64,000 nucleotides of DNA, taken from Streptococcaceae bacterium ESL0687. GTDB lineage: Bacteria; Bacillota; Bacilli; Lactobacillales; Streptococcaceae. The notes under the pieces are model-generated. The model had not been told where the DNA came from, searched no databases, and saw only the letters and a program-made list of their open reading frames with translations. Positions within the stretch are counted from its first letter, which is position 1, and every line of letters begins with the position of its first letter. Positions 1 to 64,000 of the stretch are shown one piece after another. The stretch covers positions 1,364,001 through 1,428,000 of the forward strand of contig CP113940.1 in the NCBI GenBank assembly GCA_029392475.1. The letters are read 5' to 3'. A program made the translations under genes and the position numbers.

Positions 1-797
1 GGCATCGACAACCAAATGAATTCCCTTGGTTGGTCGCATCATAGGTTTTACAGGGCGAGTAAAGTTTAGACTTCTTACCTTATCAACCCAGGGACCACCA
101 GTATTAATAACAAGTTTAGCCCTAATTTCAATTACCTGGTCACTCTCCAAATCACGCGCCTTAACGCCGTTTATCTTTTGATTGTCATCATAGGTAAAAC
201 CAACAACCTTCATCCGGCTAATAGCATAAGCCCCGTCTTCAACAGCCTTTTTAATATTTTCAATTACAAGGCGTGCATCATTATTTCTAAAATCAAGATA
301 GACACCTGCACCCTGCAAGCCGTCTTTTTTAATATAAGGCTCACGCTCTAGAACTTCTTCAGGAGTCAAAGTATAGTTTTCATACTTTGTACCGGTAACA
401 TTTGCCAGTCTATCATAAAGATCCATTGCAACCTTAACTGAAAACATATCAAAGGTTGTTGGTCCCTCATCGTCATAGATGGGTAAAAGCATGGGATCAG
501 GTTTGGGAATGTGAGGAGCTATTCTTTGAACAACTGCCCTTTCTCCTACCGTATCTGCAACAACTTCCACATCAAAATTCTTAAGGTAGCGAATTCCACC
601 ATGAACAAGCTTGGTTGATCTTGAAGATGTCCCTTCAGCAAAATCCTGCATTTCAATAATTCCAGTTTTCATCCCAGCTGCCGCTGCCTGAAGGGCAACG
701 CCTGCCCCTGTAATTCCCCCACCAATGATTAATAGGTCAATTTCTTCGCCCTGTATTTTTTTAATTGTCTCTTTTCTAGAATGCTTTGAAAACTCCA

Positions 798-798
<1 letters not shown>
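1..798 (-). CDS. glpO: Alpha-glycerophosphate oxidase, N-terminal 266 codons (cut by window edge)
   Basis: FAD-dependent oxidase that converts glycerol-3-phosphate to dihydroxyacetone phosphate and reduces O2 to H2O2. Translation of the minus strand from the ATG at 798 gives an open frame to the window edge. The dinucleotide-binding motif IIGGGITGAG is near residue 23, followed by GTSSRSTKLVHGGIRYL, typical of the GlpO/GlpD family. The ATG overlaps the glpK stop by one base (TAATG), so the two are translationally coupled: GlpK makes the substrate of GlpO. The C-terminal half lies outside the window. The dehydrogenase GlpD is the close alternative; the oxidase is chosen because lactic acid bacteria carry GlpO next to glpK. 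Confidence 0.9.
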
Positions 799-2363
<1,565 letters not shown>

Positions 2364-2435
2364 CTAAGATTTTTTACCATCAAGATATGGACTGGCCTTA
2401 TCAATTTTTGACAGTTTTTCTATAAAAGTCATATT

Positions 2436-3938
2436 TTACAGGCATCTTCTACTATTCTTATTAAGCTTTATTTCTTCAACTATCCTTTCAATTTGCTTTA
2501 AATCATAATAACTTTCATACTCAGAAAGCCTATAAAGCCTGCACCTGGCCTTAACCTTAAGGAGTTGCCGGCAGGTTATTACCAAATCATAATCTTCTGC
2601 AGGATCATAACTTACAATACTGATTCCTTCCTGGCTGGATCCTAAATTCTTATAAAGGTACTGGCTGTAATTTAAACCAAAAATCGGTAAGCTCCTTTGG
2701 TCAACCCCAATCCGTATGAGTTCACTTACATGAAAGTCAATGAAAGACAAGATATTGATGTAGCTCACTAGTAGGTAGTTTTTTACTCCCATAGAAGCCT
2801 CCCTATCCTTATAGGGTTCAAACTCCTTAAGAGCAATCTCCTGTAAATTACTGGCTAAATGAAATAAATCCCCGTTGATTAGCTCCCCCTGCCTTTTTAA
2901 TAGATTATCCCAGTCATACCTTTCTAGAGATCCGTCAAAAAAGTAAAGCCTGTTACTACTTTTGGCCAGATAAAAACCTACCTGCTTTTCAAGATCAAGG
3001 GAAATTCTCTTACTGGGATAATTCTTTAAAATATATTCCCTAATATAGACATCAAGCATGGCCGTGGGTAATCTCTTACTCCTTAAAAGCTCATAGCTAT
3101 ACTGCCTGCTTTCATTTAAAATCCCCAAGGAGTTAACAAAGGCATAAAGGGCCAGACTTTCAAAGTCCAAATTCTTGTAATTAAAATTTTTAACATAGGA
3201 CTCGGTAAATGCCTTAATATCCTGGTAGAGTTTATCCATCTGAAAAATCTGATAGCGCCTTTTTACTCTAAGTTCCCTAGCACCTACCTGACGTGACCTT
3301 AGCCGGCTAATTTCCAGCCAAATCAAAAGCCTGTCTTCAAGATCTAAACTTGTTTCCTCAACCAAGAGACTGGTCAAAAAACTTCTGGCAACCTGCCTTG
3401 ATCTAGCCCCTGGGAAGTACTTTTCAGAAAAAGAGGTCGAATTTTGATACATGTACTCAAGAACCAGAAAGTAAAAATAGCGAATCTGAAGTTCCTCCCC
3501 TTGGAGGATTCCATTTTTAATAGATAAACCAAATTCCTCCAAAAGATGGTTAACTCTTTTTATCCGCCTAAAAACAGAGGACTCACTAATGGAAAACTTC
3601 TGACTTAAGTAAAGGATGGAGATTTTTCGCCTCAAAAGAAGTTTTCTTAGAAGGTTAAACTCCAAACTATCCTTCAAGTAATAGGCTATGACACGGTCCA
3701 AATTTAAACCACTTGGTAAATAAAGCCTTAAAATTCCTTCGTCAGAAGTAATTTTAATCTGCTCACCTGCTGAAATCTTAAGCTCTGAAAGCTCCCTCAT
3801 GTAAAGTTTAAGAGTATTGATAGAAAGCTTAAGATGATGGCTTAATTGACTCAGGCTAACATTTTCATTTAAAATCAGGTAACGCAAAAGCTCAATTTTA
3901 GCCTTCTCCCTTTTGTCTAGTAATTCTTCTGCCCTCAT
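2436..3938 (-). CDS. Mga-family transcriptional regulator
   Basis: A 500-residue regulator with two N-terminal helix-turn-helix regions (about residues 5-60, and 95-145 with KISILYLSQKFSISESSVFRR), then a long helical PRD-like region and a C-terminal alpha/beta part, the layout of the Mga/AtxA/MgaSpn group. The open frame extends 24 codons upstream, but the ATG at 3938 is preceded by a GAGGGAG ribosome site at good spacing and begins MRAEELLDKREK, so I chose it. It lies just upstream of glpK on the same strand, so glycerol genes are plausible targets, but nothing in the sequence proves this. Its function is predicted from architecture only. Confidence 0.75.
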   Translation of the reverse strand: MRAEELLDKREKAKIELLRYLILNENVSLSQLSHHLKLSINTLKLYMRELSELKISAGEQIKITSDEGILRLYLPSGLNLDRVIAYYLKDSLEFNLLRKLLLRRKISILYLSQKFSISESSVFRRIKRVNHLLEEFGLSIKNGILQGEELQIRYFYFLVLEYMYQNSTSFSEKYFPGARSRQVARSFLTSLLVEETSLDLEDRLLIWLEISRLRSRQVGARELRVKRRYQIFQMDKLYQDIKAFTESYVKNFNYKNLDFESLALYAFVNSLGILNESRQYSYELLRSKRLPTAMLDVYIREYILKNYPSKRISLDLEKQVGFYLAKSSNRLYFFDGSLERYDWDNLLKRQGELINGDLFHLASNLQEIALKEFEPYKDREASMGVKNYLLVSYINILSFIDFHVSELIRIGVDQRSLPIFGLNYSQYLYKNLGSSQEGISIVSYDPAEDYDLVITCRQLLKVKARCRLYRLSEYESYYDLKQIERIVEEIKLNKNSRRCL

Positions 3939-4023
3939 GTAATCTCCCTCACACTTAAGATTTTCTATCTCAAGCATATAAGTATTTGGAAATACTGTCA
4001 AAAATTTCACCAGTCTATAAAAT

Positions 4024-4053
4024 AAAAAAACAGGATTTTAGTCCTGTTTTTTT
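4024..4053 (-). terminator. Rho-independent terminator of the metal regulator gene
   Basis: CAGGA (4031-4035) and TCCTG (4042-4046) form a stem flanked by A-run and T-run on the two sides, so it could work in both directions. It overlaps the stop codon of the DtxR-family gene. Confidence 0.8.
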
Positions 4054-4703
4054 GCATCTTTAATGGCATATATTTTATGGGCAAAGTCATCGCTCAAAAG
4101 TAGCCTGCTAGCCTTTGATTCAATCATAATTCGATCATCTTCCTTGACCAGATCAATTTCCTGATTAAGCTTCAAATGATTTTCTTCAACAAATTCCAAA
4201 AGAGAATTTGAATCATCAAATCTTTTTATAAGAAGACGGTCACCATTATCAAAGTCAGCCAGAGATTCTGTATATTCTTCGTAGATAACTCGGTCCTTAT
4301 TGATTAAACTTCCGTGGGGGCAGGTTGTTGGATGACCTAAAAAGTCATAGAGACGATGAAAGAAGTCTGGATCCTTGACATGTTCCAGCTCCTCAGCAAG
4401 ATTGTGGACCTCTCTTAGAGAATAACCCAGTTTATCATACAAAAATCTTTCAAAAATACGGTGATTCCTAATGATTCTTGCCGTATCTTCTGCCCCTTTT
4501 TCCGTGAGGATGGCACCCTTATAAGGTGTATAGCTTATGTAATCTTTTTCCGCTAACTTTAAAAGCATCTCAGATACTGACGGAGGAGAAACCTTTAATT
4601 TTTGTGAAAGTACCTTGTTGGATACATGACTATGAAGTCCTCCATTTTGATACATAACCTTTAGGTAATCTTCCTGATTAGCGTTATTTACATGTTTCTT
4701 CAT
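4038..4703 (-). CDS. DtxR/MntR-family metalloregulator
   Basis: Metal-dependent repressor of 221 residues. An N-terminal winged helix (about 1-65, with LSQKLKVSPPSVSEMLLKL) is followed by the metal-binding and dimerisation domain (NHRIFERFLYDKLGY, EELEHVKD) and a C-terminal FeoA/SH3-like region (about 150-220). This is the length and layout of the streptococcal Mn/Fe regulators ScaR, SloR and MtsR. It lies just downstream of the metal ABC importer on the same strand, with its own likely extended -10 (TGGTAAAAT) upstream. It probably represses the importer through the palindrome at 7371-7390 when Mn or Fe is sufficient. Which metal it senses cannot be read from sequence. Confidence 0.9.
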   Translation of the reverse strand: MKKHVNNANQEDYLKVMYQNGGLHSHVSNKVLSQKLKVSPPSVSEMLLKLAEKDYISYTPYKGAILTEKGAEDTARIIRNHRIFERFLYDKLGYSLREVHNLAEELEHVKDPDFFHRLYDFLGHPTTCPHGSLINKDRVIYEEYTESLADFDNGDRLLIKRFDDSNSLLEFVEENHLKLNQEIDLVKEDDRIMIESKASRLLLSDDFAHKIYAIKDAKKQD

Positions 4704-4791
4704 CTATCTACCCATCCTCTCTTCCCTCAATTTTACCATTATTTTTGATATTTGCTGAGAAAAATAGATATTTTAAGTAAATTTCAAAGAC

Positions 4792-5706
4792 TTATTTTAA
4801 GCCCTCATAGATCTTATTAATATTCCACTCCATCATTTCATAGTAGCTGTCTCCCTTTTGGCCTTCCTTGGCTAGAGAATCTGTAAATAGCTTGGAAGCA
4901 ATCTTGCGACCTGTGTTTCTTGCAACAGCCTCCATGGTTTTAGGTGAAACACTTGTTTCAACAAAAAGGGCTGGAACATTACGGTCCTTAACAATATCAT
5001 CAATCCTTACCATCTGCTCAGGTGTACCTTGATTATCGGTGTTAATTTCCCAAATATATTCAGCATCCATCCCGTAGCGTTTAGCAAAGTATTTAAAGGC
5101 ACCTTCACTGGTTACAAGAACTCGTCTTTCTTCAGGAATTTCAAGTAATTTTTTAGCCCCTTCTTCATCCAATTTTTGCAATTTAGCTATGTAGCTTGCG
5201 GCATTTTTTTCATATACATCCTTGTTTTTAGCATCATACGAAACCAGCTGATCCTTGATATTTTCAACGTATTTTATTCCATTTTGAATATTAAGCCAGG
5301 CATGAGGATCTTCTGTCTTTTCACTTGAATCTTCAGTCAAATAAAGTGGAGTTACTCCCATTGTCAGCTCATAGGCGCGGTCTTCCTTCCTTGAATTAAC
5401 AAGCATCTTTTCAAACCAACCCTTGGCAGTCTCCAGGTTAAAGCCGTTATAAAAAACTAGATCAGCCTTATCCATCTTCTTACTATCCTCAGGTGTTGGC
5501 TCATATGAATGAGGGTCAACTCCAACAGGAACAATATTATTTACCTCAACCTTATCTCCTCCAACATTTTTAACCATGTCACCTATGATGGAATAAGAAG
5601 CCACAACATTTATCTTGTCACTACTTGTATCCTTATCTTTGGAACAAGCAGATAAACCAATAAGGGAAATCAGGGCTAATCCCAGGTAACTTAATTTTTT
5701 AAACAT
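4792..5706 (-). CDS. Metal ABC transporter substrate-binding lipoprotein (Mn/Fe type)
   Basis: Surface receptor that delivers metal to the adjacent permease. Residues 1-21 form a lipoprotein signal ending in LIGLSAC, with Cys21 as lipidation site. The mature part is a cluster A-I binding protein with metal-ligand motifs VDPHSYEP (His66) and EDPHAWL, plus the conserved glutamate in LVTSEGAF and a C-terminal aspartate in KLFTDSLA. There is no His-rich loop, so it is more like PsaA/MtsA/ScaA than a zinc-specific AdcA. The ATG overlaps the permease stop by one base. It is the third gene of an ATPase-permease-receptor operon, the psaBCA order. Confidence 0.92.
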   Translation of the reverse strand: MFKKLSYLGLALISLIGLSACSKDKDTSSDKINVVASYSIIGDMVKNVGGDKVEVNNIVPVGVDPHSYEPTPEDSKKMDKADLVFYNGFNLETAKGWFEKMLVNSRKEDRAYELTMGVTPLYLTEDSSEKTEDPHAWLNIQNGIKYVENIKDQLVSYDAKNKDVYEKNAASYIAKLQKLDEEGAKKLLEIPEERRVLVTSEGAFKYFAKRYGMDAEYIWEINTDNQGTPEQMVRIDDIVKDRNVPALFVETSVSPKTMEAVARNTGRKIASKLFTDSLAKEGQKGDSYYEMMEWNINKIYEGLK

Positions 5707-6581
5707 TATTTTTTACTCCTTTTTGCATTCAATAAATTAGCTAAACCAGTTGAACTGATAAAATTATTTTTCGGTGAAAATAGAAACGAAATCATAAAAA
5801 CAAGGGATCCAATCAAAACAATTGTTGCACTTGTTGGCAGATTATAGTGGAAACTTATAAAGACTCCTACCAGTCCATAAAGAACTCCTAGCAAGGCTGA
5901 GACAAAGATCATCTTAGACAAGTGTTTTGTCCATAAATAGGCCGTTGATGAAGGGATGACAAGCATGGCAACGACAAGAACAATCCCAACTTCTGAAAGT
6001 GACGACACAGTAAAAATCGTTAGAAGAAACATGAGAAGATAGTGGTAAAAGTCATTTTTTAGACCGTAGGCCTTAGAAATAACCGGATCAAAACTTGTAA
6101 TTAGAAGCTCCTTGTAGAATAAGGAAATGATAAGAATTACTAGAAACATGAGAACTATCGATTGGAGAATTTCATTGGGAGTAACTGCTAAAATATTTCC
6201 AAAAAGCACGTGGTTCAAATCAACCCCACTTTTTAAATTACTTATCAGAACAATTCCCAAGGCAAAAAATGATGAAAGAACAACCCCAATAGCCGTATCA
6301 GCCTTAATCTTACTTTTCTTACTAATGAATTCAATTAACATTGCTGCTAGAATTCCAAAGATACTTGCTCCTATTAAGGCATTGATTCCTAGCATATAAG
6401 AAACAGCCACACCAGGCAAAACTGCGTGCGAGAGGGCGTCTCCCATTAAGGAAAGCTGCCTTAAGACAATAAAGCTTCCTAAAATTCCAGACACTATGCC
6501 CAAGCTAACAGATGTAATCAGGGCATTGGTCATACTTACTGGTAGATTTAGAAAATCGGCCAACCAAAATAAAATATCCAC
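5706..6581 (-). CDS. Metal ABC transporter permease (Mn/Fe/Zn family)
   Basis: Integral membrane channel subunit of 291 residues with about eight hydrophobic segments, beginning with FLNLPVSMTNALITSVSLGIVSGI... of the ABC-3 family. The conserved cytoplasmic segment GDALSHAVLPGVAVSY, where the permease contacts the ATPase, is at about residues 47-62. It starts with GTG overlapping the stop of the ATPase gene and ends one base into the receptor gene, so the three genes form one translationally coupled operon. The C-terminal tail is basic and cytoplasmic. Confidence 0.93.
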   Translation of the reverse strand: MDILFWLADFLNLPVSMTNALITSVSLGIVSGILGSFIVLRQLSLMGDALSHAVLPGVAVSYMLGINALIGASIFGILAAMLIEFISKKSKIKADTAIGVVLSSFFALGIVLISNLKSGVDLNHVLFGNILAVTPNEILQSIVLMFLVILIISLFYKELLITSFDPVISKAYGLKNDFYHYLLMFLLTIFTVSSLSEVGIVLVVAMLVIPSSTAYLWTKHLSKMIFVSALLGVLYGLVGVFISFHYNLPTSATIVLIGSLVFMISFLFSPKNNFISSTGLANLLNAKRSKK

Positions 6582-7318
6582 TAGTCTTTTACTCCTTTCA
6601 AGTCAAGATTTAAAAGAACTTGCCCGTAGGCTTGTCCAATCATATCCCTGGTGAAAATTTCAGATACCGGGCCAGCTCCCACCAGCTCCTGATTGATAAT
6701 GATTAGATTATCAAAATAATCTTCCACCTTGTTAAGATCATGGTGGACTGTTAGAATCGTTTTCCCTTTAGCCTTTAAGTCACTTATGATATCAATGATT
6801 ATTTTCTCACTTACCATATCAATCCCTACAAAGGGCTCGTCCAAGAAGTAATAATCAGCCTCTTGAGCCAAGGCTCTTGCGATGAAAACCCTTTGAAGCT
6901 GACCTCCTGAAAGACTAGATAGGGGAGCATCCTTGTAGTCTACTAGACCCACTTCTTCTAAAGATTTAAGGGCTAACCCCTTCTCCCAAACGCCAGGTCT
7001 TTTAAAAAGTGGTAGCTTGGGATAGGTTCCTGTTAGAATTACCTCAAAAACTGTAATTGGAAATGACAAATCAATCTCACTTCTTTGGGGAACATAGGCA
7101 ATATTTCTCTTCAAGGATAAAATGTCCCGGTCATTGAAGTAACTACTTCCCCCAGTTTTTTTTACCAGTCCCAAAAGAGCCTTTAGAAAAGTCGATTTCC
7201 CGGCTCCATTAGGGCCAATTATCCCAATCGATGTTCCCAAGGCATCAATTTCAAAGTTGATGTCCTTTAAGGCCTCCTTACCTCCGTAAGCGACCCCTAA
7301 TCCCTTTACTTTAAACAT
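6581..7318 (-). CDS. Metal ABC transporter ATP-binding protein
   Basis: The 245-residue ATPase of the metal importer and first gene of the operon. Walker A is GPNGAGKST near residue 36, the signature motif is LSGGQLQRVFIARAL at about 136-150, Walker B is YYFLDEP, and the H-loop is LTVHHDL. The start is ATG with a GAGAGG ribosome site 5 bases upstream. The next 140 bases upstream hold two palindromes suited to a DtxR-family repressor. Order and spacing match psaB in pneumococcus. Confidence 0.93.
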   Translation of the reverse strand: MFKVKGLGVAYGGKEALKDINFEIDALGTSIGIIGPNGAGKSTFLKALLGLVKKTGGSSYFNDRDILSLKRNIAYVPQRSEIDLSFPITVFEVILTGTYPKLPLFKRPGVWEKGLALKSLEEVGLVDYKDAPLSSLSGGQLQRVFIARALAQEADYYFLDEPFVGIDMVSEKIIIDIISDLKAKGKTILTVHHDLNKVEDYFDNLIIINQELVGAGPVSEIFTRDMIGQAYGQVLLNLDLKGVKD

Positions 7319-7370
7319 AAAAACCTCTCTTATTTTTTGATTTTAAATATTTTATAATAATTACTTTGTT

Positions 7371-7412
7371 AATTTAGTTTAACCTAAATTTTATTTTTAG
7401 GCAAGCCTTAAA
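7371..7412 (-). promoter_or_regulatory. Operator-like palindromes for a DtxR/MntR-family repressor
   Basis: AATTTAGTTTAACCTAAATT (7371-7390) has perfect 7-base arms AATTTAG/CTAAATT and resembles the DtxR/IdeR box (TTAGGTTAGNCTAACCTAA). A second weaker palindrome with AGGC-AA-GCCT (core 7399-7408) lies just beyond. Both are upstream of the metal-importer operon whose last neighbour encodes a DtxR-family protein. The assignment is from motif and context; binding is untested. Confidence 0.6.
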
Positions 7413-7421
7413 TATTAAATA

Positions 7422-7451
7422 ATAAAAAAGTAATGAGCCTAAGCTCATCAC
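7422..7451 (-). terminator. Terminator after pdhD
   Basis: On the minus strand GTGATGAGC-TTAG-GCTCATTAC (9 pairs, one G-U) is followed by TTTTTTATT, immediately after the pdhD stop. It closes the lplA-pdh operon. Confidence 0.85.
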
Positions 7452-7457
7452 TTCTTC

Positions 7458-8870
7458 TTAAATATGAATTGGGAGACCGTCTGCAAGTTCACTTGTATCC
7501 ATGATTGCTTCACCCAAGGTTGGATGAGGGTGGATGGTCATTGAAATATCCTCACTAGTTAGGCCATTTTCAATAGCTAAAGAGAACTCACTAATTAAGT
7601 CACTTGCCCCAGGACCTGCAATTTGAGCTCCAATGATGACATGTTCCTTCTTGTCACTTACAATTCGTACAAAACCATTTGTTTCATTCATGGTAATGGC
7701 GCGTCCATTAGCTGCAAAGGGGAATTTTGAAACTAAAACATCAAGTCCCTTTTCCTTGGCACTCTCAGGAGTTTCACCCATGGTCGCAAGTTCAGGATCA
7801 CAATAGGCAACAGCTGGAATAGCTACTGCACAGTTTGTAAAGTCTTCTCCTGCAACAACTGCTGCTGCAACTTTTGCTTCATAACTTGCCTTATGAGCAA
7901 GCATTGGTCCTTCAACAATATCACCGATGGCATAGATATGAGGAACACTTGACTGCTGGCGGTTATTGACAATGATTTGACCACGATCAGTAAGTTTCAC
8001 ATCTGTATTATTGAGACCCACCTCATCAGTATTAGGGCGACGACCAACAGAAACTAGACAGTAGTCAGCTTCAATTGTTTCTTCTTTCCCGTCAACCTCA
8101 TAGGTAACCTTAACAGAATTTTCATCCTGCTCTGATTTTTTAGCCATGGCATTGGTTATGACCTTAATGCCTTTTTTAGTAAACTGCTTAAGGGCTACAT
8201 CAATCATCTCTTGGTCAAAACCATTTAAAATATGTGGTAATCCTTCAAGAATTATAACCTCAGAACCTAGATTGGCATAGGCACCTGCAAGTTCTGAACC
8301 GATAACCCCTCCACCAATAATAATAAGTCTTTTTGGAACCTCTGGAAGAGATAGGGCACCTGTTGAATTCACCACTCGACCTTCAAATTTGAAGTTTGGA
8401 ATTTCAATCGGACGGCTTCCAGTAGCCACAATACATGACTTGAATTCAAGTAGATGAGAATCGTCACCTGAGATAACATTTAGGACTTGATTATCGTTAA
8501 AGCGTGCTTCCCCTCTAAGGATTTCTACCTTATTCTTTTTAAGAAGCATCTCAACTCCACTAGTTAGAGTTTTAACGACTTTTTCATCCTTCCACTTCTG
8601 AGTTTCCTGCCAATCAAGGGTTGCACCCTTTGAATGAACTCCCATAATTTTTTTCTCATCGTGGATTTGATCATAGTAGGCATGACCTGCATTAATTAAA
8701 GCCTTTGACGGGATACAACCTACATTTAGGCAGACCCCACCAATGCTATCACGCTCAACTACAACGACTTTTTGTCCTAATTCAGCTGCACGGATGGCCG
8801 CAACATAACCTCCAGGGCCACTTCCAATAACAACTAAATCAACACTTTTTGCTTGAGAACCTACAACCAT
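7458..8870 (-). CDS. pdhD: Dihydrolipoyl dehydrogenase (E3 of pyruvate dehydrogenase)
   Basis: Reoxidises the dihydrolipoyl arm of E2 with FAD and passes electrons to NAD+. The 470-residue protein has the FAD motif VVIGSGPGGYVAAIRAAE near residue 13, the redox-active disulfide CLNVGC at about 47-52, the NAD motif IIIGGGVIGSE near 185, and the C-terminal catalytic HPHPTLGEA. It starts directly with the FAD domain, so it lacks the N-terminal lipoyl domain found in some streptococcal E3 proteins. It is the last gene of the operon and lies three bases after pdhC. Confidence 0.95.
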   Translation of the reverse strand: MVVGSQAKSVDLVVIGSGPGGYVAAIRAAELGQKVVVVERDSIGGVCLNVGCIPSKALINAGHAYYDQIHDEKKIMGVHSKGATLDWQETQKWKDEKVVKTLTSGVEMLLKKNKVEILRGEARFNDNQVLNVISGDDSHLLEFKSCIVATGSRPIEIPNFKFEGRVVNSTGALSLPEVPKRLIIIGGGVIGSELAGAYANLGSEVIILEGLPHILNGFDQEMIDVALKQFTKKGIKVITNAMAKKSEQDENSVKVTYEVDGKEETIEADYCLVSVGRRPNTDEVGLNNTDVKLTDRGQIIVNNRQQSSVPHIYAIGDIVEGPMLAHKASYEAKVAAAVVAGEDFTNCAVAIPAVAYCDPELATMGETPESAKEKGLDVLVSKFPFAANGRAITMNETNGFVRIVSDKKEHVIIGAQIAGPGASDLISEFSLAIENGLTSEDISMTIHPHPTLGEAIMDTSELADGLPIHI

Positions 8871-8873
8871 TTA

Positions 8874-10196
8874 TTAAACCTCCATCAGCATGTAGTTAGG
8901 ATCAGCAAGTAATTTTTTCAAATAATTTATAGCTGATTGGGCTAACATTCCATCAATTAACCTGTGGTCAAATGAAAGAGATAATTTCATCATATTACCA
9001 ACAACAATTTCACCCTCTTCATTGACAATTGGTTCCTTAGCAATTGTTCCAAGACCTAGAATAGCTGATTCATTAACGTTGATAACTGGAGTAAACCAGT
9101 TTCCACGGGCTGAACCAATATTTGAAATGGTAATTGTTGATCCACTTGATACGTCAGGTGTTAACTTACCGTCACGGGCTCTAGTTGCAAGGTCTGCAAT
9201 TTCACTGGCAATACTTAAGATTGACTTGCTGTCTGCATTTTTAACAACTGGAACAAAAAGACCACTTGGAGTATCAACTGCAATTCCAACATTAATAGCA
9301 TCTGGATACACAATTTCAGATTTAGCCATATCCACATGAGCATTTAAGTCTGGGAATTTCTTAGCCATAGCTGCTAGAGCTTTGGTTACATAAGCAAGAT
9401 AGGTTAATTTTACCCCGTCTTTTGCAGCTACTTCCTTGAAGTTTGACCTGTGTTCCATAAGTTTTGTAACTTCAACCTCTTCAAAGAGAGTAACATGAGG
9501 AACTTCTTGTTTTTGACTAACCATGTTCCTAGCAATAGCTTTTCTGATAGGGGTCATTGGAACTCTACCCTCTTTCGAAGGAGCCTGCGGAACTTGTGCT
9601 TGACCAGTAGGACTAGCAGGAGCTTGCGGGTTAACAGCTTCTGGAGAAACCTGAGCTTGAGGCGCCTCTGGAGCTACTTGACCATTATCCTTAAAGTTTC
9701 TAACATCATTTAGGGTAACTTGACCGTGGCGACCAGTCGCAGGAACCTTGGTTAAATCAATACCATTAATTCGAGCAAGTCTTCTAACCGAAGGCATGGC
9801 CCTAATTTTTCCATCAATTACAGGAGCTCCAATTTTTTGAACAGGAGCTGCTTCTACTTGGGGTTGTGCTGGGGCCTGTGGTGCTTCAACCGGTGCTTCT
9901 TCTACTTGAGGAGCTTGTGCTTGTGCAGGGCTTTCTGCGCCAGCTGCAGCACCACTTCCGTCCCCGTCAAATTCCACCAGAGGAGCTCCAACTTCAACAA
10001 CAGTTCCAGGCTCAACAAATAGTTTTGTTACCTTTCCACTGTAAGGTGAGAGGATTTCCTGAAGTAACTTGTCATTTTGTACTTCTGCAAGAGTATCATC
10101 TTCTTTGACCTGATCACCAACTTTTACAGACCATGACGCAATCTCACCTTCGTGCATTCCCTCACCGACATCGGGCATTCTAAAAATCTCAGTCAT
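8874..10196 (-). CDS. pdhC: Dihydrolipoamide acetyltransferase (E2 of pyruvate dehydrogenase)
   Basis: Core of the complex; moves the acetyl group from E1 to CoA. One lipoyl domain (residues 1-78, with lysine in VQNDKLLQE) is followed by an Ala/Pro/Gln-rich flexible linker, a peripheral-subunit-binding domain ([16 protein letters not shown], about 133-170), a second linker and the catalytic domain ending with the active-site motif SFDHRLIDG. The ATG at 10196 is preferred to the TTG nine bases earlier because it begins [13 protein letters not shown], the conserved start of the lipoyl domain, and sits about 10 bases after AAGGAG. It overlaps the end of pdhB by 8 bases. Confidence 0.95.
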
Positions 10197-11169
10197 ATTC
10201 CACAATCTCCTTAACTTTTGCTACAACATCATCCACCTGTGGTAACCAGTCGTTTTCTGCCATTGAGAATGGGTAAACACTGTCTGGTGCTGAAACACGA
10301 CCAATTGGTGCCTTAAGACTTAGGATGAAACGCTCACTAATTTCAGCCATAATGTTACTTGCAATTCCTGCCTGCCTTTGAGCCTCTTGGGCTACAACAA
10401 CACGACCTGTTTTTTCAACACTCTTACCGATTGTTTCAACATCAATCGGTGAAACAGTTCTAAGGTCGATAACCTCAACAGAAATTCCTTCTTTTTCAAG
10501 ATTTTCAGCGGCCTTGAGGCAGTTACCAACCATTCCACCATAGGTAACAACAGTTATGTCACTTCCTTCACGAGCAACAGCTGCCTTATCTAAAGGTGTT
10601 GTGTAATATCCTTCTGGTACTTCCGCCTTAATTGAACGGTAAAGTTTTAAGTTTTCAAGGAAGATGACTGGGTCATTTGACTCAATAGAAGCAAGTAAAA
10701 GTCCCTTAGCATCAGCTGGATTACTTGGCATAACCACTCTTAAACCAGGAGTTTGAGCCATTAGACCTTCCAGGTTGTCTGCGTGCATTTCAGGGGTATG
10801 AGTACCACCTCCATAAGGAGAGCGGACAACAATTGGGAATTGTTTGGTTGAGCTGAAACGGAACCTATTTCTAGCCATTTGAGCTGCAATTGAATCCATT
10901 ACCTCAAAGATAAATCCAAAGAATTGAATTTCCATAACAGGACGGAAATCTTCTGTTGCAAGACCAATCGCCATCCCACCAATGGCACTTTCTGCTAGAG
11001 GAGTATTGAAGACACGGTCTTTTCCGTACTTGGCATTAAGTCCTTCAGTAGCCCTAAAAACTCCACCATTTTCACCAACGTCTTCACCAAAAACAAGGAC
11101 ATTTTCGTCCCTTTCTAAGGCAAGATCAAGTGCTTCTGTGATAGCTGCAATATAAGTTTTTACTGCCAT
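10189..11169 (-). CDS. pdhB: Pyruvate dehydrogenase E1 component, beta subunit
   Basis: Pairs with PdhA to decarboxylate pyruvate on thiamine diphosphate and acetylate the lipoyl arm. The 326-residue protein has the family pattern [23 protein letters not shown] at the start, RSPYGGG near residue 128, and the C-terminal transketolase domain with [11 protein letters not shown]. It starts one base after the pdhA stop and overlaps pdhC, so E1 and E2 are coupled. Confidence 0.95.
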
Positions 11170-12279
11170 TTATTTTCCCTCCCCTTCAAACTTCTTAATT
11201 TGCTCTTCCATGATATATCCAGGGTTTTCAAGAGTGTTTTTAATGAAATCTGATACCTTTTGTTTAGGCACATTATCAGCTTGTTTGACTGCATCATCAA
11301 TCTCGCTGTTGATCTCTGCAATGTATTTTTCTTCGATATCAGAAGACCATAATCCTTTAGCTTCAAGGAAGATACGCATTCTAATTAATGGATCCTTCTT
11401 GTACCATTCTTCAATGTCTTCCTTAGTTCTATAACGAAGAGGGTCATCCCCACTCATTGAGTGTGGTTCCAAGCGGTCACAAAGGGTTTCAATTAAGACT
11501 GGTCCATTACCTGATACTGCCCATTCACGCGCCTTTTTAGCTGCAATATAGCAGGCCAAAGCATCCATACCGTCAACAACGATACTTGGAATACCTGCTC
11601 CCCAACCTTTAGAGGCTAAATGAGGTGCTGCACTTTGAAGATTACGCGGGGTTGAAATAGCAAATCCATTATTTTGGATAAAGAAGACAGCATTAGCCTT
11701 GTAAGCTCCTGCAGTATTCATTCCTTCATAAGTATCTCCTTGAGAAGAACCACCGTCCCCTGTGTAAGTATAGGCTACTGATTTCTTCCCTCTCATCTTC
11801 ATTCCAAGGGCAATTCCTGCTGCCTGAACAAACTGAGCTCCAATGATGATTTGCGGGAACCAAGTTTTTACATCACCCATCTCATTTCCGATTTGATGAC
11901 CACGACTCCATAAAAAGGCCTTGTAGATTGGAAATCCCTTGTGGATCATCTGCGGGATATCACGGTAACCTGGCATCAAGAAGTCATCGTCATTAAAGGC
12001 GTAGCTTGTCGCAGATTGACTTGCTTCTTGACCACGAGTTGGGGCCACAAATCCTAAACGTCCTTGTTTGGCAAGTTTTGTGCTTCGTTCATTAAGGACA
12101 TACTGCTTAATCATGCGCTGCATGATATTTACCAAATCCTCATCACTAATACCAGCATCATCAAAAAGAGCTTGATCAACTAGCTTTCCGTCATTATTTA
12201 AAACTTCTAAGGTTGGAAATTCGGTATCTTGAGCTTCCAACTGTTTTTTAAAATCTAAAATTTCTAGACCTTTTACCAT
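11170..12279 (-). CDS. pdhA: Pyruvate dehydrogenase E1 component, alpha subunit
   Basis: Thiamine-diphosphate-binding half of the E1 heterotetramer, 369 residues. The ThDP motif GDGGSSQGDTYEGMN...AVFFIQNN is at about residues 173-205, and the conserved phosphorylation-loop-like segment HSMSGDDPLRYRTKEDIEEW follows near 290. It is preceded by lplA with only 12 bases between, and followed directly by pdhB. The SD is AGGAGG ahead of ATG at 12279. Confidence 0.95.
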   Translation of the reverse strand: MVKGLEILDFKKQLEAQDTEFPTLEVLNNDGKLVDQALFDDAGISDEDLVNIMQRMIKQYVLNERSTKLAKQGRLGFVAPTRGQEASQSATSYAFNDDDFLMPGYRDIPQMIHKGFPIYKAFLWSRGHQIGNEMGDVKTWFPQIIIGAQFVQAAGIALGMKMRGKKSVAYTYTGDGGSSQGDTYEGMNTAGAYKANAVFFIQNNGFAISTPRNLQSAAPHLASKGWGAGIPSIVVDGMDALACYIAAKKAREWAVSGNGPVLIETLCDRLEPHSMSGDDPLRYRTKEDIEEWYKKDPLIRMRIFLEAKGLWSSDIEEKYIAEINSEIDDAVKQADNVPKQKVSDFIKNTLENPGYIMEEQIKKFEGEGK

Positions 12280-12291
12280 AAACTAAACCTC

Positions 12292-13278
12292 CTATTTATT
12301 TTCAAATAAACTTGCAACTTCCTCAGGACTAATGCTTCCAAAGTACTTGTTTGATTCGTATTTTTTAAGCAAATCAAGAATTCTTTCTTCATCAAAAGGA
12401 AGACCTACAAATTTAGGAATTATATTTTCAACATCCTCGACATCAAGGAAATCTCCTTCAAAGGTTATTGATTTAATAATACCTTTTTCAACCTGAGCCT
12501 TAAGATCGATCACACCTCCTGCAAATTTTTCATGGGCATGGTAATTGAATTCCGGACTTTCACCGTAGTTCCAATCCCAGCTCGAGAATTTTTCACGGGC
12601 AGCTTTTTCAACCTCAGCAAGTTGATCTTCGTTTAAAACAATCTCCTGATCCTTATCCTGATCTGATAACTCATATCTTATAGCCTCATGGAACTCTTCA
12701 AAGGATAAATCCGGTACCACATCGTGAATATTACCTACCCTGCTACGAACACTTTTCACGGCCTTTGAAATAAATTTTTCATCACTTACATTAAGGGCCC
12801 TGACAAGGGTTTCAACGTCACTATTAAAGAGAAGGGTACCGTGGTGCATCAGGTAACCATTAGCATAACGCTGGGCATTACCACTTATCTTTTTACCGTC
12901 AACCATTAAATCATTACGACCGCTAGCTACAGCTGGGATCCCTAATTTGTTTAAGGCCCTAATCATAGGTTCAACAAACTTCTTCCAGTCAACCTTATCA
13001 GGGTGATCAAGTGGAATAATGAAGGTAAAATTAAGATTTCCTAGATCATGGTAGACGGCTCCGCCCCCACTGACCCTTCGAACAACTTCAATTCCATGTT
13101 CTTTTATAAAAGGAGCATTGATTTCCTCAAAGGTATTTTGGTGCTTTCCAACAATTACAGCACTTTTATTCTGCCATAGGGCAAAAACCGGCTCACTAGG
13201 TTTCAATTTAGTAAGTAGCCACTCATCCATTGCAATGTTGAATGGGGCAGTTTTATTATTATTTATGATGTATCTCAA
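12292..13278 (-). CDS. lplA: Lipoate-protein ligase A
   Basis: Activates free lipoate with ATP and attaches it to the lipoyl lysine of PdhC, so the operon carries its own cofactor-loading enzyme. The BPL/LplA domain shows the lipoate/AMP motif RRVSGGGAVYHDLGNLNF near residue 67 and KISGNAQR near 135, followed by a C-terminal accessory domain. The open frame runs further upstream to 13332, but the better start is the TTG at 13278: it is preceded six bases earlier by AAGGAG and gives the conserved start (fM)RYIINNNKTAPFNIAMDEW, whereas the upstream region overlaps the promoter. It is the first gene of lplA-pdhABCD. Confidence 0.9.
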   Translation of the reverse strand: MRYIINNNKTAPFNIAMDEWLLTKLKPSEPVFALWQNKSAVIVGKHQNTFEEINAPFIKEHGIEVVRRVSGGGAVYHDLGNLNFTFIIPLDHPDKVDWKKFVEPMIRALNKLGIPAVASGRNDLMVDGKKISGNAQRYANGYLMHHGTLLFNSDVETLVRALNVSDEKFISKAVKSVRSRVGNIHDVVPDLSFEEFHEAIRYELSDQDKDQEIVLNEDQLAEVEKAAREKFSSWDWNYGESPEFNYHAHEKFAGGVIDLKAQVEKGIIKSITFEGDFLDVEDVENIIPKFVGLPFDEERILDLLKKYESNKYFGSISPEEVASLFENK

Positions 13279-13310
13279 GGGCTTCTCCTTCTCTTTAAGC
13301 ACTATTACAT

Positions 13311-13359
13311 GGCAATCGCTTACAATTTTCATTGTAAGTTATTTTGTGATTTTTTACAA
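13311..13359 (-). promoter_or_regulatory. Promoter of lplA-pdhABCD with cre-like box at the start point
   Basis: On the minus strand, -35 TTGTAA (13359-13354), 17-base spacer, -10 TACAAT (13336-13331). TGTAAGCGATTGCC (13324-13311) starts at the expected transcription start and matches the cre consensus at 12 of 14 positions. This suggests repression of respiratory/acetyl-CoA metabolism by CcpA on good sugars. The next gene, on the other strand, starts at 13506. Confidence 0.55.
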
Positions 13360-13463
13360 ATTATTAGATTTTCCCTTTAAAATAAAGGGTCTAGATGGGT
13401 CTCAAATGGAAGATTTTAGCTTCTTGCAAACAAATATCTTGTAGTTAAATGATTTTTCTGTTA

Positions 13464-13486
13464 TGTTTATAAATACGCTATAAACA
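13464..13486. repeat. Inverted repeat upstream of the amidotransferase gene
   Basis: Arms TGTTTATA (13464-13471) and TATAAACA (13479-13486) are perfect 8-base complements around a 7-base centre, 19 bases before the start codon at 13506. The size suits a dimeric regulator; no family can be named. Confidence 0.45.
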
Positions 13487-13505
13487 GAGATAAGCGAGGT
13501 AGAAG

Positions 13506-14213
13506 ATGGCTATAATTGGTATTGCAGGAACAACCTTTAATGAAATGGAAGAAGTCCCTTTTCATGGTAACAAGGTAATTTATACAAGAAAAGGATTTGT
13601 TGATGTCATCCAAAATCTAGGGCATATCCCAATCATTATTCCCCAGGATCAACCTGATAAGGCAAGGGACTACATGAAACTTGTTGATAGATTACTATTA
13701 ACCGGGGGAGAGGATGTAAGTCCAAGATTTTACGGGGAAGAGCCTCTGGTTAAACTTGGAAAAATTTATCCGGAACGTGATATGTTTGAATTTGCCTTAA
13801 TTGATGAGGCTGTTAAACAGGGGAAACCTATTTTAGGAATCTGCCGAGGTCTACAAGTTCTTAATGTTAAATTTGGTGGTAGTCTTTACCAGGATATCTC
13901 CTATTCAGACAGCCAAATCAAGCACCTACAGATTCCTACCAAACAAATTTTTTCAACTCATTCGGTAAAAATTAAAGAAGGTAGCGTACTTGACTTTCTA
14001 AGTGACGATTACTGGGTTAATTCCTTCCACCACCAGGCTGTTAAAAAACTTGCTCCTGACTTTGAAGAAATTGCACATGCTAGTGACAATCTAGTTGAAG
14101 CCATTTACAACAAGGAAAAGAGAATCCTTGGCATCCAGTGGCACCCTGAAGCTACTTGGGATTTATCAGCTGGAGATAAGGAAATTTTCTCCTACTTTCT
14201 TAATAAACTTTAA
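13506..14213 (+). CDS. Gamma-glutamyl-gamma-aminobutyrate hydrolase family protein (class I amidotransferase fold)
   Basis: A 235-residue stand-alone peptidase C26/PuuD-like enzyme that probably cleaves gamma-glutamyl amide bonds in the cytoplasm. The nucleophile elbow GICRGLQVLN carries the catalytic cysteine at about residue 119, and the His-Glu part of the triad is in GIQWHPEA near residue 216. RLLLTGGEDVSPRFY fits the family. RBS GAGG and ATG at 13506. It is a lone plus-strand gene divergent from lplA and ends in a shared terminator. The true substrate is unknown: glutamyl-GABA, glutamyl-peptides or folyl-glutamates are all possible. Confidence 0.85.
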   Translation: MAIIGIAGTTFNEMEEVPFHGNKVIYTRKGFVDVIQNLGHIPIIIPQDQPDKARDYMKLVDRLLLTGGEDVSPRFYGEEPLVKLGKIYPERDMFEFALIDEAVKQGKPILGICRGLQVLNVKFGGSLYQDISYSDSQIKHLQIPTKQIFSTHSVKIKEGSVLDFLSDDYWVNSFHHQAVKKLAPDFEEIAHASDNLVEAIYNKEKRILGIQWHPEATWDLSAGDKEIFSYFLNKL

Positions 14214-14244
14214 AAAGCAGCATGCAAGAGCATGCTGCTTTTTT
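14212..14244. terminator. Bidirectional terminator between the amidotransferase gene and gltX
   Basis: AAAGCAGCATGC (14214-14225) and GCATGCTGCTTT (14230-14241) form a 12-base perfect stem with T-runs on both strands, between converging genes. Confidence 0.9.
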
Positions 14245-14260
14245 CTTTGAAATAAATTAA

Positions 14261-15721
14261 CTATTTAAGATTACCTTCAAGGTGTTTGATTGCTTTTTCT
14301 TTTCCAAGAAGGTAGATTGTGTCAGGAAGTTCTGGTCCGTGCATCTCACCAGATACGGCGATACGGATTGGCATGAAGAGATTCTTACCTTTGATTCCAG
14401 TTTCCTTTTGGACTTCCTTGATTAGCGGGAAGATATTTTCCTTCTTGTAGTCCTCGTCAGGAAGGGCTGCAAGCTTGTTCTTGAAGGCTTCAATAACAAC
14501 TGGGCTTGTTTCAAGTTCAAGGATTTCACGGGCTTCGTCAGATAGTTCTGGGAAGTCTCCGTAGAAAAGATCTGTAAGTTCGATGATTTCTTCCCCGTAC
14601 TTAAGTTGTGGTTGATATAGTTCAACTAGGTATGGAGATTTCTCATCAAGACGGCCTGCTGCTTCAAGGAATGGTTTAGCTAGTTCAAAGGCTACTTGAG
14701 CTGGAGCATCCTTGATGTATTGGTTGTCCATCCACTCAAGTTTCTTCTGGTCGAAGGCAGCTGGTGACTTGCTTAAACGTTTTTCATCAAATAGGTTAAC
14801 TAGCTCCTCTTGTGAGAAGATTTCTTGTTCTCCACCTGGGTTCCATCCAAGAAGGGCGATGAAGTTGAAGATAGCTTCGCTCATGAAGCCTTTCTTGCGG
14901 TAGTCTTCGATGAACTGAAGGGTATTGGTATCACGCTTAGAAAGCTTCTTACCAGTTTCGCTGTTGATGATAAGAGTCATGTGACCAAACTGAGGAGCAT
15001 CCCATCCAAGAGCTTCATAAATCATTAGCTGTTTAGGTGTATTGGCGATGTGGTCGTCCCCGCGGATAACATGTGAGATATCCATTAGGTAGTCGTCAAC
15101 TACTACAGCAAAGTTGTAGGTTGGGTAACCATCACGTTTTTGGATAACCCAGTCTCCACCAATGTTTTTACCTTCAAACTCGATTTCACCTTTAACGATG
15201 TCATCCCACCTGTAGATTGAGTTTTCAGGAACCTTGATACGAACTGTTGGCACAATTCCAGCTGCTTCACGCTCTGCCATATAGGCTGCAATTTCATCTT
15301 CAGTCATGCCAGCGTATTCTGAAATATAAACTGGTGGTAAACCTTTAGCTTCTTGAGCTTCACGGTCAGCTGCGATTTCTTCTTCGGTCTTGTAAGACTT
15401 GTAAGCGCGGCCGTTTGCAAGAAGCTCGTCCACATATTTTTGGTAGATGTCTAGACGCTCTGATTGACGGTATGGTCCATATTTTTCATTTGGATTTTCT
15501 GGACTTTCATCCCAGTCAATTCCAAGCCAAGCAAGGTTTTCAAGCTGGCTACGCTCTCCGTCTTCAACATGGCGTTTGCGGTCAGTATCCTCAATACGGA
15601 TAACAAAGTCTCCACCATAATGGCGGGCAAAAAGGTAGTTAAATAGGGCTGTACGAGCATTACCAATGTGCAGCAGTCCTGTTGGTGATGGTGCATAGCG
15701 CACACGAATTTTATCTGACAT
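14261..15721 (-). CDS. gltX: Glutamyl-tRNA synthetase
   Basis: Class I synthetase that charges tRNA-Glu (and, in bacteria lacking GlnRS, tRNA-Gln as the first step of transamidation). The HIGH-type motif is in [15 protein letters not shown] near residue 8 and the KMSKS-type motif is KKLSKRDTN near residue 257. The 486-residue length is normal. ATG with an AATTGGAGGAAAT ribosome region. It lies downstream of ispD-ispF as in Bacillus but has its own promoter at 15798-15825. Confidence 0.97.
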
Positions 15722-15797
15722 ATTTCCTCCAATTATAGCAGTCTAAAAGGCTAGCCTAAACTAACCTCTAAAGGTGTCGCAACCTTTTGCTGACAAT

Positions 15798-15825
15798 AGT
15801 ATAACATAAATGTTTTTACAAACAA
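15798..15825 (-). promoter_or_regulatory. Promoter of gltX
   Basis: Minus strand: TTGTTT (15825-15820), 16-base spacer, TATACT (15803-15798) preceded by TG, an extended -10. It lies in the ispF-gltX gap. The leader that follows contains a small hairpin AAAGGT...ACCTTT and an AGGCTAGCCT palindrome of unknown role. Confidence 0.6.
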
Positions 15826-15826
15826 G

Positions 15827-16306
15827 TTAAGATTTTACAATTAAAACAACAGCCTCTACTGCCATTCCCTCTTCCCGACCAACAAAACCTAATTTTTCAG
15901 TTGTTGTGGCCTTGATATTGATATTCTCCCTATCTGTATGAAGAATACTTGCAATATTTTCCTTCATAGCAGCCAGATGAGGTTTCATCTTTGGAGCTTC
16001 CGCAAGGATTGTAGCATCAATATTTCCAATGGCAAAACCCTCTTCAGCCATCCGCTCATAAGTGTCAGCTAGAATCTTGGTTGAAGCAATGCCTGCAATT
16101 TCTGGATTGGTATCAGGAAAGGCATGGCCAATATCACCAAGGCCTAGAGCCCCAATAATGGCATCTGTTATGGCATGTAGAAGGACATCTGCATCACTGT
16201 GACCGAGGAGTCCCCGGTCATGTTCTAATTCTACTCCACCAATAATAAGTTTTCTATTTTCAACAAGTTCATGGACGTCATAACCCTGTCCAATTTTAAA
16301 TTTCAC
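15827..16306 (-). CDS. ispF: 2-C-methyl-D-erythritol 2,4-cyclodiphosphate synthase
   Basis: Fifth enzyme of the MEP isoprenoid pathway; cyclises CDP-methylerythritol-2-phosphate with loss of CMP. At 159 residues it has the family length. The metal-binding DVH is in GQGYDVHEL near residue 10, followed by GGVELEHDRGLLGHSDADVLLHA (DxH-type zinc site), GDIGHAFPD and the C-terminal TTTEKLGFVGREEGM. It overlaps the end of ispD by 11 bases. The gene looks intact. Its presence is odd because Lactobacillales normally use the mevalonate route. Confidence 0.95.
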   Translation of the reverse strand: MKFKIGQGYDVHELVENRKLIIGGVELEHDRGLLGHSDADVLLHAITDAIIGALGLGDIGHAFPDTNPEIAGIASTKILADTYERMAEEGFAIGNIDATILAEAPKMKPHLAAMKENIASILHTDRENINIKATTTEKLGFVGREEGMAVEAVVLIVKS

Positions 16307-16970
16307 TAATCTGCTCCCTCCTTCTTAAGATAAGTTCAGCCATAAAAAGATCATCAGGAGTTGTAATTTTTATATTGCTATAAGATCCTTCGACAATTCT
16401 AACCCCGTAATCTGAAAATTTTTCAAGAAGGCTAGCATCATCTGTTCCCAGAAAACCTACTTCATGGGCCTTAATATGGACCCTCCTAATTTCTTTACTT
16501 TCAAAAAATTGAGGAGTTTGCGCGGCGTAAAGTCTTTCCCTGGCTGGCGTTTCTTCAATGAAGCCTGTAGCCTCTGACACCATCTTAATTGTGTCCTTAA
16601 CTGGGACTGCAAGAATTGAATTGGGACAAGCCTTTAGGGTTGAAAGTCCTGCTTCGTCTACAAAGGGACGCGCACCGTCATGAATCATAACATGACTTGA
16701 ACTAACAAGATCTAAGGCATTGCGCACACTATCCTGACGCTCCTTGCCTCCTTCAACAAAGTAAACCTCATCTCCCAGGTAACTTTCAAACATCTCTCTT
16801 TCAGATGCCTTTCCAACTAAAAAGATTCGGTGGCAGTCTTCATCTGCCTTAAAAAGATCCAGAGAATATTCAAAGATGAATTTCCCTTCTAACTTAAGAA
16901 AAATTTTATTTCCCCTAGAGTTCATCCTGCGTCCTGAACCGGCCGCAAGTATTATTGCATCGTATTTCAT
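16296..16970 (-). CDS. ispD: 2-C-methyl-D-erythritol 4-phosphate cytidylyltransferase
   Basis: MEP-pathway enzyme that transfers CMP from CTP to methylerythritol-4-phosphate. The 224 residues begin with the nucleotidyltransferase signature IILAAGSGRRMNSRGNKIFLKL and contain HDGARPFVDE near residue 96 and RERLYAAQTPQ, then ITTPDDLFMAE at the C-terminus. The alternative is TarI, a ribitol-5-phosphate cytidylyltransferase of the same fold, but the 11-base overlap with ispF and the yacL-ispD-ispF-gltX order point to IspD. Confidence 0.9.
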   Translation of the reverse strand: MKYDAIILAAGSGRRMNSRGNKIFLKLEGKFIFEYSLDLFKADEDCHRIFLVGKASEREMFESYLGDEVYFVEGGKERQDSVRNALDLVSSSHVMIHDGARPFVDEAGLSTLKACPNSILAVPVKDTIKMVSEATGFIEETPARERLYAAQTPQFFESKEIRRVHIKAHEVGFLGTDDASLLEKFSDYGVRIVEGSYSNIKITTPDDLFMAELILRRREQISEI

Positions 16971-17030
16971 ATTCCCTTACTTTATCTACTAATATATTTA
17001 ATTTATTTACTTTTCTACATTTCAACTAGT

Positions 17031-18110
17031 TTAGACTTCAACTAATTTAGCAAAAATCATTCGACCAGCATTAGTCTGGATGGAACTTGTAACCTCTGCC
17101 CTTACCATTTCATCAAGCTTATCGTCTGTATCTTCAACAACAATCATAGTTCCATCAGGCATGTAACCAATCCCCTGGTGGCGTTCTGTTCCTTTTTTAA
17201 TAATGATAACATCCAACTCTTCCCCAGTTACTACCTGTGGTTTTACGGCATTAGCTAACTCATTAATATTAAGAACCTGAATCCCTTGAATTTCAGCTAC
17301 CTTATTAAGATTATAATCATTGGTAATAAGGCTTGCCCCAATTTCTACTGCCAGCCTTAAAAGTTTAGTATCAACCTCATGAATATCCTCATAATCCTTG
17401 TCACTTGTTTCAACATGAACATTCTTAAGGCTTTGAATGGCATTTACAAGATCAAGACCTCGTCGTCCTTTGGCTCTTTTTAGCTTATCATTACTGTCTG
17501 CAATCAACTGAAGTTCAAAAATTACAAAATTTGGGATTAAAATAGTACCACTAATAAAACCTGTTTTTAAAACATCAATAATCCGGCCATCAATAATTGA
17601 ACTTGTGTCAAGAAGCTTACTATCATGATAGCTATCAAACTTTTGATCAAGCCTAGTTAATTCTTCATCAACTTCCTCATCCTTCTTCCTGGTAAACATG
17701 GATGAAATCTCACCACCCCTACTGGAAAAAATTCTAAATCCGACATAGGCAAAACCGATCATTAAAACAAGGGGCCCGATACTACTGACATAAGGAATAT
17801 CTAAGGCCCAAAAGCCTACACTGGCAATGGTTCCTGCTATAAGCCCTAGAAGACTCCCAATTGAATTTAGGGCGAATTTCTGAAGATTTAATTTGTTGAT
17901 ATACTCGTCAAGTCTTGAAAGACTTTTTAAAACTGGTCTGCTTACTATAAATGATAATAATAAAAATATAATTGCTCCAATAATGCTATTAACCAGACTG
18001 CTATCTTCAAGCCTTGGTTGATTTAGGGTCGACCATAATTGGGGCAGAAGTGCGTCACCTACGCTAGCTCCAACAATTACTATTAAAATCTGAACTATTA
18101 ATTTTCTCAT
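17031..18110 (-). CDS. YacL-type membrane PIN/TRAM-domain protein
   Basis: A 359-residue protein with four hydrophobic segments in the first 130 residues, a PIN nuclease-like domain (about 165-290, LLDTSSIIDGRIIDVL and ITNDYNLNKVAEIQG with the acidic residues conserved) and a C-terminal TRAM domain (about 295-358, IIKKGTERHQGIGYMPDGTMIVVEDT). This matches Bacillus YacL, probably a membrane-bound RNA-processing or RNA-binding protein. The ATG at 18110 sits five bases after AAGGAGG; the GTG two codons earlier overlaps that site and is rejected. It lies between radA and ispD, the order seen in Bacillus apart from the missing disA. Confidence 0.88.
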   Translation of the reverse strand: MRKLIVQILIVIVGASVGDALLPQLWSTLNQPRLEDSSLVNSIIGAIIFLLLSFIVSRPVLKSLSRLDEYINKLNLQKFALNSIGSLLGLIAGTIASVGFWALDIPYVSSIGPLVLMIGFAYVGFRIFSSRGGEISSMFTRKKDEEVDEELTRLDQKFDSYHDSKLLDTSSIIDGRIIDVLKTGFISGTILIPNFVIFELQLIADSNDKLKRAKGRRGLDLVNAIQSLKNVHVETSDKDYEDIHEVDTKLLRLAVEIGASLITNDYNLNKVAEIQGIQVLNINELANAVKPQVVTGEELDVIIIKKGTERHQGIGYMPDGTMIVVEDTDDKLDEMVRAEVTSSIQTNAGRMIFAKLVEV

Positions 18111-18270
18111 AGACACCTCCTTGTATCATCTAACTTACCTCTATTATCGCTATTTTACCATAATACCACTTAAATCTAAGATTTAAAGTAGTTTGTAGTT
18201 TTATTTTTATAAAAAAAAGCTTAAAGATAAATAAAAATACATAAATGAAGGTGCCTAAATAATTACTAAA

Positions 18271-19635
18271 CTAGTCAAAAACTGCCCTTAAAACCTCATT
18301 AACTGTGGTTAAGCCGATAGCCTCAATCCCCTGTGGAATAACCAAACCTTGGAGGCTATTTTTAGGTAAATAAACCTTCTTGAATCCTAGTTTTGCTGCC
18401 TCATTAATTCGACTTTCAATCCGGTTGACCCGCCTTATTTCTCCAGTCAGACCTATTTCCCCAATGAAACAAACGTCAGCTGGTGTTGGAAGTTCCTTAT
18501 AGCTTGAAGCAATGGCCACGGCCACAGCCAAATCAATGGCCGGCTCATCTAACTTAACTCCTCCGGCTGACTTTAAAAAGGCATCCTGATTTTGAAGGAG
18601 AAGACCAGATCTCTTTTCAAGAACAGCCATGATTAAACTAACCCTATTGAAATCAAGACCCGTTGTGGTCCTCTTGGCATTTCCAAAAACTGTTGGTGTC
18701 ACAAGGGCCTGAATTTCAACCAAAATTGGTCTTGTTCCCTCCATGGATACCACGATGGCACTTCCTGTAGCTCCTTCAAGCCGCTCTTCTAAAAAGACTT
18801 CTGAAGGATTGGTAACCTCAACCAAACCAACTGACTGCATCTCAAAAATCCCGATTTCATTGGTTGATCCGAAACGATTTTTAACAGCCCTTAGTATCCT
18901 AAAGGTATGCTGGCGCTCCCCCTCAAAATAAAGAACAGTATCAACCATATGTTCAAGCATCCGGGGTCCAGCAAGACTACCCTCCTTGGTAACATGGCCA
19001 ACAATAAAAATCGCAATATTGTTAGTTTTTCCAAGTTGCATAAGCTCTGCTGTAACCTCTTTAATTTGAGAAACAGATCCTTGAACGCTAGTAATCTCAG
19101 GACTCATCACCGTTTGAATGGAATCAATAATCACAAAATCAGGTTGCAACCTTTCAATCTCTGCCCGGATATTTGCCATATTGGTCTCTGCATATAGGTA
19201 AAAATCACTATTAACATCTCCTAGGCGCTCTGCCCTAAGCTTTATCTGCTGGGCACTTTCTTCACCGGAAACATAGAGGACCCGGCCCCTATTAGCAAGT
19301 TGAGTTGAGACCTGTAAAAGAAGGGTCGATTTTCCAATTCCTGGATCTCCTCCAATAAGCACAAGACTGCCTGGAACAACCCCACCACCTAAGACCCTGT
19401 TAAATTCATCAAGGTCTGTCTCAACCCTTAAAGTATGTTGACTTTCAACCTCTTCAAGCTTCATGGGGCGACTCTTCTCGCCACTAAGACTTACCCGAGC
19501 ATTCTTGACAGGCTCTGCTTCAACCTCCTCAACAAAACTACCCCAAGCCCCGCAGTTAGGGCAGCGGCCCAAGTACTTGGGAGAGTGGTAACCACAATTT
19601 TGACAAATGAATGTTGATTTTGCTTTTTTGGCCAA
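18271..19635 (-). CDS. radA: DNA repair protein RadA
   Basis: RecA-like branch-migration ATPase that helps recombination intermediates and transformation. An N-terminal C4 zinc finger (CQNCG...CPNCGAWG, residues 11-31) precedes the ATPase with Walker [11 protein letters not shown] near 95, the RadA-specific KNRFG motif near 254, and a C-terminal Lon-protease-like domain ([28 protein letters not shown]). The 454-residue length is normal. Translation starts at TTG, five bases after AGGAGG. It follows dut closely and so probably shares its transcript. Confidence 0.95.
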
Positions 19636-19659
19636 AGTGACCTCCTAATCTTTTAAACT

Positions 19660-20106
19660 TTATTTTCCTGTGCTACCAAAACCGCCAGTGCGCTCGCCTG
19701 AAGCTAAGTCTCCGTCAGCGACTAAATAAGGCATGAACACTCCCTGAGCAATCCGGTCACCCTTTTCAATAATGACATCTTTATCGGTAATATTTTTCAT
19801 TTGGACAAAAATCTCACCTTCATTATTTGCATTATTATAATAGTCTTTATCAATAACTCCAACCGAGTTAATAAGAACAAGCCCTTTTTTACGGGGATTG
19901 CTGCTTCGATCAAAAAGGTAGAGCACTTCCTCATCTTGCATGTAGGCCTTGAGTCCAGTTGGCACCAGGCCAATTTCAGAAGCCTTTATAATAAATTTAT
20001 CAGAAGCTTCTATATCATATCCAGCAGCATGCTTGGTTGAACGTTTGGGTAAATTAACTCCTTTATGCTCATAAGCACTCACTACTTCAAATCCACGAAT
20101 TTTCAT
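19660..20106 (-). CDS. dut: dUTP diphosphatase
   Basis: Hydrolyses dUTP to dUMP, keeping uracil out of DNA and feeding thymidylate synthesis. At 148 residues it is a trimeric-type dUTPase with the five motifs visible: AAGYDIEAS, DRSSNPRKKGLVL, NSVGVIDKDYYNN, KGDRIAQGVFMPY and the C-terminal GERTGGFGSTGK. It heads the dut-radA pair, with 24 bases between them; this linkage is common in streptococci. Confidence 0.95.
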   Translation of the reverse strand: MKIRGFEVVSAYEHKGVNLPKRSTKHAAGYDIEASDKFIIKASEIGLVPTGLKAYMQDEEVLYLFDRSSNPRKKGLVLINSVGVIDKDYYNNANNEGEIFVQMKNITDKDVIIEKGDRIAQGVFMPYLVADGDLASGERTGGFGSTGK

Positions 20107-20149
20107 TATATCTCCAATACTATATACGTTTTCGTAGTTAATTATAACA

Positions 20150-20178
20150 AAAAATACCTACAAATTTGTAGGTATGAT
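20150..20178 (-). terminator. Terminator of the DUF975 gene
   Basis: Perfect 22-base palindrome 20154-20175 (arms ATACCTACAAA/TTTGTAGGTAT) followed on the minus strand by TTTTTTGTT. Confidence 0.85.
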
Positions 20179-20180
20179 TT

Positions 20181-20939
20181 TTAATATAAATCAAGGGCTT
20201 CTTTTTCTGGAGCAAGTTTAAGATAGAAGTTTTGTAGGCTTGTCCTGTAGTAAGGAAGAACATAGAAAATCGCAAGACCTAGGGTTAAACCGACTAGAAT
20301 AAACCAAAGAATGAAGCTTAGGCTAAAGAGGAAGAGCTTAAAGCGGTGTCCTGCCATAAGATTTTTACTTTTAGTAATGCTTTCTCTGGCTGAAATCTTT
20401 ATTCCTTGATCAATATAGTCCTTGTAGATATTTGCTGCCTGAGCATAAGAAAGGTTCTTTGCTGCAACAAAAATCCAACCAAGAATAGCGATTGCTACAG
20501 GGATTATATAGAAGAATGTGTTGAGGTTATAGTAAGAAAAAAGCATGAATAACCCAGCTACAACAGCAACAACTAAGAGAGTTAAGAGGAAAATGTAAAT
20601 ACTTACTAAAATATTTATTATAACTAGCGGGAAAAAGTACTTCTTCTGTAAAATCTCTGATTGTTGGTCAAGTGGACGACCACTTGGACGACCCAGACGT
20701 AAATTATCAAGGGTCACATAGTTGGCACTATTTGAAGTTATAAAGATAGCAATAGAGATTAAAAAAGATAAAATGCTTGGAACACTAATATAAAAACTAT
20801 CATCATTAACATCAACCTGTGCTCCTAAACTGGTTGACATGATTGAAAGGACAATTGTAACTGACCATAAAATAATACTATATTTAAGATTTCCATTAAC
20901 AAAATCCTTGGCCTCTCTTTTGATTGATTTAAATTTCAT
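20181..20939 (-). CDS. DUF975 family membrane protein
   Basis: A 252-residue integral membrane protein with about five or six hydrophobic segments (near 22-42, 55-75, 105-140, 145-165 and 205-235). The N-terminus MKFKSIKREAKDFVNGN is the short basic amphipathic start typical of DUF975 proteins of Firmicutes. No catalytic motif is visible and the function is unknown. The ATG follows AGGAGTTTTT. It is a single-gene unit with its own terminator. Confidence 0.8.
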   Translation of the reverse strand: MKFKSIKREAKDFVNGNLKYSIILWSVTIVLSIMSTSLGAQVDVNDDSFYISVPSILSFLISIAIFITSNSANYVTLDNLRLGRPSGRPLDQQSEILQKKYFFPLVIINILVSIYIFLLTLLVVAVVAGLFMLFSYYNLNTFFYIIPVAIAILGWIFVAAKNLSYAQAANIYKDYIDQGIKISARESITKSKNLMAGHRFKLFLFSLSFILWFILVGLTLGLAIFYVLPYYRTSLQNFYLKLAPEKEALDLY

Positions 20940-21355
20940 AAAAACTCCTTAATATTTTTTTATTATAAAACTTTTATTTATTATAATGGTTTTATAGGTA
21001 ATATACAAACCAAATCCACTAACTGATTCAAAGCAAAAATAGCATAGGTCATAACCTATGCTATTTTTCACAAGGTTAGTTCAAGGAAAATGCCCTTATT
21101 CCAAGACTAACTGTGAAACCTATCCTTTTCTTTCCCAAAAAATCTCCATACAGGCTCACACTACTCAAATTATCAGTTATAATCTTTTCTTTTTCAGCTT
21201 TATAAATCCAGTATATCTTAATACCTGTAGAAAACTCCTTGGCCTAGCTTTACTTAAAAAGTATAGGCAATTTGGATAAAGCGTATCCACCAGTATGATA
21301 CCATAAAATTTTTTTAAAATAAACGCTTACCTTCCCTCGCTACCTATATTTACAC
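20940..21355 (-). other. 416-base region with possible small transcript and strong terminator
   Basis: No convincing protein gene. On the minus strand there is an extended -10 TGGTATCAT (21303-21295) with a weak -35, and about 250 bases downstream a strong terminator at 21035-21068. Between them lies a long imperfect hairpin, 21066-21118, with TTTCACA/TGTGAAA and GTTAGT/ACTAAC pairings. A 37-codon frame from a GTG at 21290 to 21177 also exists but has no recognisable homology. The region may be the 3' UTR of the rhomboid transcript, a small RNA, or decayed coding sequence. Confidence 0.3.
21035..21068 (-). terminator. Strong terminator downstream of the rhomboid gene region
   Basis: Perfect 15-base stem: AAAAATAGCATAGGT (21035-21049) with ACCTATGCTATTTTT (21054-21068), loop CATA. 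The T-run on either strand allows bidirectional use. Confidence 0.85.
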
Positions 21356-22042
21356 CTAAAAATTAAATTTTAAAAATGGATAAGTAACTAGACCAATAAG
21401 TAAAATCACAAAGATAACCAAGAATAAAAACCTAGTCGCCTTACTTGTTTTGGTCTGATAGTTAGGAAGATTTACTGAAAATACTAGAAGTAGACCACCT
21501 AAGGCCCCGCCCAAATGACCTAATAAACTAATACTTGGATCAAAAAGATTAAAAGCCAAATTAAAGAGAATTAAGGCCAGATAACCCTTGGAAAATTCCT
21601 TGAGGGCCTCGATTTTACTGATATAACCTAAACCTACAACAGCTGCAAAAATCCCAAAAAGAGAGGTTGAAGCACCAGCTGATAAGGAAAAGGTATCAAA
21701 GCAAAAGACAAAGGCATTCCCAAAAACTCCCGAAAGAAGGTAGAGAATAAGATAATTAAAGGATCCAAAAACTTCCTCAAGATCTTTACCAATAAAATAG
21801 ATGATAAAGGTATTGGATGCAAAGTGCATAAAACCAATATGGACAAAAATTGGTGTAATTAAACGCCACAAATGACCAGGATGCTCTAAGATATCTGGCC
21901 CCCAAAGGGCACCTGAAGCCAGTAAATTCCTAGGACTTGTCATATTCGACCCATACTTCAAATACATTAAAATAAAGACCAAACTTGTAAGAGCAGTCAA
22001 AAGATAGGTCACCCTATGTTTTTTATTATAAGTAAAATTCAC
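21356..22042 (-). CDS. Rhomboid family intramembrane serine protease
   Basis: Six hydrophobic segments in 228 residues. The catalytic serine lies in SAGASTSLFGIFAA (GxSx, about residue 125) and the catalytic histidine in LLGHLGGALGGLL (about 175), both within membrane segments, as in GlpG and YqgP. The loop WRLITPIFVHIGFMHFASN carries the conserved HxxxxHxxxN-type pattern. It starts at GTG after GGAGGA, overlapping the stop of the formyl-THF ligase gene by four bases (GTGA), so the two are coupled. Natural substrates cannot be predicted. Confidence 0.9.
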   Translation of the reverse strand: MNFTYNKKHRVTYLLTALTSLVFILMYLKYGSNMTSPRNLLASGALWGPDILEHPGHLWRLITPIFVHIGFMHFASNTFIIYFIGKDLEEVFGSFNYLILYLLSGVFGNAFVFCFDTFSLSAGASTSLFGIFAAVVGLGYISKIEALKEFSKGYLALILFNLAFNLFDPSISLLGHLGGALGGLLLVFSVNLPNYQTKTSKATRFLFLVIFVILLIGLVTYPFLKFNF

Positions 22043-22587
22043 TTGTCCTCCTCACTTTCAATTTCTTGGTAAAATATAATTTGGTCAACCCTTTGGTCAT
22101 AAACCTCTTCTTCGACCTTGGACCTTTGAAAGTCAAAGGCAAGACTTATGGTAGAGCCATCAAATTTACTAAGATAACGGTCATAAAAACCACCTCCGTA
22201 GCCAATCCGGTAGCCTCTTTCATCAAAGGCAAGGCCAGGAACTAAAAGCAGGTCAGGAATCTCTTCACTACCAAGACTTGGTTCTAAGATTCCAAATTTT
22301 GACCTAATCAAACTGGCTGGATCATAGGGAAAAAAGGACATTTTGCCAGGCCCCATAACCTTGGGAATGAAAACCTCTTTTCCCCTGAGAAGAAGTTGGT
22401 CAATCAGAAAGCCAGTATCAAACTCAAAGGGCATGCTCATAAAAAGGCCAATTTTTTGAGCCCTGTAAACATTTTCATCTTCTAAAAATTTTTTACTTAA
22501 AAGGGCCTCTTTGCGCCTTTTTTCAAGGGTTTTTTGCCCTTTTAATTGCTCAAGCATTGCTTGGCGAGTTATTTCTTTTCTTTTCAT
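22039..22587 (-). CDS. 5-formyltetrahydrofolate cyclo-ligase
   Basis: Converts 5-formyl-THF with ATP to 5,10-methenyl-THF, recycling a storage form of folate. The 182 residues show the N-terminal KRKEITRQAML substrate region and the conserved nucleotide-binding IGYGGGFYDRYLS motif at about 133-145. It is paired with the rhomboid gene as in other Firmicutes (the YqgN-YqgP pairing). It is divergent from the cold-shock gene. Confidence 0.92.
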   Translation of the reverse strand: MKRKEITRQAMLEQLKGQKTLEKRRKEALLSKKFLEDENVYRAQKIGLFMSMPFEFDTGFLIDQLLLRGKEVFIPKVMGPGKMSFFPYDPASLIRSKFGILEPSLGSEEIPDLLLVPGLAFDERGYRIGYGGGFYDRYLSKFDGSTISLAFDFQRSKVEEEVYDQRVDQIIFYQEIESEEDK

Positions 22588-22667
22588 ATTATCTATGATA
22601 TACTAAATTTGTATTTTAGTTAAGAATTAAATCAGTGCTTGTTCCATTCTGTAAAAGGATTCAAATG

Positions 22668-22721
22668 TTACACACTTTTAAGGCTAATAAAAAGATACAA
22701 ATAAATTTTAGGAGTGTGTAA
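22668..22721 (+). promoter_or_regulatory. Stem in the cold-shock mRNA leader that can mask the ribosome site
   Basis: TTACACACT (22668-22676) is the exact complement of AGTGTGTAA (22713-22721). The second arm includes the last two bases of the AGGAG ribosome site and runs up to five bases before the ATG at 22726. The loop is 36 bases. This would be a temperature-dependent structure typical of cold-shock leaders; the inference is from base-pairing alone. Confidence 0.45.
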
Positions 22722-22725
22722 TATT

Positions 22726-22926
22726 ATGGCACAAGGTACTGTTAAATGGTTTAACCCAGAAAAAGGATTTGGTTTCATTACTGCTGAAGATGGTAAAGAT
22801 GTATTCGTACATTTCTCTGCTATCCAAACTGATGGATTCAAAACTCTTGAAGAAGGTCAAGCAGTTGAGTTTGACGTTGAAGACGGTCAACGTGGACCTC
22901 AAGCGGTTAACGTAACAAAAGCTTAA
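22726..22926 (+). CDS. Cold-shock protein (CspA family)
   Basis: A 66-residue single cold-shock domain that binds single-stranded RNA/DNA and melts RNA structure at low temperature. RNP1 is KGFGFITA near residue 16 and RNP2 is VFVHFSAI near 28. The frame extends four codons upstream, but the ATG at 22726 gives the canonical [16 protein letters not shown] start and follows AGGAG. A long AT-rich leader with a base-paired stem precedes it, and a terminator follows 28 bases after the stop. Confidence 0.96.
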
Positions 22927-22948
22927 TTCGATATTAATTCAATTAAGT

Positions 22949-22981
22949 AAAAAAGAATCAGCATCTGCTGGTTCTTTTTTT
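22949..22981 (+). terminator. Terminator of the cold-shock gene
   Basis: AGAATCAGCA (22954-22963) pairs with TGCTGGTTCT (22966-22975), one G-U, followed by seven Ts. Confidence 0.85.
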
Positions 22982-23017
22982 GTTGGCCTTTAAAATTAAA
23001 TTTATTTGCGATTACAC

Positions 23018-23046
23018 TTGTAAACGTTTAGGACTTCTGTTATAAT
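23018..23046 (+). promoter_or_regulatory. Promoter of adcA
   Basis: TTGTAA (23018-23023), 17-base spacer, TATAAT (23041-23046) with an upstream TG. The symmetric TAAACGTTTA at the -35 edge (23021-23030) is a possible operator; it is a 12 of 14 match to cre when read from 23019 and only a weak match to the zinc AdcR box. Confidence 0.7.
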
Positions 23047-23103
23047 TTGACCTTAGCCAAGATGCTTATATATTATGAAAACCACCATAAATAGGAGAGT
23101 TAA

Positions 23104-24660
23104 ATGAAAAAAGAAGAAAAAGCAGGAATTTCAAAAGTTAGATACAAGGCCATCCTTTGGGGAAGCATTCTCCTAACCTGCACCTTACAAGTCCTAGCTG
23201 CCTGTAGCCAACCAAAGGCTTCAGGAGATAAGGACAAATTAGTAATTACTGCAAGTTTTTATCCAGTTTACGCCTTTACCAAGGAAATCGTTGGGGACGC
23301 TGGTGAGGTCAAGCTACTTGTTCCAGCAGGAAGCGAGCCCCATGACTATGAACCATCTGCCAGAGACCTTGCAGACATTAGCAAGTCAGATGCCTTCATC
23401 TACCATAATGACAATATGGAAACTTGGGTTAAAAAGGCCCAAGATAACTGGAAGAAGAGTGACCTTAAGCTTATAAATGCTACTAAGGATATCCTACTAC
23501 TACCAGATGATGGTAGTAGTCATGATCACGACCATTCAGGTAGCGATCACAAACATGAATATGATCCCCATACCTGGACCTCACCTTATATGGCCATTAA
23601 AGAGGTTGAAAATATCGAGCAACAACTAGTTACCCTCTATCCTGACCAGGCAGATAAATTTAAGGAAAATGCCAGCAAGTATCTAAAAAAATTAAAGGCC
23701 CTTGATAGTGAGTTTACTGAGAAATTAGGTCAGGCTCAGCAAAAGAACTTTGTCACCCAGCACTCAGCCTTTCGCTACCTAGCCCTCGACTACGGCCTAA
23801 ATCAAATCCCAATTTCTGGACTAAATCCTGATAAGGAACCTTCAGCTGCCCGCCTTGCGGAGCTTAAAAAATATGTTTCAGAAAATGATATTAAATATAT
23901 CTACTTCGAAGATAACACCAGCGATAAATTTGCCAAAACCTTAGCCAAGGAAGCAAAAGTTCAAGTTGCTTCACTTAATCCTCTTGAAAGCCTAACAGAC
24001 AAGGACTTAAAGGAAGGAAAAGACTATATTTCTGTCATGAAGGAAAACCTTGCTTCCCTAATGAAGACAACAAGCCTTAAAGGTACAGATATAAAGGCAG
24101 AAAACTCTTCTGAAACTACAAAAACCGTAGCAGATGGCTATTTTTCAGATGGTGATGTCAAGGACCGCAGCCTAAGTGACTACAAGGGAGACTGGCAATC
24201 TGTTTATCCCCTCCTTCAAGCAAGGGACCTTGATCAAGTTTTTGACTACAAGGCAAAAATTAAAAAAGACATGACCGCTCAAGCCTACAAGGAATACTAC
24301 CAAAAGGGTTACGCAAGTGATGTCAATCAAATTAAAATCACAGATGACAGCATGACCTTCCTACAAAATGGTGTCAGCTCAAGCTATAAATACAAGTATG
24401 TTGGTTACAAAATTTTGACCTACAAAAAAGGAAACAAGGGAGTCCGCTACCTCTTTGAAACAGATGATCCTAATGCCGGCCAATTTAAGTATGTTCAGTT
24501 TAGCGACCATAATATCGGACCTGTAAAAAGTAGTCATTTCCATATCTTTTACGGAGGTGAAAGCCAGGATAAACTTTTAGAAGAAATGGACAACTGGCCA
24601 ACTTATTACCCGCAAGACATGTCTTCTTTTGAAATTGCTGAAGAAATGTTAGCCCATTAA
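23104..24660 (+). CDS. adcA: Zinc-binding lipoprotein AdcA with fused ZinT domain
   Basis: Surface zinc receptor of 518 residues. A lipoprotein signal ends in LQVLAAC (Cys34). The cluster A-I receptor domain (about 45-325) has the metal ligand motif GSEPHDYEP, a His/Asp-rich loop (HDHDHSGSDHKHEYDPH, about 140-157) typical of zinc receptors, and TQHSAFRYLALDYGL. The C-terminal ZinT domain (about 340-518) starts at VADGYFSDGDVKDRSL and carries VKSSHFHIFYGG. This fusion is characteristic of streptococci and lactococci. No permease or ATPase gene is adjacent, so it must work with a transporter encoded elsewhere. ATG follows AGGAGAG. Confidence 0.95.
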   Translation: MKKEEKAGISKVRYKAILWGSILLTCTLQVLAACSQPKASGDKDKLVITASFYPVYAFTKEIVGDAGEVKLLVPAGSEPHDYEPSARDLADISKSDAFIYHNDNMETWVKKAQDNWKKSDLKLINATKDILLLPDDGSSHDHDHSGSDHKHEYDPHTWTSPYMAIKEVENIEQQLVTLYPDQADKFKENASKYLKKLKALDSEFTEKLGQAQQKNFVTQHSAFRYLALDYGLNQIPISGLNPDKEPSAARLAELKKYVSENDIKYIYFEDNTSDKFAKTLAKEAKVQVASLNPLESLTDKDLKEGKDYISVMKENLASLMKTTSLKGTDIKAENSSETTKTVADGYFSDGDVKDRSLSDYKGDWQSVYPLLQARDLDQVFDYKAKIKKDMTAQAYKEYYQKGYASDVNQIKITDDSMTFLQNGVSSSYKYKYVGYKILTYKKGNKGVRYLFETDDPNAGQFKYVQFSDHNIGPVKSSHFHIFYGGESQDKLLEEMDNWPTYYPQDMSSFEIAEEMLAH

Positions 24661-24687
24661 AAAAGACTGCCATATGGCAGTCTTTTT
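24659..24687. terminator. Bidirectional terminator between adcA and the deacetylase gene
   Basis: GACTGCCATATGGCAGTC (24665-24682) is a perfect palindrome flanked by A5 and T5, between converging genes and overlapping their ends. Confidence 0.9.
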
Positions 24688-25837
24688 ACTTAGCAGTTCT
24701 AACTTTTAAGTAGTCACTGATTTCCTTAACAGCAAAGGCCAGAGCATCCTCGTCTGGTGTCATCTTAGGATGATGGAGGGCATAAGGACTATCAACTCCC
24801 AACCAGAACATAACTCCAGGTGTCTTATGGAGCAGGTAACCGAAATCTTCTCCGGTCATACTTGGGCCAACCTCTCTAAAGTCAACTGATTCCTTGTTCT
24901 CAAAGAAATCCATTAGCTTAAGGGCCAAGTCTGGATTATTTTCCACAGGGAGGTAACCCTTTTGGTCTAAGATAACATGAGCTTCCACCCCATAAGAAAG
25001 GGCAATCCCTTCAGCCATCTCCCTGACCCTTTTTTGGGTTAAAAGATTCATTTCAGTGGTAAGAGTTCTAACTGTTCCCCTAACTGTTGCTTCCTCTGAA
25101 ATTACATTGTCTGTATTTCCTGAATTGAAGGATCCAATTGTCACAACAGCTCCCTCAACGGGGTTTACATTTCTACTAACAACTGACTGTACCTGAGTTA
25201 CAAAGGCTGCAGCTGCAACCAAGGAATCTCTGGTATTATGCGGAAAGGCTGCATGTCCTCCCACCCCTTTAAAGGTGATGTTCAAGCTACAAGTTCCTGC
25301 AAAAAGAGTTCCTGCATTAGTTGCAATTGTTCCAACTGGTAAATCAGGATTTACATGAAGACCATAAAATTCATCAGGTAGCCAGTCACCAAAGGCACCA
25401 GCCTCATACATAAGCATGCCCCCAGCCTCATTTTCTTCAGCTGGTTGGAAGAGAAAGAGCATGTTATTTTCAGGTTGCTCAGCAAGCATCTCCTCTAAAA
25501 GTCCAAGGGCAATGGTCATATGAAAATCATGACCACAAGCATGCATGCGACCCTCATGAGTTGACTCAAAATCAAATCCAGTCTGTTCAATTATTGGAAG
25601 ACCATCAATGTCTGTTCGCCAACCAATTGTCTTTTGTGGATTTTTACCTTCAAGCATGACTAAAATTCCAGTCTGCCAGGTTTTAATCTTAACAAAATCC
25701 TTACCAGCTGCAAGCTCCTCGATTTTATCCATTAAATAAGCATGAGTTTTGAATTCACACAGACCAATTTCAGGAATCTGATGGAGGTCCCTTCTAGTTT
25801 CTATTAAATTAAGCGACTTAGCTGTTTTCTTATCCAT
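24686..25837 (-). CDS. N-acetyldiaminopimelate deacetylase (M20 peptidase family)
   Basis: Removes the acetyl group from N-acetyl-LL-diaminopimelate in the acetylase branch of lysine/peptidoglycan precursor synthesis. The 383-residue protein has the M20D metal motifs [10 protein letters not shown] near residue 95 and [10 protein letters not shown] near 130, the dimerisation-domain [14 protein letters not shown], and a final histidine in YALHHPKM. The ATG at 25837 is preferred over the GTG four codons upstream because AGGTGG lies eight bases before it. It directly follows dapH, which makes the acetylated pathway intermediate; generic M20D amidohydrolase is the fallback. Confidence 0.9.
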
Positions 25838-25855
25838 ATCATTTACCACCTATAA

Positions 25856-26563
25856 TTATAAGGTTCTTAAAGCTTCTTCAAGGGCTGTTTTAGCTTCTGT
25901 TTGAGCATCAATTTCCTTGATGATGCGGGCTGGAACTCCGGCCACAACTACACCTTCTGGAACATCACTAGTTACAATTGCTCCTGCTGCTACAACTGAA
26001 TTTGATCCTACTTGAACCCCTTCAATAATTACAGCGTTAGCTCCCACAAGAACATTGTCACCCACACGAACAGGCTCAGCACTAGCTGGTTCAATCACTC
26101 CTGCAAGGACAGCTCCAGCTCCAATATGACTATTTTTACCAACAGTTGCACGCCCTCCAAGGACAGCCCCCATATCAATCATCGTTGATTCACCAATAAC
26201 AGCTCCAATATTAATTACAGCTCCCATCATGATAACAGCATTATCACCAATCTCAACCTGATCACGAATGATTGCGCCTGGTTCAATTCTTGCCTTAACC
26301 TCTTTTAAATCAAGAAGAGGCACTGCCGTATTGCGACTATCATTTTCAATCACATAGTCAGCTTCTGCTAAATGGCTTAATAGAGGTTTGATTTCCTCCC
26401 AGTCTCCAAAAAGAAGTCCGAAGCTGTTGTCACCTGCCCTAAATTCCTTAACAGTTTCAGGTACCTGACCAATTTCACCCTTGTAAGTCACCTTAACTGG
26501 TGTTTTTTTCTCAGCCTGTGCAATAAATTGAATAATTTCTTGAGCATTCATTTTTGAAGTCAT
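25856..26563 (-). CDS. dapH: Tetrahydrodipicolinate N-acetyltransferase
   Basis: Acetylates tetrahydrodipicolinate with acetyl-CoA, the first step of the acetylase branch of diaminopimelate synthesis. After an N-terminal helical part ([26 protein letters not shown]) the middle of the 235 residues is a left-handed beta-helix of hexapeptide repeats (about 90-205, [44 protein letters not shown]). It forms a two-gene unit with the deacetylase, 18 bases apart. ATG at 26563 follows GGGAG. Confidence 0.95.
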
Positions 26564-26608
26564 CTTTTCTCTCCCATAATTATAATAAATAAATTAAATT
26601 GCTAGTAA

Positions 26609-26634
26609 ATTTTATAAGTTATTACTTATAAATA
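26609..26634 (-). terminator. Possible weak terminator after ecfT
   Basis: TTATAAGT (26612-26619) and ACTTATAA (26624-26631) form an A/T-rich stem over the ecfT stop, followed on the minus strand by AATTT. Weak, but nothing stronger lies before dapH. Confidence 0.35.
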
Positions 26635-27422
26635 TTCCAAGTATATAATATTACAACCAAAGCTACAAATGATAAGACAAGACCAGTATCACAAAGTTTC
26701 CACTTTAATAGGCGGTACTTGCTTCTTCCCTCACCACCACGAAAGCCCCGGCTCTCCATGGCAATGGCCAAATCATCTGCCCGCTTGAAACTTGAAACAA
26801 ACAAGGGTATCAAAATAGGAATAACACTTTTAATCTTCTGCATCAGATTACCTTCACCAAAATCCATCCCTCTTGATTTTTGGGCATTCATGATTCTGGT
26901 TGTATCATCCATCAGAGTCGGGATAAAACGCAGGCTAATCGATAGCATAAGACCAATGTCATAAACCGGAACCCCTATTTTTTTAAGGGGTGAAAGTCCT
27001 GTTGCTACCCCATCAGCCAGAGTTAAAGGCGCTGTTGTAAGGGTCATAACCGTACTTAAAATGACAATTAAAATAAGTCTAAGAGCCATATAAAAGGCAT
27101 TAAGAAGGGCTCCGACTGTGATTTTAATAAACCAAATCTGGAATAAAAGCTCGCCCGACTGGGTAAAAAGAATCTGAAAAACTGCCGTAAATAAAATTAA
27201 ACCAATCATCGGTTTTAAACCAGTATAATAGTAGGAAAGTTTAATTTTTGATAACAGAATAGCTAATAAAGTATAAACTGACAAAATCAGGTAACCCACA
27301 AAGTCAGTGGCCATAAAGATTACAACCACAAAAGAGAACATAACCAGAAGCTTACTTCTTGGATCCATCCGGTGGATGATTGAATTACCTGGAATATAGC
27401 GGCCCATTATTAATTTATCCAT
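26622..27422 (-). CDS. ecfT: ECF transporter transmembrane coupling protein EcfT
   Basis: Membrane scaffold that joins the two EcfA ATPases to exchangeable vitamin-binding S subunits. The 266 residues contain about five membrane segments and the two Ala-Arg-Gly-type coupling-helix motifs, [10 protein letters not shown] (about 183-192) and [10 protein letters not shown] (about 220-229), which dock on the ATPases. It begins [25 protein letters not shown], the conserved EcfT start. Its start overlaps the end of ecfA2 by eight bases. It is the third gene of ecfA1-ecfA2-ecfT. Confidence 0.95.
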
Positions 27423-28269
27423 GAAGCATATCCTCCAACATCTGCGCTAGCTCCTGCCTGGTTACAGGTAGGTGGTCAAAGGTCATTCCCTTATCCCTAA
27501 GACTTAGGGCAAAATCAGTAGCCTTGGGAACTCCCAGCTGGTTTTCCTTCATAAAGGCAACATCTTGGAAAATCTGACTTGGTAGGCCCTCCTTGACCAA
27601 GTGCCCCTTATCCAAAATATAGACATAGTCAGCATAATCAGCCACATCATCCATCAAGTGGGTCACAAGAATGGTCGTTAAATTGTTCTTTTGGTGAAGG
27701 TCATTAAAAAGCTCCATCATCTGAATCCTTGCCTTGGGATCAAGGCCTGCTGTCGGCTCATCCAGGACTAAAACCTCAGGATTCATGGCAAGAATTCCAG
27801 CAATGGCAACCCGCCTCATCTGTCCGCCGGAAAGTTCAAAAGGTGAATGACTAAAAAGATCCTCACTAATTCCTACAAGAGCTAGTTTTTCCCGGGCTAG
27901 ATCTTCTGCTTCCTTCTCTGAAACCCCAAAATTCTTAGGGCCAAAGGCAACATCCTTTAAAACAGTCTCTTCAAAAAGTTGGGCTTCAGGAAACTGGAAC
28001 ACCACCCCTACTTTTTTTCTAATTTTTTTAAGGTCCTTATTCTTGCTCTCCCTTGTAATCTCTGTGTCAAAGACACAAACCTTACCGCTACTTGGTTTCA
28101 CAAGACCATTTAAATGTTGTAACAGGGTCGACTTACCAGATCCCGTATGTCCGACAAGGGCTGTATAAGAACCTGTTTCTATATTCATATTTATATCAAA
28201 AAGAGCCTGACTTTCAAAAGGGGTCTTTTCCTGGTAGATGTAATCTACTTTTTCAAATGTAATTGCCAT
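27415..28269 (-). CDS. ecfA2: ECF transporter ATP-binding protein EcfA2
   Basis: One of the two ATPases of the energy-coupling factor module for vitamin uptake. It has Walker [10 protein letters not shown] near residue 39, Q-loop [11 protein letters not shown], signature [13 protein letters not shown] at about 145, Walker [14 protein letters not shown] and H-loop VTHLMDD. The 284-residue length is normal. Its start overlaps the end of ecfA1 by 25 bases, implying coupled translation and a balanced 1:1 ratio with EcfA1. Confidence 0.95.
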
Positions 28270-29084
28270 AAATAATCTACAAGCTCCCTTTCATCCATAT
28301 ATCCATCAGGAAGGTCAAAACCCTTCTCCTTTAAATCCTTCTTAAGATTTGAAGTAAAGGGAACATCAAGACCGATTGACACCATGTCCTCTTCCCCTTC
28401 AAAAATCTCTTCAGGTCTTGCAATTTTAAGAACCTCACCGTCCTTCATCACAATGATTCGGTCAGAATTTACAGCCTCATCCAGGTCATGCGTGATGGAG
28501 ATAACTGTTAAACCGTACTGATCCTTCAAACTTCTGACCACATTCATTAGTTGGTCACGCCCGTTAGGGTCAAGCATGCTTGTTGCCTCATCAAGAATTA
28601 TAATTTCAGGCCTTAGGGCAATAACACCTGCGATTGCCACCCTCTGTTTTTGTCCACCAGAAAGCCTGGCAGGTTCTCTATCTTTAAAAGCTGACATACC
28701 AACCAAGTCAAGGACCTGATCAACCCTTTTTTTCATCTCGTCATAAGCTATGGCCTGATTTTCCATGCCAAAGGCAATGTCATCTTCCACAGTAGCTCCG
28801 ACAAATTGATTATCTGGATTTTGGAAAACCATACCGATTTTTTGGCGAATGTCCCAGACATTTTCCTCGGTCAAAAGTTCTCCAGCAACCTTAATTTTTC
28901 CATCAAGTACCGGCATTAATCCGTCAATTAAACGTGCAGTTGTTGATTTACCTGAACCATTTCGGCCAATGATGCTTACCCACTCCCCCTTGTAAACATC
29001 AAAACTCACGTTTGACAGATTAAGCTTGTCACTATCCTCTTCGTACTTGTAACTTATATTTTCAATTTCAAGAATTTTTTCCAT
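28245..29084 (-). CDS. ecfA1: ECF transporter ATP-binding protein EcfA1
   Basis: Partner ATPase of EcfA2, 279 residues: Walker [10 protein letters not shown] near residue 39, Q-loop [12 protein letters not shown], signature [13 protein letters not shown], Walker [14 protein letters not shown] and H-loop SITHDLDE. It is the first gene of the module. The ATG is very close to a TATAAT (29096-29091), so the mRNA may begin at or near the start codon; no good Shine-Dalgarno is visible. In streptococci pgsA lies directly upstream, but here 13 kb of WxL genes separates them. Confidence 0.95.
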
Positions 29085-29090
29085 TCTCTG

Positions 29091-29099
29091 ATTATATCA
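29091..29099 (-). promoter_or_regulatory. Extended -10 element just ahead of ecfA1
   Basis: TGATATAAT on the minus strand, with no clear -35. The expected start of transcription is seven bases on, at the ecfA1 ATG, giving a leaderless message. Based on spacing only. Confidence 0.4.
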
Positions 29100-29133
29100 C
29101 GCTAGGAGGATATTTGCATAGTTAGATAGTTGG

Positions 29134-29155
29134 GCCTAATTTAGATAAATTAGGC
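29134..29155. repeat. Perfect inverted repeat upstream of ecfA1
   Basis: Arms GCCTAATTTA and TAAATTAGGC, ten bases each around GA, about 50 bases upstream of the ecfA1 start and between it and the last WxL gene. It has no T-run and so looks more like an operator than a terminator. It shares the TAAATT half-site look of the metal-operator palindrome at 7371. Confidence 0.55.
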
Positions 29156-29156
29156 A

Positions 29157-29184
29157 TAATAAAAGAAGGAATTTCATTTCCCTC
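29157..29184 (-). terminator. Terminator of the most distal WxL gene
   Basis: GAAGGAA (29165-29171) with TTCCCTC (29178-29184), one G-U, followed on the minus strand by TTTTATTAT. Confidence 0.6.
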
Positions 29185-29203
29185 TCTATTCAATATACTT
29201 CAA

Positions 29204-29839
29204 TCAATTTTTCGGAACCATATATAAGTGATAGCAGATGCGTCCATTAATTGCATCTCCATCTTTTAGAGACTTCAATGAATCTTTAAATGTAATTTCA
29301 AGATTTTTTATATAATTTGTTATAATTCCAGTATTCTCTTCAGTAGTCATATGTTCACATTTTGCAATAATTGTATCTACACCTGTTTTCATTGATTCTT
29401 TATTAATTTCAAATCTTGTTACATGATAATCAGTCTGCTTATTTTTTTCCTGATGATCCCTAGTAACTTGATTATTATAAACACTGGCTTTTAATACCCA
29501 GTCTCTTTTACTAGAATCATTAAAAATTTCAACTTTATTATCCTGAGCAAGCTCCTCAGCATCAATTTGATGAGTCGTACTATCTGAGTGATCTATAAAA
29601 CCATAGACGTCTGGCACATGATTCATTGCTATTTTTTCTTTTGGATGATTCGCTGCTAACTCTGTATCATATGGCAAAGTAGATCCACTAACATCTACTT
29701 CACTTTCATCACCATCAAGTATCTTAATAGTAACCTGAGTTTGTCCCGCACCTATAAATTCATCCGCTCTAACTTGGTTAACTCCATGGAAAACCAAGAC
29801 TGTTAATACTCCTAAAATTAACAGTCGTATAATTTTCAT
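29204..29839 (-). CDS. Divergent small WxL-domain surface protein
   Basis: A 211-residue secreted protein: signal peptide of about 25 residues (KIIRLLILGVLTVLVFHGVNQVRA) and one WxL-like domain. It aligns by eye with the next two genes at AMNHVPDVYGF, EIFNDSSKRDWVLKASV and the C-terminal GRICYHLYMVPKN, but lacks their MNAKKLLGLGL signal and Asp/Pro linker. It is the only one of the three small proteins with a true W-x-L (WVL) in the first motif. WxL domains bind peptidoglycan non-covalently. The ATG at 29839 follows GGAG at 11 bases; the upstream ATG at 29860 has no ribosome site. It may be degenerating or specialised. Confidence 0.75.
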   Translation of the reverse strand: MKIIRLLILGVLTVLVFHGVNQVRADEFIGAGQTQVTIKILDGDESEVDVSGSTLPYDTELAANHPKEKIAMNHVPDVYGFIDHSDSTTHQIDAEELAQDNKVEIFNDSSKRDWVLKASVYNNQVTRDHQEKNKQTDYHVTRFEINKESMKTGVDTIIAKCEHMTTEENTGIITNYIKNLEITFKDSLKSLKDGDAINGRICYHLYMVPKN

Positions 29840-30073
29840 TTTTTTGTGTACTCCATTCATATTTTTAGTTACTAATATATTAGATATCTAACCAAGATAG
29901 TAGTATACATTAAATAATTTGTGAATTAAAGTTAACATCTGCTTGTTTTCTGAAAAAATTATGTAAAAAACACAAAAAACCATATATTTTCTGAAAATAC
30001 ATGGAAAAAATTAAGAAAATAAAAAATTAAATCATCTACGAATAGAACTTCAATCCATAAAAATAGTTTTATG

Positions 30074-30101
30074 TAAAAAAGAAGGGACTTCCCCTTCTTT
30101 T
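30074..30101 (-). terminator. Terminator of the middle small WxL gene
   Basis: AAAAGAAGG and CCTTCTTTT arms (30077-30101) followed on the minus strand by TTTTTT, directly after the stop codon. Confidence 0.75.
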
Positions 30102-30109
30102 AATAGTGA

Positions 30110-30847
30110 TTATTCTGTAACCATGTAAAGTTGGTAGCTGATAGTACCTGAGACAACGTCATTTACCTGAAGAACGTGGTCAGCATCTGTAAAGGTAATT
30201 GATACGGCAGACACTGGAATAGTCATTGTACTTGTATTGTTAGTAGCACTAAGAGTTGTTCCTGATTTACCGTATACGTCCTGGGCAACAATTGCTTGGT
30301 AACCAGTTGTTGCAGCATTGACTGGTGTGGTACCTGTACCATTGTCTCCACTACTTGTAATATTAAAGGCAGTTACTGGGAAATATTTGGCCCCACTTTT
30401 GTTAATAGTAAGTTGACCGGTATTACCAGTAACCACATTACCATTCTCTGGATCTGTTACACTAGCTTTAACTTTCCAGCGACGTCCAACCTTACTATTG
30501 AATACTACTATGTCTTCAGATCCATCACCTGATGTACCACTACCGATGGTCGAAGCTGTAGCTGTATATGTTGTATCAGATACTTCAGTATTAAAAATAT
30601 AAGCGGTCGGAACATGATTAAGAGTTAAACGAGTTTGACCAGGTAGAACTGGTGAAGTTGGGTCTGTTGGTGTAACTGGAGCAATTGGGTCTGGATCAGA
30701 CTCATCGATAACGTTAACTGTGACCGTTGTATCATCAGTTTGAGTTTGAACTTCGTGGTCAACATCATCTGCAAAGGCAGCAGTAGAGCCAGCTCCTAAC
30801 AGAACAGCTCCTGCAAGACCTAATCCTAGTAATTTTTTTGCATTCAT
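30110..30847 (-). CDS. Small WxL-domain surface protein, copy 1
   Basis: A 245-residue secreted protein. Signal peptide 1-26 (MNAKKLLGLGLAGAVLLGAG, cleavage after AFA), an acidic/proline linker (DESDPDPIAPVTPTDPTSP) and a WxL-type domain from about residue 70 (LTLNHVPTAYIF) to the end. The first motif reads RRWKVKASV and the terminal motif YQLYMVTE, so W-x-V and Y-x-L replace the usual W-x-L pair. It is a close paralogue of the next gene. ATG follows AGGAGG at eight bases. A long structured leader precedes it. Such proteins normally attach to the cell wall without sortase. Confidence 0.82.
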   Translation of the reverse strand: MNAKKLLGLGLAGAVLLGAGSTAAFADDVDHEVQTQTDDTTVTVNVIDESDPDPIAPVTPTDPTSPVLPGQTRLTLNHVPTAYIFNTEVSDTTYTATASTIGSGTSGDGSEDIVVFNSKVGRRWKVKASVTDPENGNVVTGNTGQLTINKSGAKYFPVTAFNITSSGDNGTGTTPVNAATTGYQAIVAQDVYGKSGTTLSATNNTSTMTIPVSAVSITFTDADHVLQVNDVVSGTISYQLYMVTE

Positions 30848-31110
30848 TGTGAATACCTCCTAAAATCAATGTACTAAAATTTACAAGTAAATCCCAGTAG
30901 CTAAAGTTAATATACCTCCCACAAAAAAGCATAGCTACCCTTTTGTAGTTTCCGATAAGACACCTAGTCCAATCATCAGGTCTATGAATATCTCTTACTT
31001 GTCTAAAAAATATTCATAGACCAAACGAGAAAACCCTTGGTATCAAAGATGGTATACCTGTGCGACCAGATAATTTTGAACAAGCAAAATAAAGGTTGTT
31101 CAAAATTATC
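30848..31110 (-). ncRNA. Structured 5' leader of small WxL gene, copy 1 (uncharacterised)
   Basis: About 260 bases upstream of the gene hold: a 15-base perfect hairpin (31069-31083/31096-31110), a 13-base stem (30979-30991/31010-31022), a conserved unpaired block GACTAGGTGT (minus strand, 30969-30960), a small hairpin ATTTAC-TT-GTAAAT (30892-30879) and the AGGAGG site. The same order of elements recurs before the next WxL gene (32127-32356). I do not recognise a known riboswitch class. The remaining 31111-31375 is AT-rich with nothing else I can support. Confidence 0.5.
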
Positions 31111-31375
31111 CTTAAATTTAACTAGCCTAAAAACATTTATAAAAAAATTTTATCATAAATAAGCAAGTTTTTTCTTGTTTATTTACAAGCTATTATATTG
31201 ATATAATATCATTAGAATTAATAAAAAGCTAATAAAAGGTGTGTATTTATGAAATTATTTTAACAAGTTATTGTACTATTTTTAATATATTTATAAAAGT
31301 TTATATTATCTTAGTCTGTAACTTTAAATAACAAATCTATCAAAGACTTTAAAACAAATTTCTTCTTTGACACAC

Positions 31376-31404
31376 AAAAAAAGAAGGAGAATATTCTCCT
31401 TCTT
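31376..31404 (-). terminator. Terminator of small WxL gene, copy 2
   Basis: Perfect GAAGGAGAAT/ATTCTCCTTC palindrome (31383-31402) followed on the minus strand by seven Ts. Confidence 0.85.
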
Positions 31405-31418
31405 CTAATTGGGACATA

Positions 31419-32126
31419 TTAAACTGTTGTAACCATGTAAAGTTGGTAATCAATTGTACCAGTTACTGTGTCTCCAGCCTTGATAACGTGAGTGTTATCT
31501 GTGAAGCCGATTGATACAGCTGATACTGGGATTGACATTGAACTTGTATTGTTCTCTGCATCAAGAGTAGCGCCTGACGCTGCGTTCACATCTTGGGCAA
31601 CGACACCTTGGTAACCAGTTGCTGAAACTTCTTGAGCTGAACCGTTACCATTTGCACCAGTTGATGTAATCTTGAATGAAGTTACTGGGAAGTTAGTTGT
31701 AGTACCACTCTTAGTAATAGAGAGTTGTTCGTTAGCCACAGTAGCTTTAACATTCCATTTACGTCCGACCTTGCTGTTGAATACTACGATGTCTTCAGAT
31801 CCATCACCTGCAGTACCACTACCAATTGTTCCTGAGTTTACTGTATATTGACCATCCGATACAGTAGTTTGGAAATCGTAAGCTGTAGGAACGTGATTAA
31901 GAGTTAGACGTGTTTGCCCTGGTAAAACTGGTGAAGTTGGGTCTGTCGGAGTAACTGGGTTGATTGGATCTGGATCAGACTCATCGTTAACTTGAACAGT
32001 AACGGGTGTTGTACCTGTTTGAGTTTGAACTTCGTGGTCAACATCAGCAGCGAAAGCTGTAGCAACTCCAGATCCTAGTAGAACAGCACTAGCAAGACCT
32101 AGTCCTAGTAATTTCTTTGCATTCAT
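31419..32126 (-). CDS. Small WxL-domain surface protein, copy 2
   Basis: A 235-residue paralogue of the previous gene with near-identical signal (MNAKKLLGLGLASAVLLGSG), linker (DESDPDPINPVTPTDPTSP) and domain layout. The first motif is RKWNVKATV and the last YQLYMVTTV, again W-x-V and Y-x-L. Differences cluster in the middle (GNGSAQEVSATGYQGVVAQDV). Signal cleavage is expected after AFA near residue 26. ATG follows AGGAGG. It is monocistronic between a structured leader and a terminator. Predicted to be a wall-associated protein; partners are unknown and no DUF916-type WxL-interacting gene lies in the window. Confidence 0.82.
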   Translation of the reverse strand: MNAKKLLGLGLASAVLLGSGVATAFAADVDHEVQTQTGTTPVTVQVNDESDPDPINPVTPTDPTSPVLPGQTRLTLNHVPTAYDFQTTVSDGQYTVNSGTIGSGTAGDGSEDIVVFNSKVGRKWNVKATVANEQLSITKSGTTTNFPVTSFKITSTGANGNGSAQEVSATGYQGVVAQDVNAASGATLDAENNTSSMSIPVSAVSIGFTDNTHVIKAGDTVTGTIDYQLYMVTTV

Positions 32127-32356
32127 TTATGAATACCTCCTAAATATAATGTACTAAGATTTACAAGTAAATCCATGTAGCGATAGTTGTATACTCCTAT
32201 AATCTAGCAAGAATGCTGTCCTATAGTCTCCGAAAATTACACCTAGTCTAATTATCCGGTCTATCAGTACCTTTGGTAAAGATACTCATAGACCAGATAA
32301 GTAAACTTCTAGTAACTGGAATGAATATACTTGAACGACTAAGTGGTAAACCACTT
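32127..32356 (-). ncRNA. Structured 5' leader of small WxL gene, copy 2 (uncharacterised)
   Basis: Counterpart of the leader at 30848-31110. It has a short 5' hairpin (AAGTGG/CCACTT, 32341-32356), a long stem with arms 32258-32271 and 32281-32294, GACTAGGTGT (32248-32239, minus), the ATTTAC-TT-GTAAAT hairpin (32172-32159) and AGGAGG. In the long stem one A-U pair of copy 1 is G-C here, a compensatory change, though there is also one mismatch. The 5' hairpin differs in sequence but not in position. Confidence 0.5.
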
Positions 32357-32530
32357 TTATTTGTTTTTGATTAGTTAAATAAATTATTAATAAATAATTA
32401 AGTTAACTATCTTTTATTAATATTTATTTATTAATATATTACTATGTGTTTTTTCAAAAATCAACTCATTTGCTCCAATTTTTTGTAATTTTTTTGAAAA
32501 AATTCACTATTTTTTCGTCTTAATCACAAG

Positions 32531-34810
32531 TTAAGGGGCATCAACTACACTCCACAAGATGGTCATCCCATTATGATCACCAATAGTCAGGTAATCATCA
32601 CTTTTAAGCTGGATACCCTCATTTTCTGCCCAGGACTTAGTAGAGGTAATACTTCCATTGGCATCTGTACTTGTGCTTGCACCGCTGGTAGAATTGGTAA
32701 ACAAGGGCTCACCATCTATATCAACCGGTGTAGCACTAGTATCTTCCTTCCAAACTAGACTAAAAGGTGCGCTACCACTGGTTTCAGCCGTAACCTCCCA
32801 ACCAGTCTGGTTGATTCTAGTATCCTTAGTAGTAAGAGCCATGGTATTACCACTGTCTCTTACAAGAACACCTTTGGTATCAGTCATCTGTCTACCCGTC
32901 CATGAAAGACCTGAAGGAACACCAGTGAGGGTTATCATGCCGTCAACTGTTACATTCATAGTTAAGGTTTGTTTCAAAGTTTCTGTGCCATCTAACGACT
33001 GCTTGAAGGCTTTAAGGTAAAAGACTTTATTAACAGACTTAACTGGAAGATACGAAGATGGAATCGTAAAACTCAAACTATTGTAAGTAGACAATCCATC
33101 TGTAATAACATCAGCCAAATCTGACCCTATTTGATTACCAGCACTATCCGTCAATCTAAACATCAAATTATTGAACCTTCCGGGATCATTCCAGTAGAAG
33201 GTTCCCGTATAGTCTGCTGCATTATCGGTAGCCGTTGACAGAGAAATCGCTTTTGTAGAAATATCACTTCCGTCACTCGCCCAAGAAAGAGTAACCGGCG
33301 TTTGCCTAGTAAAGGACATAAAGGTAGAATTTTTGAGACTTGTTACCTGCGCTGTTGTAAAATTGGCATCTCCAGTTCTAGTAATAGTTCCGACATTTGA
33401 AGAATTAAGATTCTGAGACCAGGTACCAGGTTGTGTCTGAGGTAGAAAATAAGTGTAAGCATTACTTGGAGGTGCGTTAATGTAAGAATCATATCCCAGG
33501 GTATTGGCCCCAAAAGTATTAAAATTTATATTAGCAGCCCCAGTAATTGGATTATTTTTACCAGAAGTCGCTCCCCCTTCAATCAAAAGTCTCGCTGCAT
33601 CATTGATATTAAAATTAGCCGTTCCGCTTATAATCATTGAATCATTATTAGCTGATGAAAAGACAGCACTGGAATTCGTCGGCATATTCATCGTCAAATT
33701 GACAAAATAACTAGTATTTATCGAATGAAGATCAAGATTAGCCCCTTCACCTAAAGTAATGATAGGTGACATACCCGTTTGAGTGATAATCTGTCCTGTA
33801 CTTTCAAGTGGTGTTGCCTGTTTGAAAGATAGAGTCCCGTTTTTCCCGATAGTTATGGTTGGCGTTCCACCCCCACTGTAGATAAAATCATGGTGGGACA
33901 CCGGAACAACAAGGCTTGCATTATCCCCGATTGTTACAGTTGTTGCAGTTGCTGCTGACCAGAAGAAACCATCTGCCTCAGTATTATTGTCATAGACTGT
34001 CGTACTACTGTTATCAGTGAAAACAAAGTTACAAGCCTCAGCAAATTCTTGAGAGTAGGAACCTCCCATCATATTAAAGACATTAGTTCCTGAAAAAACT
34101 ATCTTGTTAGATGAACCTGTTAGGTAAAAAGGCTGTCCACCATAGTCAGAGTTATAGGTAACATTCTCCACGATTAATGTAAGATTTGTCCTACCGTCAG
34201 TCGTGGGAGCAATACCGTAATAATTACCAGCATTACTAGGACTATGGGATCCTATCGCACTAGCAAAACCAAAGGTCACATTCTTATAGTGAATGGTGAT
34301 GTTACTGGCTCTAAAATTAATACCTTGTGTCTGACTCCCTCCCCCATAAGTTATAGTATAGAGACCTTGACCATCAATCGTAATATTCTTAGTGACATTG
34401 AAGCTACCTGTTCCTAAGGCTATGTTCGCCGTTAGGATAATGGTATCGATTGCTGAATTGGCTAATGCAGAAGTCAAATCACTTGTCGATCCCACATAAG
34501 CTGTAGATGAAGCATCCATGGTTGATACTGCTGCAAATGCTTTTAGACTAGGTGTCTCAGTTGATAAGATTTCAGCAGATGAGGATGAACTCGCAGAGTT
34601 TGAAATAGCCTCACTCAGAATGGATAAACTTCCACTTGATTCCGATGAAACTGACGACTGTACAGAGCTTGCTGAACTCGAAGTGGTTGAACTTGAGCTA
34701 CTTGAAATATCTGAACTTATATCTTCTGAATAAGCTGAATTACTCCTTAAAATTCCAGCGGACAGGCAAGACAGAAGCAAAGCTCCTTTTAAAAAAACTG
34801 TATATCTCAA
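32531..34810 (-). CDS. Large WxL-type surface protein with pectate-lyase-like adhesive region (A1)
   Basis: A 759-residue secreted protein. Signal peptide about 1-30, a Ser/Thr-rich stalk (about 30-75), a repetitive beta-helix-like region (about 95-450, TSDLTSALANSAIDTIILTA, NITIDGQGLYTITYGG, NITIHYKNVTFGF) like the adhesive pectate-lyase-like domains of Gram-positive surface proteins, two immunoglobulin-like segments, and a C-terminal WxL-type domain with TGWEVTAETSG and a terminal ILWSVVDAP. No LPXTG is present. The start is taken as TTG at 34810, six bases after AGGGAGG; the ATG at 34837 lies upstream of that site. No catalytic residues of a lyase are evident. Probable adhesin or scaffold. 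Confidence 0.78.
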   Translation of the reverse strand: MRYTVFLKGALLLSCLSAGILRSNSAYSEDISSDISSSSSSTTSSSASSVQSSVSSESSGSLSILSEAISNSASSSSSAEILSTETPSLKAFAAVSTMDASSTAYVGSTSDLTSALANSAIDTIILTANIALGTGSFNVTKNITIDGQGLYTITYGGGSQTQGINFRASNITIHYKNVTFGFASAIGSHSPSNAGNYYGIAPTTDGRTNLTLIVENVTYNSDYGGQPFYLTGSSNKIVFSGTNVFNMMGGSYSQEFAEACNFVFTDNSSTTVYDNNTEADGFFWSAATATTVTIGDNASLVVPVSHHDFIYSGGGTPTITIGKNGTLSFKQATPLESTGQIITQTGMSPIITLGEGANLDLHSINTSYFVNLTMNMPTNSSAVFSSANNDSMIISGTANFNINDAARLLIEGGATSGKNNPITGAANINFNTFGANTLGYDSYINAPPSNAYTYFLPQTQPGTWSQNLNSSNVGTITRTGDANFTTAQVTSLKNSTFMSFTRQTPVTLSWASDGSDISTKAISLSTATDNAADYTGTFYWNDPGRFNNLMFRLTDSAGNQIGSDLADVITDGLSTYNSLSFTIPSSYLPVKSVNKVFYLKAFKQSLDGTETLKQTLTMNVTVDGMITLTGVPSGLSWTGRQMTDTKGVLVRDSGNTMALTTKDTRINQTGWEVTAETSGSAPFSLVWKEDTSATPVDIDGEPLFTNSTSGASTSTDANGSITSTKSWAENEGIQLKSDDYLTIGDHNGMTILWSVVDAP

Positions 34811-35126
34811 TTCGCCCCTCCCTCCAATTTCTATCATGTAGACTAGTAAGGGCTTACATTACATAGTACTCCTAAGAAAACTACCCCAAACCGCCCAACA
34901 ATTAATATTTAATAAAACATTAACTTTATTCTTTATTAATTAAAACACTACCGAAGGATTGTAAAACTTTTATTAGTTAATTAAACCACTGTATCATTAG
35001 TTTTTAATTAGATATAAAGATTCTTTTATTATGCGGTAATAATACCACACCTTTTTCTAAAAAGCTACACTTTCGATTTATTTTTTTGTTTTTTTTTCAC
35101 AAAAATAGTTAACTAGTTAACTTACT
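34811..35126 (-). other. Gap between A1 and A2 large WxL genes
   Basis: 316 AT-rich bases. It holds the palindrome AGTTAACTAGTTAACT (35107-35122) just after the A2 stop, with T-rich sequence beyond on the minus strand, so it may be the A2 terminator. Its core TTAACTAGTTAA (35109-35120) also fits the AdcR consensus TTAACYRGTTAA exactly. A possible extended -10 TGGTATTAT lies near 35040. No open frame of note. Confidence 0.4.
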
Positions 35127-37451
35127 TTAAGGAGCAGCAACCAGATTCCAAGAAATAGTAAGACCATTGTGGCTGCCGATAGTCAAATAGTCATCACTTT
35201 TTAAAAGAACTCCAGAATTTTCAGCCCAGGACTTACTGTAGGTAACACTACCGTTGGCATCAGTACTTGTTCCTATACCAACTGTATCCTTAGTAAAAAC
35301 TGAGACATCTTCTAAATTAACAGGCACGTCTCCTGCAGCATCCTTCCAAACCAAACTAAAGGGCGCAGTTCCAGCAACATGTGCAGTAAGCATCCAAGGG
35401 GTTGGATTTATCCTTGTATCCTTAACTTCAAAAGACATAGTATTACCACCATCTCTAGCAAGAATACCCTTGGTTTGAGCGATAGTCCTATTAGTCCAGG
35501 ATAGATTTGACGGCATATTTTTAAGGGATACCCTTCCGTCAACTGTTATATTGAGAGGTAGAGTTTTCATGAGTGTTTGACTACCATCTAAATTTTTCTT
35601 AAAGGCCTTGATATAAAAGCTTTTATTAACACTTTTAACTGGGAGGTAAGAAGAAGGAATAGTAAATTGGATGCCAGTATAATCATTATGCCCAGGTGTT
35701 GAGGCTATATTGGCCAAATCTGATCCAATTTGACTTACTCCATCACTGTCATATAGTTTAAAAATAAGATTGTTAAAACGTCCCGGGTCATTCCAGTAAA
35801 CAGTATCCGTATAATCAGCCGCATTATCTGTAGATGTGGTAAGAGGCACTGCTTTTGCTGATGTATCACTTCCATCACTGGTCCACGAAAGGCTGACCGG
35901 GGTTTGTCTTGTAAAAGACATGAAGGTTGTATTTTGCAAACTAATCAGCTGGGAATTTGTAAAGTTCGGATCTCCTGTCCTTGAAAAAGTTACATTACTA
36001 CCATTGTCAGATGAATTACCAGACCAAGTTCCAGGCTGGGTTTGAGTAAGGAAATTAGCATAAGAGTTACTTGGGGGAACGTTAATGTAGGAATCATATC
36101 CTAAAGTATTAGTCCCAAATGAATTAAAATTAATATTTGATTTACCTGTAATAGGATTACCGCTTGTTCCCTCAATCAAAAGTCTTGCTGCATCACTGAT
36201 ATTAAAGTTCCCTGTCCCTGAAATTTTCATGGAATCTCCAGATGCTGCAGCAAAAACAGCACTAGAATTCTTAGGCATATTTACTGTTATATCAGTAAAG
36301 GTACTGGTATAACGAGAGTGAAGATCTAAGTTAGCCCCTTCTCCTAGAGTAATTGATGGCGAAAGGGTTTGGTAAATAATTTTCCCACTTCCCCTTGTAT
36401 CGCTTGTATTTTGGTTAAAGGATATGGTTCCATTATTACCAATCTTTATTACGGGAACACCGCCTCCGGCATAGATAAAGTCATGCCTTGATGTTGTGAC
36501 GATAAAATTTGCATTGTCTCCCACAGTGATACTTGGAGCTGCATTATCTGACCAGATAAAACCACTGGCCCCTTGGTTCTTATCTGTTACAGTCGTTGTA
36601 CTGTTGTCTTCAAAAACAAAATTTGAAGCCTCCGCAAATTCCTGAGAATTACCGTCACTTTCTCCTAACATGTTGAAAACATTGTTACCCTTGAAGATAA
36701 TTTTGTCGTTCTTTCCTTTCAGATAAAAAGGTTGAGCACCCCGGTCTGAATTATAGGTAACATTTTCAATAATCAAGGTCCTACTTGAATTATTCCCTGA
36801 TAGGTTCCTACCTGGGCTAAAGCCGTAGTAGTTACCAGCATTGGTTGATAAATTTTTGCCAAGGTCACTAGCCCTTCCAAAAAATATATTTTTAAAATGG
36901 ATGGTTATATTATCTTGGTTAAAGTAAATCCCCCGCGTGTCACTCATAGTGCCGCCATAGGTAATTGTGTGATTATTACCTTCAATGGTAATATTCCGGT
37001 TAACTGCAAACTGACCATTACCAAGTGCTAAATCAGCAGTCAAGTAAATGGTATCCACCGAAGAGTCATTTAAGGCATTGGTTAAATCGTTTGTGTTTGC
37101 TACAGAAGCAGTAGTTTGTGTTCCCACATCCATGGTGCTAACTGACAATCTAGGGCTTATATCACTGGGCTCAGAAGAAGCGGAATCATCTGAGCCATCA
37201 GACTTTACAGACTCAGATGAGGAAATTTTACTAGAACTTCCCTTTACCTCACTTGATTGTGACGAACTAGGGGCCACCTGATTTATTTTAGAACTTTCAT
37301 TACTAGTAGAAGACGGTGAAATATCATCAGCATGAACAGTTCCTAAATTACTTAAAAATGTTATCAATAAAGACAAATAGGACAGTAAGATAGTGTGTTT
37401 TTTGTAAAGACCCCACCTGGTCTTCTTTGATTCTCTTTCCATAAAATCCAT
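35127..37451 (-). CDS. Large WxL-type surface protein with pectate-lyase-like adhesive region (A2)
   Basis: Close paralogue of A1, about 774 residues. Signal region with basic stretch (KKTRWGLYKKHTILLSYLSL, cleavage after VHA), Ser-rich stalk, beta-helix-like region (NDLTNALNDSSVDTIYLTAD, NITIEGNNHTITYGG, NITIHFKNIFFGR), FMSFTRQTPVSLSWTSDG shared with A1, and a C-terminal WxL domain with TPWMLTAHVAG and terminal ISWNLVAAP. No LPXTG. The frame extends to 37523 without a ribosome site; ATG at 37451 or 37442 is more likely, so the start is uncertain. A strong promoter with cre boxes lies at 37538-37591. Confidence 0.78.
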   Translation of the reverse strand: MDFMERESKKTRWGLYKKHTILLSYLSLLITFLSNLGTVHADDISPSSTSNESSKINQVAPSSSQSSEVKGSSSKISSSESVKSDGSDDSASSEPSDISPRLSVSTMDVGTQTTASVANTNDLTNALNDSSVDTIYLTADLALGNGQFAVNRNITIEGNNHTITYGGTMSDTRGIYFNQDNITIHFKNIFFGRASDLGKNLSTNAGNYYGFSPGRNLSGNNSSRTLIIENVTYNSDRGAQPFYLKGKNDKIIFKGNNVFNMLGESDGNSQEFAEASNFVFEDNSTTTVTDKNQGASGFIWSDNAAPSITVGDNANFIVTTSRHDFIYAGGGVPVIKIGNNGTISFNQNTSDTRGSGKIIYQTLSPSITLGEGANLDLHSRYTSTFTDITVNMPKNSSAVFAAASGDSMKISGTGNFNISDAARLLIEGTSGNPITGKSNINFNSFGTNTLGYDSYINVPPSNSYANFLTQTQPGTWSGNSSDNGSNVTFSRTGDPNFTNSQLISLQNTTFMSFTRQTPVSLSWTSDGSDTSAKAVPLTTSTDNAADYTDTVYWNDPGRFNNLIFKLYDSDGVSQIGSDLANIASTPGHNDYTGIQFTIPSSYLPVKSVNKSFYIKAFKKNLDGSQTLMKTLPLNITVDGRVSLKNMPSNLSWTNRTIAQTKGILARDGGNTMSFEVKDTRINPTPWMLTAHVAGTAPFSLVWKDAAGDVPVNLEDVSVFTKDTVGIGTSTDANGSVTYSKSWAENSGVLLKSDDYLTIGSHNGLTISWNLVAAP

Positions 37452-37537
37452 ACTTTCAAATATAATAATTAAATTAAGATCTAATTTTTCAAAAATATGT
37501 AAGCAAATAGAATTTAAATTCATGAGTTTTCGAAAAC

Positions 37538-37591
37538 GTTTTATTCATTTACATGAAAACGATTATATACCGAATTTACAGGGTAAGTCAA
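37538..37591 (-). promoter_or_regulatory. Promoter of A2 with overlapping cre boxes
   Basis: Minus strand TTGACT (37591-37586), 18-base spacer, TATAAT (37567-37562). TGAAAACGATTATA (plus, 37554-37567) covers the -10 and matches cre at 13 of 14; a second looser symmetric site with GAAAACGTTTT lies just downstream near 37541. This predicts CcpA repression of the adhesin. Confidence 0.6.
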
Positions 37592-37701
37592 TAAAAAATA
37601 ATTGTGAACTTCTTTTATAGTATTCAATTTTTTTTGTGCAATTTCTAAAAAAGGGCCTAAATATTTAACAAGTATTTTTTTATAAAGTTATTTTTTCACA
37701 A

Positions 37702-37728
37702 ATAAAAAAGAGGACCTAAGTCCTCGGT
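37702..37728 (-). terminator. Terminator after the frameshifted WxL gene
   Basis: GAGGAC (37710-37715) with GTCCTC (37720-37725), loop of four, followed on the minus strand by TTTTTTATT. Confidence 0.85.
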
Positions 37729-37744
37729 AAATTTATAAGTGCAT

Positions 37745-39981
37745 TTACGGGGTTACTGCTAAAATCCAAACAATGGATAGATTGTTATAATCCCCAATAT
37801 TCATATAGTTACTACTGTCTAGCAAGATGCCAACATCTTTGGTCCAGGTTTTAGTATAAAGGTTATTACCATCACGGCTTACATCCCCATTTGTAAATAC
37901 AATATGAGTGTCTAAAGGTTCTAGGGAACTTCCAGAATTTGCCTTCCAAACAAGAGAAAAATCTTCCGTTCCCTCAACAAAAGTTCTTAAAACCCAATTT
38001 TGCGGGATTGTGCGAGTATCTTTGACACTTATGGTCATATCATTACCTAGATCTCTTTCAAGAACTCCTTTAGTTTCAGTAATTGTCCGGTTGGTCCAGG
38101 AAAGATTACTTGGGGTAGATATAAGGGTTACAGTCGGATTAGTAACCGTTATAGCTATCGTCAAAGGCGGACTTGAAGTTTCTTCTATTAGGGCACCACC
38201 TGCGGTAGCCTTATAGACCCTAATGGTGAAGGTATAGGTATGTCCAGCTGCTAGATTGGCTTCAAGAATATAATAGGTAAAGGAATTATAACCCGTACCG
38301 CCATTAGTTTTAGCACCTGTAAAATCTGACCCTACTTGGTTATTAGATGAGTCAAAAATCCTAAAGACCAAATTCCTATCAGTCCCAGGATCTGTCCAAT
38401 AAAAGTTGTCCTCAAAATTACCTTGAGATATGGTCTCAGAATTGCTGGAAACAACACTTCCATCAGCCCAGGATAAGGTGGTTGGCGTTTTTCTTTCAAG
38501 GATCAACTTAGTGGCTGCAACTAAGGCTGATTTTTCACCTAAAGAAAAATCACTAGTGGCCCTAGTATAGGCTCCACTTGCAACAGTCCAACCATAAGTA
38601 TTAGTTTGAGTTAAAAGTGGATTAGATGATGCATTAGTAAAAACATCATAACCTGTCTCCCATTTGAATAGGTTGAAAAATTAAATTTAGCATTATTACC
38701 AACCACACTATTTGTTGTTCCTTGAAGAGTAAGTCTAGAGGCATTATCAATATTAAAGGTAGCCATCGTACTGGCATTCAGAGCATCTCCCACAGCAGAA
38801 TTAATGACTACTTCAGAATCTCTTGCCTGATTTATTGTTAAATTAGCAAACTGATTGACTGACTGAGTTTGTATATCAAACTTAGATCCAATTCCTAATC
38901 CAACAGTCAGATTTTTATCGGTCTGTGAAATAAACTTTCCAGTACTTTTAGCGGTAGTCTTGATATAATTTAAACTTCCCCCATCTCCTATACTTATTGT
39001 TGGATTAGCACCTGAGGTATAAAGGAAATCATGATTGGAGGTTACATTAAAACTTGCCCCTGCTCCAATCTGCATATTAAGAGACCCATTAGCAGCATAG
39101 ATAAATCCTGTTTGATCTGTATTACTATCAGTAACAGTTGTCGTACTTCCTGCCTCAAATATAAAGTTAGCACATTCTGCGAATTCCTCAGAATCAGTTC
39201 CACCCTTCATAATAAAAGTGTTGGTTCCTTTAAATGTTATTGTTTCATTTGCTCCATTAAGGAAAAGAGGTTCTGCCCCATAATCTGAATAGTAACCAAC
39301 ATTTTCAAGGACTAATTTTTTTCCGCTCGTTAAAATTCCTGGAGGAGCTATCCCGTAATAATTACTAGCATTAGTCTTATTATTTGATCCAAGAGCTGAC
39401 TCAAAACCAAAATTTACATTCTTGTAAGTAATGGTTATATTGCTTGCACCATAGTATATTCCTCTAGTAGTGGAATTATTAGTCCCAAGTGGATTACCAT
39501 AAGTAATAGTATACCTTCCACCCATCCCATCATTTTTGTCGCCGTTTATAGTAATATCTCTTGTAACAGCAAAGCCTAAAATCCCTAAGTCAAGATCACT
39601 TGTTAGGTTAATGGTATCAACTGTTGGCAAGGTAAGAGCCAGGGTAAGATCTACTATGTTTCCAACCGAATAGCTAATTCTTGCATCTGCCATGGTTGAT
39701 GCTTCTACATTACTTACTCCTACGACTTCTCCTAGGATTTCTTGATCATTTGAACTATCACCTACCATAATAGTCGAAGAATCTGCACCTGAAACGCTAA
39801 TACTTGATGATGGCAAATCTAATTCCTCACTACTTGAATTTTGACTGAGAACGTCATAGCTTGATGAATTCTTCCATGCGGAATTAGTTGACTCCTGCCC
39901 ATAAGCCATAATAGTCACAGGCAGGTAAAAAATTAAAAATAAAAATGTAAAAAATAATTGCCTTAAAAACTTATGTTTCAA
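37745..39981 (-). pseudogene. Large WxL-type surface protein B1, split by a one-base frameshift
   Basis: Two frames together make one protein like B2. The 5' part (39981-38611) has signal peptide, Ser-rich stalk, and the beta-helix-like region to NFSTYSNG; the same strand then continues in another frame as GYDVFTNASSNPLLTQTN through LILERKTPTTLSWADG to a WxL domain (QNWVLRTFVEG, terminal IVWILAVTP). B2 reads NFGSFNNGTLGYDVSINGV here, which places the shift at about 38651-38662, a one-base deletion. The break is not in a long homopolymer. As read, the first product ends early and would lack the WxL anchor. It may be a sequencing error, phase variation or true decay. Start appears to be TTG at 39981. 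Confidence 0.8.
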
Positions 39982-40033
39982 ATTAATAATCCTATCAATA
40001 TACTTTCTAATATATGCTAATACATATTAAATA

Positions 40034-40076
40034 ATAAAAAGCAGGAAGCAGTTACTAAAAACTGTCCTGCTTCTTT
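40034..40076 (-). terminator. Terminator of the B2 gene
   Basis: AAGCAGGA (40039-40046) with TCCTGCTT (40065-40072), inner CAGTT/AACTG pairing, followed on the minus strand by TTTTTATTATTT. Confidence 0.8.
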
Positions 40077-40084
40077 TATTATGA

Positions 40085-42361
40085 TTATGGCGTAATGGCT
40101 AAGGTCCAAGTTATGGTAATATTACTGTGACTTCCAATAGTTAAGTAATCAGAACTATTAACCAAGACACCCGTATTTTCATCCCAAGTCTTACTGTAAA
40201 TGTCATCACCGTCCCGGCTGACATCATAGTTGGTAAATACTGTCTGATAATGTAAATCGACAGGGTCTGTAGATGAATCTGCCTTCCAAACCAAAGAATA
40301 ATCATCTGTTCCTGATACAAGAGCCTTTACAACCCAGTGGTGAGCATTTTCATTTTTATCCAAAACCTCAAGGGTCATGGGATTATTAGTGTCTCTTGTT
40401 AAAATACCCTTAGTTTCTGAAATAGTTCGATTGCTCCAAGTAAGAGCTGTTGGGGCAGTGGTTAGGGTAACAACAAAGTCAGATGTTGTTAAATTAAGTA
40501 ATAAACGCTCACTTGTTGTCGTTTCCTCATACTGGTAACCATTTGCCGTTTCCTTGTAGGCTCTAATCTCAAAATTATAATTAGCACCAAATTCTTCAAA
40601 ATACATAGGTGCAATCGTATAAGTTTTAGATTCAAAAGCTGAATCTCCATCTGTCGTAACCGAAAAGTCTGATCCAACCTGGGTCTCAGTACCTGCAATA
40701 AAAATTTTAAAGATTAAGTTTCTGTTAGAACCATTATCCTGCCAGTACAAGTGGTCGGCAAAATAAGTTCCAACGGATGCAGTCCCTGGCTCTTGCAAAT
40801 GCCCTGCTTCATTTTCAAAGGATATGACAGCCTTGGTTTTTCTTTCAAAAACAATTTTTTGGGCATTATTAAGTTGGTTCCTAACAGTCGTGGTAAAGTC
40901 CGAATTGGGCCTTGAAAATGAACTTCCCGCAACACTCCAGTAATCATTATTAGTCTGAGTTACTATAGGTTGGGATACACCATTTATAGATACATCGTAT
41001 CCTAATGTTCCATTATTAAAACTCCCAAAATTAAATGTTGCATTAGTCCCTGCCACACTTGTGGTTGTTCCCTGGAGAGTTAGCTTAGAAGCTTCATTAA
41101 TATTGAAGGTAGCCATAGTAGATGCATTTAAGGCATCATCTGATTTTGAAACAATTGCAGCCTCTGAATTTACTGCCTGACTTAAAGTAAAGTTTGTAAA
41201 TACTGATTTTATAGGTGTTTGTATATAGAGAGTCGATCCAACTCCTGCGTCAATATTTAAATTTTTACCAGTTTGATATATAAGTTTTCCTGAACTAACA
41301 GTATTAGCCTGTGTTATTGATAAGGTCCCTCCAGCTCCAATGGAGACATTATGAAGTGTATTTAAATCTGAATAAATAAAATCATGCGTAGTTGAAATAT
41401 TGACGGTCGCACCTGCTCCCACTTGAAAATTTAAAGGATTATTCTGAGGCCAAATAAAACCTAAATTGTTTGTATTACCATCAGTAATGGTGGTTGTGCT
41501 ACCAGCATCAAAAATAAAATTCGATCCTTCAGCAAATTCCTGTGAATATGATCCACCACCCATGACAAAGGTATTAGTTCCTTTAAAGGTTATAGTCTCT
41601 GATGCCCCTGGAAGGTAGAAGGGTTGGGCTCCATATCCTGAATAATAGCCAACATTTTCAACAATCAAAGTCTTATTTGACATACCATTAGGAGGAGCAA
41701 TCCCGTAGTTGTTACTAGCATTTGTTGTGCTATGACTGGTTACAGGGGTACCCGGGAAACCGAAATTAACATTCCTATAGTGAATGGTTATCCCATTTGC
41801 TCCGTAACAAATCCCAATACCAGAATTACTATCACCTGCATAGGTGATAGTATAGCGTCCACCAGAACCATTATCCCCATCAATAATAACACTATGATTT
41901 ACCGGATTGGACGTAGTTCCAAGATCTATATTGGCACCAAGATAGATGGTATCATATGATGTATTAGCTAGGGCAGATTGTAATTGAGTTTGAGTGGTTA
42001 CTGTAATACTGGCCCTTGTTGACATCATGGTCGATGATTGAGCATTTGGCTCTCCTGCCTCCTCACTTACTTCCACTTCATTAACCTCATCTGATGCAGA
42101 ATCACTTACCTCATTAGAATTCAGACTTTCAGAATTTATAGAACTTGAATTAGAAATAAAAGATGAACTAGATGGAAGTAGACTACTACCTATTGAAGAT
42201 AGGTCTGCGGAACTATCCGAAGAATCTGTAACTGAACCTGAGTTACTTGAAGACACACCTGAACTTCCCAGGGCAAAACCATTAATGGTCAAGGACAAAC
42301 TTAAAATTATAACAGCTAGTAGGAAAAATTTTCCCTTAAAAAAATTACTTTTCAAACCCAT
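40085..42361 (-). CDS. Large WxL-type surface protein with pectate-lyase-like adhesive region (B2)
   Basis: A 758-residue secreted protein, intact sister of B1. Signal peptide about 1-30 (KGKFFLLAVIILSLSLTING), Ser-rich stalk to about 85 followed by an acidic patch (DEVNEVEVSEEAGEP), beta-helix-like region (TQTQLQSALANTSYDTIYLGA, SVIIDGDNGSGGRYTITYAG, GITIHYRNVNFGF), a segment with FERKTKAVISFENEAG, and a WxL-type C-terminus with HHWVVKALVSG and terminal ITWTLAITP. No LPXTG. The ATG follows a G-rich site (GGGGGTAA). It is the gene nearest pgsA, at the right edge of the WxL block. Confidence 0.8.
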   Translation of the reverse strand: MGLKSNFFKGKFFLLAVIILSLSLTINGFALGSSGVSSSNSGSVTDSSDSSADLSSIGSSLLPSSSSFISNSSSINSESLNSNEVSDSASDEVNEVEVSEEAGEPNAQSSTMMSTRASITVTTQTQLQSALANTSYDTIYLGANIDLGTTSNPVNHSVIIDGDNGSGGRYTITYAGDSNSGIGICYGANGITIHYRNVNFGFPGTPVTSHSTTNASNNYGIAPPNGMSNKTLIVENVGYYSGYGAQPFYLPGASETITFKGTNTFVMGGGSYSQEFAEGSNFIFDAGSTTTITDGNTNNLGFIWPQNNPLNFQVGAGATVNISTTHDFIYSDLNTLHNVSIGAGGTLSITQANTVSSGKLIYQTGKNLNIDAGVGSTLYIQTPIKSVFTNFTLSQAVNSEAAIVSKSDDALNASTMATFNINEASKLTLQGTTTSVAGTNATFNFGSFNNGTLGYDVSINGVSQPIVTQTNNDYWSVAGSSFSRPNSDFTTTVRNQLNNAQKIVFERKTKAVISFENEAGHLQEPGTASVGTYFADHLYWQDNGSNRNLIFKIFIAGTETQVGSDFSVTTDGDSAFESKTYTIAPMYFEEFGANYNFEIRAYKETANGYQYEETTTSERLLLNLTTSDFVVTLTTAPTALTWSNRTISETKGILTRDTNNPMTLEVLDKNENAHHWVVKALVSGTDDYSLVWKADSSTDPVDLHYQTVFTNYDVSRDGDDIYSKTWDENTGVLVNSSDYLTIGSHSNITITWTLAITP

Positions 42362-42735
42362 TTACCCCCGTTCATTAAATTCTCAATCTTAGCCCCTAAA
42401 ATATTTTTTTATGCAACAAATATAATATATTAAAGAAAAATATTCACTAAGATAGAAAAAATAATAACTAATTATTAATAATAAAAATTAAAATATATCA
42501 CATCATAAACCCCGTTATTATAATGAAATCGCTTAAATCTAGATTAAATTAAAAAATAAGGAATATAATATATCAAATTATATAATTATAAGTTAATTTA
42601 TTTAATAATTATTGATTTTGTATTCACTAATATATGTACAATGTTAACATATAAAAAATTAAAAATCTAATTTAAAGTTATGCTTTAAAGCTGGAATATC
42701 TTGTTATTGCCTGAGCCTTTTGATTAATTTTGAAA
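42362..42735 (-). other. AT-rich gap between B2 and pgsA, with promoter of B2
   Basis: About 370 very A/T-rich bases with no gene. On the minus strand TATAAT (42522-42517) follows a 17-base spacer containing TGAAATCGCTTAAA (plus, 42524-42537), a 13 of 14 cre match; the -35 is weak. The remaining sequence shows only A/T runs. It may be one junction of the WxL insertion. Confidence 0.45.
42524..42537 (-). promoter_or_regulatory. cre box in the B2 promoter spacer
   Basis: TGAAATCGCTTAAA differs from TGWAANCGNTNWCA at one position and sits just upstream of a TATAAT for B2 (-10 at 42522-42517). Confidence 0.55.
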
Positions 42736-42767
42736 CAAAAAAAATAGATAGCTGGGCTATCTATTTT
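42736..42767 (-). terminator. Terminator of pgsA
   Basis: AAAATAGATAGC (42741-42752) and GCTATCTATTTT (42756-42767), perfect 12-base stem overlapping the pgsA stop, T-run on the minus strand. Confidence 0.88.
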
Positions 42768-43312
42768 ACGTCCTTAAAGACTTGAGTATTTTTGGCAAAG
42801 TAGTCATATCCTGAGTAAATGGTAAAGAAGAGACAGATATATAAGGTAATATTTCCTAGGGTCTTCATTCCTAAAAGCAGGAAGATAATGGCAAGCATCT
42901 GGGTTGTTGTTTTTATTTTTCCAGGCATGGCCGCAGCTAAAACCGCTCCCCCGTTTTCAACCAGTAGTAAGCGAAGACCTGTTACAGCTAGTTCACGACA
43001 GATAATAATCGCTACCACCCAGGCTGGTGCAAAACCAAGAGCTACTAGCATGATAAAGGCTGACATAACAAGCATCTTATCAGCTAAAGGATCAGCAAAT
43101 TTTCCGAAGTTAGTGACTAAGTTATCTCGTCTGGCAATATACCCATCAAGCCAGTCTGTAACACTTGCAAAGGTAAAAATTATTGCAGCTAAAAGATGGG
43201 TTAGGGAAATACCAAAGACTACGACAGATCCTGGTAGGGATAAAATAAGGATGAATACTGGAATTAAGATAATTCGCAGTAGGGTTAATTTATTGGGTAG
43301 ATTCATCTCCAT
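42761..43312 (-). CDS. pgsA: CDP-diacylglycerol-glycerol-3-phosphate 3-phosphatidyltransferase
   Basis: Makes phosphatidylglycerol phosphate, the committed step to phosphatidylglycerol and cardiolipin. The 183-residue membrane protein begins MEMNLPNKLTLLRIILIPVF and carries the CDP-alcohol phosphotransferase motif DWLDGYIARRDNLVTNFGKF followed by ADPLADK at about residues 54-82, with three further membrane segments. It follows rodZ by 17 bases. An ATG two codons in is an alternative start. In streptococci the next genes are ecfA1-ecfA2-ecfT; here the transcript ends in a terminator before the WxL block. Confidence 0.94.
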   Translation of the reverse strand: MEMNLPNKLTLLRIILIPVFILILSLPGSVVVFGISLTHLLAAIIFTFASVTDWLDGYIARRDNLVTNFGKFADPLADKMLVMSAFIMLVALGFAPAWVVAIIICRELAVTGLRLLLVENGGAVLAAAMPGKIKTTTQMLAIIFLLLGMKTLGNITLYICLFFTIYSGYDYFAKNTQVFKDVK

Positions 43313-43329
43313 AAAGGGAGCTCACTTTC

Positions 43330-44250
43330 TTAATTTTGGTAGGTAATTTTTAGGGTTATTGTTCCAGTTGTAGCCGTAAGGGCTGACAAATCAAGCGTTT
43401 GTCCATTAATCTTAATGGTTACTCCTTGGACAACTCCTAAAGTTATAAGACTATTTGCTGCCTTATCAACTAACTTGGTCTGAGTAGATTTATTGTCAGG
43501 GCTTAGTACAAGACCGCTGGCTAAATCTGAATTGGTCACAGAAATCCATGAGGTAACCCCGTCAGCTACTGATAACTCAATAGTAAGAGGACTTGTTGCC
43601 CCTGTTATTTCAGCTGAAAGGCTAGCGCCTGACCCTGAAACCTTAATTTTTTCAGTCTTTTCAACTTCTTTATCTTTACTAGTTGACTGACTTTCTGAAC
43701 TAGAAGATGTTACTTCCTTACTTTCAGAGGACTGGGCACTTGCCTGGCTTGATTGACTTGTCTGGCTACTTGTTTGACTGATTTTTTCATCAGTAGAAAT
43801 TAAAGTTTTGGGACGATTTAGGAAAACGACCAAAAAGACACCTACAAGGATTAAAAGGGCTGCTCCTGAGAGTAAAATCAAAGGTAAACGCGCCTTTACT
43901 CCCTCAAGAAAACCTCTTCTTTCCCTTTCTTGCTCACGTTCTCCGAGCTCAAAATCAGCTAGGCTGGCCTTAAAGTCATCTGTATATGAATCTAAGGATT
44001 CTTCCTCCCCGATTTTTTGACCACTTTCATAGTAGTTAATTAGTGGACCGTAATCAATTCCTAAACGGTCTGAATACTGCTTAATATAAGCACGAACATA
44101 AAAGCTTCCAGGAATAACGCTGTAATCATCGGCTTCAAGAGCCAGGATATATTTTTTCTTAATCCTTGTCGTCTCTACAGCTTCATCAATGGTCCAACCT
44201 TTTTCCTGGCGCTTGTAGGCAAGGAATTCTCCTGCAGTTTTAGCTTTCAT
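43330..44250 (-). CDS. rodZ: RodZ-like helix-turn-helix membrane protein
   Basis: Cell-shape/division-associated protein of about 306 residues. An N-terminal cytoplasmic helix-turn-helix (MKAKTAGEFLAYKRQEKGWTI..., about 1-70), a basic-flanked membrane segment near 130-150 (RLPLILLSGAALLILVGVFL), a long Ser/Gln-rich extracellular linker (about 160-200) and a C-terminal DUF4115 beta domain. The ATG at 44250 is preceded by AAAGGAGGTAGT; the upstream ATG at 44265 lies just 5' of that site. It links the yfmH/yfmF pair to pgsA in the order found in streptococci. Confidence 0.9.
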   Translation of the reverse strand: MKAKTAGEFLAYKRQEKGWTIDEAVETTRIKKKYILALEADDYSVIPGSFYVRAYIKQYSDRLGIDYGPLINYYESGQKIGEEESLDSYTDDFKASLADFELGEREQERERRGFLEGVKARLPLILLSGAALLILVGVFLVVFLNRPKTLISTDEKISQTSSQTSQSSQASAQSSESKEVTSSSSESQSTSKDKEVEKTEKIKVSGSGASLSAEITGATSPLTIELSVADGVTSWISVTNSDLASGLVLSPDNKSTQTKLVDKAANSLITLGVVQGVTIKINGQTLDLSALTATTGTITLKITYQN

Positions 44251-44333
44251 ACTACCTCCTTTCATAATCTTTTTTTCTTAATCAGTTGTTACAAGTATAC
44301 AATTATTTTCATAATTTTTAAAGGTCAAAATAT

Positions 44334-45629
44334 CTAGTCCACAGGACTTGCCTTGATACAAAAGACACTTTTTTCCATTGAGGAAATGAATTTTCTCCCA
44401 TTCTCCCTTACAAGGTCCAAGTTAATTTTTTCCAAAATAGCCGGATAATCAAAGAAGTTCAAATCCTCATAAATATTAGAAGCAAACTGGCTAGCAATAA
44501 ACTCAAGGGAGTTCATACTTTTAAAATAATTACCCAAATAATCTTTTTTAATCAGCTTAAGATGCTCTTCTGTAAAATCTGGATCAAGTTCAAAATTATT
44601 TAGGGCCGCAGTAAATTCCTCCTCTAAGAACTTGGGATCTTCGCTGTCACAAGTGATACTTGCCATATGAAAGCGCTCATGAAGTTCAAAGTTATAGTCA
44701 AAGGAGTCATCAATTAGACCCTCATTATATAACCTTTCATATCTCTTACTGGTTGAGCCAAAAAGCATGGTAAATAGGAAGAAATTAGACATTCTATAGC
44801 TTAGAAGTTCAGCACCCTCACTAGGTAGAGAGTCTTTCCCCCTAAATCCTAGGGCAAATTTACTATTTACAAGATCCATCTCAATCTCCCTATAAGCTAT
44901 AGAATCTGCTGCTTGAAATTTATCCCGCTTAATCTTTTGAGTCTTAGGAAAATTCTTTGTGTCCTGGTTCTTTCTAACAAAATCAGCCATCTGGTTAATT
45001 TCAAAGGGACCTGTAATAAAAAGATTCATATTCCCCGGCTGGTAGAAACTCTCATAGTTCTCATAAAGGTCTGTTACTGTGATTTCACTTATACTTTTAG
45101 GACTACCAGCAATATCTGCAGCCAGAGGAGACTCCGGATACAAGCTTTGCAGCAGGCCAAAGTAAAGACGCCAGTCAGGGTCATCTTGATACATTTGAAT
45201 CTCTTGACCAATAATCCCCTGTTCACTCGTAACCCCTTCTTCTGTGAAATAAGGTTCTTGAACAAAGTCCAAAAGGACTTCTAGGCTAGCATAGACCTCT
45301 TCACTTGTTGAAAAAAGGTAGCTGGTCCGCTCAAAGCTTGTAAAGGCATTACTGGCAGCTCCAAGTTTTGAAAAATCTTGGAAAACATCCCCTGATTCCT
45401 TTTCAAATAATTTGTGCTCCAAAAAATGGGCAATCCCTTCCGGGTAAGTTTTTGAAGCTTCCTGATTATAGGGAACAAATGATGTATCAAGGGATCCAAA
45501 TTTGCTTGTAAAAAGGGCATAGGTTTTATTGTAAAGAGGTTGAGGTAAATAATAAACCCTTAGGCCATTTTCTAGGTCTTCCTGGTATAAGCCTTCTTCT
45601 ACTGCCTGGTAGTTAATCTTCTTGAGCAT
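44334..45629 (-). CDS. yfmH: M16-family peptidase YfmH (EF-P modification-associated)
   Basis: A 431-residue M16 zinc-peptidase homologue. The inverted zinc motif HFLEHKLFE (HxxEH) is at about residues 66-74, with a downstream glutamate region (TSEQGIIGQEI). Its Bacillus counterpart, with YfmF, is linked to 5-aminopentanol modification of elongation factor P. It overlaps the yfmF gene by 17 bases, so the pair is coupled, as expected for a heterodimer in which this subunit keeps the metal site. Confidence 0.88.
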   Translation of the reverse strand: MLKKINYQAVEEGLYQEDLENGLRVYYLPQPLYNKTYALFTSKFGSLDTSFVPYNQEASKTYPEGIAHFLEHKLFEKESGDVFQDFSKLGAASNAFTSFERTSYLFSTSEEVYASLEVLLDFVQEPYFTEEGVTSEQGIIGQEIQMYQDDPDWRLYFGLLQSLYPESPLAADIAGSPKSISEITVTDLYENYESFYQPGNMNLFITGPFEINQMADFVRKNQDTKNFPKTQKIKRDKFQAADSIAYREIEMDLVNSKFALGFRGKDSLPSEGAELLSYRMSNFFLFTMLFGSTSKRYERLYNEGLIDDSFDYNFELHERFHMASITCDSEDPKFLEEEFTAALNNFELDPDFTEEHLKLIKKDYLGNYFKSMNSLEFIASQFASNIYEDLNFFDYPAILEKINLDLVRENGRKFISSMEKSVFCIKASPVD

Positions 45630-46917
45630 CTAAATCATCTCCCTTCAAGAAATAAATGGTTTGCAGGCTTACAAGTTCTGCAACTTTCATAACGTCTTCT
45701 CTAGTAACCGACCACAGATCCTTAAGCCAGATTTCCTGATTCTTATAAAGACCTGGAAATTCACCTCGAATAAAGGCCTGTTCTATCAAGTTTCCAGCAG
45801 AATCTTGAGCCAACTTGTATGAGGTTTCAAGCATTTTTTTAGTCTGCTCAAGGTCATCCTGGCTAAAATCACCAAGCCTCATGGCTTCAACCTCTTGATC
45901 CACAAGGAAAATGACCCTATCCTTTTTAGAAGCCTCAATCCCTGCCTTAATCCTTAAAAATCCCCTGTATGAATCAATAGAGCTTGACGCATAGTAGGCA
46001 AGACCTTCTTTTTCCCTCACATTCATAAATAATTTGGAATGGGCAAAAGCTCCCAAAAGACCATTATAGACAAGAAGGGCCATGTAAAGGCTATCCCCAA
46101 AATAAACAGGAAGGTTATAAGCAAACTCAATAATTGACTGATTAGCTGGCTTATCTTCCTCGTAAACTTCTACTTGATTAAGCTCTTGTTTATAAAAATA
46201 AGTCTGAGCTTCACTCCTTACGTCTACATAATCCAAACGGTCTGTAAAGCCAAATTTTTTGAAAGATTCCTTGAGAAAATCCTCAGTCTGATCATCAAAA
46301 TTTCCTAAGACAAAAATATCGACCAAGTCTTCTTTAAGCATCTTTTGATAATAGTTATAAGTAGTAAATCGGTCTTCTTCTCTGACAAGCTCTGCTGTAG
46401 CACTGCTAGGAAGTTTCATGTTCTCATCTGTAAAATAAAGACTAGTTAGCCTTTGGCTGGCATAGTATGACCTGTCCTCAACACTTGCTTCTAAGTATTT
46501 TATTAGATTTTTTTGCTCTCGGGCATAGGTTTCCCGGTCAAAGGACATTAAACCGCCACTTTCACTTACAAGAGGATTAAAGATAACATCTTTTAAGAAA
46601 TTAAGGGCTTCTTCCAAAAGATTATTGTCATTAACCAGGGCCGGGTTAACAAGGGATAAATTAATGGTTAAAAGGTGCTTTTTACCTTTTTTGGCTACCC
46701 TTGTCGAAAAAGTAGCACCGTACATGTCTGAAAGCTTTAAATCAAGATCTCGGTTACTTGTAAGATTTTTATTGCTGGTCTCCCAAAGGTTTGAAATTAA
46801 AATCCTGTTGGCTAAAATTTGAGCCTTAAAATCAGCCTTAAAACGAATGGCTATATTTATGGTTTTAAATTTCTTTTCCTTGATTATATTGAGATTGACA
46901 CCTTTATTTACCTGCAT
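45613..46917 (-). CDS. yfmF: M16-family protein YfmF (EF-P modification-associated, no zinc motif)
   Basis: Partner of YfmH, 434 residues, with the M16 fold signs AFAHSKLFMNVREKEGLAYYASS near 300 but without an HxxEH motif; it is the presumed non-catalytic half of the heterodimer. It is the first gene of yfmF-yfmH-rodZ-pgsA and has a likely extended -10 TGTTATAAT upstream (46951-46944). It is divergent from yaaA-recF. Confidence 0.87.
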   Translation of the reverse strand: MQVNKGVNLNIIKEKKFKTINIAIRFKADFKAQILANRILISNLWETSNKNLTSNRDLDLKLSDMYGATFSTRVAKKGKKHLLTINLSLVNPALVNDNNLLEEALNFLKDVIFNPLVSESGGLMSFDRETYAREQKNLIKYLEASVEDRSYYASQRLTSLYFTDENMKLPSSATAELVREEDRFTTYNYYQKMLKEDLVDIFVLGNFDDQTEDFLKESFKKFGFTDRLDYVDVRSEAQTYFYKQELNQVEVYEEDKPANQSIIEFAYNLPVYFGDSLYMALLVYNGLLGAFAHSKLFMNVREKEGLAYYASSSIDSYRGFLRIKAGIEASKKDRVIFLVDQEVEAMRLGDFSQDDLEQTKKMLETSYKLAQDSAGNLIEQAFIRGEFPGLYKNQEIWLKDLWSVTREDVMKVAELVSLQTIYFLKGDDLDAQED

Positions 46918-47037
46918 AATTTGCTCCTTAAAATGATGTTCTCATTATAACAGATTTATTAAAAAAAACTGCTAATATTTTATTTGGGCTAGTTTAAAAG
47001 ATTGGCCTACTAATTAAGATTATCTGCTAATTTGTGG

Positions 47038-47043
47038 TAGAAT
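47038..47043 (+). promoter_or_regulatory. -10 element of yaaA-recF (possibly leaderless)
   Basis: TAGAAT preceded by TGG (extended -10), with TTAAGA 18 bases upstream as weak -35. The predicted start point coincides with the yaaA ATG at 47050, and only AAAGGC lies between, so there is no room for a usual ribosome site. Confidence 0.4.
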
Positions 47044-47049
47044 AAAGGC

Positions 47050-47400
47050 ATGAATTATATACTATTTGATGAATTTATCACCCTCGGCAAACTGCTCAAG
47101 GAGATTGATATGATAAGTAGCGGAGGAGCCGCTAAGGCCTTTCTTGCTGAAAACACTATTCTTATGAACGGTGAGTTTGAAAACCGCCGTGGACGTAAAC
47201 TGCGCGTGAATGACGTCTTAGAATTTCCTGACTATGACCTAACAATTGAGATTTCTGCTCCAACTGAGGAGGAAAAGGCTGAATTCCTAGAAGAAAAGGA
47301 AGAAAAAGAGCGAGTTAAAGAAATCGTTGCAAAACTTAATAAAGAAAATAAAAAGACTGTCAAAAAGCCTACCAAACCCCGCTTTCCTGGAGTAAAATAA
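47050..47400 (+). CDS. yaaA: S4-domain protein YaaA
   Basis: A 116-residue RNA-binding protein with a single S4 domain (about 8-70: ITLGKLLKEIDMISSGGAAKAFLAE, ILMNGEFENRRGRKLRVNDVLEF) followed by a highly charged Glu/Lys tail. It is always found next to recF in Firmicutes, and here its stop is directly followed by the recF ATG. It probably binds structured rRNA; the exact role is not established. Confidence 0.92.
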   Translation: MNYILFDEFITLGKLLKEIDMISSGGAAKAFLAENTILMNGEFENRRGRKLRVNDVLEFPDYDLTIEISAPTEEEKAEFLEEKEEKERVKEIVAKLNKENKKTVKKPTKPRFPGVK

Positions 47401-48528
47401 ATGAAGTTAGAAAATATCTCTCTTAGAAATTTCAGGAATTATGATGATTTAAACCTTGATTTTCATCCCAACTTGAATATCTTCCTCGGACAAAATGCCC
47501 AAGGTAAGACCAATATCTTAGAGAGTATTTACTACCTAGCCCTCACTAAAAGTCATAGGACTTCAAGTGATAAGGACCTTCTCAAGTGGGATTCTAAATC
47601 TATGAAGGTAGCTGGAACCCTTGAAAAGCATCAATCTAGGATTCCTCTTGAAATCATAGGGGGGAAGGATGGACGAAAGACCAAGGTCAATCATCTGGTC
47701 CAACAAAAGGTTGCTGACTATATCGGTCAAATGAAGGTTATCATGTTTGCCCCAGAGGATTTATCTGTCATTAAAGGAAGTCCTAGCATGAGACGGCGTT
47801 TTATCGATATGGAAATCAGCCAACTCAGATCCATCTACCTCTATGATTCCATCTACTATGGTAAAATCCTTAAGGAGCGCAATGCCTACTTGAAATTTGA
47901 TAGCAAGAAGATTGACGATACTTATTTAAGCGTCTTAGATGACCAGCTTATTGATTATGGTAGTAAGATTATTGAGCATAGGATAAGCTTCATTAGGCAT
48001 TTAGAAGATTTGGCTAATAAACTTCATTTTAAGCTTAGTCATGGTCTAGAAGATTTGACCATTAGCTATAAGTCAAATGTTTCTTTAAGCGAAGATGCCC
48101 CTACCCTTTCAGGGATTAAAGAAGATTTTAAAAATCAATTATTGAAAAATCGCAGCAAGGAGCTTATCCGCCACCAAACCTTGGTAGGACCTCACCGGGA
48201 TGATTTAGAATTTTTCATTAATGGAATTAATGTTTCAGACTTTGGATCTCAGGGACAGCAAAGGACAACTGCCCTTTCAGTTAGGCTGGCTGAAATTGAT
48301 TTAATTTTTGAGGAAAGTGGTGAATATCCTATTCTCCTTCTTGATGACGTCATGAGTGAACTGGATAACATCAGGCAACTTGACCTGCTTGAGACCATTA
48401 TTGGAAAAACTCAAACCTTTATTACAACAACAACCCTGGACCATTTAAAAAATTTACCAGCTAATATGGAAATTTTTCAGGTTGAAGGCGGAAATATATC
48501 TACTGATGACATAAAAAAAAGAGGCTAA
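47401..48528 (+). CDS. recF: DNA replication and repair protein RecF
   Basis: SMC-like ATPase that loads RecA at gaps via RecR/RecO. The 375-residue protein begins with MKLENISLRNFRNYDDLNL and has Walker A GQNAQGKTN near residue 30, the signature SDFGSQGQQRTTALSVRLAEI near 280, and Walker B PILLLDDVMSELD near 312. It directly follows yaaA and ends at a bidirectional terminator. Confidence 0.97.
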   Translation: MKLENISLRNFRNYDDLNLDFHPNLNIFLGQNAQGKTNILESIYYLALTKSHRTSSDKDLLKWDSKSMKVAGTLEKHQSRIPLEIIGGKDGRKTKVNHLVQQKVADYIGQMKVIMFAPEDLSVIKGSPSMRRRFIDMEISQLRSIYLYDSIYYGKILKERNAYLKFDSKKIDDTYLSVLDDQLIDYGSKIIEHRISFIRHLEDLANKLHFKLSHGLEDLTISYKSNVSLSEDAPTLSGIKEDFKNQLLKNRSKELIRHQTLVGPHRDDLEFFINGINVSDFGSQGQQRTTALSVRLAEIDLIFEESGEYPILLLDDVMSELDNIRQLDLLETIIGKTQTFITTTTLDHLKNLPANMEIFQVEGGNISTDDIKKRG

Positions 48529-48542
48529 GGCCTCTTTTTTTA
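48513..48542. terminator. Bidirectional terminator between recF and ezrA
   Basis: AAAAAAGAGGC (48515-48525) with GCCTCTTTTTT (48530-48540), loop TAAG, at the convergence of the two genes. Confidence 0.9.
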
Positions 48543-50279
48543 TCGAATCTCCCTATAATCAGGAACTTCCTTATTATTGAAGTAGAAGTTACTAATGCGC
48601 TCTACTGCACCTGGTTCTACTGTTTCAAGGGCTTCTGAGATGTCCTCACGAGCTCTGTCATATTCCCACTCATTGTCAAAAATATCTACTGCACGGTTGA
48701 AGGCTTTAGCAACTTCACCGTCAGTTGTTTTATAACGATTTGAGTATTGAATTAGTTGTTCTGAAAGATTGGCATCATCTGTTAGACGATCAGTCGCATC
48801 CTCTAAGATATCCATATCTTCATTACTAATATCTAAAAGGTTTGAAATAGTGTCAATGTTAACTCGAACCTTATTAAGTTCCTTGAAAAGTGACTCTACA
48901 CGAGATGTCGCCATGTAGAATAAATCTAAGTAGGCTTCTGGAAGACCTGGAAGATTCAATTTTTCAACATAACGTTTAATGGCTCTAAGTTCAATGTCAA
49001 AGGCATCCGCTTGCTCTTGAGCTTGCTTTTCAATAACCTTAAGCTTAGAAAGTGAGTCATTAATTGTAACCTGATTGTCCTCAATCTCATTTAAGATATC
49101 AAGGATTTCATTTAAACGATTGTTAAGAGTCGAATTAGCTTCCATACCCTTTTCAACATCTTCTAGTAAAGTGCTAGCATCTTGGCTGGCTTGATCAATT
49201 TGTACTTGATAAGCACGAACTTGAGCCATTTCATTAGCAGTTAAAACATAACTTTGCGAAATGTGATCAATCTCAAGAAGAAGATTTTTATTGTTCTCAC
49301 GGGCATGGGCAATAAAGCTTTCTACCATGCCAATATTTTTTTCAAGTTGCTTACTTGCTGTATATTCGTATTCAAAGACCTTGTAAAGTGATGCTAACTG
49401 GTCTTTAATGACTTTAAGTTCAGCTTCAGCATGGTTAAGGTCAAAACGTTCAGCAAGTTCTGTTGTTTCCTTAACTCGCTTAGAGATTGTCTCAATCTCC
49501 TCATTGAAGTTGATTTCCTCAGGTAGCTTGTAACCAAGCTCTTCAAATCTCTTGTTACCATCCTTAAGTTCAGAAATATCTGCAGGGATTTCTTCATTAA
49601 GGGCCTTAATGATCTCAGGAATCTTCTTAGTAATTTTACCAAGAGCAATGGTGTGCTCTTCAGCAAGTTCTAGAACCTCAGCAGCTTCGATTGGATCTCC
49701 AGTTGAGTTAAGGGTAACAAAATTTGAAAAATCTTCTTCAATATTGTTTAACTGTTTTTCGATTTCATCAATAGTTGTCCCATAGATTTCTGGATTTTCA
49801 GAAATCTCATTACGAAGTTCCTCATAAAGATCAAGAGAGGCTTGGATTTTTGAACTATTTTTTTCCTCTTGAACGGTTAGGTCTTTAATGGCCTGACGAA
49901 TTGATGTAACATCATTTTTCATCAGCTCAAGTTGTTTTTCGCAAGCATCAATTTCAGTTTTAACATTTAAGAAATTAAAGCCACGGTTTAATTCTTCTGC
50001 TTCAAACAGGTGTTTTTCAAGATCAGCAAATGAATTAGCAGACAAATCAACCCATTTTTGATTCCACTCCCTGTAAACACTTTGACTTTGCCCAATTAGG
50101 TGCATTTTTTTAACAGCATCAATCTCGCTTTGAGTTGGAAGATCAAAAAGTTCCTCCTTTTCTTCTTCAAGTTTATGAATACGCTTTTCATTACCTTTAC
50201 GAGTAACCATGATAAAAATATATCCCGCTAAGGCCGCAACGATTATGATGATTAATCCCCAAATAATTGTTGTTGACAT
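48540..50279 (-). CDS. ezrA: Septation ring formation regulator EzrA
   Basis: Membrane-anchored negative regulator of FtsZ ring assembly that also links divisome and wall synthesis. One N-terminal membrane segment (about 4-25, TIIWGLIIIIVAALAGYIFI) is followed by a long cytoplasmic part made of helical spectrin-like repeats, rich in Glu/Lys/Leu heptads, to residue 579. Length and topology match the family in low-GC Gram-positives. ATG follows GGGGAG. Confidence 0.93.
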   Translation of the reverse strand: MSTTIIWGLIIIIVAALAGYIFIMVTRKGNEKRIHKLEEEKEELFDLPTQSEIDAVKKMHLIGQSQSVYREWNQKWVDLSANSFADLEKHLFEAEELNRGFNFLNVKTEIDACEKQLELMKNDVTSIRQAIKDLTVQEEKNSSKIQASLDLYEELRNEISENPEIYGTTIDEIEKQLNNIEEDFSNFVTLNSTGDPIEAAEVLELAEEHTIALGKITKKIPEIIKALNEEIPADISELKDGNKRFEELGYKLPEEINFNEEIETISKRVKETTELAERFDLNHAEAELKVIKDQLASLYKVFEYEYTASKQLEKNIGMVESFIAHARENNKNLLLEIDHISQSYVLTANEMAQVRAYQVQIDQASQDASTLLEDVEKGMEANSTLNNRLNEILDILNEIEDNQVTINDSLSKLKVIEKQAQEQADAFDIELRAIKRYVEKLNLPGLPEAYLDLFYMATSRVESLFKELNKVRVNIDTISNLLDISNEDMDILEDATDRLTDDANLSEQLIQYSNRYKTTDGEVAKAFNRAVDIFDNEWEYDRAREDISEALETVEPGAVERISNFYFNNKEVPDYREIR

Positions 50280-50351
50280 ATATAACTCCCCTAGTCTAAT
50301 AGTCTAAATTGCTTTGTAAATTATACCACAATTTAGATAATTATGATAGTT

Positions 50352-50388
50352 TAAAAAAAAAAAACACCTCAAAAGAGATGTTTTTTTA
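50352..50388 (-). terminator. Terminator of tsf
   Basis: ACACCTC (50364-50370) with GAGATGT (50375-50381), one G-U on the RNA strand, followed by a run of T on the minus strand. Confidence 0.85.
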
Positions 50389-50389
50389 A

Positions 50390-51424
50390 TTATTTGCTTG
50401 CTGCTTTTGTTTGAGCTGCAACTTCTGCTGCAAAGTCGTTTACAGCTTTCTCAATTCCTTCACCAACTTCGAAACGTACGAATGCAACAACTTTTGCATT
50501 TACTGAATCTAAGTAAGCTTCAACTGTTTTGCTGTCGTCCATGATGTAAACTTGAGCAAGAAGTGTGTAAGCTTGGTCAACTTTAGTGTTGTCAAGCATG
50601 AAGCGGTCCATTTTACCTGGAATGATTTTATCCCAGATTTTTTCTGGTTTACCTTCAGCTTTAAGTTCAGCTTCGATGTTTTCTTTTGCTTCAGCAAGTA
50701 CTTCGTCAGTGATTTGAGCACGTGAACCGAATTTAAGAGCTGGAAGTGCTGGTTTGTTAACCATAGCACGTGATTCGTTATCTTGCTCGATAGCGTGGTT
50801 CATTTGTGCAAGTTCATCAGTGATGAATTGTGCATCAAGTTCTTTGTATGAAAGTACTTGTGGTTTCATAGCAGCGATGTGCATTGAAACTTGTTTAGCT
50901 AAAGCGTCATCTCCACCGTCGATAACAGCGATAACCCCGATACGTCCACCATTGTGTTGGTAAGCACCAAAGTGTTGCTCGTCAGTTTTTTCTAAAAGAG
51001 CGAAACGACGGAATGAGATTTTTTCTCCGATTGTAGCTGTAGCGTTAACATAAGCTTCTTCAAGAGTTTCTCCGTTAGCCATTTTAAGAGCCATAGCTGC
51101 TTCGTTGTCAGCAGGACGTCCTTCAGCGATAACTTTAGCTGTTTCGTTTACAAGAGTAACGAATTGGTCGTTTTTAGCTACGAAGTCAGTTTCAGAGTTG
51201 ATTTCAACTACTGCTGCAACGTTACCGTCAACGTAAACACCAGTAAGTCCTTCAGCTGCTACACGGTCAGCTTTTTTAGCTGCCTTAGCCATACCTTTTT
51301 CACGAAGAAGCTCAACAGCTTTTTCCATGTTTCCATCAGTTTCAACTAATGCTTTTTTAGCGTCCATAACACCAGCACCAGAGATTTCGCGTAGTTCTTT
51401 AACTTGAGCTGCAGTAACTGCCAT
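50390..51424 (-). CDS. tsf: Elongation factor Ts
   Basis: Guanine nucleotide exchange factor for EF-Tu. The 344-residue protein starts [27 protein letters not shown] (UBA-like domain), followed by the [10 protein letters not shown] core motif near 78 and the EF-Tu-contact domains. It is the second gene of the conserved rpsB-tsf operon, with a partial terminator in the gap. Codon use is strongly biased, as in highly expressed genes. Confidence 0.97.
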
Positions 51425-51452
51425 TTTTCAGTCTCCTTGTTTGATTTTTTAT

Positions 51453-51482
51453 TAAGAAAAGGCGAGGCCAAAGCCCCGCCTT
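51453..51482 (-). terminator. Attenuator-like terminator between rpsB and tsf
   Basis: AAGGCGAGGC (51459-51468) with GCCCCGCCTT (51473-51482), GC-rich 10-pair stem with one G-U, followed on the minus strand by TTTTC. It lies inside the operon, so partial read-through would lower EF-Ts relative to S2. Confidence 0.65.
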
Positions 51483-51514
51483 AGCGTTTGTAACTTTAAA
51501 AAGTTATCCGATTC

Positions 51515-52300
51515 TTACTTGTTGTCACCTTCAACAACTTCAACGATTTCTTCGATTGAATCATCAGAAGAAGTTTCAGTTGCTGCAAGTTTAGCTTCAA
51601 CAGATTCAGCTGCATCTTCACCTTGACGGCCTTCGATGATAGCGTCAGCCATTTTACCAGTGATAAGTTTAACGGCACGGATAGCATCATCATTTGCAGG
51701 GATGATTACATCGATTGGATCTGGGTTAGCGTTAGTGTCAACCATAGCAACGATTGGGATATTAAGTTTAGTTGCTTCTTGAACAGCGATTTGTTCTTTA
51801 TGTGGATCAACAATGTAGATAACGTCTGGGATGCGAGGCATATCAGCGATACCACCTAGGAATTTTTCAAGACGTTCACGTTGTTTGTTAAGTAGAACAA
51901 CTTCTTTCTTAGGTAAAACTTCGAAAGTTCCATCTTCTTCCATACGGTTGATTTCTTTAAGACGTGCGATACGTTTTTGGATAGTTCCCCAGTTAGTTAG
52001 GGTTCCACCAAGCCAACGGTGGTTAATGTAGTATTGACCAGCACGAAGTGCTTCTTCTTTAACAGCTTCAGCTGCTTGTTTTTTAGTACCAACAAATAGT
52101 ACAACAGCTCCATCAGCAGCTGCATTACGCATGTAGTTATATGCGCTATCTGCCATTTTCACAGTTTTTTGTAGGTCGATAACGTGGATTCCGTTACGTT
52201 CTGTGAAGATGTAAGGTTTCATTTTAGGGTTCCAACGGCGTGTTTGGTGACCGAAGTGAACACCTGCTTCTAGTAGTTGTTTCATTGAAATGACTGCCAT
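51515..52300 (-). CDS. rpsB: 30S ribosomal protein S2
   Basis: Structural protein of the small ribosomal subunit, 261 residues. It starts [27 protein letters not shown], the conserved S2 N-terminus, with [20 protein letters not shown] near 160 and an acidic C-terminal tail. The frame extends 16 codons upstream, but the ATG at 52300 is seven bases after AAAGGAGAC. First gene of rpsB-tsf. Confidence 0.97.
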
Positions 52301-52455
52301 TTTGCAAGTCTCCTTTATATTTTGTTTTTTCCCTCTCCCAATCATCAACTTGCCTAAAAGACCCTAGGGCACATAGAAGACAATCCGATTGAAATGTGAA
52401 ATTATAGCTGTAATAACAGCCTTTTTATTATATATTAAATATCTTCATTTGACAA
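52301..52455 (-). promoter_or_regulatory. Promoter and 120-base leader of rpsB-tsf
   Basis: Minus strand TTGTCA (52455-52450), 17-base spacer, TATAAT (52432-52427), near consensus as expected for ribosomal genes. A second TATAAT-like box lies about 25 bases on. The leader of about 120 bases contains short palindromes (GCTGT/ACAGC, AATCGGATT, CCCTAGGG) and may hold an autoregulatory S2-binding site; that is inference. The -35 abuts the end of the exchanger gene. Confidence 0.6.
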
Positions 52456-53431
52456 TAACTATAGATATAAAAATTACATATAAAATCAAAAGAAATATTC
52501 CTTCTTTTTTAGAAATTACGTGAATTTTTGAGTTGTAGATAGAAAGAGCGAACAAGAAGAGGACGAATAAAAGCATAGGAAATATAGCTGTTAGGTAGAT
52601 ACTAGGTATACCTATACCACCGCTAGACATGGCGACTCCTGTCCCTAGAACAAGCAATAAATTTAAAATATTAGCGCCCAGTATGTTACCAATTGCAATT
52701 GCCCCCTGTCCTTTTCTTGTAGCTTGTATAGCTGTTGTAAGTTCTGGTAGGCTAGTTCCAAGGGCTACTACTATAACACCAATAACTGTTTGCGGAATAT
52801 TTATTCGTTCAGCAAATACTTGTATACTGGCCACTAATAGACTCGCTGAAGCTGCCACTAAGAGAGCAAATAATATTATGCTCACTATCAATTTTGCATT
52901 TCCATCAGACTTAACATTTGTTTTTTTAGATAAAAGCAAATTTGTTTCCCTCTTTTTTAGAGGACTATTTCTAAATTGCTCAACGATATAATAAATCATA
53001 AAAATCAGCATTACAAAGCCAACCCATTGGTCTATATATCCCTTAAAATAACTTGCTACAATTGGAATGAGGGATGCCGCTAGAAAAAAGTTATAACTCT
53101 TGCTGGTCTGAATGGTAACTGGTAAGGGGGCAATGAGTGCTGATACTCCTACAATCAAAGTAATATTAGACATGACAGAACCCACAGCATTTCCTAAGGC
53201 CAAATCTGATGATCCATTCAAAATAGCTATGACGGCAGTTGATACTTCTGGAAGGGTGGTTCCAAGTGATACAATTGTTGCCCCAATGACAACCTTGGGA
53301 ATAGCTAAATTCTCTGCTAAAACAACCGAATTTTCCACCATCAAATCAGAAAATTTTGATAGGGCGTAAAGTGATATAAGGAAAATAAAAACTAAAATTA
53401 TTACTGGTAAGTTTAACATCAATCCGTACAT
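52445..53431 (-). CDS. Sodium/calcium exchanger family membrane protein (CaCA)
   Basis: A 328-residue antiporter with about ten membrane segments in two inverted halves. The alpha repeats show the ion-binding signatures GATIVSLGTTLPEVSTAVIA and GVIVVALGTSLPELTTAIQA, each followed by GNAVGSVMSNI or GNILGANILNL. This is the bacterial YrbG-like K-independent Na/Ca exchanger group. The frame extends 30 codons upstream, but ATG at 53431 follows AGAGGAGG at six bases. The upstream leader has terminator-like structure, so expression may be conditional. The transported ion is not certain. Confidence 0.88.
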   Translation of the reverse strand: MYGLMLNLPVIILVFIFLISLYALSKFSDLMVENSVVLAENLAIPKVVIGATIVSLGTTLPEVSTAVIAILNGSSDLALGNAVGSVMSNITLIVGVSALIAPLPVTIQTSKSYNFFLAASLIPIVASYFKGYIDQWVGFVMLIFMIYYIVEQFRNSPLKKRETNLLLSKKTNVKSDGNAKLIVSIILFALLVAASASLLVASIQVFAERINIPQTVIGVIVVALGTSLPELTTAIQATRKGQGAIAIGNILGANILNLLLVLGTGVAMSSGGIGIPSIYLTAIFPMLLFVLFLFALSIYNSKIHVISKKEGIFLLILYVIFISIVIVK

Positions 53432-53454
53432 AAAAGACCTCCTCTGTCTTATAA

Positions 53455-53578
53455 ATAAAAAAAGCGAGATACCAAAAGCTATCTCCCTCCCAAGAAGATA
53501 AACTTGAAGCATCTCGCTCAACCTTAAAAACTATTTTATTGTTGAATTAACTATATCATATAATTAATTTTTCATCAA
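53455..53578 (-). promoter_or_regulatory. Promoter and attenuator-like leader of the exchanger gene
   Basis: Minus strand TTGATG (53578-53573), 17-base spacer, TATAGT (53555-53550) with upstream TG. The leader then has AGCGAGAT (53518-53511), which can pair with ATCTCGCT (53470-53463), directly followed by seven Ts. GAGATA (53485-53480) can pair with the same 3' segment (TATCTC, 53471-53466) or with TATCTT (53500-53495). Such competing stems look like a terminator/antiterminator. It does not match my memory of the yybP-ykoY manganese riboswitch. Confidence 0.5.
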
Positions 53579-53587
53579 ATTTGGTGC

Positions 53588-53617
53588 TTGACTAAACAAG
53601 TGGTAATGGGTTACAAT
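53588..53617 (+). promoter_or_regulatory. Promoter of tRNA-Cys
   Basis: TTGACT (53588-53593), 18-base spacer, TACAAT (53612-53617), about 14 bases before the tRNA. Confidence 0.7.
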
Positions 53618-53630
53618 ATTACAGTAGTTC

Positions 53631-53701
53631 GGCGGCATAGCCAAGTGGTAAGGCACGGCTCTGCAAAAGCTTGATCGTCGGTTCAAATCCGTCTGCCGCC
53701 T
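53631..53701 (+). tRNA. tRNA-Cys (GCA)
   Basis: A 71-base cloverleaf: acceptor GGCGGCA/TGCCGCC with discriminator T, D-arm AGCCAAGTGGTAAGGC, anticodon loop CTGCAAA giving anticodon GCA, and T-arm GTCGGTTCAAATCCGTC with GTTCAAA. The 3' CCA is not encoded. It is a single tRNA unit with its own promoter and terminator. Confidence 0.95.
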
Positions 53702-53713
53702 TAATAAATAACA

Positions 53714-53743
53714 GAAAAAAGAAGACTTGAGGTCTTCTTTTTT
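53714..53743. terminator. Bidirectional terminator after tRNA-Cys
   Basis: AAAAAAGAAGAC (53715-53726) and GTCTTCTTTTTT (53732-53743) form a 12-base stem with T-runs on both strands. Confidence 0.88.
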
Positions 53744-53764
53744 GTTCATCTGAAATTTACTTCA

Positions 53765-53983
53765 TCATAGATTAATCAAATGTAGAAGATTAACTACAAA
53801 AATCGCTAGGGCAACCACTAAAATAATTACAAGTAAAAGACGATAAAGCCCCATTCCCTTCTGATCAGATGCCATTTTGCTTCCAGCAAGATCATCATGC
53901 CAAAAACGGTAGGTAACATAAATTACTAGGACAACTAGCAGTAAGCTTAAAAGCAATGAACTTAATAATAACCAAGTAGCCAT
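53765..53983 (-). CDS. Small membrane protein of 72 residues, unknown function
   Basis: Two hydrophobic segments (about 3-25, LLLSSLLLSLLLVVLVIYV, and 47-70, YRLLLVIILVVALAIFVVNLL) around a short polar loop (RFWHDDLAGSKMASDQKGMG). The ATG follows GGAGGAAAGAAATT, a strong ribosome site, so it is very likely translated. I do not recognise the family. It stands alone between adhE and the tRNA terminator. Confidence 0.7.
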   Translation of the reverse strand: MATWLLLSSLLLSLLLVVLVIYVTYRFWHDDLAGSKMASDQKGMGLYRLLLVIILVVALAIFVVNLLHLINL

Positions 53984-54036
53984 AATTTCTTTCCTCCTAA
54001 TAGATTTTAATTATAAAAATAAGTTCATTTATAGTC

Positions 54037-54078
54037 AAAAAAAGCAGCCCTTTATTATAAGCTAGGGCTGCCTTTTTT
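54037..54078 (-). terminator. Terminator of adhE
   Basis: GCAGCCCT (54044-54051) with AGGGCTGC (54064-54071), followed on the minus strand by seven Ts. Confidence 0.88.
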
Positions 54079-56679
54079 CTATCCCTTGTAGTCGTAAGCT
54101 ACTTGGATAATATTTTTAAGTTCTGAGATTAGAGGTTCTTTAGGGTTGGCAGTTGTACATTGGTCTTCATAAGCTTTTTCAGCCAGGTGATCAACGTCCC
54201 TATCCATTTGTCCTTTAGTAACCCCTTGGGCACTCCAGTTCATAGAAATTCCAACTGAAACTCCTAGATCATAAACTGCCTTGGCAAGAGATTCTACCAA
54301 TTCTTCTGTCGTATTTCCTGGAAGTCCTAGGAAGCGTGCGATATCAGCATAGTCAGTATCAGCACGGAAGAAGTCATATTTAGGGAACATGGCATGTTTT
54401 TGAGGATCTTTTGCATTGTAGCGAATAACATGCGGTAAAAGAATGGCATTAGTACGTCCGTGAGGAATGCTCCAAGCTCCACCAACCTTGTGGGCGATTG
54501 AATGGGTAATACCTAGGAAGGCATTGGCAAAGGCCATACCAGCAATTGTTGATGCATTATGCATCTTCTCACGGGCTTCCTCGTCCCCATTTTTAACTGA
54601 ATCTTCAAGATAGTCAAAGACAAGTTTAATGGCTTGAAGAGATAATCCACGAGTGTAGTCACTTGCCATAACTGATACATAAGACTCAATAGCATGAGTT
54701 AAAACGTCCATTCCAGTATCAGCTGTAACACCTGCTGGGACTGACATTACAAGTTGGGGATCAATAATTGCAATATCAGGAGTCAAAGCATAGTCTGCTA
54801 GAGGGTATTTAGTGTGGTCATCGCTATCAGTAATTACGGCAAATGGTGTAACCTCTGAACCTGTACCTGATGTTGTTGGGATACAGATAAGCTCAGCCTT
54901 TTGAGCATAAGGAATCTTATAGGCACGTTTTCTGATATCAAGGAATTTTTGTTTAGCACCAAAGAAGCTTACGTCTGGGTGTTCAAAAAACATCCACATA
55001 GCTTTGGCAGCATCCATAGCAGAACCACCACCAAGAGCTACAACAACATCTGGGTTAAAGTCCATAAAGACTTCTAATCCCTTGTAAACAGTATTAGTTG
55101 ATGGGTTCGGCTCAACATCTGAGAAGATAGCAACTCGTGGGTTATTTGGATTTTTTTCAAGTTGGGTACGAACTAAGTCAGCATAACCAAATTTAACCAT
55201 TCCTGGGTCACAGACAAGCATTACTCGCTCAGCCTTAATCTGTTGTAGGTAGGTAATTGAATTTTTTTCAAAGTAAACCTTTGGTGGTAATTTGAACCAC
55301 TGCATATTATTTCTTCTTTTAGCTAAAGTTTTTACATTAATCAAATCAAGGGCTCCAACATTATGTGAGATTGAATTGTGTCCATATGATCCACAACCAA
55401 GGGTAAGAGATGGAATCATTTCATTATAAATATTTCCAATTCCACCTTCTGCTGATGGTGTATTTACAAGGACACGGCAGGCTTTCATACGAAGACCAAA
55501 ACGGATTTGTAAATCTTCATCTTCTGTATGAATTACAGCTGTATGTCCAAGACCTCCTAAATTAAGCATGGCTTCAGCCTTATCAAAACCATCTTCTACA
55601 CCATCTGATTTAATAAGTGCTAAAACTGGTGAAAGTTTTTCACGAGATAAAGGATAGTCTTCTCCCACACCGGCAATCTCTGCAAGAAGAAGTTTAGTTC
55701 CTTTTGGTACTTTAATTCCTGCAAGTTTTGCAATGTTTTCAGCCGAGTGACCAACAATCTTTGGATTTACAGCATGGCCATCAGGCTGCATAACAACAGC
55801 TTCAAGTTTTTTAAGCTCACTTGGGTTTGAAACAATATAGCAATTGTGTTTTACAAATTCTCTCTTAACTTGCTCGTAGATTGACTTATCAACGATTGCT
55901 GCCTGTTCACTGGCACAAATCATTCCGTTATCAAAGGTTTTAGATAGGATAATATCATTTACAGCACGTTTTACATGAGCATCACTTGCTAGGTAGCTTG
56001 GTACATTACCAGGACCAACTCCAAGGGCTGGTTTTCCAGTAGAGTAAGCAGCTTTTACCATAGCAGAACCACCTGTCGCAAGAACTGTAGCAACACCTGG
56101 GTGGTTCATAAGAAGGTTGGTAGCCTCAATACTTGGTTTTTCAATCCATGACACACAGTTTTCAGGAGCTCCTGCCTTAATTGCTGCATCTCGAACAATG
56201 CGAGCTGCCTCAGCTGATGATTTTTGCGCTGATGGGTGGAAGGCAAAAACGATTGGATTACGAGTTTTAAGGGCAATCATAGCCTTAAAGATAGTAGTTG
56301 ATGTAGGGTTTGTTGTAGGAGTTACCCCGCAAATAACACCAACTGGTTCTGCAATATGAATTAGTCCAGCCTGATCATCACGGTCAATGACACCGACTGT
56401 TTTATTGTCCTTGATAGCATTCCAAATGTATTCTGAAGCATACATATTTTTAATGGCTTTGTCTTCATAGATTCCACGTCCTGTTTCCTCTACGGCCATC
56501 TTAGCAAGAGGCATGTGCTCATTTAAAGCCGCCATACTCATCTCATGAACAATATGGTCAACTTGCTCTTGGTTAAGTTTTTCAAGTTCTTTAAGGGCAT
56601 AGTTGGCCTTACCAACCAACTCATTAATCATAAGCTCAGTTTCTGAAACTTCAACAGTTTCTACAGTCTTTACTACCAT
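54079..56679 (-). CDS. adhE: Bifunctional acetaldehyde-CoA/alcohol dehydrogenase
   Basis: Converts acetyl-CoA to acetaldehyde and on to ethanol, using two NADH, the main ethanol route of mixed-acid fermentation. The 866-residue protein has an N-terminal aldehyde dehydrogenase (catalytic cysteine in NGMICASEQAAI near residue 250) and a C-terminal iron-dependent alcohol dehydrogenase (GGGSAMDAAKAMW, TTSGTGSEVTPF, iron ligands in GITHSIAHKVGG and IPHGRTNA). ATG at 56679 follows AAAGGAG at five bases; the frame runs nine codons further up. A Rex-like operator at the promoter suggests control by NADH/NAD+. Confidence 0.96.
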   Translation of the reverse strand: MVVKTVETVEVSETELMINELVGKANYALKELEKLNQEQVDHIVHEMSMAALNEHMPLAKMAVEETGRGIYEDKAIKNMYASEYIWNAIKDNKTVGVIDRDDQAGLIHIAEPVGVICGVTPTTNPTSTTIFKAMIALKTRNPIVFAFHPSAQKSSAEAARIVRDAAIKAGAPENCVSWIEKPSIEATNLLMNHPGVATVLATGGSAMVKAAYSTGKPALGVGPGNVPSYLASDAHVKRAVNDIILSKTFDNGMICASEQAAIVDKSIYEQVKREFVKHNCYIVSNPSELKKLEAVVMQPDGHAVNPKIVGHSAENIAKLAGIKVPKGTKLLLAEIAGVGEDYPLSREKLSPVLALIKSDGVEDGFDKAEAMLNLGGLGHTAVIHTEDEDLQIRFGLRMKACRVLVNTPSAEGGIGNIYNEMIPSLTLGCGSYGHNSISHNVGALDLINVKTLAKRRNNMQWFKLPPKVYFEKNSITYLQQIKAERVMLVCDPGMVKFGYADLVRTQLEKNPNNPRVAIFSDVEPNPSTNTVYKGLEVFMDFNPDVVVALGGGSAMDAAKAMWMFFEHPDVSFFGAKQKFLDIRKRAYKIPYAQKAELICIPTTSGTGSEVTPFAVITDSDDHTKYPLADYALTPDIAIIDPQLVMSVPAGVTADTGMDVLTHAIESYVSVMASDYTRGLSLQAIKLVFDYLEDSVKNGDEEAREKMHNASTIAGMAFANAFLGITHSIAHKVGGAWSIPHGRTNAILLPHVIRYNAKDPQKHAMFPKYDFFRADTDYADIARFLGLPGNTTEELVESLAKAVYDLGVSVGISMNWSAQGVTKGQMDRDVDHLAEKAYEDQCTTANPKEPLISELKNIIQVAYDYKG

Positions 56680-56708
56680 CTTTTCTCCTTTATAAGTCAT
56701 TTGCAACT

Positions 56709-56758
56709 TTGTTAATTATTTATCAAAGTTATTATATCACAGACGTAAGAAATGTAAA
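56709..56758 (-). promoter_or_regulatory. adhE promoter with Rex-like operator
   Basis: Minus strand TTTACA (56758-56753), 16-base spacer, TATAAT (56736-56731) with upstream TG. TTGTTAATTATTTATCAA (56709-56726), over the expected start point, differs at one position from the Rex motif TTGTTAANNNNTTAACAA known in clostridia. Rex would release when NADH is high, turning on ethanol formation. Confidence 0.6.
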
Positions 56759-56896
56759 CCATTTTTTGATAATTTTTTCACTATTTTTAGGGTTAAAAAA
56801 CCTTATTTAGCTCTAAAATACTTATATTTAAAGGTTTTTTAGTTAAAATTTGTTAATTTATATTTTAAAAAATGTTATAAAACTAACAAATATCAT

Positions 56897-56924
56897 TAAA
56901 AAAAGAATCTCCAAGAGATTCTTA
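56897..56924 (-). terminator. Terminator of the LMW phosphatase gene
   Basis: AAGAATCTC (56903-56911) with GAGATTCTT (56915-56923), overlapping the gene end and followed on the minus strand by seven Ts. Confidence 0.88.
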
Positions 56925-57362
56925 CTTAAGTTGATCAATTATTTTTCTGCTTCCGCTTCTTACAAGCTCATAAGTTTCATCAAAGTCACCGGTAAAATAA
57001 GGATCTGGAACACTTTTTCCTTCGATAAAATGATGAATTTTTCCCTTGTATTCCTGAGGAGACATGACTAAAAGGTCCCGGTAATTATTTTCATCCATGG
57101 CATAAATATAGTCGAAATTTTTAAAATCTACATCAGATATTTTCCTACTTGTCTTTGTACTATCATAGATAATCCCGTGCTCTTTAAAAATATCAAGGGT
57201 TCCCCCGTGAATTTTATTTCCGTGCTCCCAGTTACCAGTCGCAAAACTTTCAACCTGATAATCATCTGAAAGCCCTGCTTTTTTAAGTTCATCCTTGAAG
57301 ACAAACTCTGCCATTGGACTTCTGCAAATATTACCCAAGCAAACAAAGGCTACTTTTTTCAT
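56922..57362 (-). CDS. Low-molecular-weight protein tyrosine phosphatase
   Basis: A 146-residue cytoplasmic phosphatase. The P-loop is VCLGNICRSPMAE (CxxxxxRS, catalytic Cys8) and the general-acid aspartate lies in VPDPYFTGDFDET near residue 119. Between ruvB and adhE, as in streptococci. It may dephosphorylate tyrosine kinases of capsule or other regulators; the substrate is not visible from sequence. Confidence 0.93.
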   Translation of the reverse strand: MKKVAFVCLGNICRSPMAEFVFKDELKKAGLSDDYQVESFATGNWEHGNKIHGGTLDIFKEHGIIYDSTKTSRKISDVDFKNFDYIYAMDENNYRDLLVMSPQEYKGKIHHFIEGKSVPDPYFTGDFDETYELVRSGSRKIIDQLK

Positions 57363-57393
57363 AAATTACCATACTCCATTTCTATCTTTCTTT

Positions 57394-59634
57394 CTATCTT
57401 CTTAATAATCTTACTTTTTCCAGTCCCCAGTAAATCAAAAGAACCATAAGCGACAAGAGGCCACAGACCAAGTAGTCAGCTCCTCCAAAACTAGCTATGT
57501 TTTTATCAATGAATAAAACATCAATAACAACAGCTATAATGGCTGAAATAGCGAGGGCTAAAATTAGAATTTTATTATAGTAATTAAGGGGACGACTAAC
57601 TACCCCAACCATTAGCAAACCATTTAACATGGCGATAATCAAGCAAATGAGACTCACCTTGCTGTAACCACTAACAAAAATATTTGCCAGAATACTTGAT
57701 ACCACAAGGGTCGAACTTCCGATACATGCATTGACTAAAACATCCCTCATAAAATTATCAGCTACCTTGGCCTTACTTTCCTCAAAGGTCAAGAAGAAGG
57801 AAGGTACACCAACCGTAATGGTCGACAGTAAGGTAAGTTGAATGGGTGTAAAGGGAAATCTTAGGGCAAATAAGATGGAGATGACTGAAAAGGCAATGGA
57901 AAAGAAGGTTTTAATCAAAAAGAGGGACTCAACCTTTTGAATATTATTGATAACTCGTCTACCTTCCATCAATATGTCATAAAAGACACCAAAATCATCA
58001 GTTAAAAAGATAATATTTGAAACACTCTTGGCAGCACTGGTAGCCCCGTTCATGGCAAAACTTACATCTGCTTTTTTAAGGGCTAAAACGTCATTTACCC
58101 CGTCCCCGCTCATGGCAACTGTCTTTCCTTCTTCCTGGAGGATTTCAACCATTCTTTCCTTCTGACTAGGAGTGACCCGGCCAAAAATATCATATTTTAA
58201 AACAACCTCACGAAAGTCATCATCTGCAACTTGACTCATATCAATAGCACGCGCATCCTTTGAAAAACCTGCTTCACGGGCTACCCCAAGAACAGCTAGA
58301 TGATTATCCCCACTTATTATCTTAATATCCACATCCTGACTAGAAAAATACTCGAAGGTTTTCTTGGTGTTATCCTTGATTTCATCTGACAATATCAGAC
58401 TTCCAATCATTGATAAATTATAAGGACTTTCTACATAGTCCTTGCTCCAGGCAAGGGTCAAAATCCTATAACCCTCAAGTTTTGCCTCCTGAAATTTTTC
58501 TGGAAGCTCTTCCTTAAGATCCAAAAATTCAGCTGCCCCAAAGAAATAGGTCCCCTGGCCTTCAACTTGAATATAGGAATACTTATTTTTACTTGAAAAA
58601 GCACCAATGTTTCTAACGTCCCAGGTTCTTTTTAATTTTAGAGCCTGCTTAAGGGCCCTACTTGTAGCATTTTCATCATCAAAATAAGAAAGATAGTTTT
58701 CAAGAATATCCTTAGTTTTTGAATCAATATCAACAAGTTTCATCCTCCCTGTCGTAATTGTCCCTGTCTTATCAAAACACAGAACATCTACCCGAGCTAG
58801 GGTTTCCACACAAAATAACTCCTCAACCAGAACCTTTTTACGAGACAGTTTAAGGGCAGATACTGCAAGGGATACACTCACCAAAAGAATAAGTCCCTCA
58901 GGAATCATTCCCACAAGAGCTCCCGAGGTAGCTAGAACAATCTCATCATAGCTAAAACCCTTATAATAACCTCTTAGTGACATAAGAATCGCTAGAGGAA
59001 TTAAAAGGAGGGAAATAATTTTTAAAATCTCATTTAAGTTATCCCTTAATTTTGAAGGGTATTTTTTAAAAACCTTGGTCTTTTGGGCAAACTTATTAAT
59101 ATAGCTTGCATCTCCTACGGCCTCAACCTTGACCAAGCAGTGACCACTTAAAACATTACTACCACTTAAGAGCTCTTCTCCAATCCCCTTTAAAATACTG
59201 TCACTCTCACCTGTTAATAGGGATTCATCAACTTCTATTTGGCCTGAAATAATCCTCCCGTCAACGGGTATCTGATCTCCTATGTTTAAATGGAGGTAGT
59301 CGCCGTGAACAATCTCTTCTGAATAGATTTTAACTGTTTTCTTATCCCGGTTAACCTCATATTCACTTCGGCTTAAAAGTTCAAGTCTTTCCAAGGCCAG
59401 CTTAGAGCGAATCTCCTGAACACTTCCTATAACTGAGTTAACTACAATAACAAAGACAAAGGTCAGATTTTCAAAGCGTCCTGTTGTAGCAACTATAATT
59501 GCTAGGACAAGAACCATCCCATTAATAAAGGTGAAGGTATTTGAAAGAATAATTTCCCAGACTGACTTAGTTATCTTGTCAGTACTTACATTCTTTTCAG
59601 CATGTTCAACCTCTTGACTTGTTAAATATTCCAA
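57394..59634 (-). CDS. P-type cation-translocating ATPase
   Basis: A 746-residue ion pump. The phosphorylation site is CFDKTGTITTG near residue 290, the actuator-domain motif is LLTGESDS near 140, and the hinge is MSGDGVNDVLALKKADVSFAM near 495. About eight to ten membrane segments are present, with PEGLILLVS in the fourth. There is no heavy-metal-binding N-terminus, so this belongs with the P2/CtpE-like calcium-type pumps rather than copper or zinc exporters. The start is TTG, after AGAGG/AAAGG. The transported ion is uncertain. Confidence 0.88.
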   Translation of the reverse strand: MEYLTSQEVEHAEKNVSTDKITKSVWEIILSNTFTFINGMVLVLAIIVATTGRFENLTFVFVIVVNSVIGSVQEIRSKLALERLELLSRSEYEVNRDKKTVKIYSEEIVHGDYLHLNIGDQIPVDGRIISGQIEVDESLLTGESDSILKGIGEELLSGSNVLSGHCLVKVEAVGDASYINKFAQKTKVFKKYPSKLRDNLNEILKIISLLLIPLAILMSLRGYYKGFSYDEIVLATSGALVGMIPEGLILLVSVSLAVSALKLSRKKVLVEELFCVETLARVDVLCFDKTGTITTGRMKLVDIDSKTKDILENYLSYFDDENATSRALKQALKLKRTWDVRNIGAFSSKNKYSYIQVEGQGTYFFGAAEFLDLKEELPEKFQEAKLEGYRILTLAWSKDYVESPYNLSMIGSLILSDEIKDNTKKTFEYFSSQDVDIKIISGDNHLAVLGVAREAGFSKDARAIDMSQVADDDFREVVLKYDIFGRVTPSQKERMVEILQEEGKTVAMSGDGVNDVLALKKADVSFAMNGATSAAKSVSNIIFLTDDFGVFYDILMEGRRVINNIQKVESLFLIKTFFSIAFSVISILFALRFPFTPIQLTLLSTITVGVPSFFLTFEESKAKVADNFMRDVLVNACIGSSTLVVSSILANIFVSGYSKVSLICLIIAMLNGLLMVGVVSRPLNYYNKILILALAISAIIAVVIDVLFIDKNIASFGGADYLVCGLLSLMVLLIYWGLEKVRLLRR

Positions 59635-59667
59635 AAGCCTTTTCCTCTTATATCCTTTAAATAATTA

Positions 59668-60678
59668 CTAATCTTCCTCGAAAAAAGGAAGACCTAGGTG
59701 ATCATAGGCGAGTTTTGTAACCTTCCTGCCCTGTCTTGTTCTTACAATGAAACCTTTTTGAATCAAATATGGCTCATACATATCCTCAATGGTCTCACGC
59801 TCTTCAGCAATATTTACTGCTATAGTCGAAAGACCAACAGGCCCTCCGTCATATAATTCTATCATTGTTTTTAGGATCTTTTGATCGATATAATCAAGAC
59901 CTGCCCGGTCAATATCAAGCATGCTTAAAGCCTGGTCTGTCACTTGCTCATCGACTAGACCAGTCCCCTTAATCTGAGCATAGTCCCTAACTCTTTTTAA
60001 GAGGCGGTTGGCTATCCGGGGAGTACCACGACTTCTAAGGGCCAACTCAAGGGCTCCCTGATCACTTATTTCAACATCAAATAAGCCTGCCGTCCTTTTT
60101 ACAATCTCTTCCAGGTCATGAACCTCATAATATTCCATATGGGCTGAAATACCAAAACGGGCCCGCAAGGGATTTGAAAGCATACCAGCACGTGTGGTAG
60201 CACCCACCAGGGTAAAGGGAGGAAGTTCCAAGTGAACACTTCTACTTCCGTCTCCATTACCTAGCATAATATCAATATAAAAATCTTCCATGGCCGAATA
60301 GAGAATCTCCTCAACATTCATGGGCATCCGGTGGATTTCATCAATAAAGAGAACATCCCCTGGTTCAAGCTCATTTAAAAGGGCGACCAAATCCCCTGGT
60401 TTTTCAATGGCAGGCCCTGATGTTTGCTTGATATTAACACCTAGTTCCTGGGCAATAATAAAAGCCATAGTTGTTTTCCCAAGACCTGGGGGACCAAATA
60501 AGAGAACATGATCAAGACTTTCCTCACGCATGAGAGCTGCCTCAATAAAGATTTCTAATTGTTCCTTAACCTTGTCCTGGCCAATATATTGGGCAAGCCT
60601 TTGGGGTCTTAAGGAAAGTTCACTTGAAAGTTCCTGACCCTGAGCCTTACCATCTAAAAATTCATTTGTCATTGTCAT
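59668..60678 (-). CDS. ruvB: Holliday junction branch migration helicase RuvB
   Basis: Hexameric AAA+ motor that drives branch migration with RuvA. The 336 residues have Walker [10 protein letters not shown] near residue 62, Walker B FIDEIHR near 112, sensor 1 LVGATTRAG and the C-terminal winged helix ([19 protein letters not shown]). Starts at 60678 and 60672 are both possible around the AGGAG site. A TATAAT is visible about 30 bases upstream. It is separated from ruvA by a small gene and terminator, so it is transcribed on its own. Confidence 0.96.
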
Positions 60679-60787
60679 CACTCTCCTACTAGGCTTTATT
60701 ATAGCATAAGAAATAAGGGTAGGAATCAGCCAAACTATGTAAAATATGTGACATAAATCCTTTCTTCTACCAGCATTTACTGGCCAA

Positions 60788-60826
60788 ATAAAAAGATTCA
60801 GAGCCTTAGACTTTGAATCTTTTTAA
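60788..60826 (-). terminator. Terminator after the small membrane protein gene
   Basis: AAAAGATTCAGAG with CTTTGAATCTTTT (60791-60823), 13 pairs including one G-U, T-run on both strands. Confidence 0.8.
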
Positions 60827-60985
60827 TTATTTTTTCTTTTGAAAAAACATTTTCAATTGATCATGGAAACTGGTTCCAAGATTTCTCTTAATAATCCCCA
60901 TACGTGTTACAAGGCAAATTAAAAAGACATCTAGGATTAACCAAAAAACACCCCAACCACCTAAATTACTTAAAAAAGTAAGCAT
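60827..60985 (-). CDS. Small membrane protein of 52 residues, unknown
   Basis: Short frame between ruvA and ruvB: MLTFLSNLGGWGVFWLILDV, then a hydrophobic stretch to about residue 26 and a basic tail ending QKKK. One membrane segment (about 8-27). The ATG is preceded by GGTGG at good spacing and the stop is followed at once by a terminator, so it has the full layout of a real gene. It could be the last gene of the mutL-ruvA transcript. I do not recognise it. Confidence 0.6.
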   Translation of the reverse strand: MLTFLSNLGGWGVFWLILDVFLICLVTRMGIIKRNLGTSFHDQLKMFFQKKK

Positions 60986-61078
60986 GATTACCACCAAAAC
61001 CCTAATTTTATATTAAAAACCTACATCTTTTCTAAAAAAATAGCAAGTAATCTTTTATATTATAAGCTTATAGACTAA

Positions 61079-61669
61079 CTAGCGCATCATAAACTTAAGG
61101 GCAGATTTAATATAACCTTCAGTTGTATCAGAACTTCCCTCCAGATTCTTCCTAACCTTCTTGAGTTCACTGGCCTTATAACCCAAGGCTTCCAAGGCTT
61201 CAAGAGCTTCTTCGAGAGCTGTATTTTGATTCTCTACCCGCGCTTCAGCAAATAAATTACCACTTGGATTAAGTTCAAATTTTCCTTCAAGATCTAAAAC
61301 CATCTGCATGGCCGTCTTCTTCCCAACCCCAGGAAACTTCATCAAATATTTAGTATCACTGGCATGGATAGCTTCAACCAAACCCTCATTATCAGAACTT
61401 GCAAGAATAGCCAGGGCTGATTTAGGACCAATCCCTGAAACACTGATTAATTTTAAGAAAAGAGCCTTTTCGTCCTCACTCATAAAAGCATAAAGGGTGT
61501 GGGCATCATCTCTTATTACCTGATGAACATAGACCTTAAGCTCAGTATTCATCAAATGAGAAAAACTATAGGGATTAGCCACCTGGAGGAGGTAACCAAT
61601 TCCTGAAACATCAACAACAATATAAGTGGGAGTAATCTTTACTAGAACTCCTTTGAGGTATTCATACAT
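61079..61669 (-). CDS. ruvA: Holliday junction branch migration complex protein RuvA
   Basis: Tetrameric junction-binding protein that positions RuvB. The 196 residues start [20 protein letters not shown] (OB fold), have two helix-hairpin-helix motifs ([18 protein letters not shown] near 70-88 and [19 protein letters not shown] near 106-124) and a C-terminal RuvB-contact domain ([16 protein letters not shown]). The ATG at 61669 is chosen over an upstream in-frame start at 61702 that would lie inside mutL. It directly follows mutL. Confidence 0.94.
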
Positions 61670-61683
61670 ATATCTACTTTCTA

Positions 61684-63669
61684 TTAAAACTCTAAATCCC
61701 AACCACCCTTGTGATTTTCTTGGATTCTTCTAAACATTTTTTCCATGTCAGCCTTAGTAAAATGGACTAAAACAGGTCGACCATGTGGGCAATTATAGGG
61801 ATTTTTACACCGAGATAAATCCACTAAAAGCTGTCTTGCACTAAAATCGTCAAGATAATGATTGGCCTTGATAGACTGCTTACAACTCATCATAATGGCA
61901 AGATCAGCCCGGTAATCCTTAACGCTCACCTGACCAAGATTTAAAAGCATGTCAACCATCTGATAGACTGCTCCTTCAACCTCATCTTCCTTCATCCAGG
62001 TTGGATGCTCCCGTAAAATAAACTGCTGGTCACCGTATTCCATCAGATTTAAACCAACCTCCCTTAAAAGAGGTAATTTTTCCTTAATTAAAAGAAAATC
62101 ATTCTTAGGAAAATCAAAAAGATAAGGAATTAAAAGCTGTTGCTTAAGGTCTTCGACCTGACCTATTTTTTCCCTAAAATATTCATACTTAATCCTTTCC
62201 TGGGCAGCATGCTGATCGACAATATAAAGACCATCACGCCCCTGGGCAAAAAGATAGGTGCCGTGCATCTTTCCGAAAAATTCAAGTTCCGGGAAGGTCG
62301 ACTTTTCTTCGCCTTCAAGTTTTTTTGCAAGACCACTTAAATTTTTTACATTTTTTTTATCAAGCTGGTGGAAATCAGGATGCTCTGAATCTTCTGAGAC
62401 AGGTCCATTCTCTCTCTTAGCCTGTTTGGCCCCCAGAGGTTGACTAACTCTTTCTTCTTGAAATTCCCCTTCTGGAACACTAGATCCTTCAAAAGAAGGA
62501 CCAGCATTCCTGTCGATTTCAACAGTTGTTTCCTTTAATCCTTCCTCAGCAACAAAGAAATCCTTTTTTTCCTGGTCATAAAAAAGATTGGTGCTTTTTA
62601 AGGGCAGGCTCGTTTGAATACCCTTGGTCTCCCTTGTTTTGGAAGATTTTTGCAAATTGTCTAAGGCATCTGGAATCAAAGTTTCCTTGTTTAAGCTCTC
62701 AGCAATCAGCCTTGATATGAGATCCATAAGCTCTTTTTCCTTAGAAAGACGGACTTCCTGCTTACTTGGATGGACATTGACATCAATCAAAAAGGGATCC
62801 AGTCTAATATCAAGCACAGCCAGCGGAAAACGCCCCACCATAAGCTTACTACCGTAGCCATTAATAATAGCCCGGTTAATCAAGAAATTCTTAATATAGC
62901 GGCCATTGATTAAAACCGTAATGTAATTTCTATTGGCACGGGTAAGTTCAGGAAGGGAAATATAACCCCTAATATCAAAATCAAGGTCACTTCCTGAAAT
63001 TTCAACCATTTTTTTAGCGGTTGCTAGACCGTAAACCCCAGCAAGGGCTGCACGCAAGTCCCCATTTCCTGCCGTCCTCATCAGGCTTCTTCCATCACTT
63101 ATAAGGGTAAAGGAGATTTCCGGGTGAGCAAGACTCTGGCGATTAAGTACATCACTTATATGAGAAAGCTCTGCCTGCATACTTTTCACATATTTTAGTC
63201 TAGCAGGGGTATTGAAAAACAAATTTTCAACCCTGATTTTAGTCCCCTGCCTTTTAGCCAAGAGCTTAACTTCTTTAATATGACCACCTTCAGCAAAAAG
63301 CCTGCTCCCTGCCGCTTCATCAGCAACGCTTGTTTCAATCGTCATGAGGCTAACACTTGCAATACTTGGCATGGCCTCTCCCCTGAAACCAAGACTTTTA
63401 ATTCGAAAGAGGTCATCAATCGTTTTAATTTTACTGGTAGCGTGACGCTTAAGGGCAAGTTCAATATCATCACTACTAATACCCTCTCCGTTGTCTGTTA
63501 CAACAATCGATTTCAAACCACTTTCTTCAATGCTTACGGTAATTTGGGTACTTCCAGCATCAATTGCGTTTTCAACAAGCTCTTTTACAACACTTGCAGG
63601 ACGCTCAACTACCTCACCAGCCGCAATTTTATCAGCCAAGTAGGGATCTAATTCTATAATTTTTGCCAT
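61684..63669 (-). CDS. mutL: DNA mismatch repair protein MutL
   Basis: Links MutS recognition to strand repair. The 661-residue protein has the GHKL ATPase motifs [22 protein letters not shown] (residues 17-38), VTDNGEGIS and [15 protein letters not shown], and the C-terminal dimerisation domain. The metal-site motifs [12 protein letters not shown] near 485 and [10 protein letters not shown] near 600, with [11 protein letters not shown] near the end, indicate the endonuclease-type MutL of Gram-positives. ATG follows GAGGGAG. A TATAAT lies just upstream, so it has its own promoter after the mutS terminator. Confidence 0.96.
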
Positions 63670-63703
63670 CTTTTTCTCCCTCTTCTAATCTATGATAATT
63701 ATA

Positions 63704-63730
63704 ACAAAAAAGTGGCTGACCACTTTTTCA
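63704..63730 (-). terminator. Terminator between mutS and mutL
   Basis: AAAAAGTGG (63707-63715) with CCACTTTTT (63720-63728), loop CTGA, T-run on the minus strand. Confidence 0.85.
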
Positions 63731-63765
63731 TCTAATATTTTAAAATGTAGATTTTTCTAAGAAAA

Positions 63766-64000
63766 CTAAAGTAGACCCTTTAACTCCCAAAGAAAGTTCA
63801 TCGAATCCATTAGAGTCATGCTTGTTAAGTCGAGATTGCGGATTTTTTCAAGAATCTCCCCGTCAATTTGGGGATCAGTGAAAAGATCCAGCTGCTGAAC
63901 CCTTTCCTCAACCTTATTTTCTACTATATTATTTTCTGTTATCTGTTCTACTTGTAGCTTATACTGTGAGTCATTCTCTTTTGATTTCTCTTCTAAAGAA
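63766..64000 (-). CDS. mutS: DNA mismatch repair protein MutS, C-terminal end (cut by window edge)
   Basis: The last 78 codons of a gene that enters from the right edge. The translated tail contains VQQLDLFTDPQIDGEILEKI and ends WELKGLL; the charged linker, the QLxLF motif (the likely beta-clamp contact) and the short helical tail are typical of MutS C-termini, and mutL follows as in streptococci. The ATPase domains are outside the window. Confidence 0.85.
   Translation of the reverse strand, partial: SLEEKSKENDSQYKLQVEQITENNIVENKVEERVQQLDLFTDPQIDGEILEKIRNLDLTSMTLMDSMNFLWELKGLL

Follow-up and report, generated by a model that had tools for sequence, protein, structure and literature searches.

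A structured leader RNA shared by small WxL-like surface-protein genes in two genomes of one genus of Streptococcaceae

The stretch of DNA analysed here, referred to as the window, comprises 64,000 nucleotides of Streptococcaceae bacterium ESL0687 (contig CP113940.1, positions 1,364,001 to 1,428,000 of the forward strand). Its minus strand carries two tandem paralogous genes, WxL1 and WxL2, whose proteins share 72% identity and each of which is preceded by a leader region. The genes, their leaders and the terminator-like sites behind them are the following (positions are those of the window).

30110..30847, minus strand: WxL1, a small secreted WxL-like protein of 245 aa
31419..32126, minus strand: WxL2, a small secreted WxL-like protein of 235 aa
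30848..31140, minus strand: leader 1 (of WxL1), whose 5' end was placed by eye, guided by a possible extended -10 element, TGATAAAAT, at 31155-31147
32127..32375, minus strand: leader 2 (of WxL2), 5' end estimated by eye
31379..31406, minus strand: terminator-like site 3' of WxL2, between both genes
30082..30095, minus strand: short terminator-like site 3' of WxL1

The proteins are called WxL-like because of their homology and gene context, no curated match being available. WxL2 gave a sub-threshold match to the Pfam WxL domain (13.8 bits against a cut-off of 25, E 0.059), while WxL1 had no Pfam match of its own and no WxL domain was found by Pfam in the counterpart protein of a second genome of the genus (G003). 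A paralogue elsewhere in the genome of the window (G000:1130103-1130771), 42% identical to WxL2, reached 21.6 bits for the same domain and adjoins a gene for a WxL-interacting protein (WxLIP, 122.8 and 120.3 bits), and the leader-bearing genes are therefore homologous to a protein encoded beside such a gene. At the Pfam cut-off, the WxL domain was found in none of WxL1, WxL2, the G003 protein and this paralogue. A third small secreted protein, WxL3 (29204-29860, minus strand), is 30% identical to WxL2 and is not preceded by such a leader (folding z -0.99).

The site behind WxL2 comes from a scan of the region that found two terminator-like sites, compared with 1.2 in shuffled sequences. Since a terminator-like site lies behind each WxL gene, WxL1 and WxL2 are probably separate transcription units that give one-gene mRNAs. 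The expression level of these genes was approached through codon usage, in which the genes that we take to be ezrA, adcA, tsf, rpsB and adhE were named from their translations. With tsf, rpsB and adhE as the reference, the codon scores were 0.672 for WxL2, 0.634 for ezrA, 0.619 for WxL1 and 0.508 for WxL3. Once dropped from the reference, adhE scored only 0.42, and it is thus a poor codon reference. With tsf and rpsB alone (24 genes), the G003 gene (0.573) and WxL2 (0.548) came next below both reference genes, adhE and WxL1 scored 0.420 and 0.418, and the other 18 genes ranged from 0.208 to 0.382; the reference in these comparisons consists of two or three genes only. Such a codon bias suggests high expression of the WxL genes and agrees with their preliminary description as genes for abundant surface proteins.

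Both leaders are predicted to fold far more strongly than chance would allow. The folding energy of each was lower than that of all 200 dinucleotide shuffles (z -7.28 for leader 1 and -5.58 for leader 2), and the leader in G003 reached z -5.60. Among 24 upstream regions of the window (230 bases each), only leaders 1 and 2 fell below z -5. When 182 tiles from both strands of the window were folded, three were below z -5 in the first run; a repeat of the scan with different shuffles placed leaders 1 and 2, on the minus strand, lowest of all (-7.79 and -6.53), followed by a value of -4.39. Upstream regions of the large surface-protein genes of the locus gave z values from 0.2 to -2.2, with no such leader, and those of other WxL-like genes in the window's genome and in G003 gave -0.6 to -3.8, with no match to the covariance model of the leader (R1). 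The next-best upstream regions in the window belong to the ezrA-like gene (50280-50509, minus strand, z -4.00) and the adcA-like gene (22874-23103, plus strand, z -3.33), and the lowest tile besides the leaders was 21001-21230, with z -4.4 on the minus strand and -4.3 on the plus strand.

The distribution of the leader is narrow. By sequence search, only two copies are present in the window's genome, and among 98 genomes (this one included) a single other genome, G003, of the same genus, yielded a match that spans the greater part of the leader (79% across 186 bases). The G003 copy lies directly before the counterpart gene (L026:6573-7298), whose protein is 60% identical, and in all three known cases the leader thus precedes a WxL-like gene of this kind. 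The preliminary description had proposed a search for further homologues as its own test; one homologue was indeed obtained, but it belongs to a sister species, where it precedes the counterpart gene and not another kind of gene. Two other genomes of the genus yielded no match to the gene at E 1e-8 and none to the leader at E 10. The covariance model R1 matched 2 of 335 genomes of the family, namely the window's own and G003, and 1 of 395 genomes drawn from the order, again the window's own. It matched 0 of 105 genomes of another family, one including two genomes with related proteins, in a set without a positive control. The draws have some genomes in common, and stricter filters applied above 40 genomes lose weak matches. 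Run on the window and on seven regions around WxL-like genes, R1 returned the three leaders, three reverse-strand echoes of the long stem P2 and one match at E 2.3.

Searches of broader collections were also conducted. The P2 pattern had no match in genome contigs or viral contigs, and leader 2 had none in plasmids or phages by distant BLAST, although records close to the window's genome may be absent from these sets. A mobile hairpin or repeat was rejected on these results, together with the presence of only two genome copies. Matches of leader 2 in another genome, G025, cover merely 22 bases of its 5' hairpin region and were dropped as homologues; there, three copies of this 22-base stretch lie 97 bases apart (G025:C1:129597-129812; L011, L013 and L014) and probably form a local repeat array. 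A candidate relic of a second leader upstream in G003 was rejected as well, 61 of 500 shuffles scoring as high. With regard to known RNA families, a tRNA was the only Rfam 15 match in the window to attain its gathering score, and the 11 permissive matches within 30700-32600 were all far below their gathering scores, in agreement with the earlier view that the leader fits no known class. In the open-licence PMC literature, no leader RNA of WxL genes was described among the matches listed, as far as titles and the starts of abstracts indicate.

When the three conserved cores were folded separately by minimum energy, a single plan emerged, in which a three-way junction with two arms is followed by a hairpin (P4) and then by the stretch that contains AGGAGG. 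The junction is closed by the helix P0 (GUAUA/UAUAC), and its arms are the long stem P1-P2 and the small hairpin P3. The elements are located as follows.

30870-31061, minus strand: conserved core of leader 1, matching covariance model R1, of which leader 1 is a member
32150-32334, minus strand: conserved core of leader 2, a match to covariance model R1
31068..31111, minus strand: 5' hairpin of leader 1, 16 bp, sequence not conserved
32341..32356, minus strand: 5' hairpin of leader 2, 6 bp
31053..31057 (5' strand) and 30909-30915 (3' strand), minus strand: closing helix P0 of leader 1, from separate folds and alignment
32325..32330 (5' strand) and 32189-32194 (3' strand), minus strand: closing helix P0 of leader 2, from separate folds and alignment
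30966..31035, minus strand: long stem P2 (GGTCTAT/ATAGACC) of leader 1, arms 31006-31035 and 30966-30995, with both-side changes
32245..32307, minus strand: long stem P2 of leader 2, arms 32278-32307 and 32245-32274, with both-side changes
30951..30956, minus strand: TCGGA block of leader 1, the 3' strand of P1, which the minimum-energy fold of leader 1 leaves unused
32229..32234, minus strand: TCGGA block of leader 2, the 3' strand of P1, from alignment
30919..30948, minus strand: second junction arm P3 of leader 1, with one U-A to C-G change
32197..32226, minus strand: second junction arm P3 of leader 2, from fold and alignment
30872..30899, minus strand: hairpin P4 (GATTTAC..GTAAAT) of leader 1, with an A-U to G-C change in G003
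32152..32179, minus strand: hairpin P4 of leader 2, from fold and alignment
30851..30876, minus strand: ribosome-binding stretch TAGTACATT...TTTAGGAGGTATTC of leader 1, nearly identical in the three leaders
32131..32156, minus strand: ribosome-binding stretch of leader 2, nearly identical in the three leaders

The order of elements that the preliminary description had assigned to both leaders is borne out, as the 5' hairpin, the long stem with GGTCTAT/ATAGACC, GACTAGGTGT, TCGGA(A/G)ACTA, the ATTTAC-TT-GTAAAT hairpin and AGGAGG are all present in both on the minus strand. Two of its details need revision. The 5' hairpin had been regarded as conserved in position, but the hairpin of leader 1 is strong, that of leader 2 is short, and folding of the G003 leader gave no clear hairpin there, so that the claim fails in the third member. 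In addition, GACTAGGTGT had been read as a conserved unpaired element; of its 10 bases, the minimum-energy folds pair 9 in leader 1 and 6 in leader 2, and the G003 leader carries GATTAAGCAC at this place. Therefore, GACTAGGTGT is not a conserved unpaired box. A promoter scan reported 14 sites on both strands of 2.6 kb, compared with 9.9 (sd 2.9) in shuffles, and the 5' ends of the transcripts given above are estimates by eye. A promoter sequence shared upstream of the leaders was considered and found to be weak and AT-rich, with shuffles scoring as high in 14 of 500 cases (leader 2 and leader 1), 16 of 500 (leader 2 and G003) and 39 of 500 (leader 1 and G003). A leader peptide was rejected too, since the listed short frames differ among the three leaders and no frame with a Shine-Dalgarno-like site is common to all of them.

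The predicted fold is supported by compensatory changes. Between leaders 1 and 2, two pairs of P2 are altered on both sides (G-C/A-U and U-A/C-G), which confirms the compensation reported previously in the long stem, and one more is altered in the small hairpin. In the three-leader alignment (A4), standard pairs account for 95.6% of 182 cells, a level reached by 4 of 500 shuffles, and 7 pairs show both-side changes (1 of 500 as high); with P1 left out, 97.6% of 164 cells are paired (3 of 500) and 5 pairs show both-side changes (2 of 500). Sliding the partners by 1-3 columns reduces pairing to 37.7-44.1%. The number of further pair types showed no excess over shuffles, of which 296 and 459 of 500 reached the observed values. 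The consensus (alifold) energy was -49.7, compared with a mean of -13.3 in 300 column-shuffled alignments, none of which was as low. All of these covariation figures overstate independence, because the sequences are few (three), come from one lineage and were themselves the source of the structure. Across the helices, P2 has 28 aligned pairs with 96.4% of cells paired over the three leaders, and the GGTCTAT/ATAGACC in its middle is identical in all of them. P1 is less certain than the other helices, as only 77.8% of its cells are paired in the fixed alignment; in the minimum-energy fold of leader 1, GAUACC pairs with GGUGUC at this site instead. P0 shows no both-side change in any pair, and its register is shifted in G003. 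In the modelled fold, P2, P3 and P4 are the firm parts and P0 is the weak point. Together, the single plan, the compensatory changes and the consensus energy uphold the earlier proposal of a conserved structured leader, and the RNA is almost certainly real and conserved, apparently through selection.

The degree of conservation differs between leaders. Between leader 2 and G003, 166 of 203 aligned leader positions are identical (81.8%); identity is 72.4% in the gene and 54.5% at four-fold sites (48 of 88). The corresponding values are 74.0%, 75.6% and 68.4% for leaders 1 and 2, and 68.6%, 68.6% and 59.3% for leader 1 and G003. Leader identity is thus higher than gene identity in one of the three comparisons and higher than identity at four-fold sites in every one, and leader 1 is conserved no better than its gene. 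AT-rich DNA farther upstream gave 74.4, 66.2 and 63.0% in the same global alignment, but with 72 to 121 gapped positions, and local alignments of the AT-rich DNA upstream of the leaders were weak. Within the core, 12 of 54 unpaired columns are invariant versus 88 of 135 in helix segments, a contrast that is weak with three sequences and gaps counted as varying. Invariant columns number 0 of 10 in the P2 loop, 0 of 4 in the P3 loop, 0 of 3 in the joint between P3 and P0, and 5 of 22 in the P1-P2 linker.

Between P4 and the start codon, the three leaders hardly differ, and AGGAGG is conserved. From 20 to 45 C, the mean unpaired probability of the Shine-Dalgarno sequence is predicted to be 0.65-0.71 in leader 2, 0.64-0.70 in G003 and 0.50-0.69 in leader 1. 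It is thus mostly open over the whole range, and an RNA thermometer was rejected on this ground. The start codons are partly paired, with unpaired values of 0.41-0.64 in the predicted ensembles. Those of WxL1, WxL2 and the G003 gene sit in a small GTATTC/GAATGC hairpin (30840-30856 and 32119-32136, minus strand), and a similar ATTC/GAAT arrangement was seen by eye at the paralogue (G000:1130771).

The behaviour of P0 depends on the stretch that is folded. Of the 14 stretches folded, 9 contain this helix in their minimum-energy structure (4 of 5 for leader 2, 2 of 5 for leader 1 and 3 of 4 for G003). In a leader 1 stretch ending at the start codon, the 5' strand of P0 pairs with the Shine-Dalgarno sequence instead, and the expected P0 pairs drop to 1.6 and 0.1 in the two stretches of this kind, compared with 6.1-7.7 in three others; leader 2 keeps P0 when folded to the same end. 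The 3' strand of P0 in leader 1 (GGGAGGTAT) resembles a Shine-Dalgarno sequence, and a decoy switch was therefore considered. However, with 40 bases of the gene included, pairing of P0 with the Shine-Dalgarno sequence amounts to 0.00-0.01 expected pairs in all three leaders. Since leader 2 is also unaffected, this alternative pairing is not shared and is possibly a trait of leader 1 in the modelled folds.

Computation shows the shared fold and its conservation, the mostly open Shine-Dalgarno sequence, the gene association and the codon bias; the one-gene mRNAs, their transcription starts and the effects on message stability and translation are inferred. The most likely reading, although no better than an even call, is that the leader serves to stabilise the mRNA and to promote translation in the manner of the aprE and slpA leaders. 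On this view, each gene for an abundant WxL-like surface protein would be transcribed alone, and its mRNA would begin with a conserved and mostly static RNA scaffold. Its stem-rich block, composed of the P0/P1-P2/P3 junction and P4, might shield the 5' region from RNases that depend on the 5' end or act on single strands, and the scaffold might keep the ribosome-binding stretch, which is unstructured and almost without variation, accessible immediately ahead of the start codon; both effects together could yield a long-lived and well-translated message. The nearly invariant, mostly open ribosome-binding stretch and the varying unpaired core point to such a protective scaffold and not to a ligand pocket. 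As in known 5' stabilisers, a strong and accessible ribosome-binding site is present, AGGAGG being conserved and mostly unpaired. All three leaders are strongly structured, with 5' ends that are estimates, and the 5' hairpin is not clear in G003. On the other hand, a simple stabiliser would need a less elaborate fold. The dependence of P0 on the stretch folded, the lack of a clear 5' hairpin in G003, the partly paired start codons and the modest conservation of leader 1 also speak against this reading. The other WxL-like genes and the large surface-protein genes lack such a leader, and a stabiliser is therefore no general need of the locus.

Several other explanations could account for parts of these data. 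The leaders might resemble each other through recent gene duplication alone, with pairing by chance, and leaders 1 and 2 have indeed diverged about as far as their genes; this is hardly credible given that the third, diverged leader retains the fold with compensations and that conservation exceeds that of four-fold sites. The long double-stranded P2, with its extensive pairing in all three leaders, could also be cut by RNase III, which would leave a defined, stable downstream mRNA, but P3 and P4 are likewise kept with compensations that a mere cutting site would not need, and we regard this processing site as improbable. A branched, aptamer-like fold upstream of a gene, with no Rfam match at cut-off, would be expected of a new-class riboswitch that senses a metabolite or an ion. 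This interpretation is very unlikely, as the unpaired core columns vary, no terminator-like site was found on the minus strand of the leaders, the Shine-Dalgarno sequence is mostly open, and the leader is known from one genus and one gene family only. A riboswitch that works through a terminator or through the Shine-Dalgarno sequence is not favoured for the same lack of a terminator-like site and because the pairing of P0 with the Shine-Dalgarno sequence is not shared.

A regulated cis element is a doubtful but real possibility, in which a protein (a control factor for the WxL product or a general RNA-binding protein) would bind P2 or the junction and tune translation or decay, perhaps by way of the P0 5' strand and the Shine-Dalgarno sequence. 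The three-way junction is retained despite sequence change, GGTCTAT/ATAGACC is identical in all three leaders beyond what pairing needs, and leader 1, when folded only as far as the start codon, nearly loses P0; the invariant motif and this leader 1 alternative represent the best argument for a bound partner or for regulation. Against it, there is no candidate partner, the leader occurs in two genomes only, and the alternative pairing all but vanishes once 40 bases of the gene are included, while leader 2 keeps P0. In its stronger form, this proposal would make the leader a genus-restricted new class of regulatory RNA, whose P2 is read by a protein or other factor and whose P0 trades with the Shine-Dalgarno block, setting the dose of surface protein after transcription, which we consider unlikely. 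The preliminary description had presented the leader as controlling its genes, and as a regulated switch this finds little support, because the varying unpaired core, the open Shine-Dalgarno sequence and the missing terminator-like site do not favour one.

For the stabilising, translation-promoting leader, several known systems offer comparisons. According to PMC3997798, a hairpin or a ribosome-binding site near the 5' end can stabilise mRNAs of Bacillus (Gram-positive). The Bacillus subtilis aprE leader likewise places a 5' structure and a ribosome-binding site before a strongly expressed gene, and when its stem-loop is removed, the stability of the mRNA falls from more than 25 minutes to roughly 5 (PMC11805744). 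Leaders such as those of aprE, ermC and cryIIIA are classical 5' stabilisers, whereas the conserved part of the present leader is internal and branched and its stabilising role is conjectural. The slpA leader of Lactobacillus acidophilus, which precedes an S-layer protein gene, is likened here by description and not by sequence; PMC6482533 describes a large predicted stem-loop in it, with a possible protective role for the mRNA, and it differs from the present leaders with their three-way junction and separate hairpins. The speB 5' UTR of Streptococcus pyogenes, likened without sequence comparison, also belongs to the mRNA of an exported protein in a streptococcus and is processed by RNases, but PMC6284565 indicates that RNase Y affects speB expression mainly at transcription and not via this processing. 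The cis-regulatory families of Rfam 15 are likewise structured RNAs upstream of genes, none of which reached its gathering score on the leaders. The leader is a narrowly distributed (two genomes of one genus) new example of a familiar kind of element. It adds a well-supported structure absent from Rfam 15 to the RNA elements associated with abundant surface proteins of Gram-positive bacteria, and its three copies in two genomes provide a compact test case for the influence that a branched leader could have on the lifetime and translation of an mRNA. Should it act only as a stabiliser, its main value would be as an expression part; if regulated, it would represent a new RNA class.

Directly upstream of the WxL genes, a tandem array of genes for large secreted proteins of about 760-800 aa occupies 32531-42361 on the minus strand, in which the Pectate_lyase_5 adhesive domain is above the cut-off in one protein and just below it in another. 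Two frames within the array (37745-38506 and 38611-39981, minus strand) look like pieces of one large, interrupted adhesin-like gene, and the G003 cluster has a single uninterrupted frame of 752 aa of that kind.
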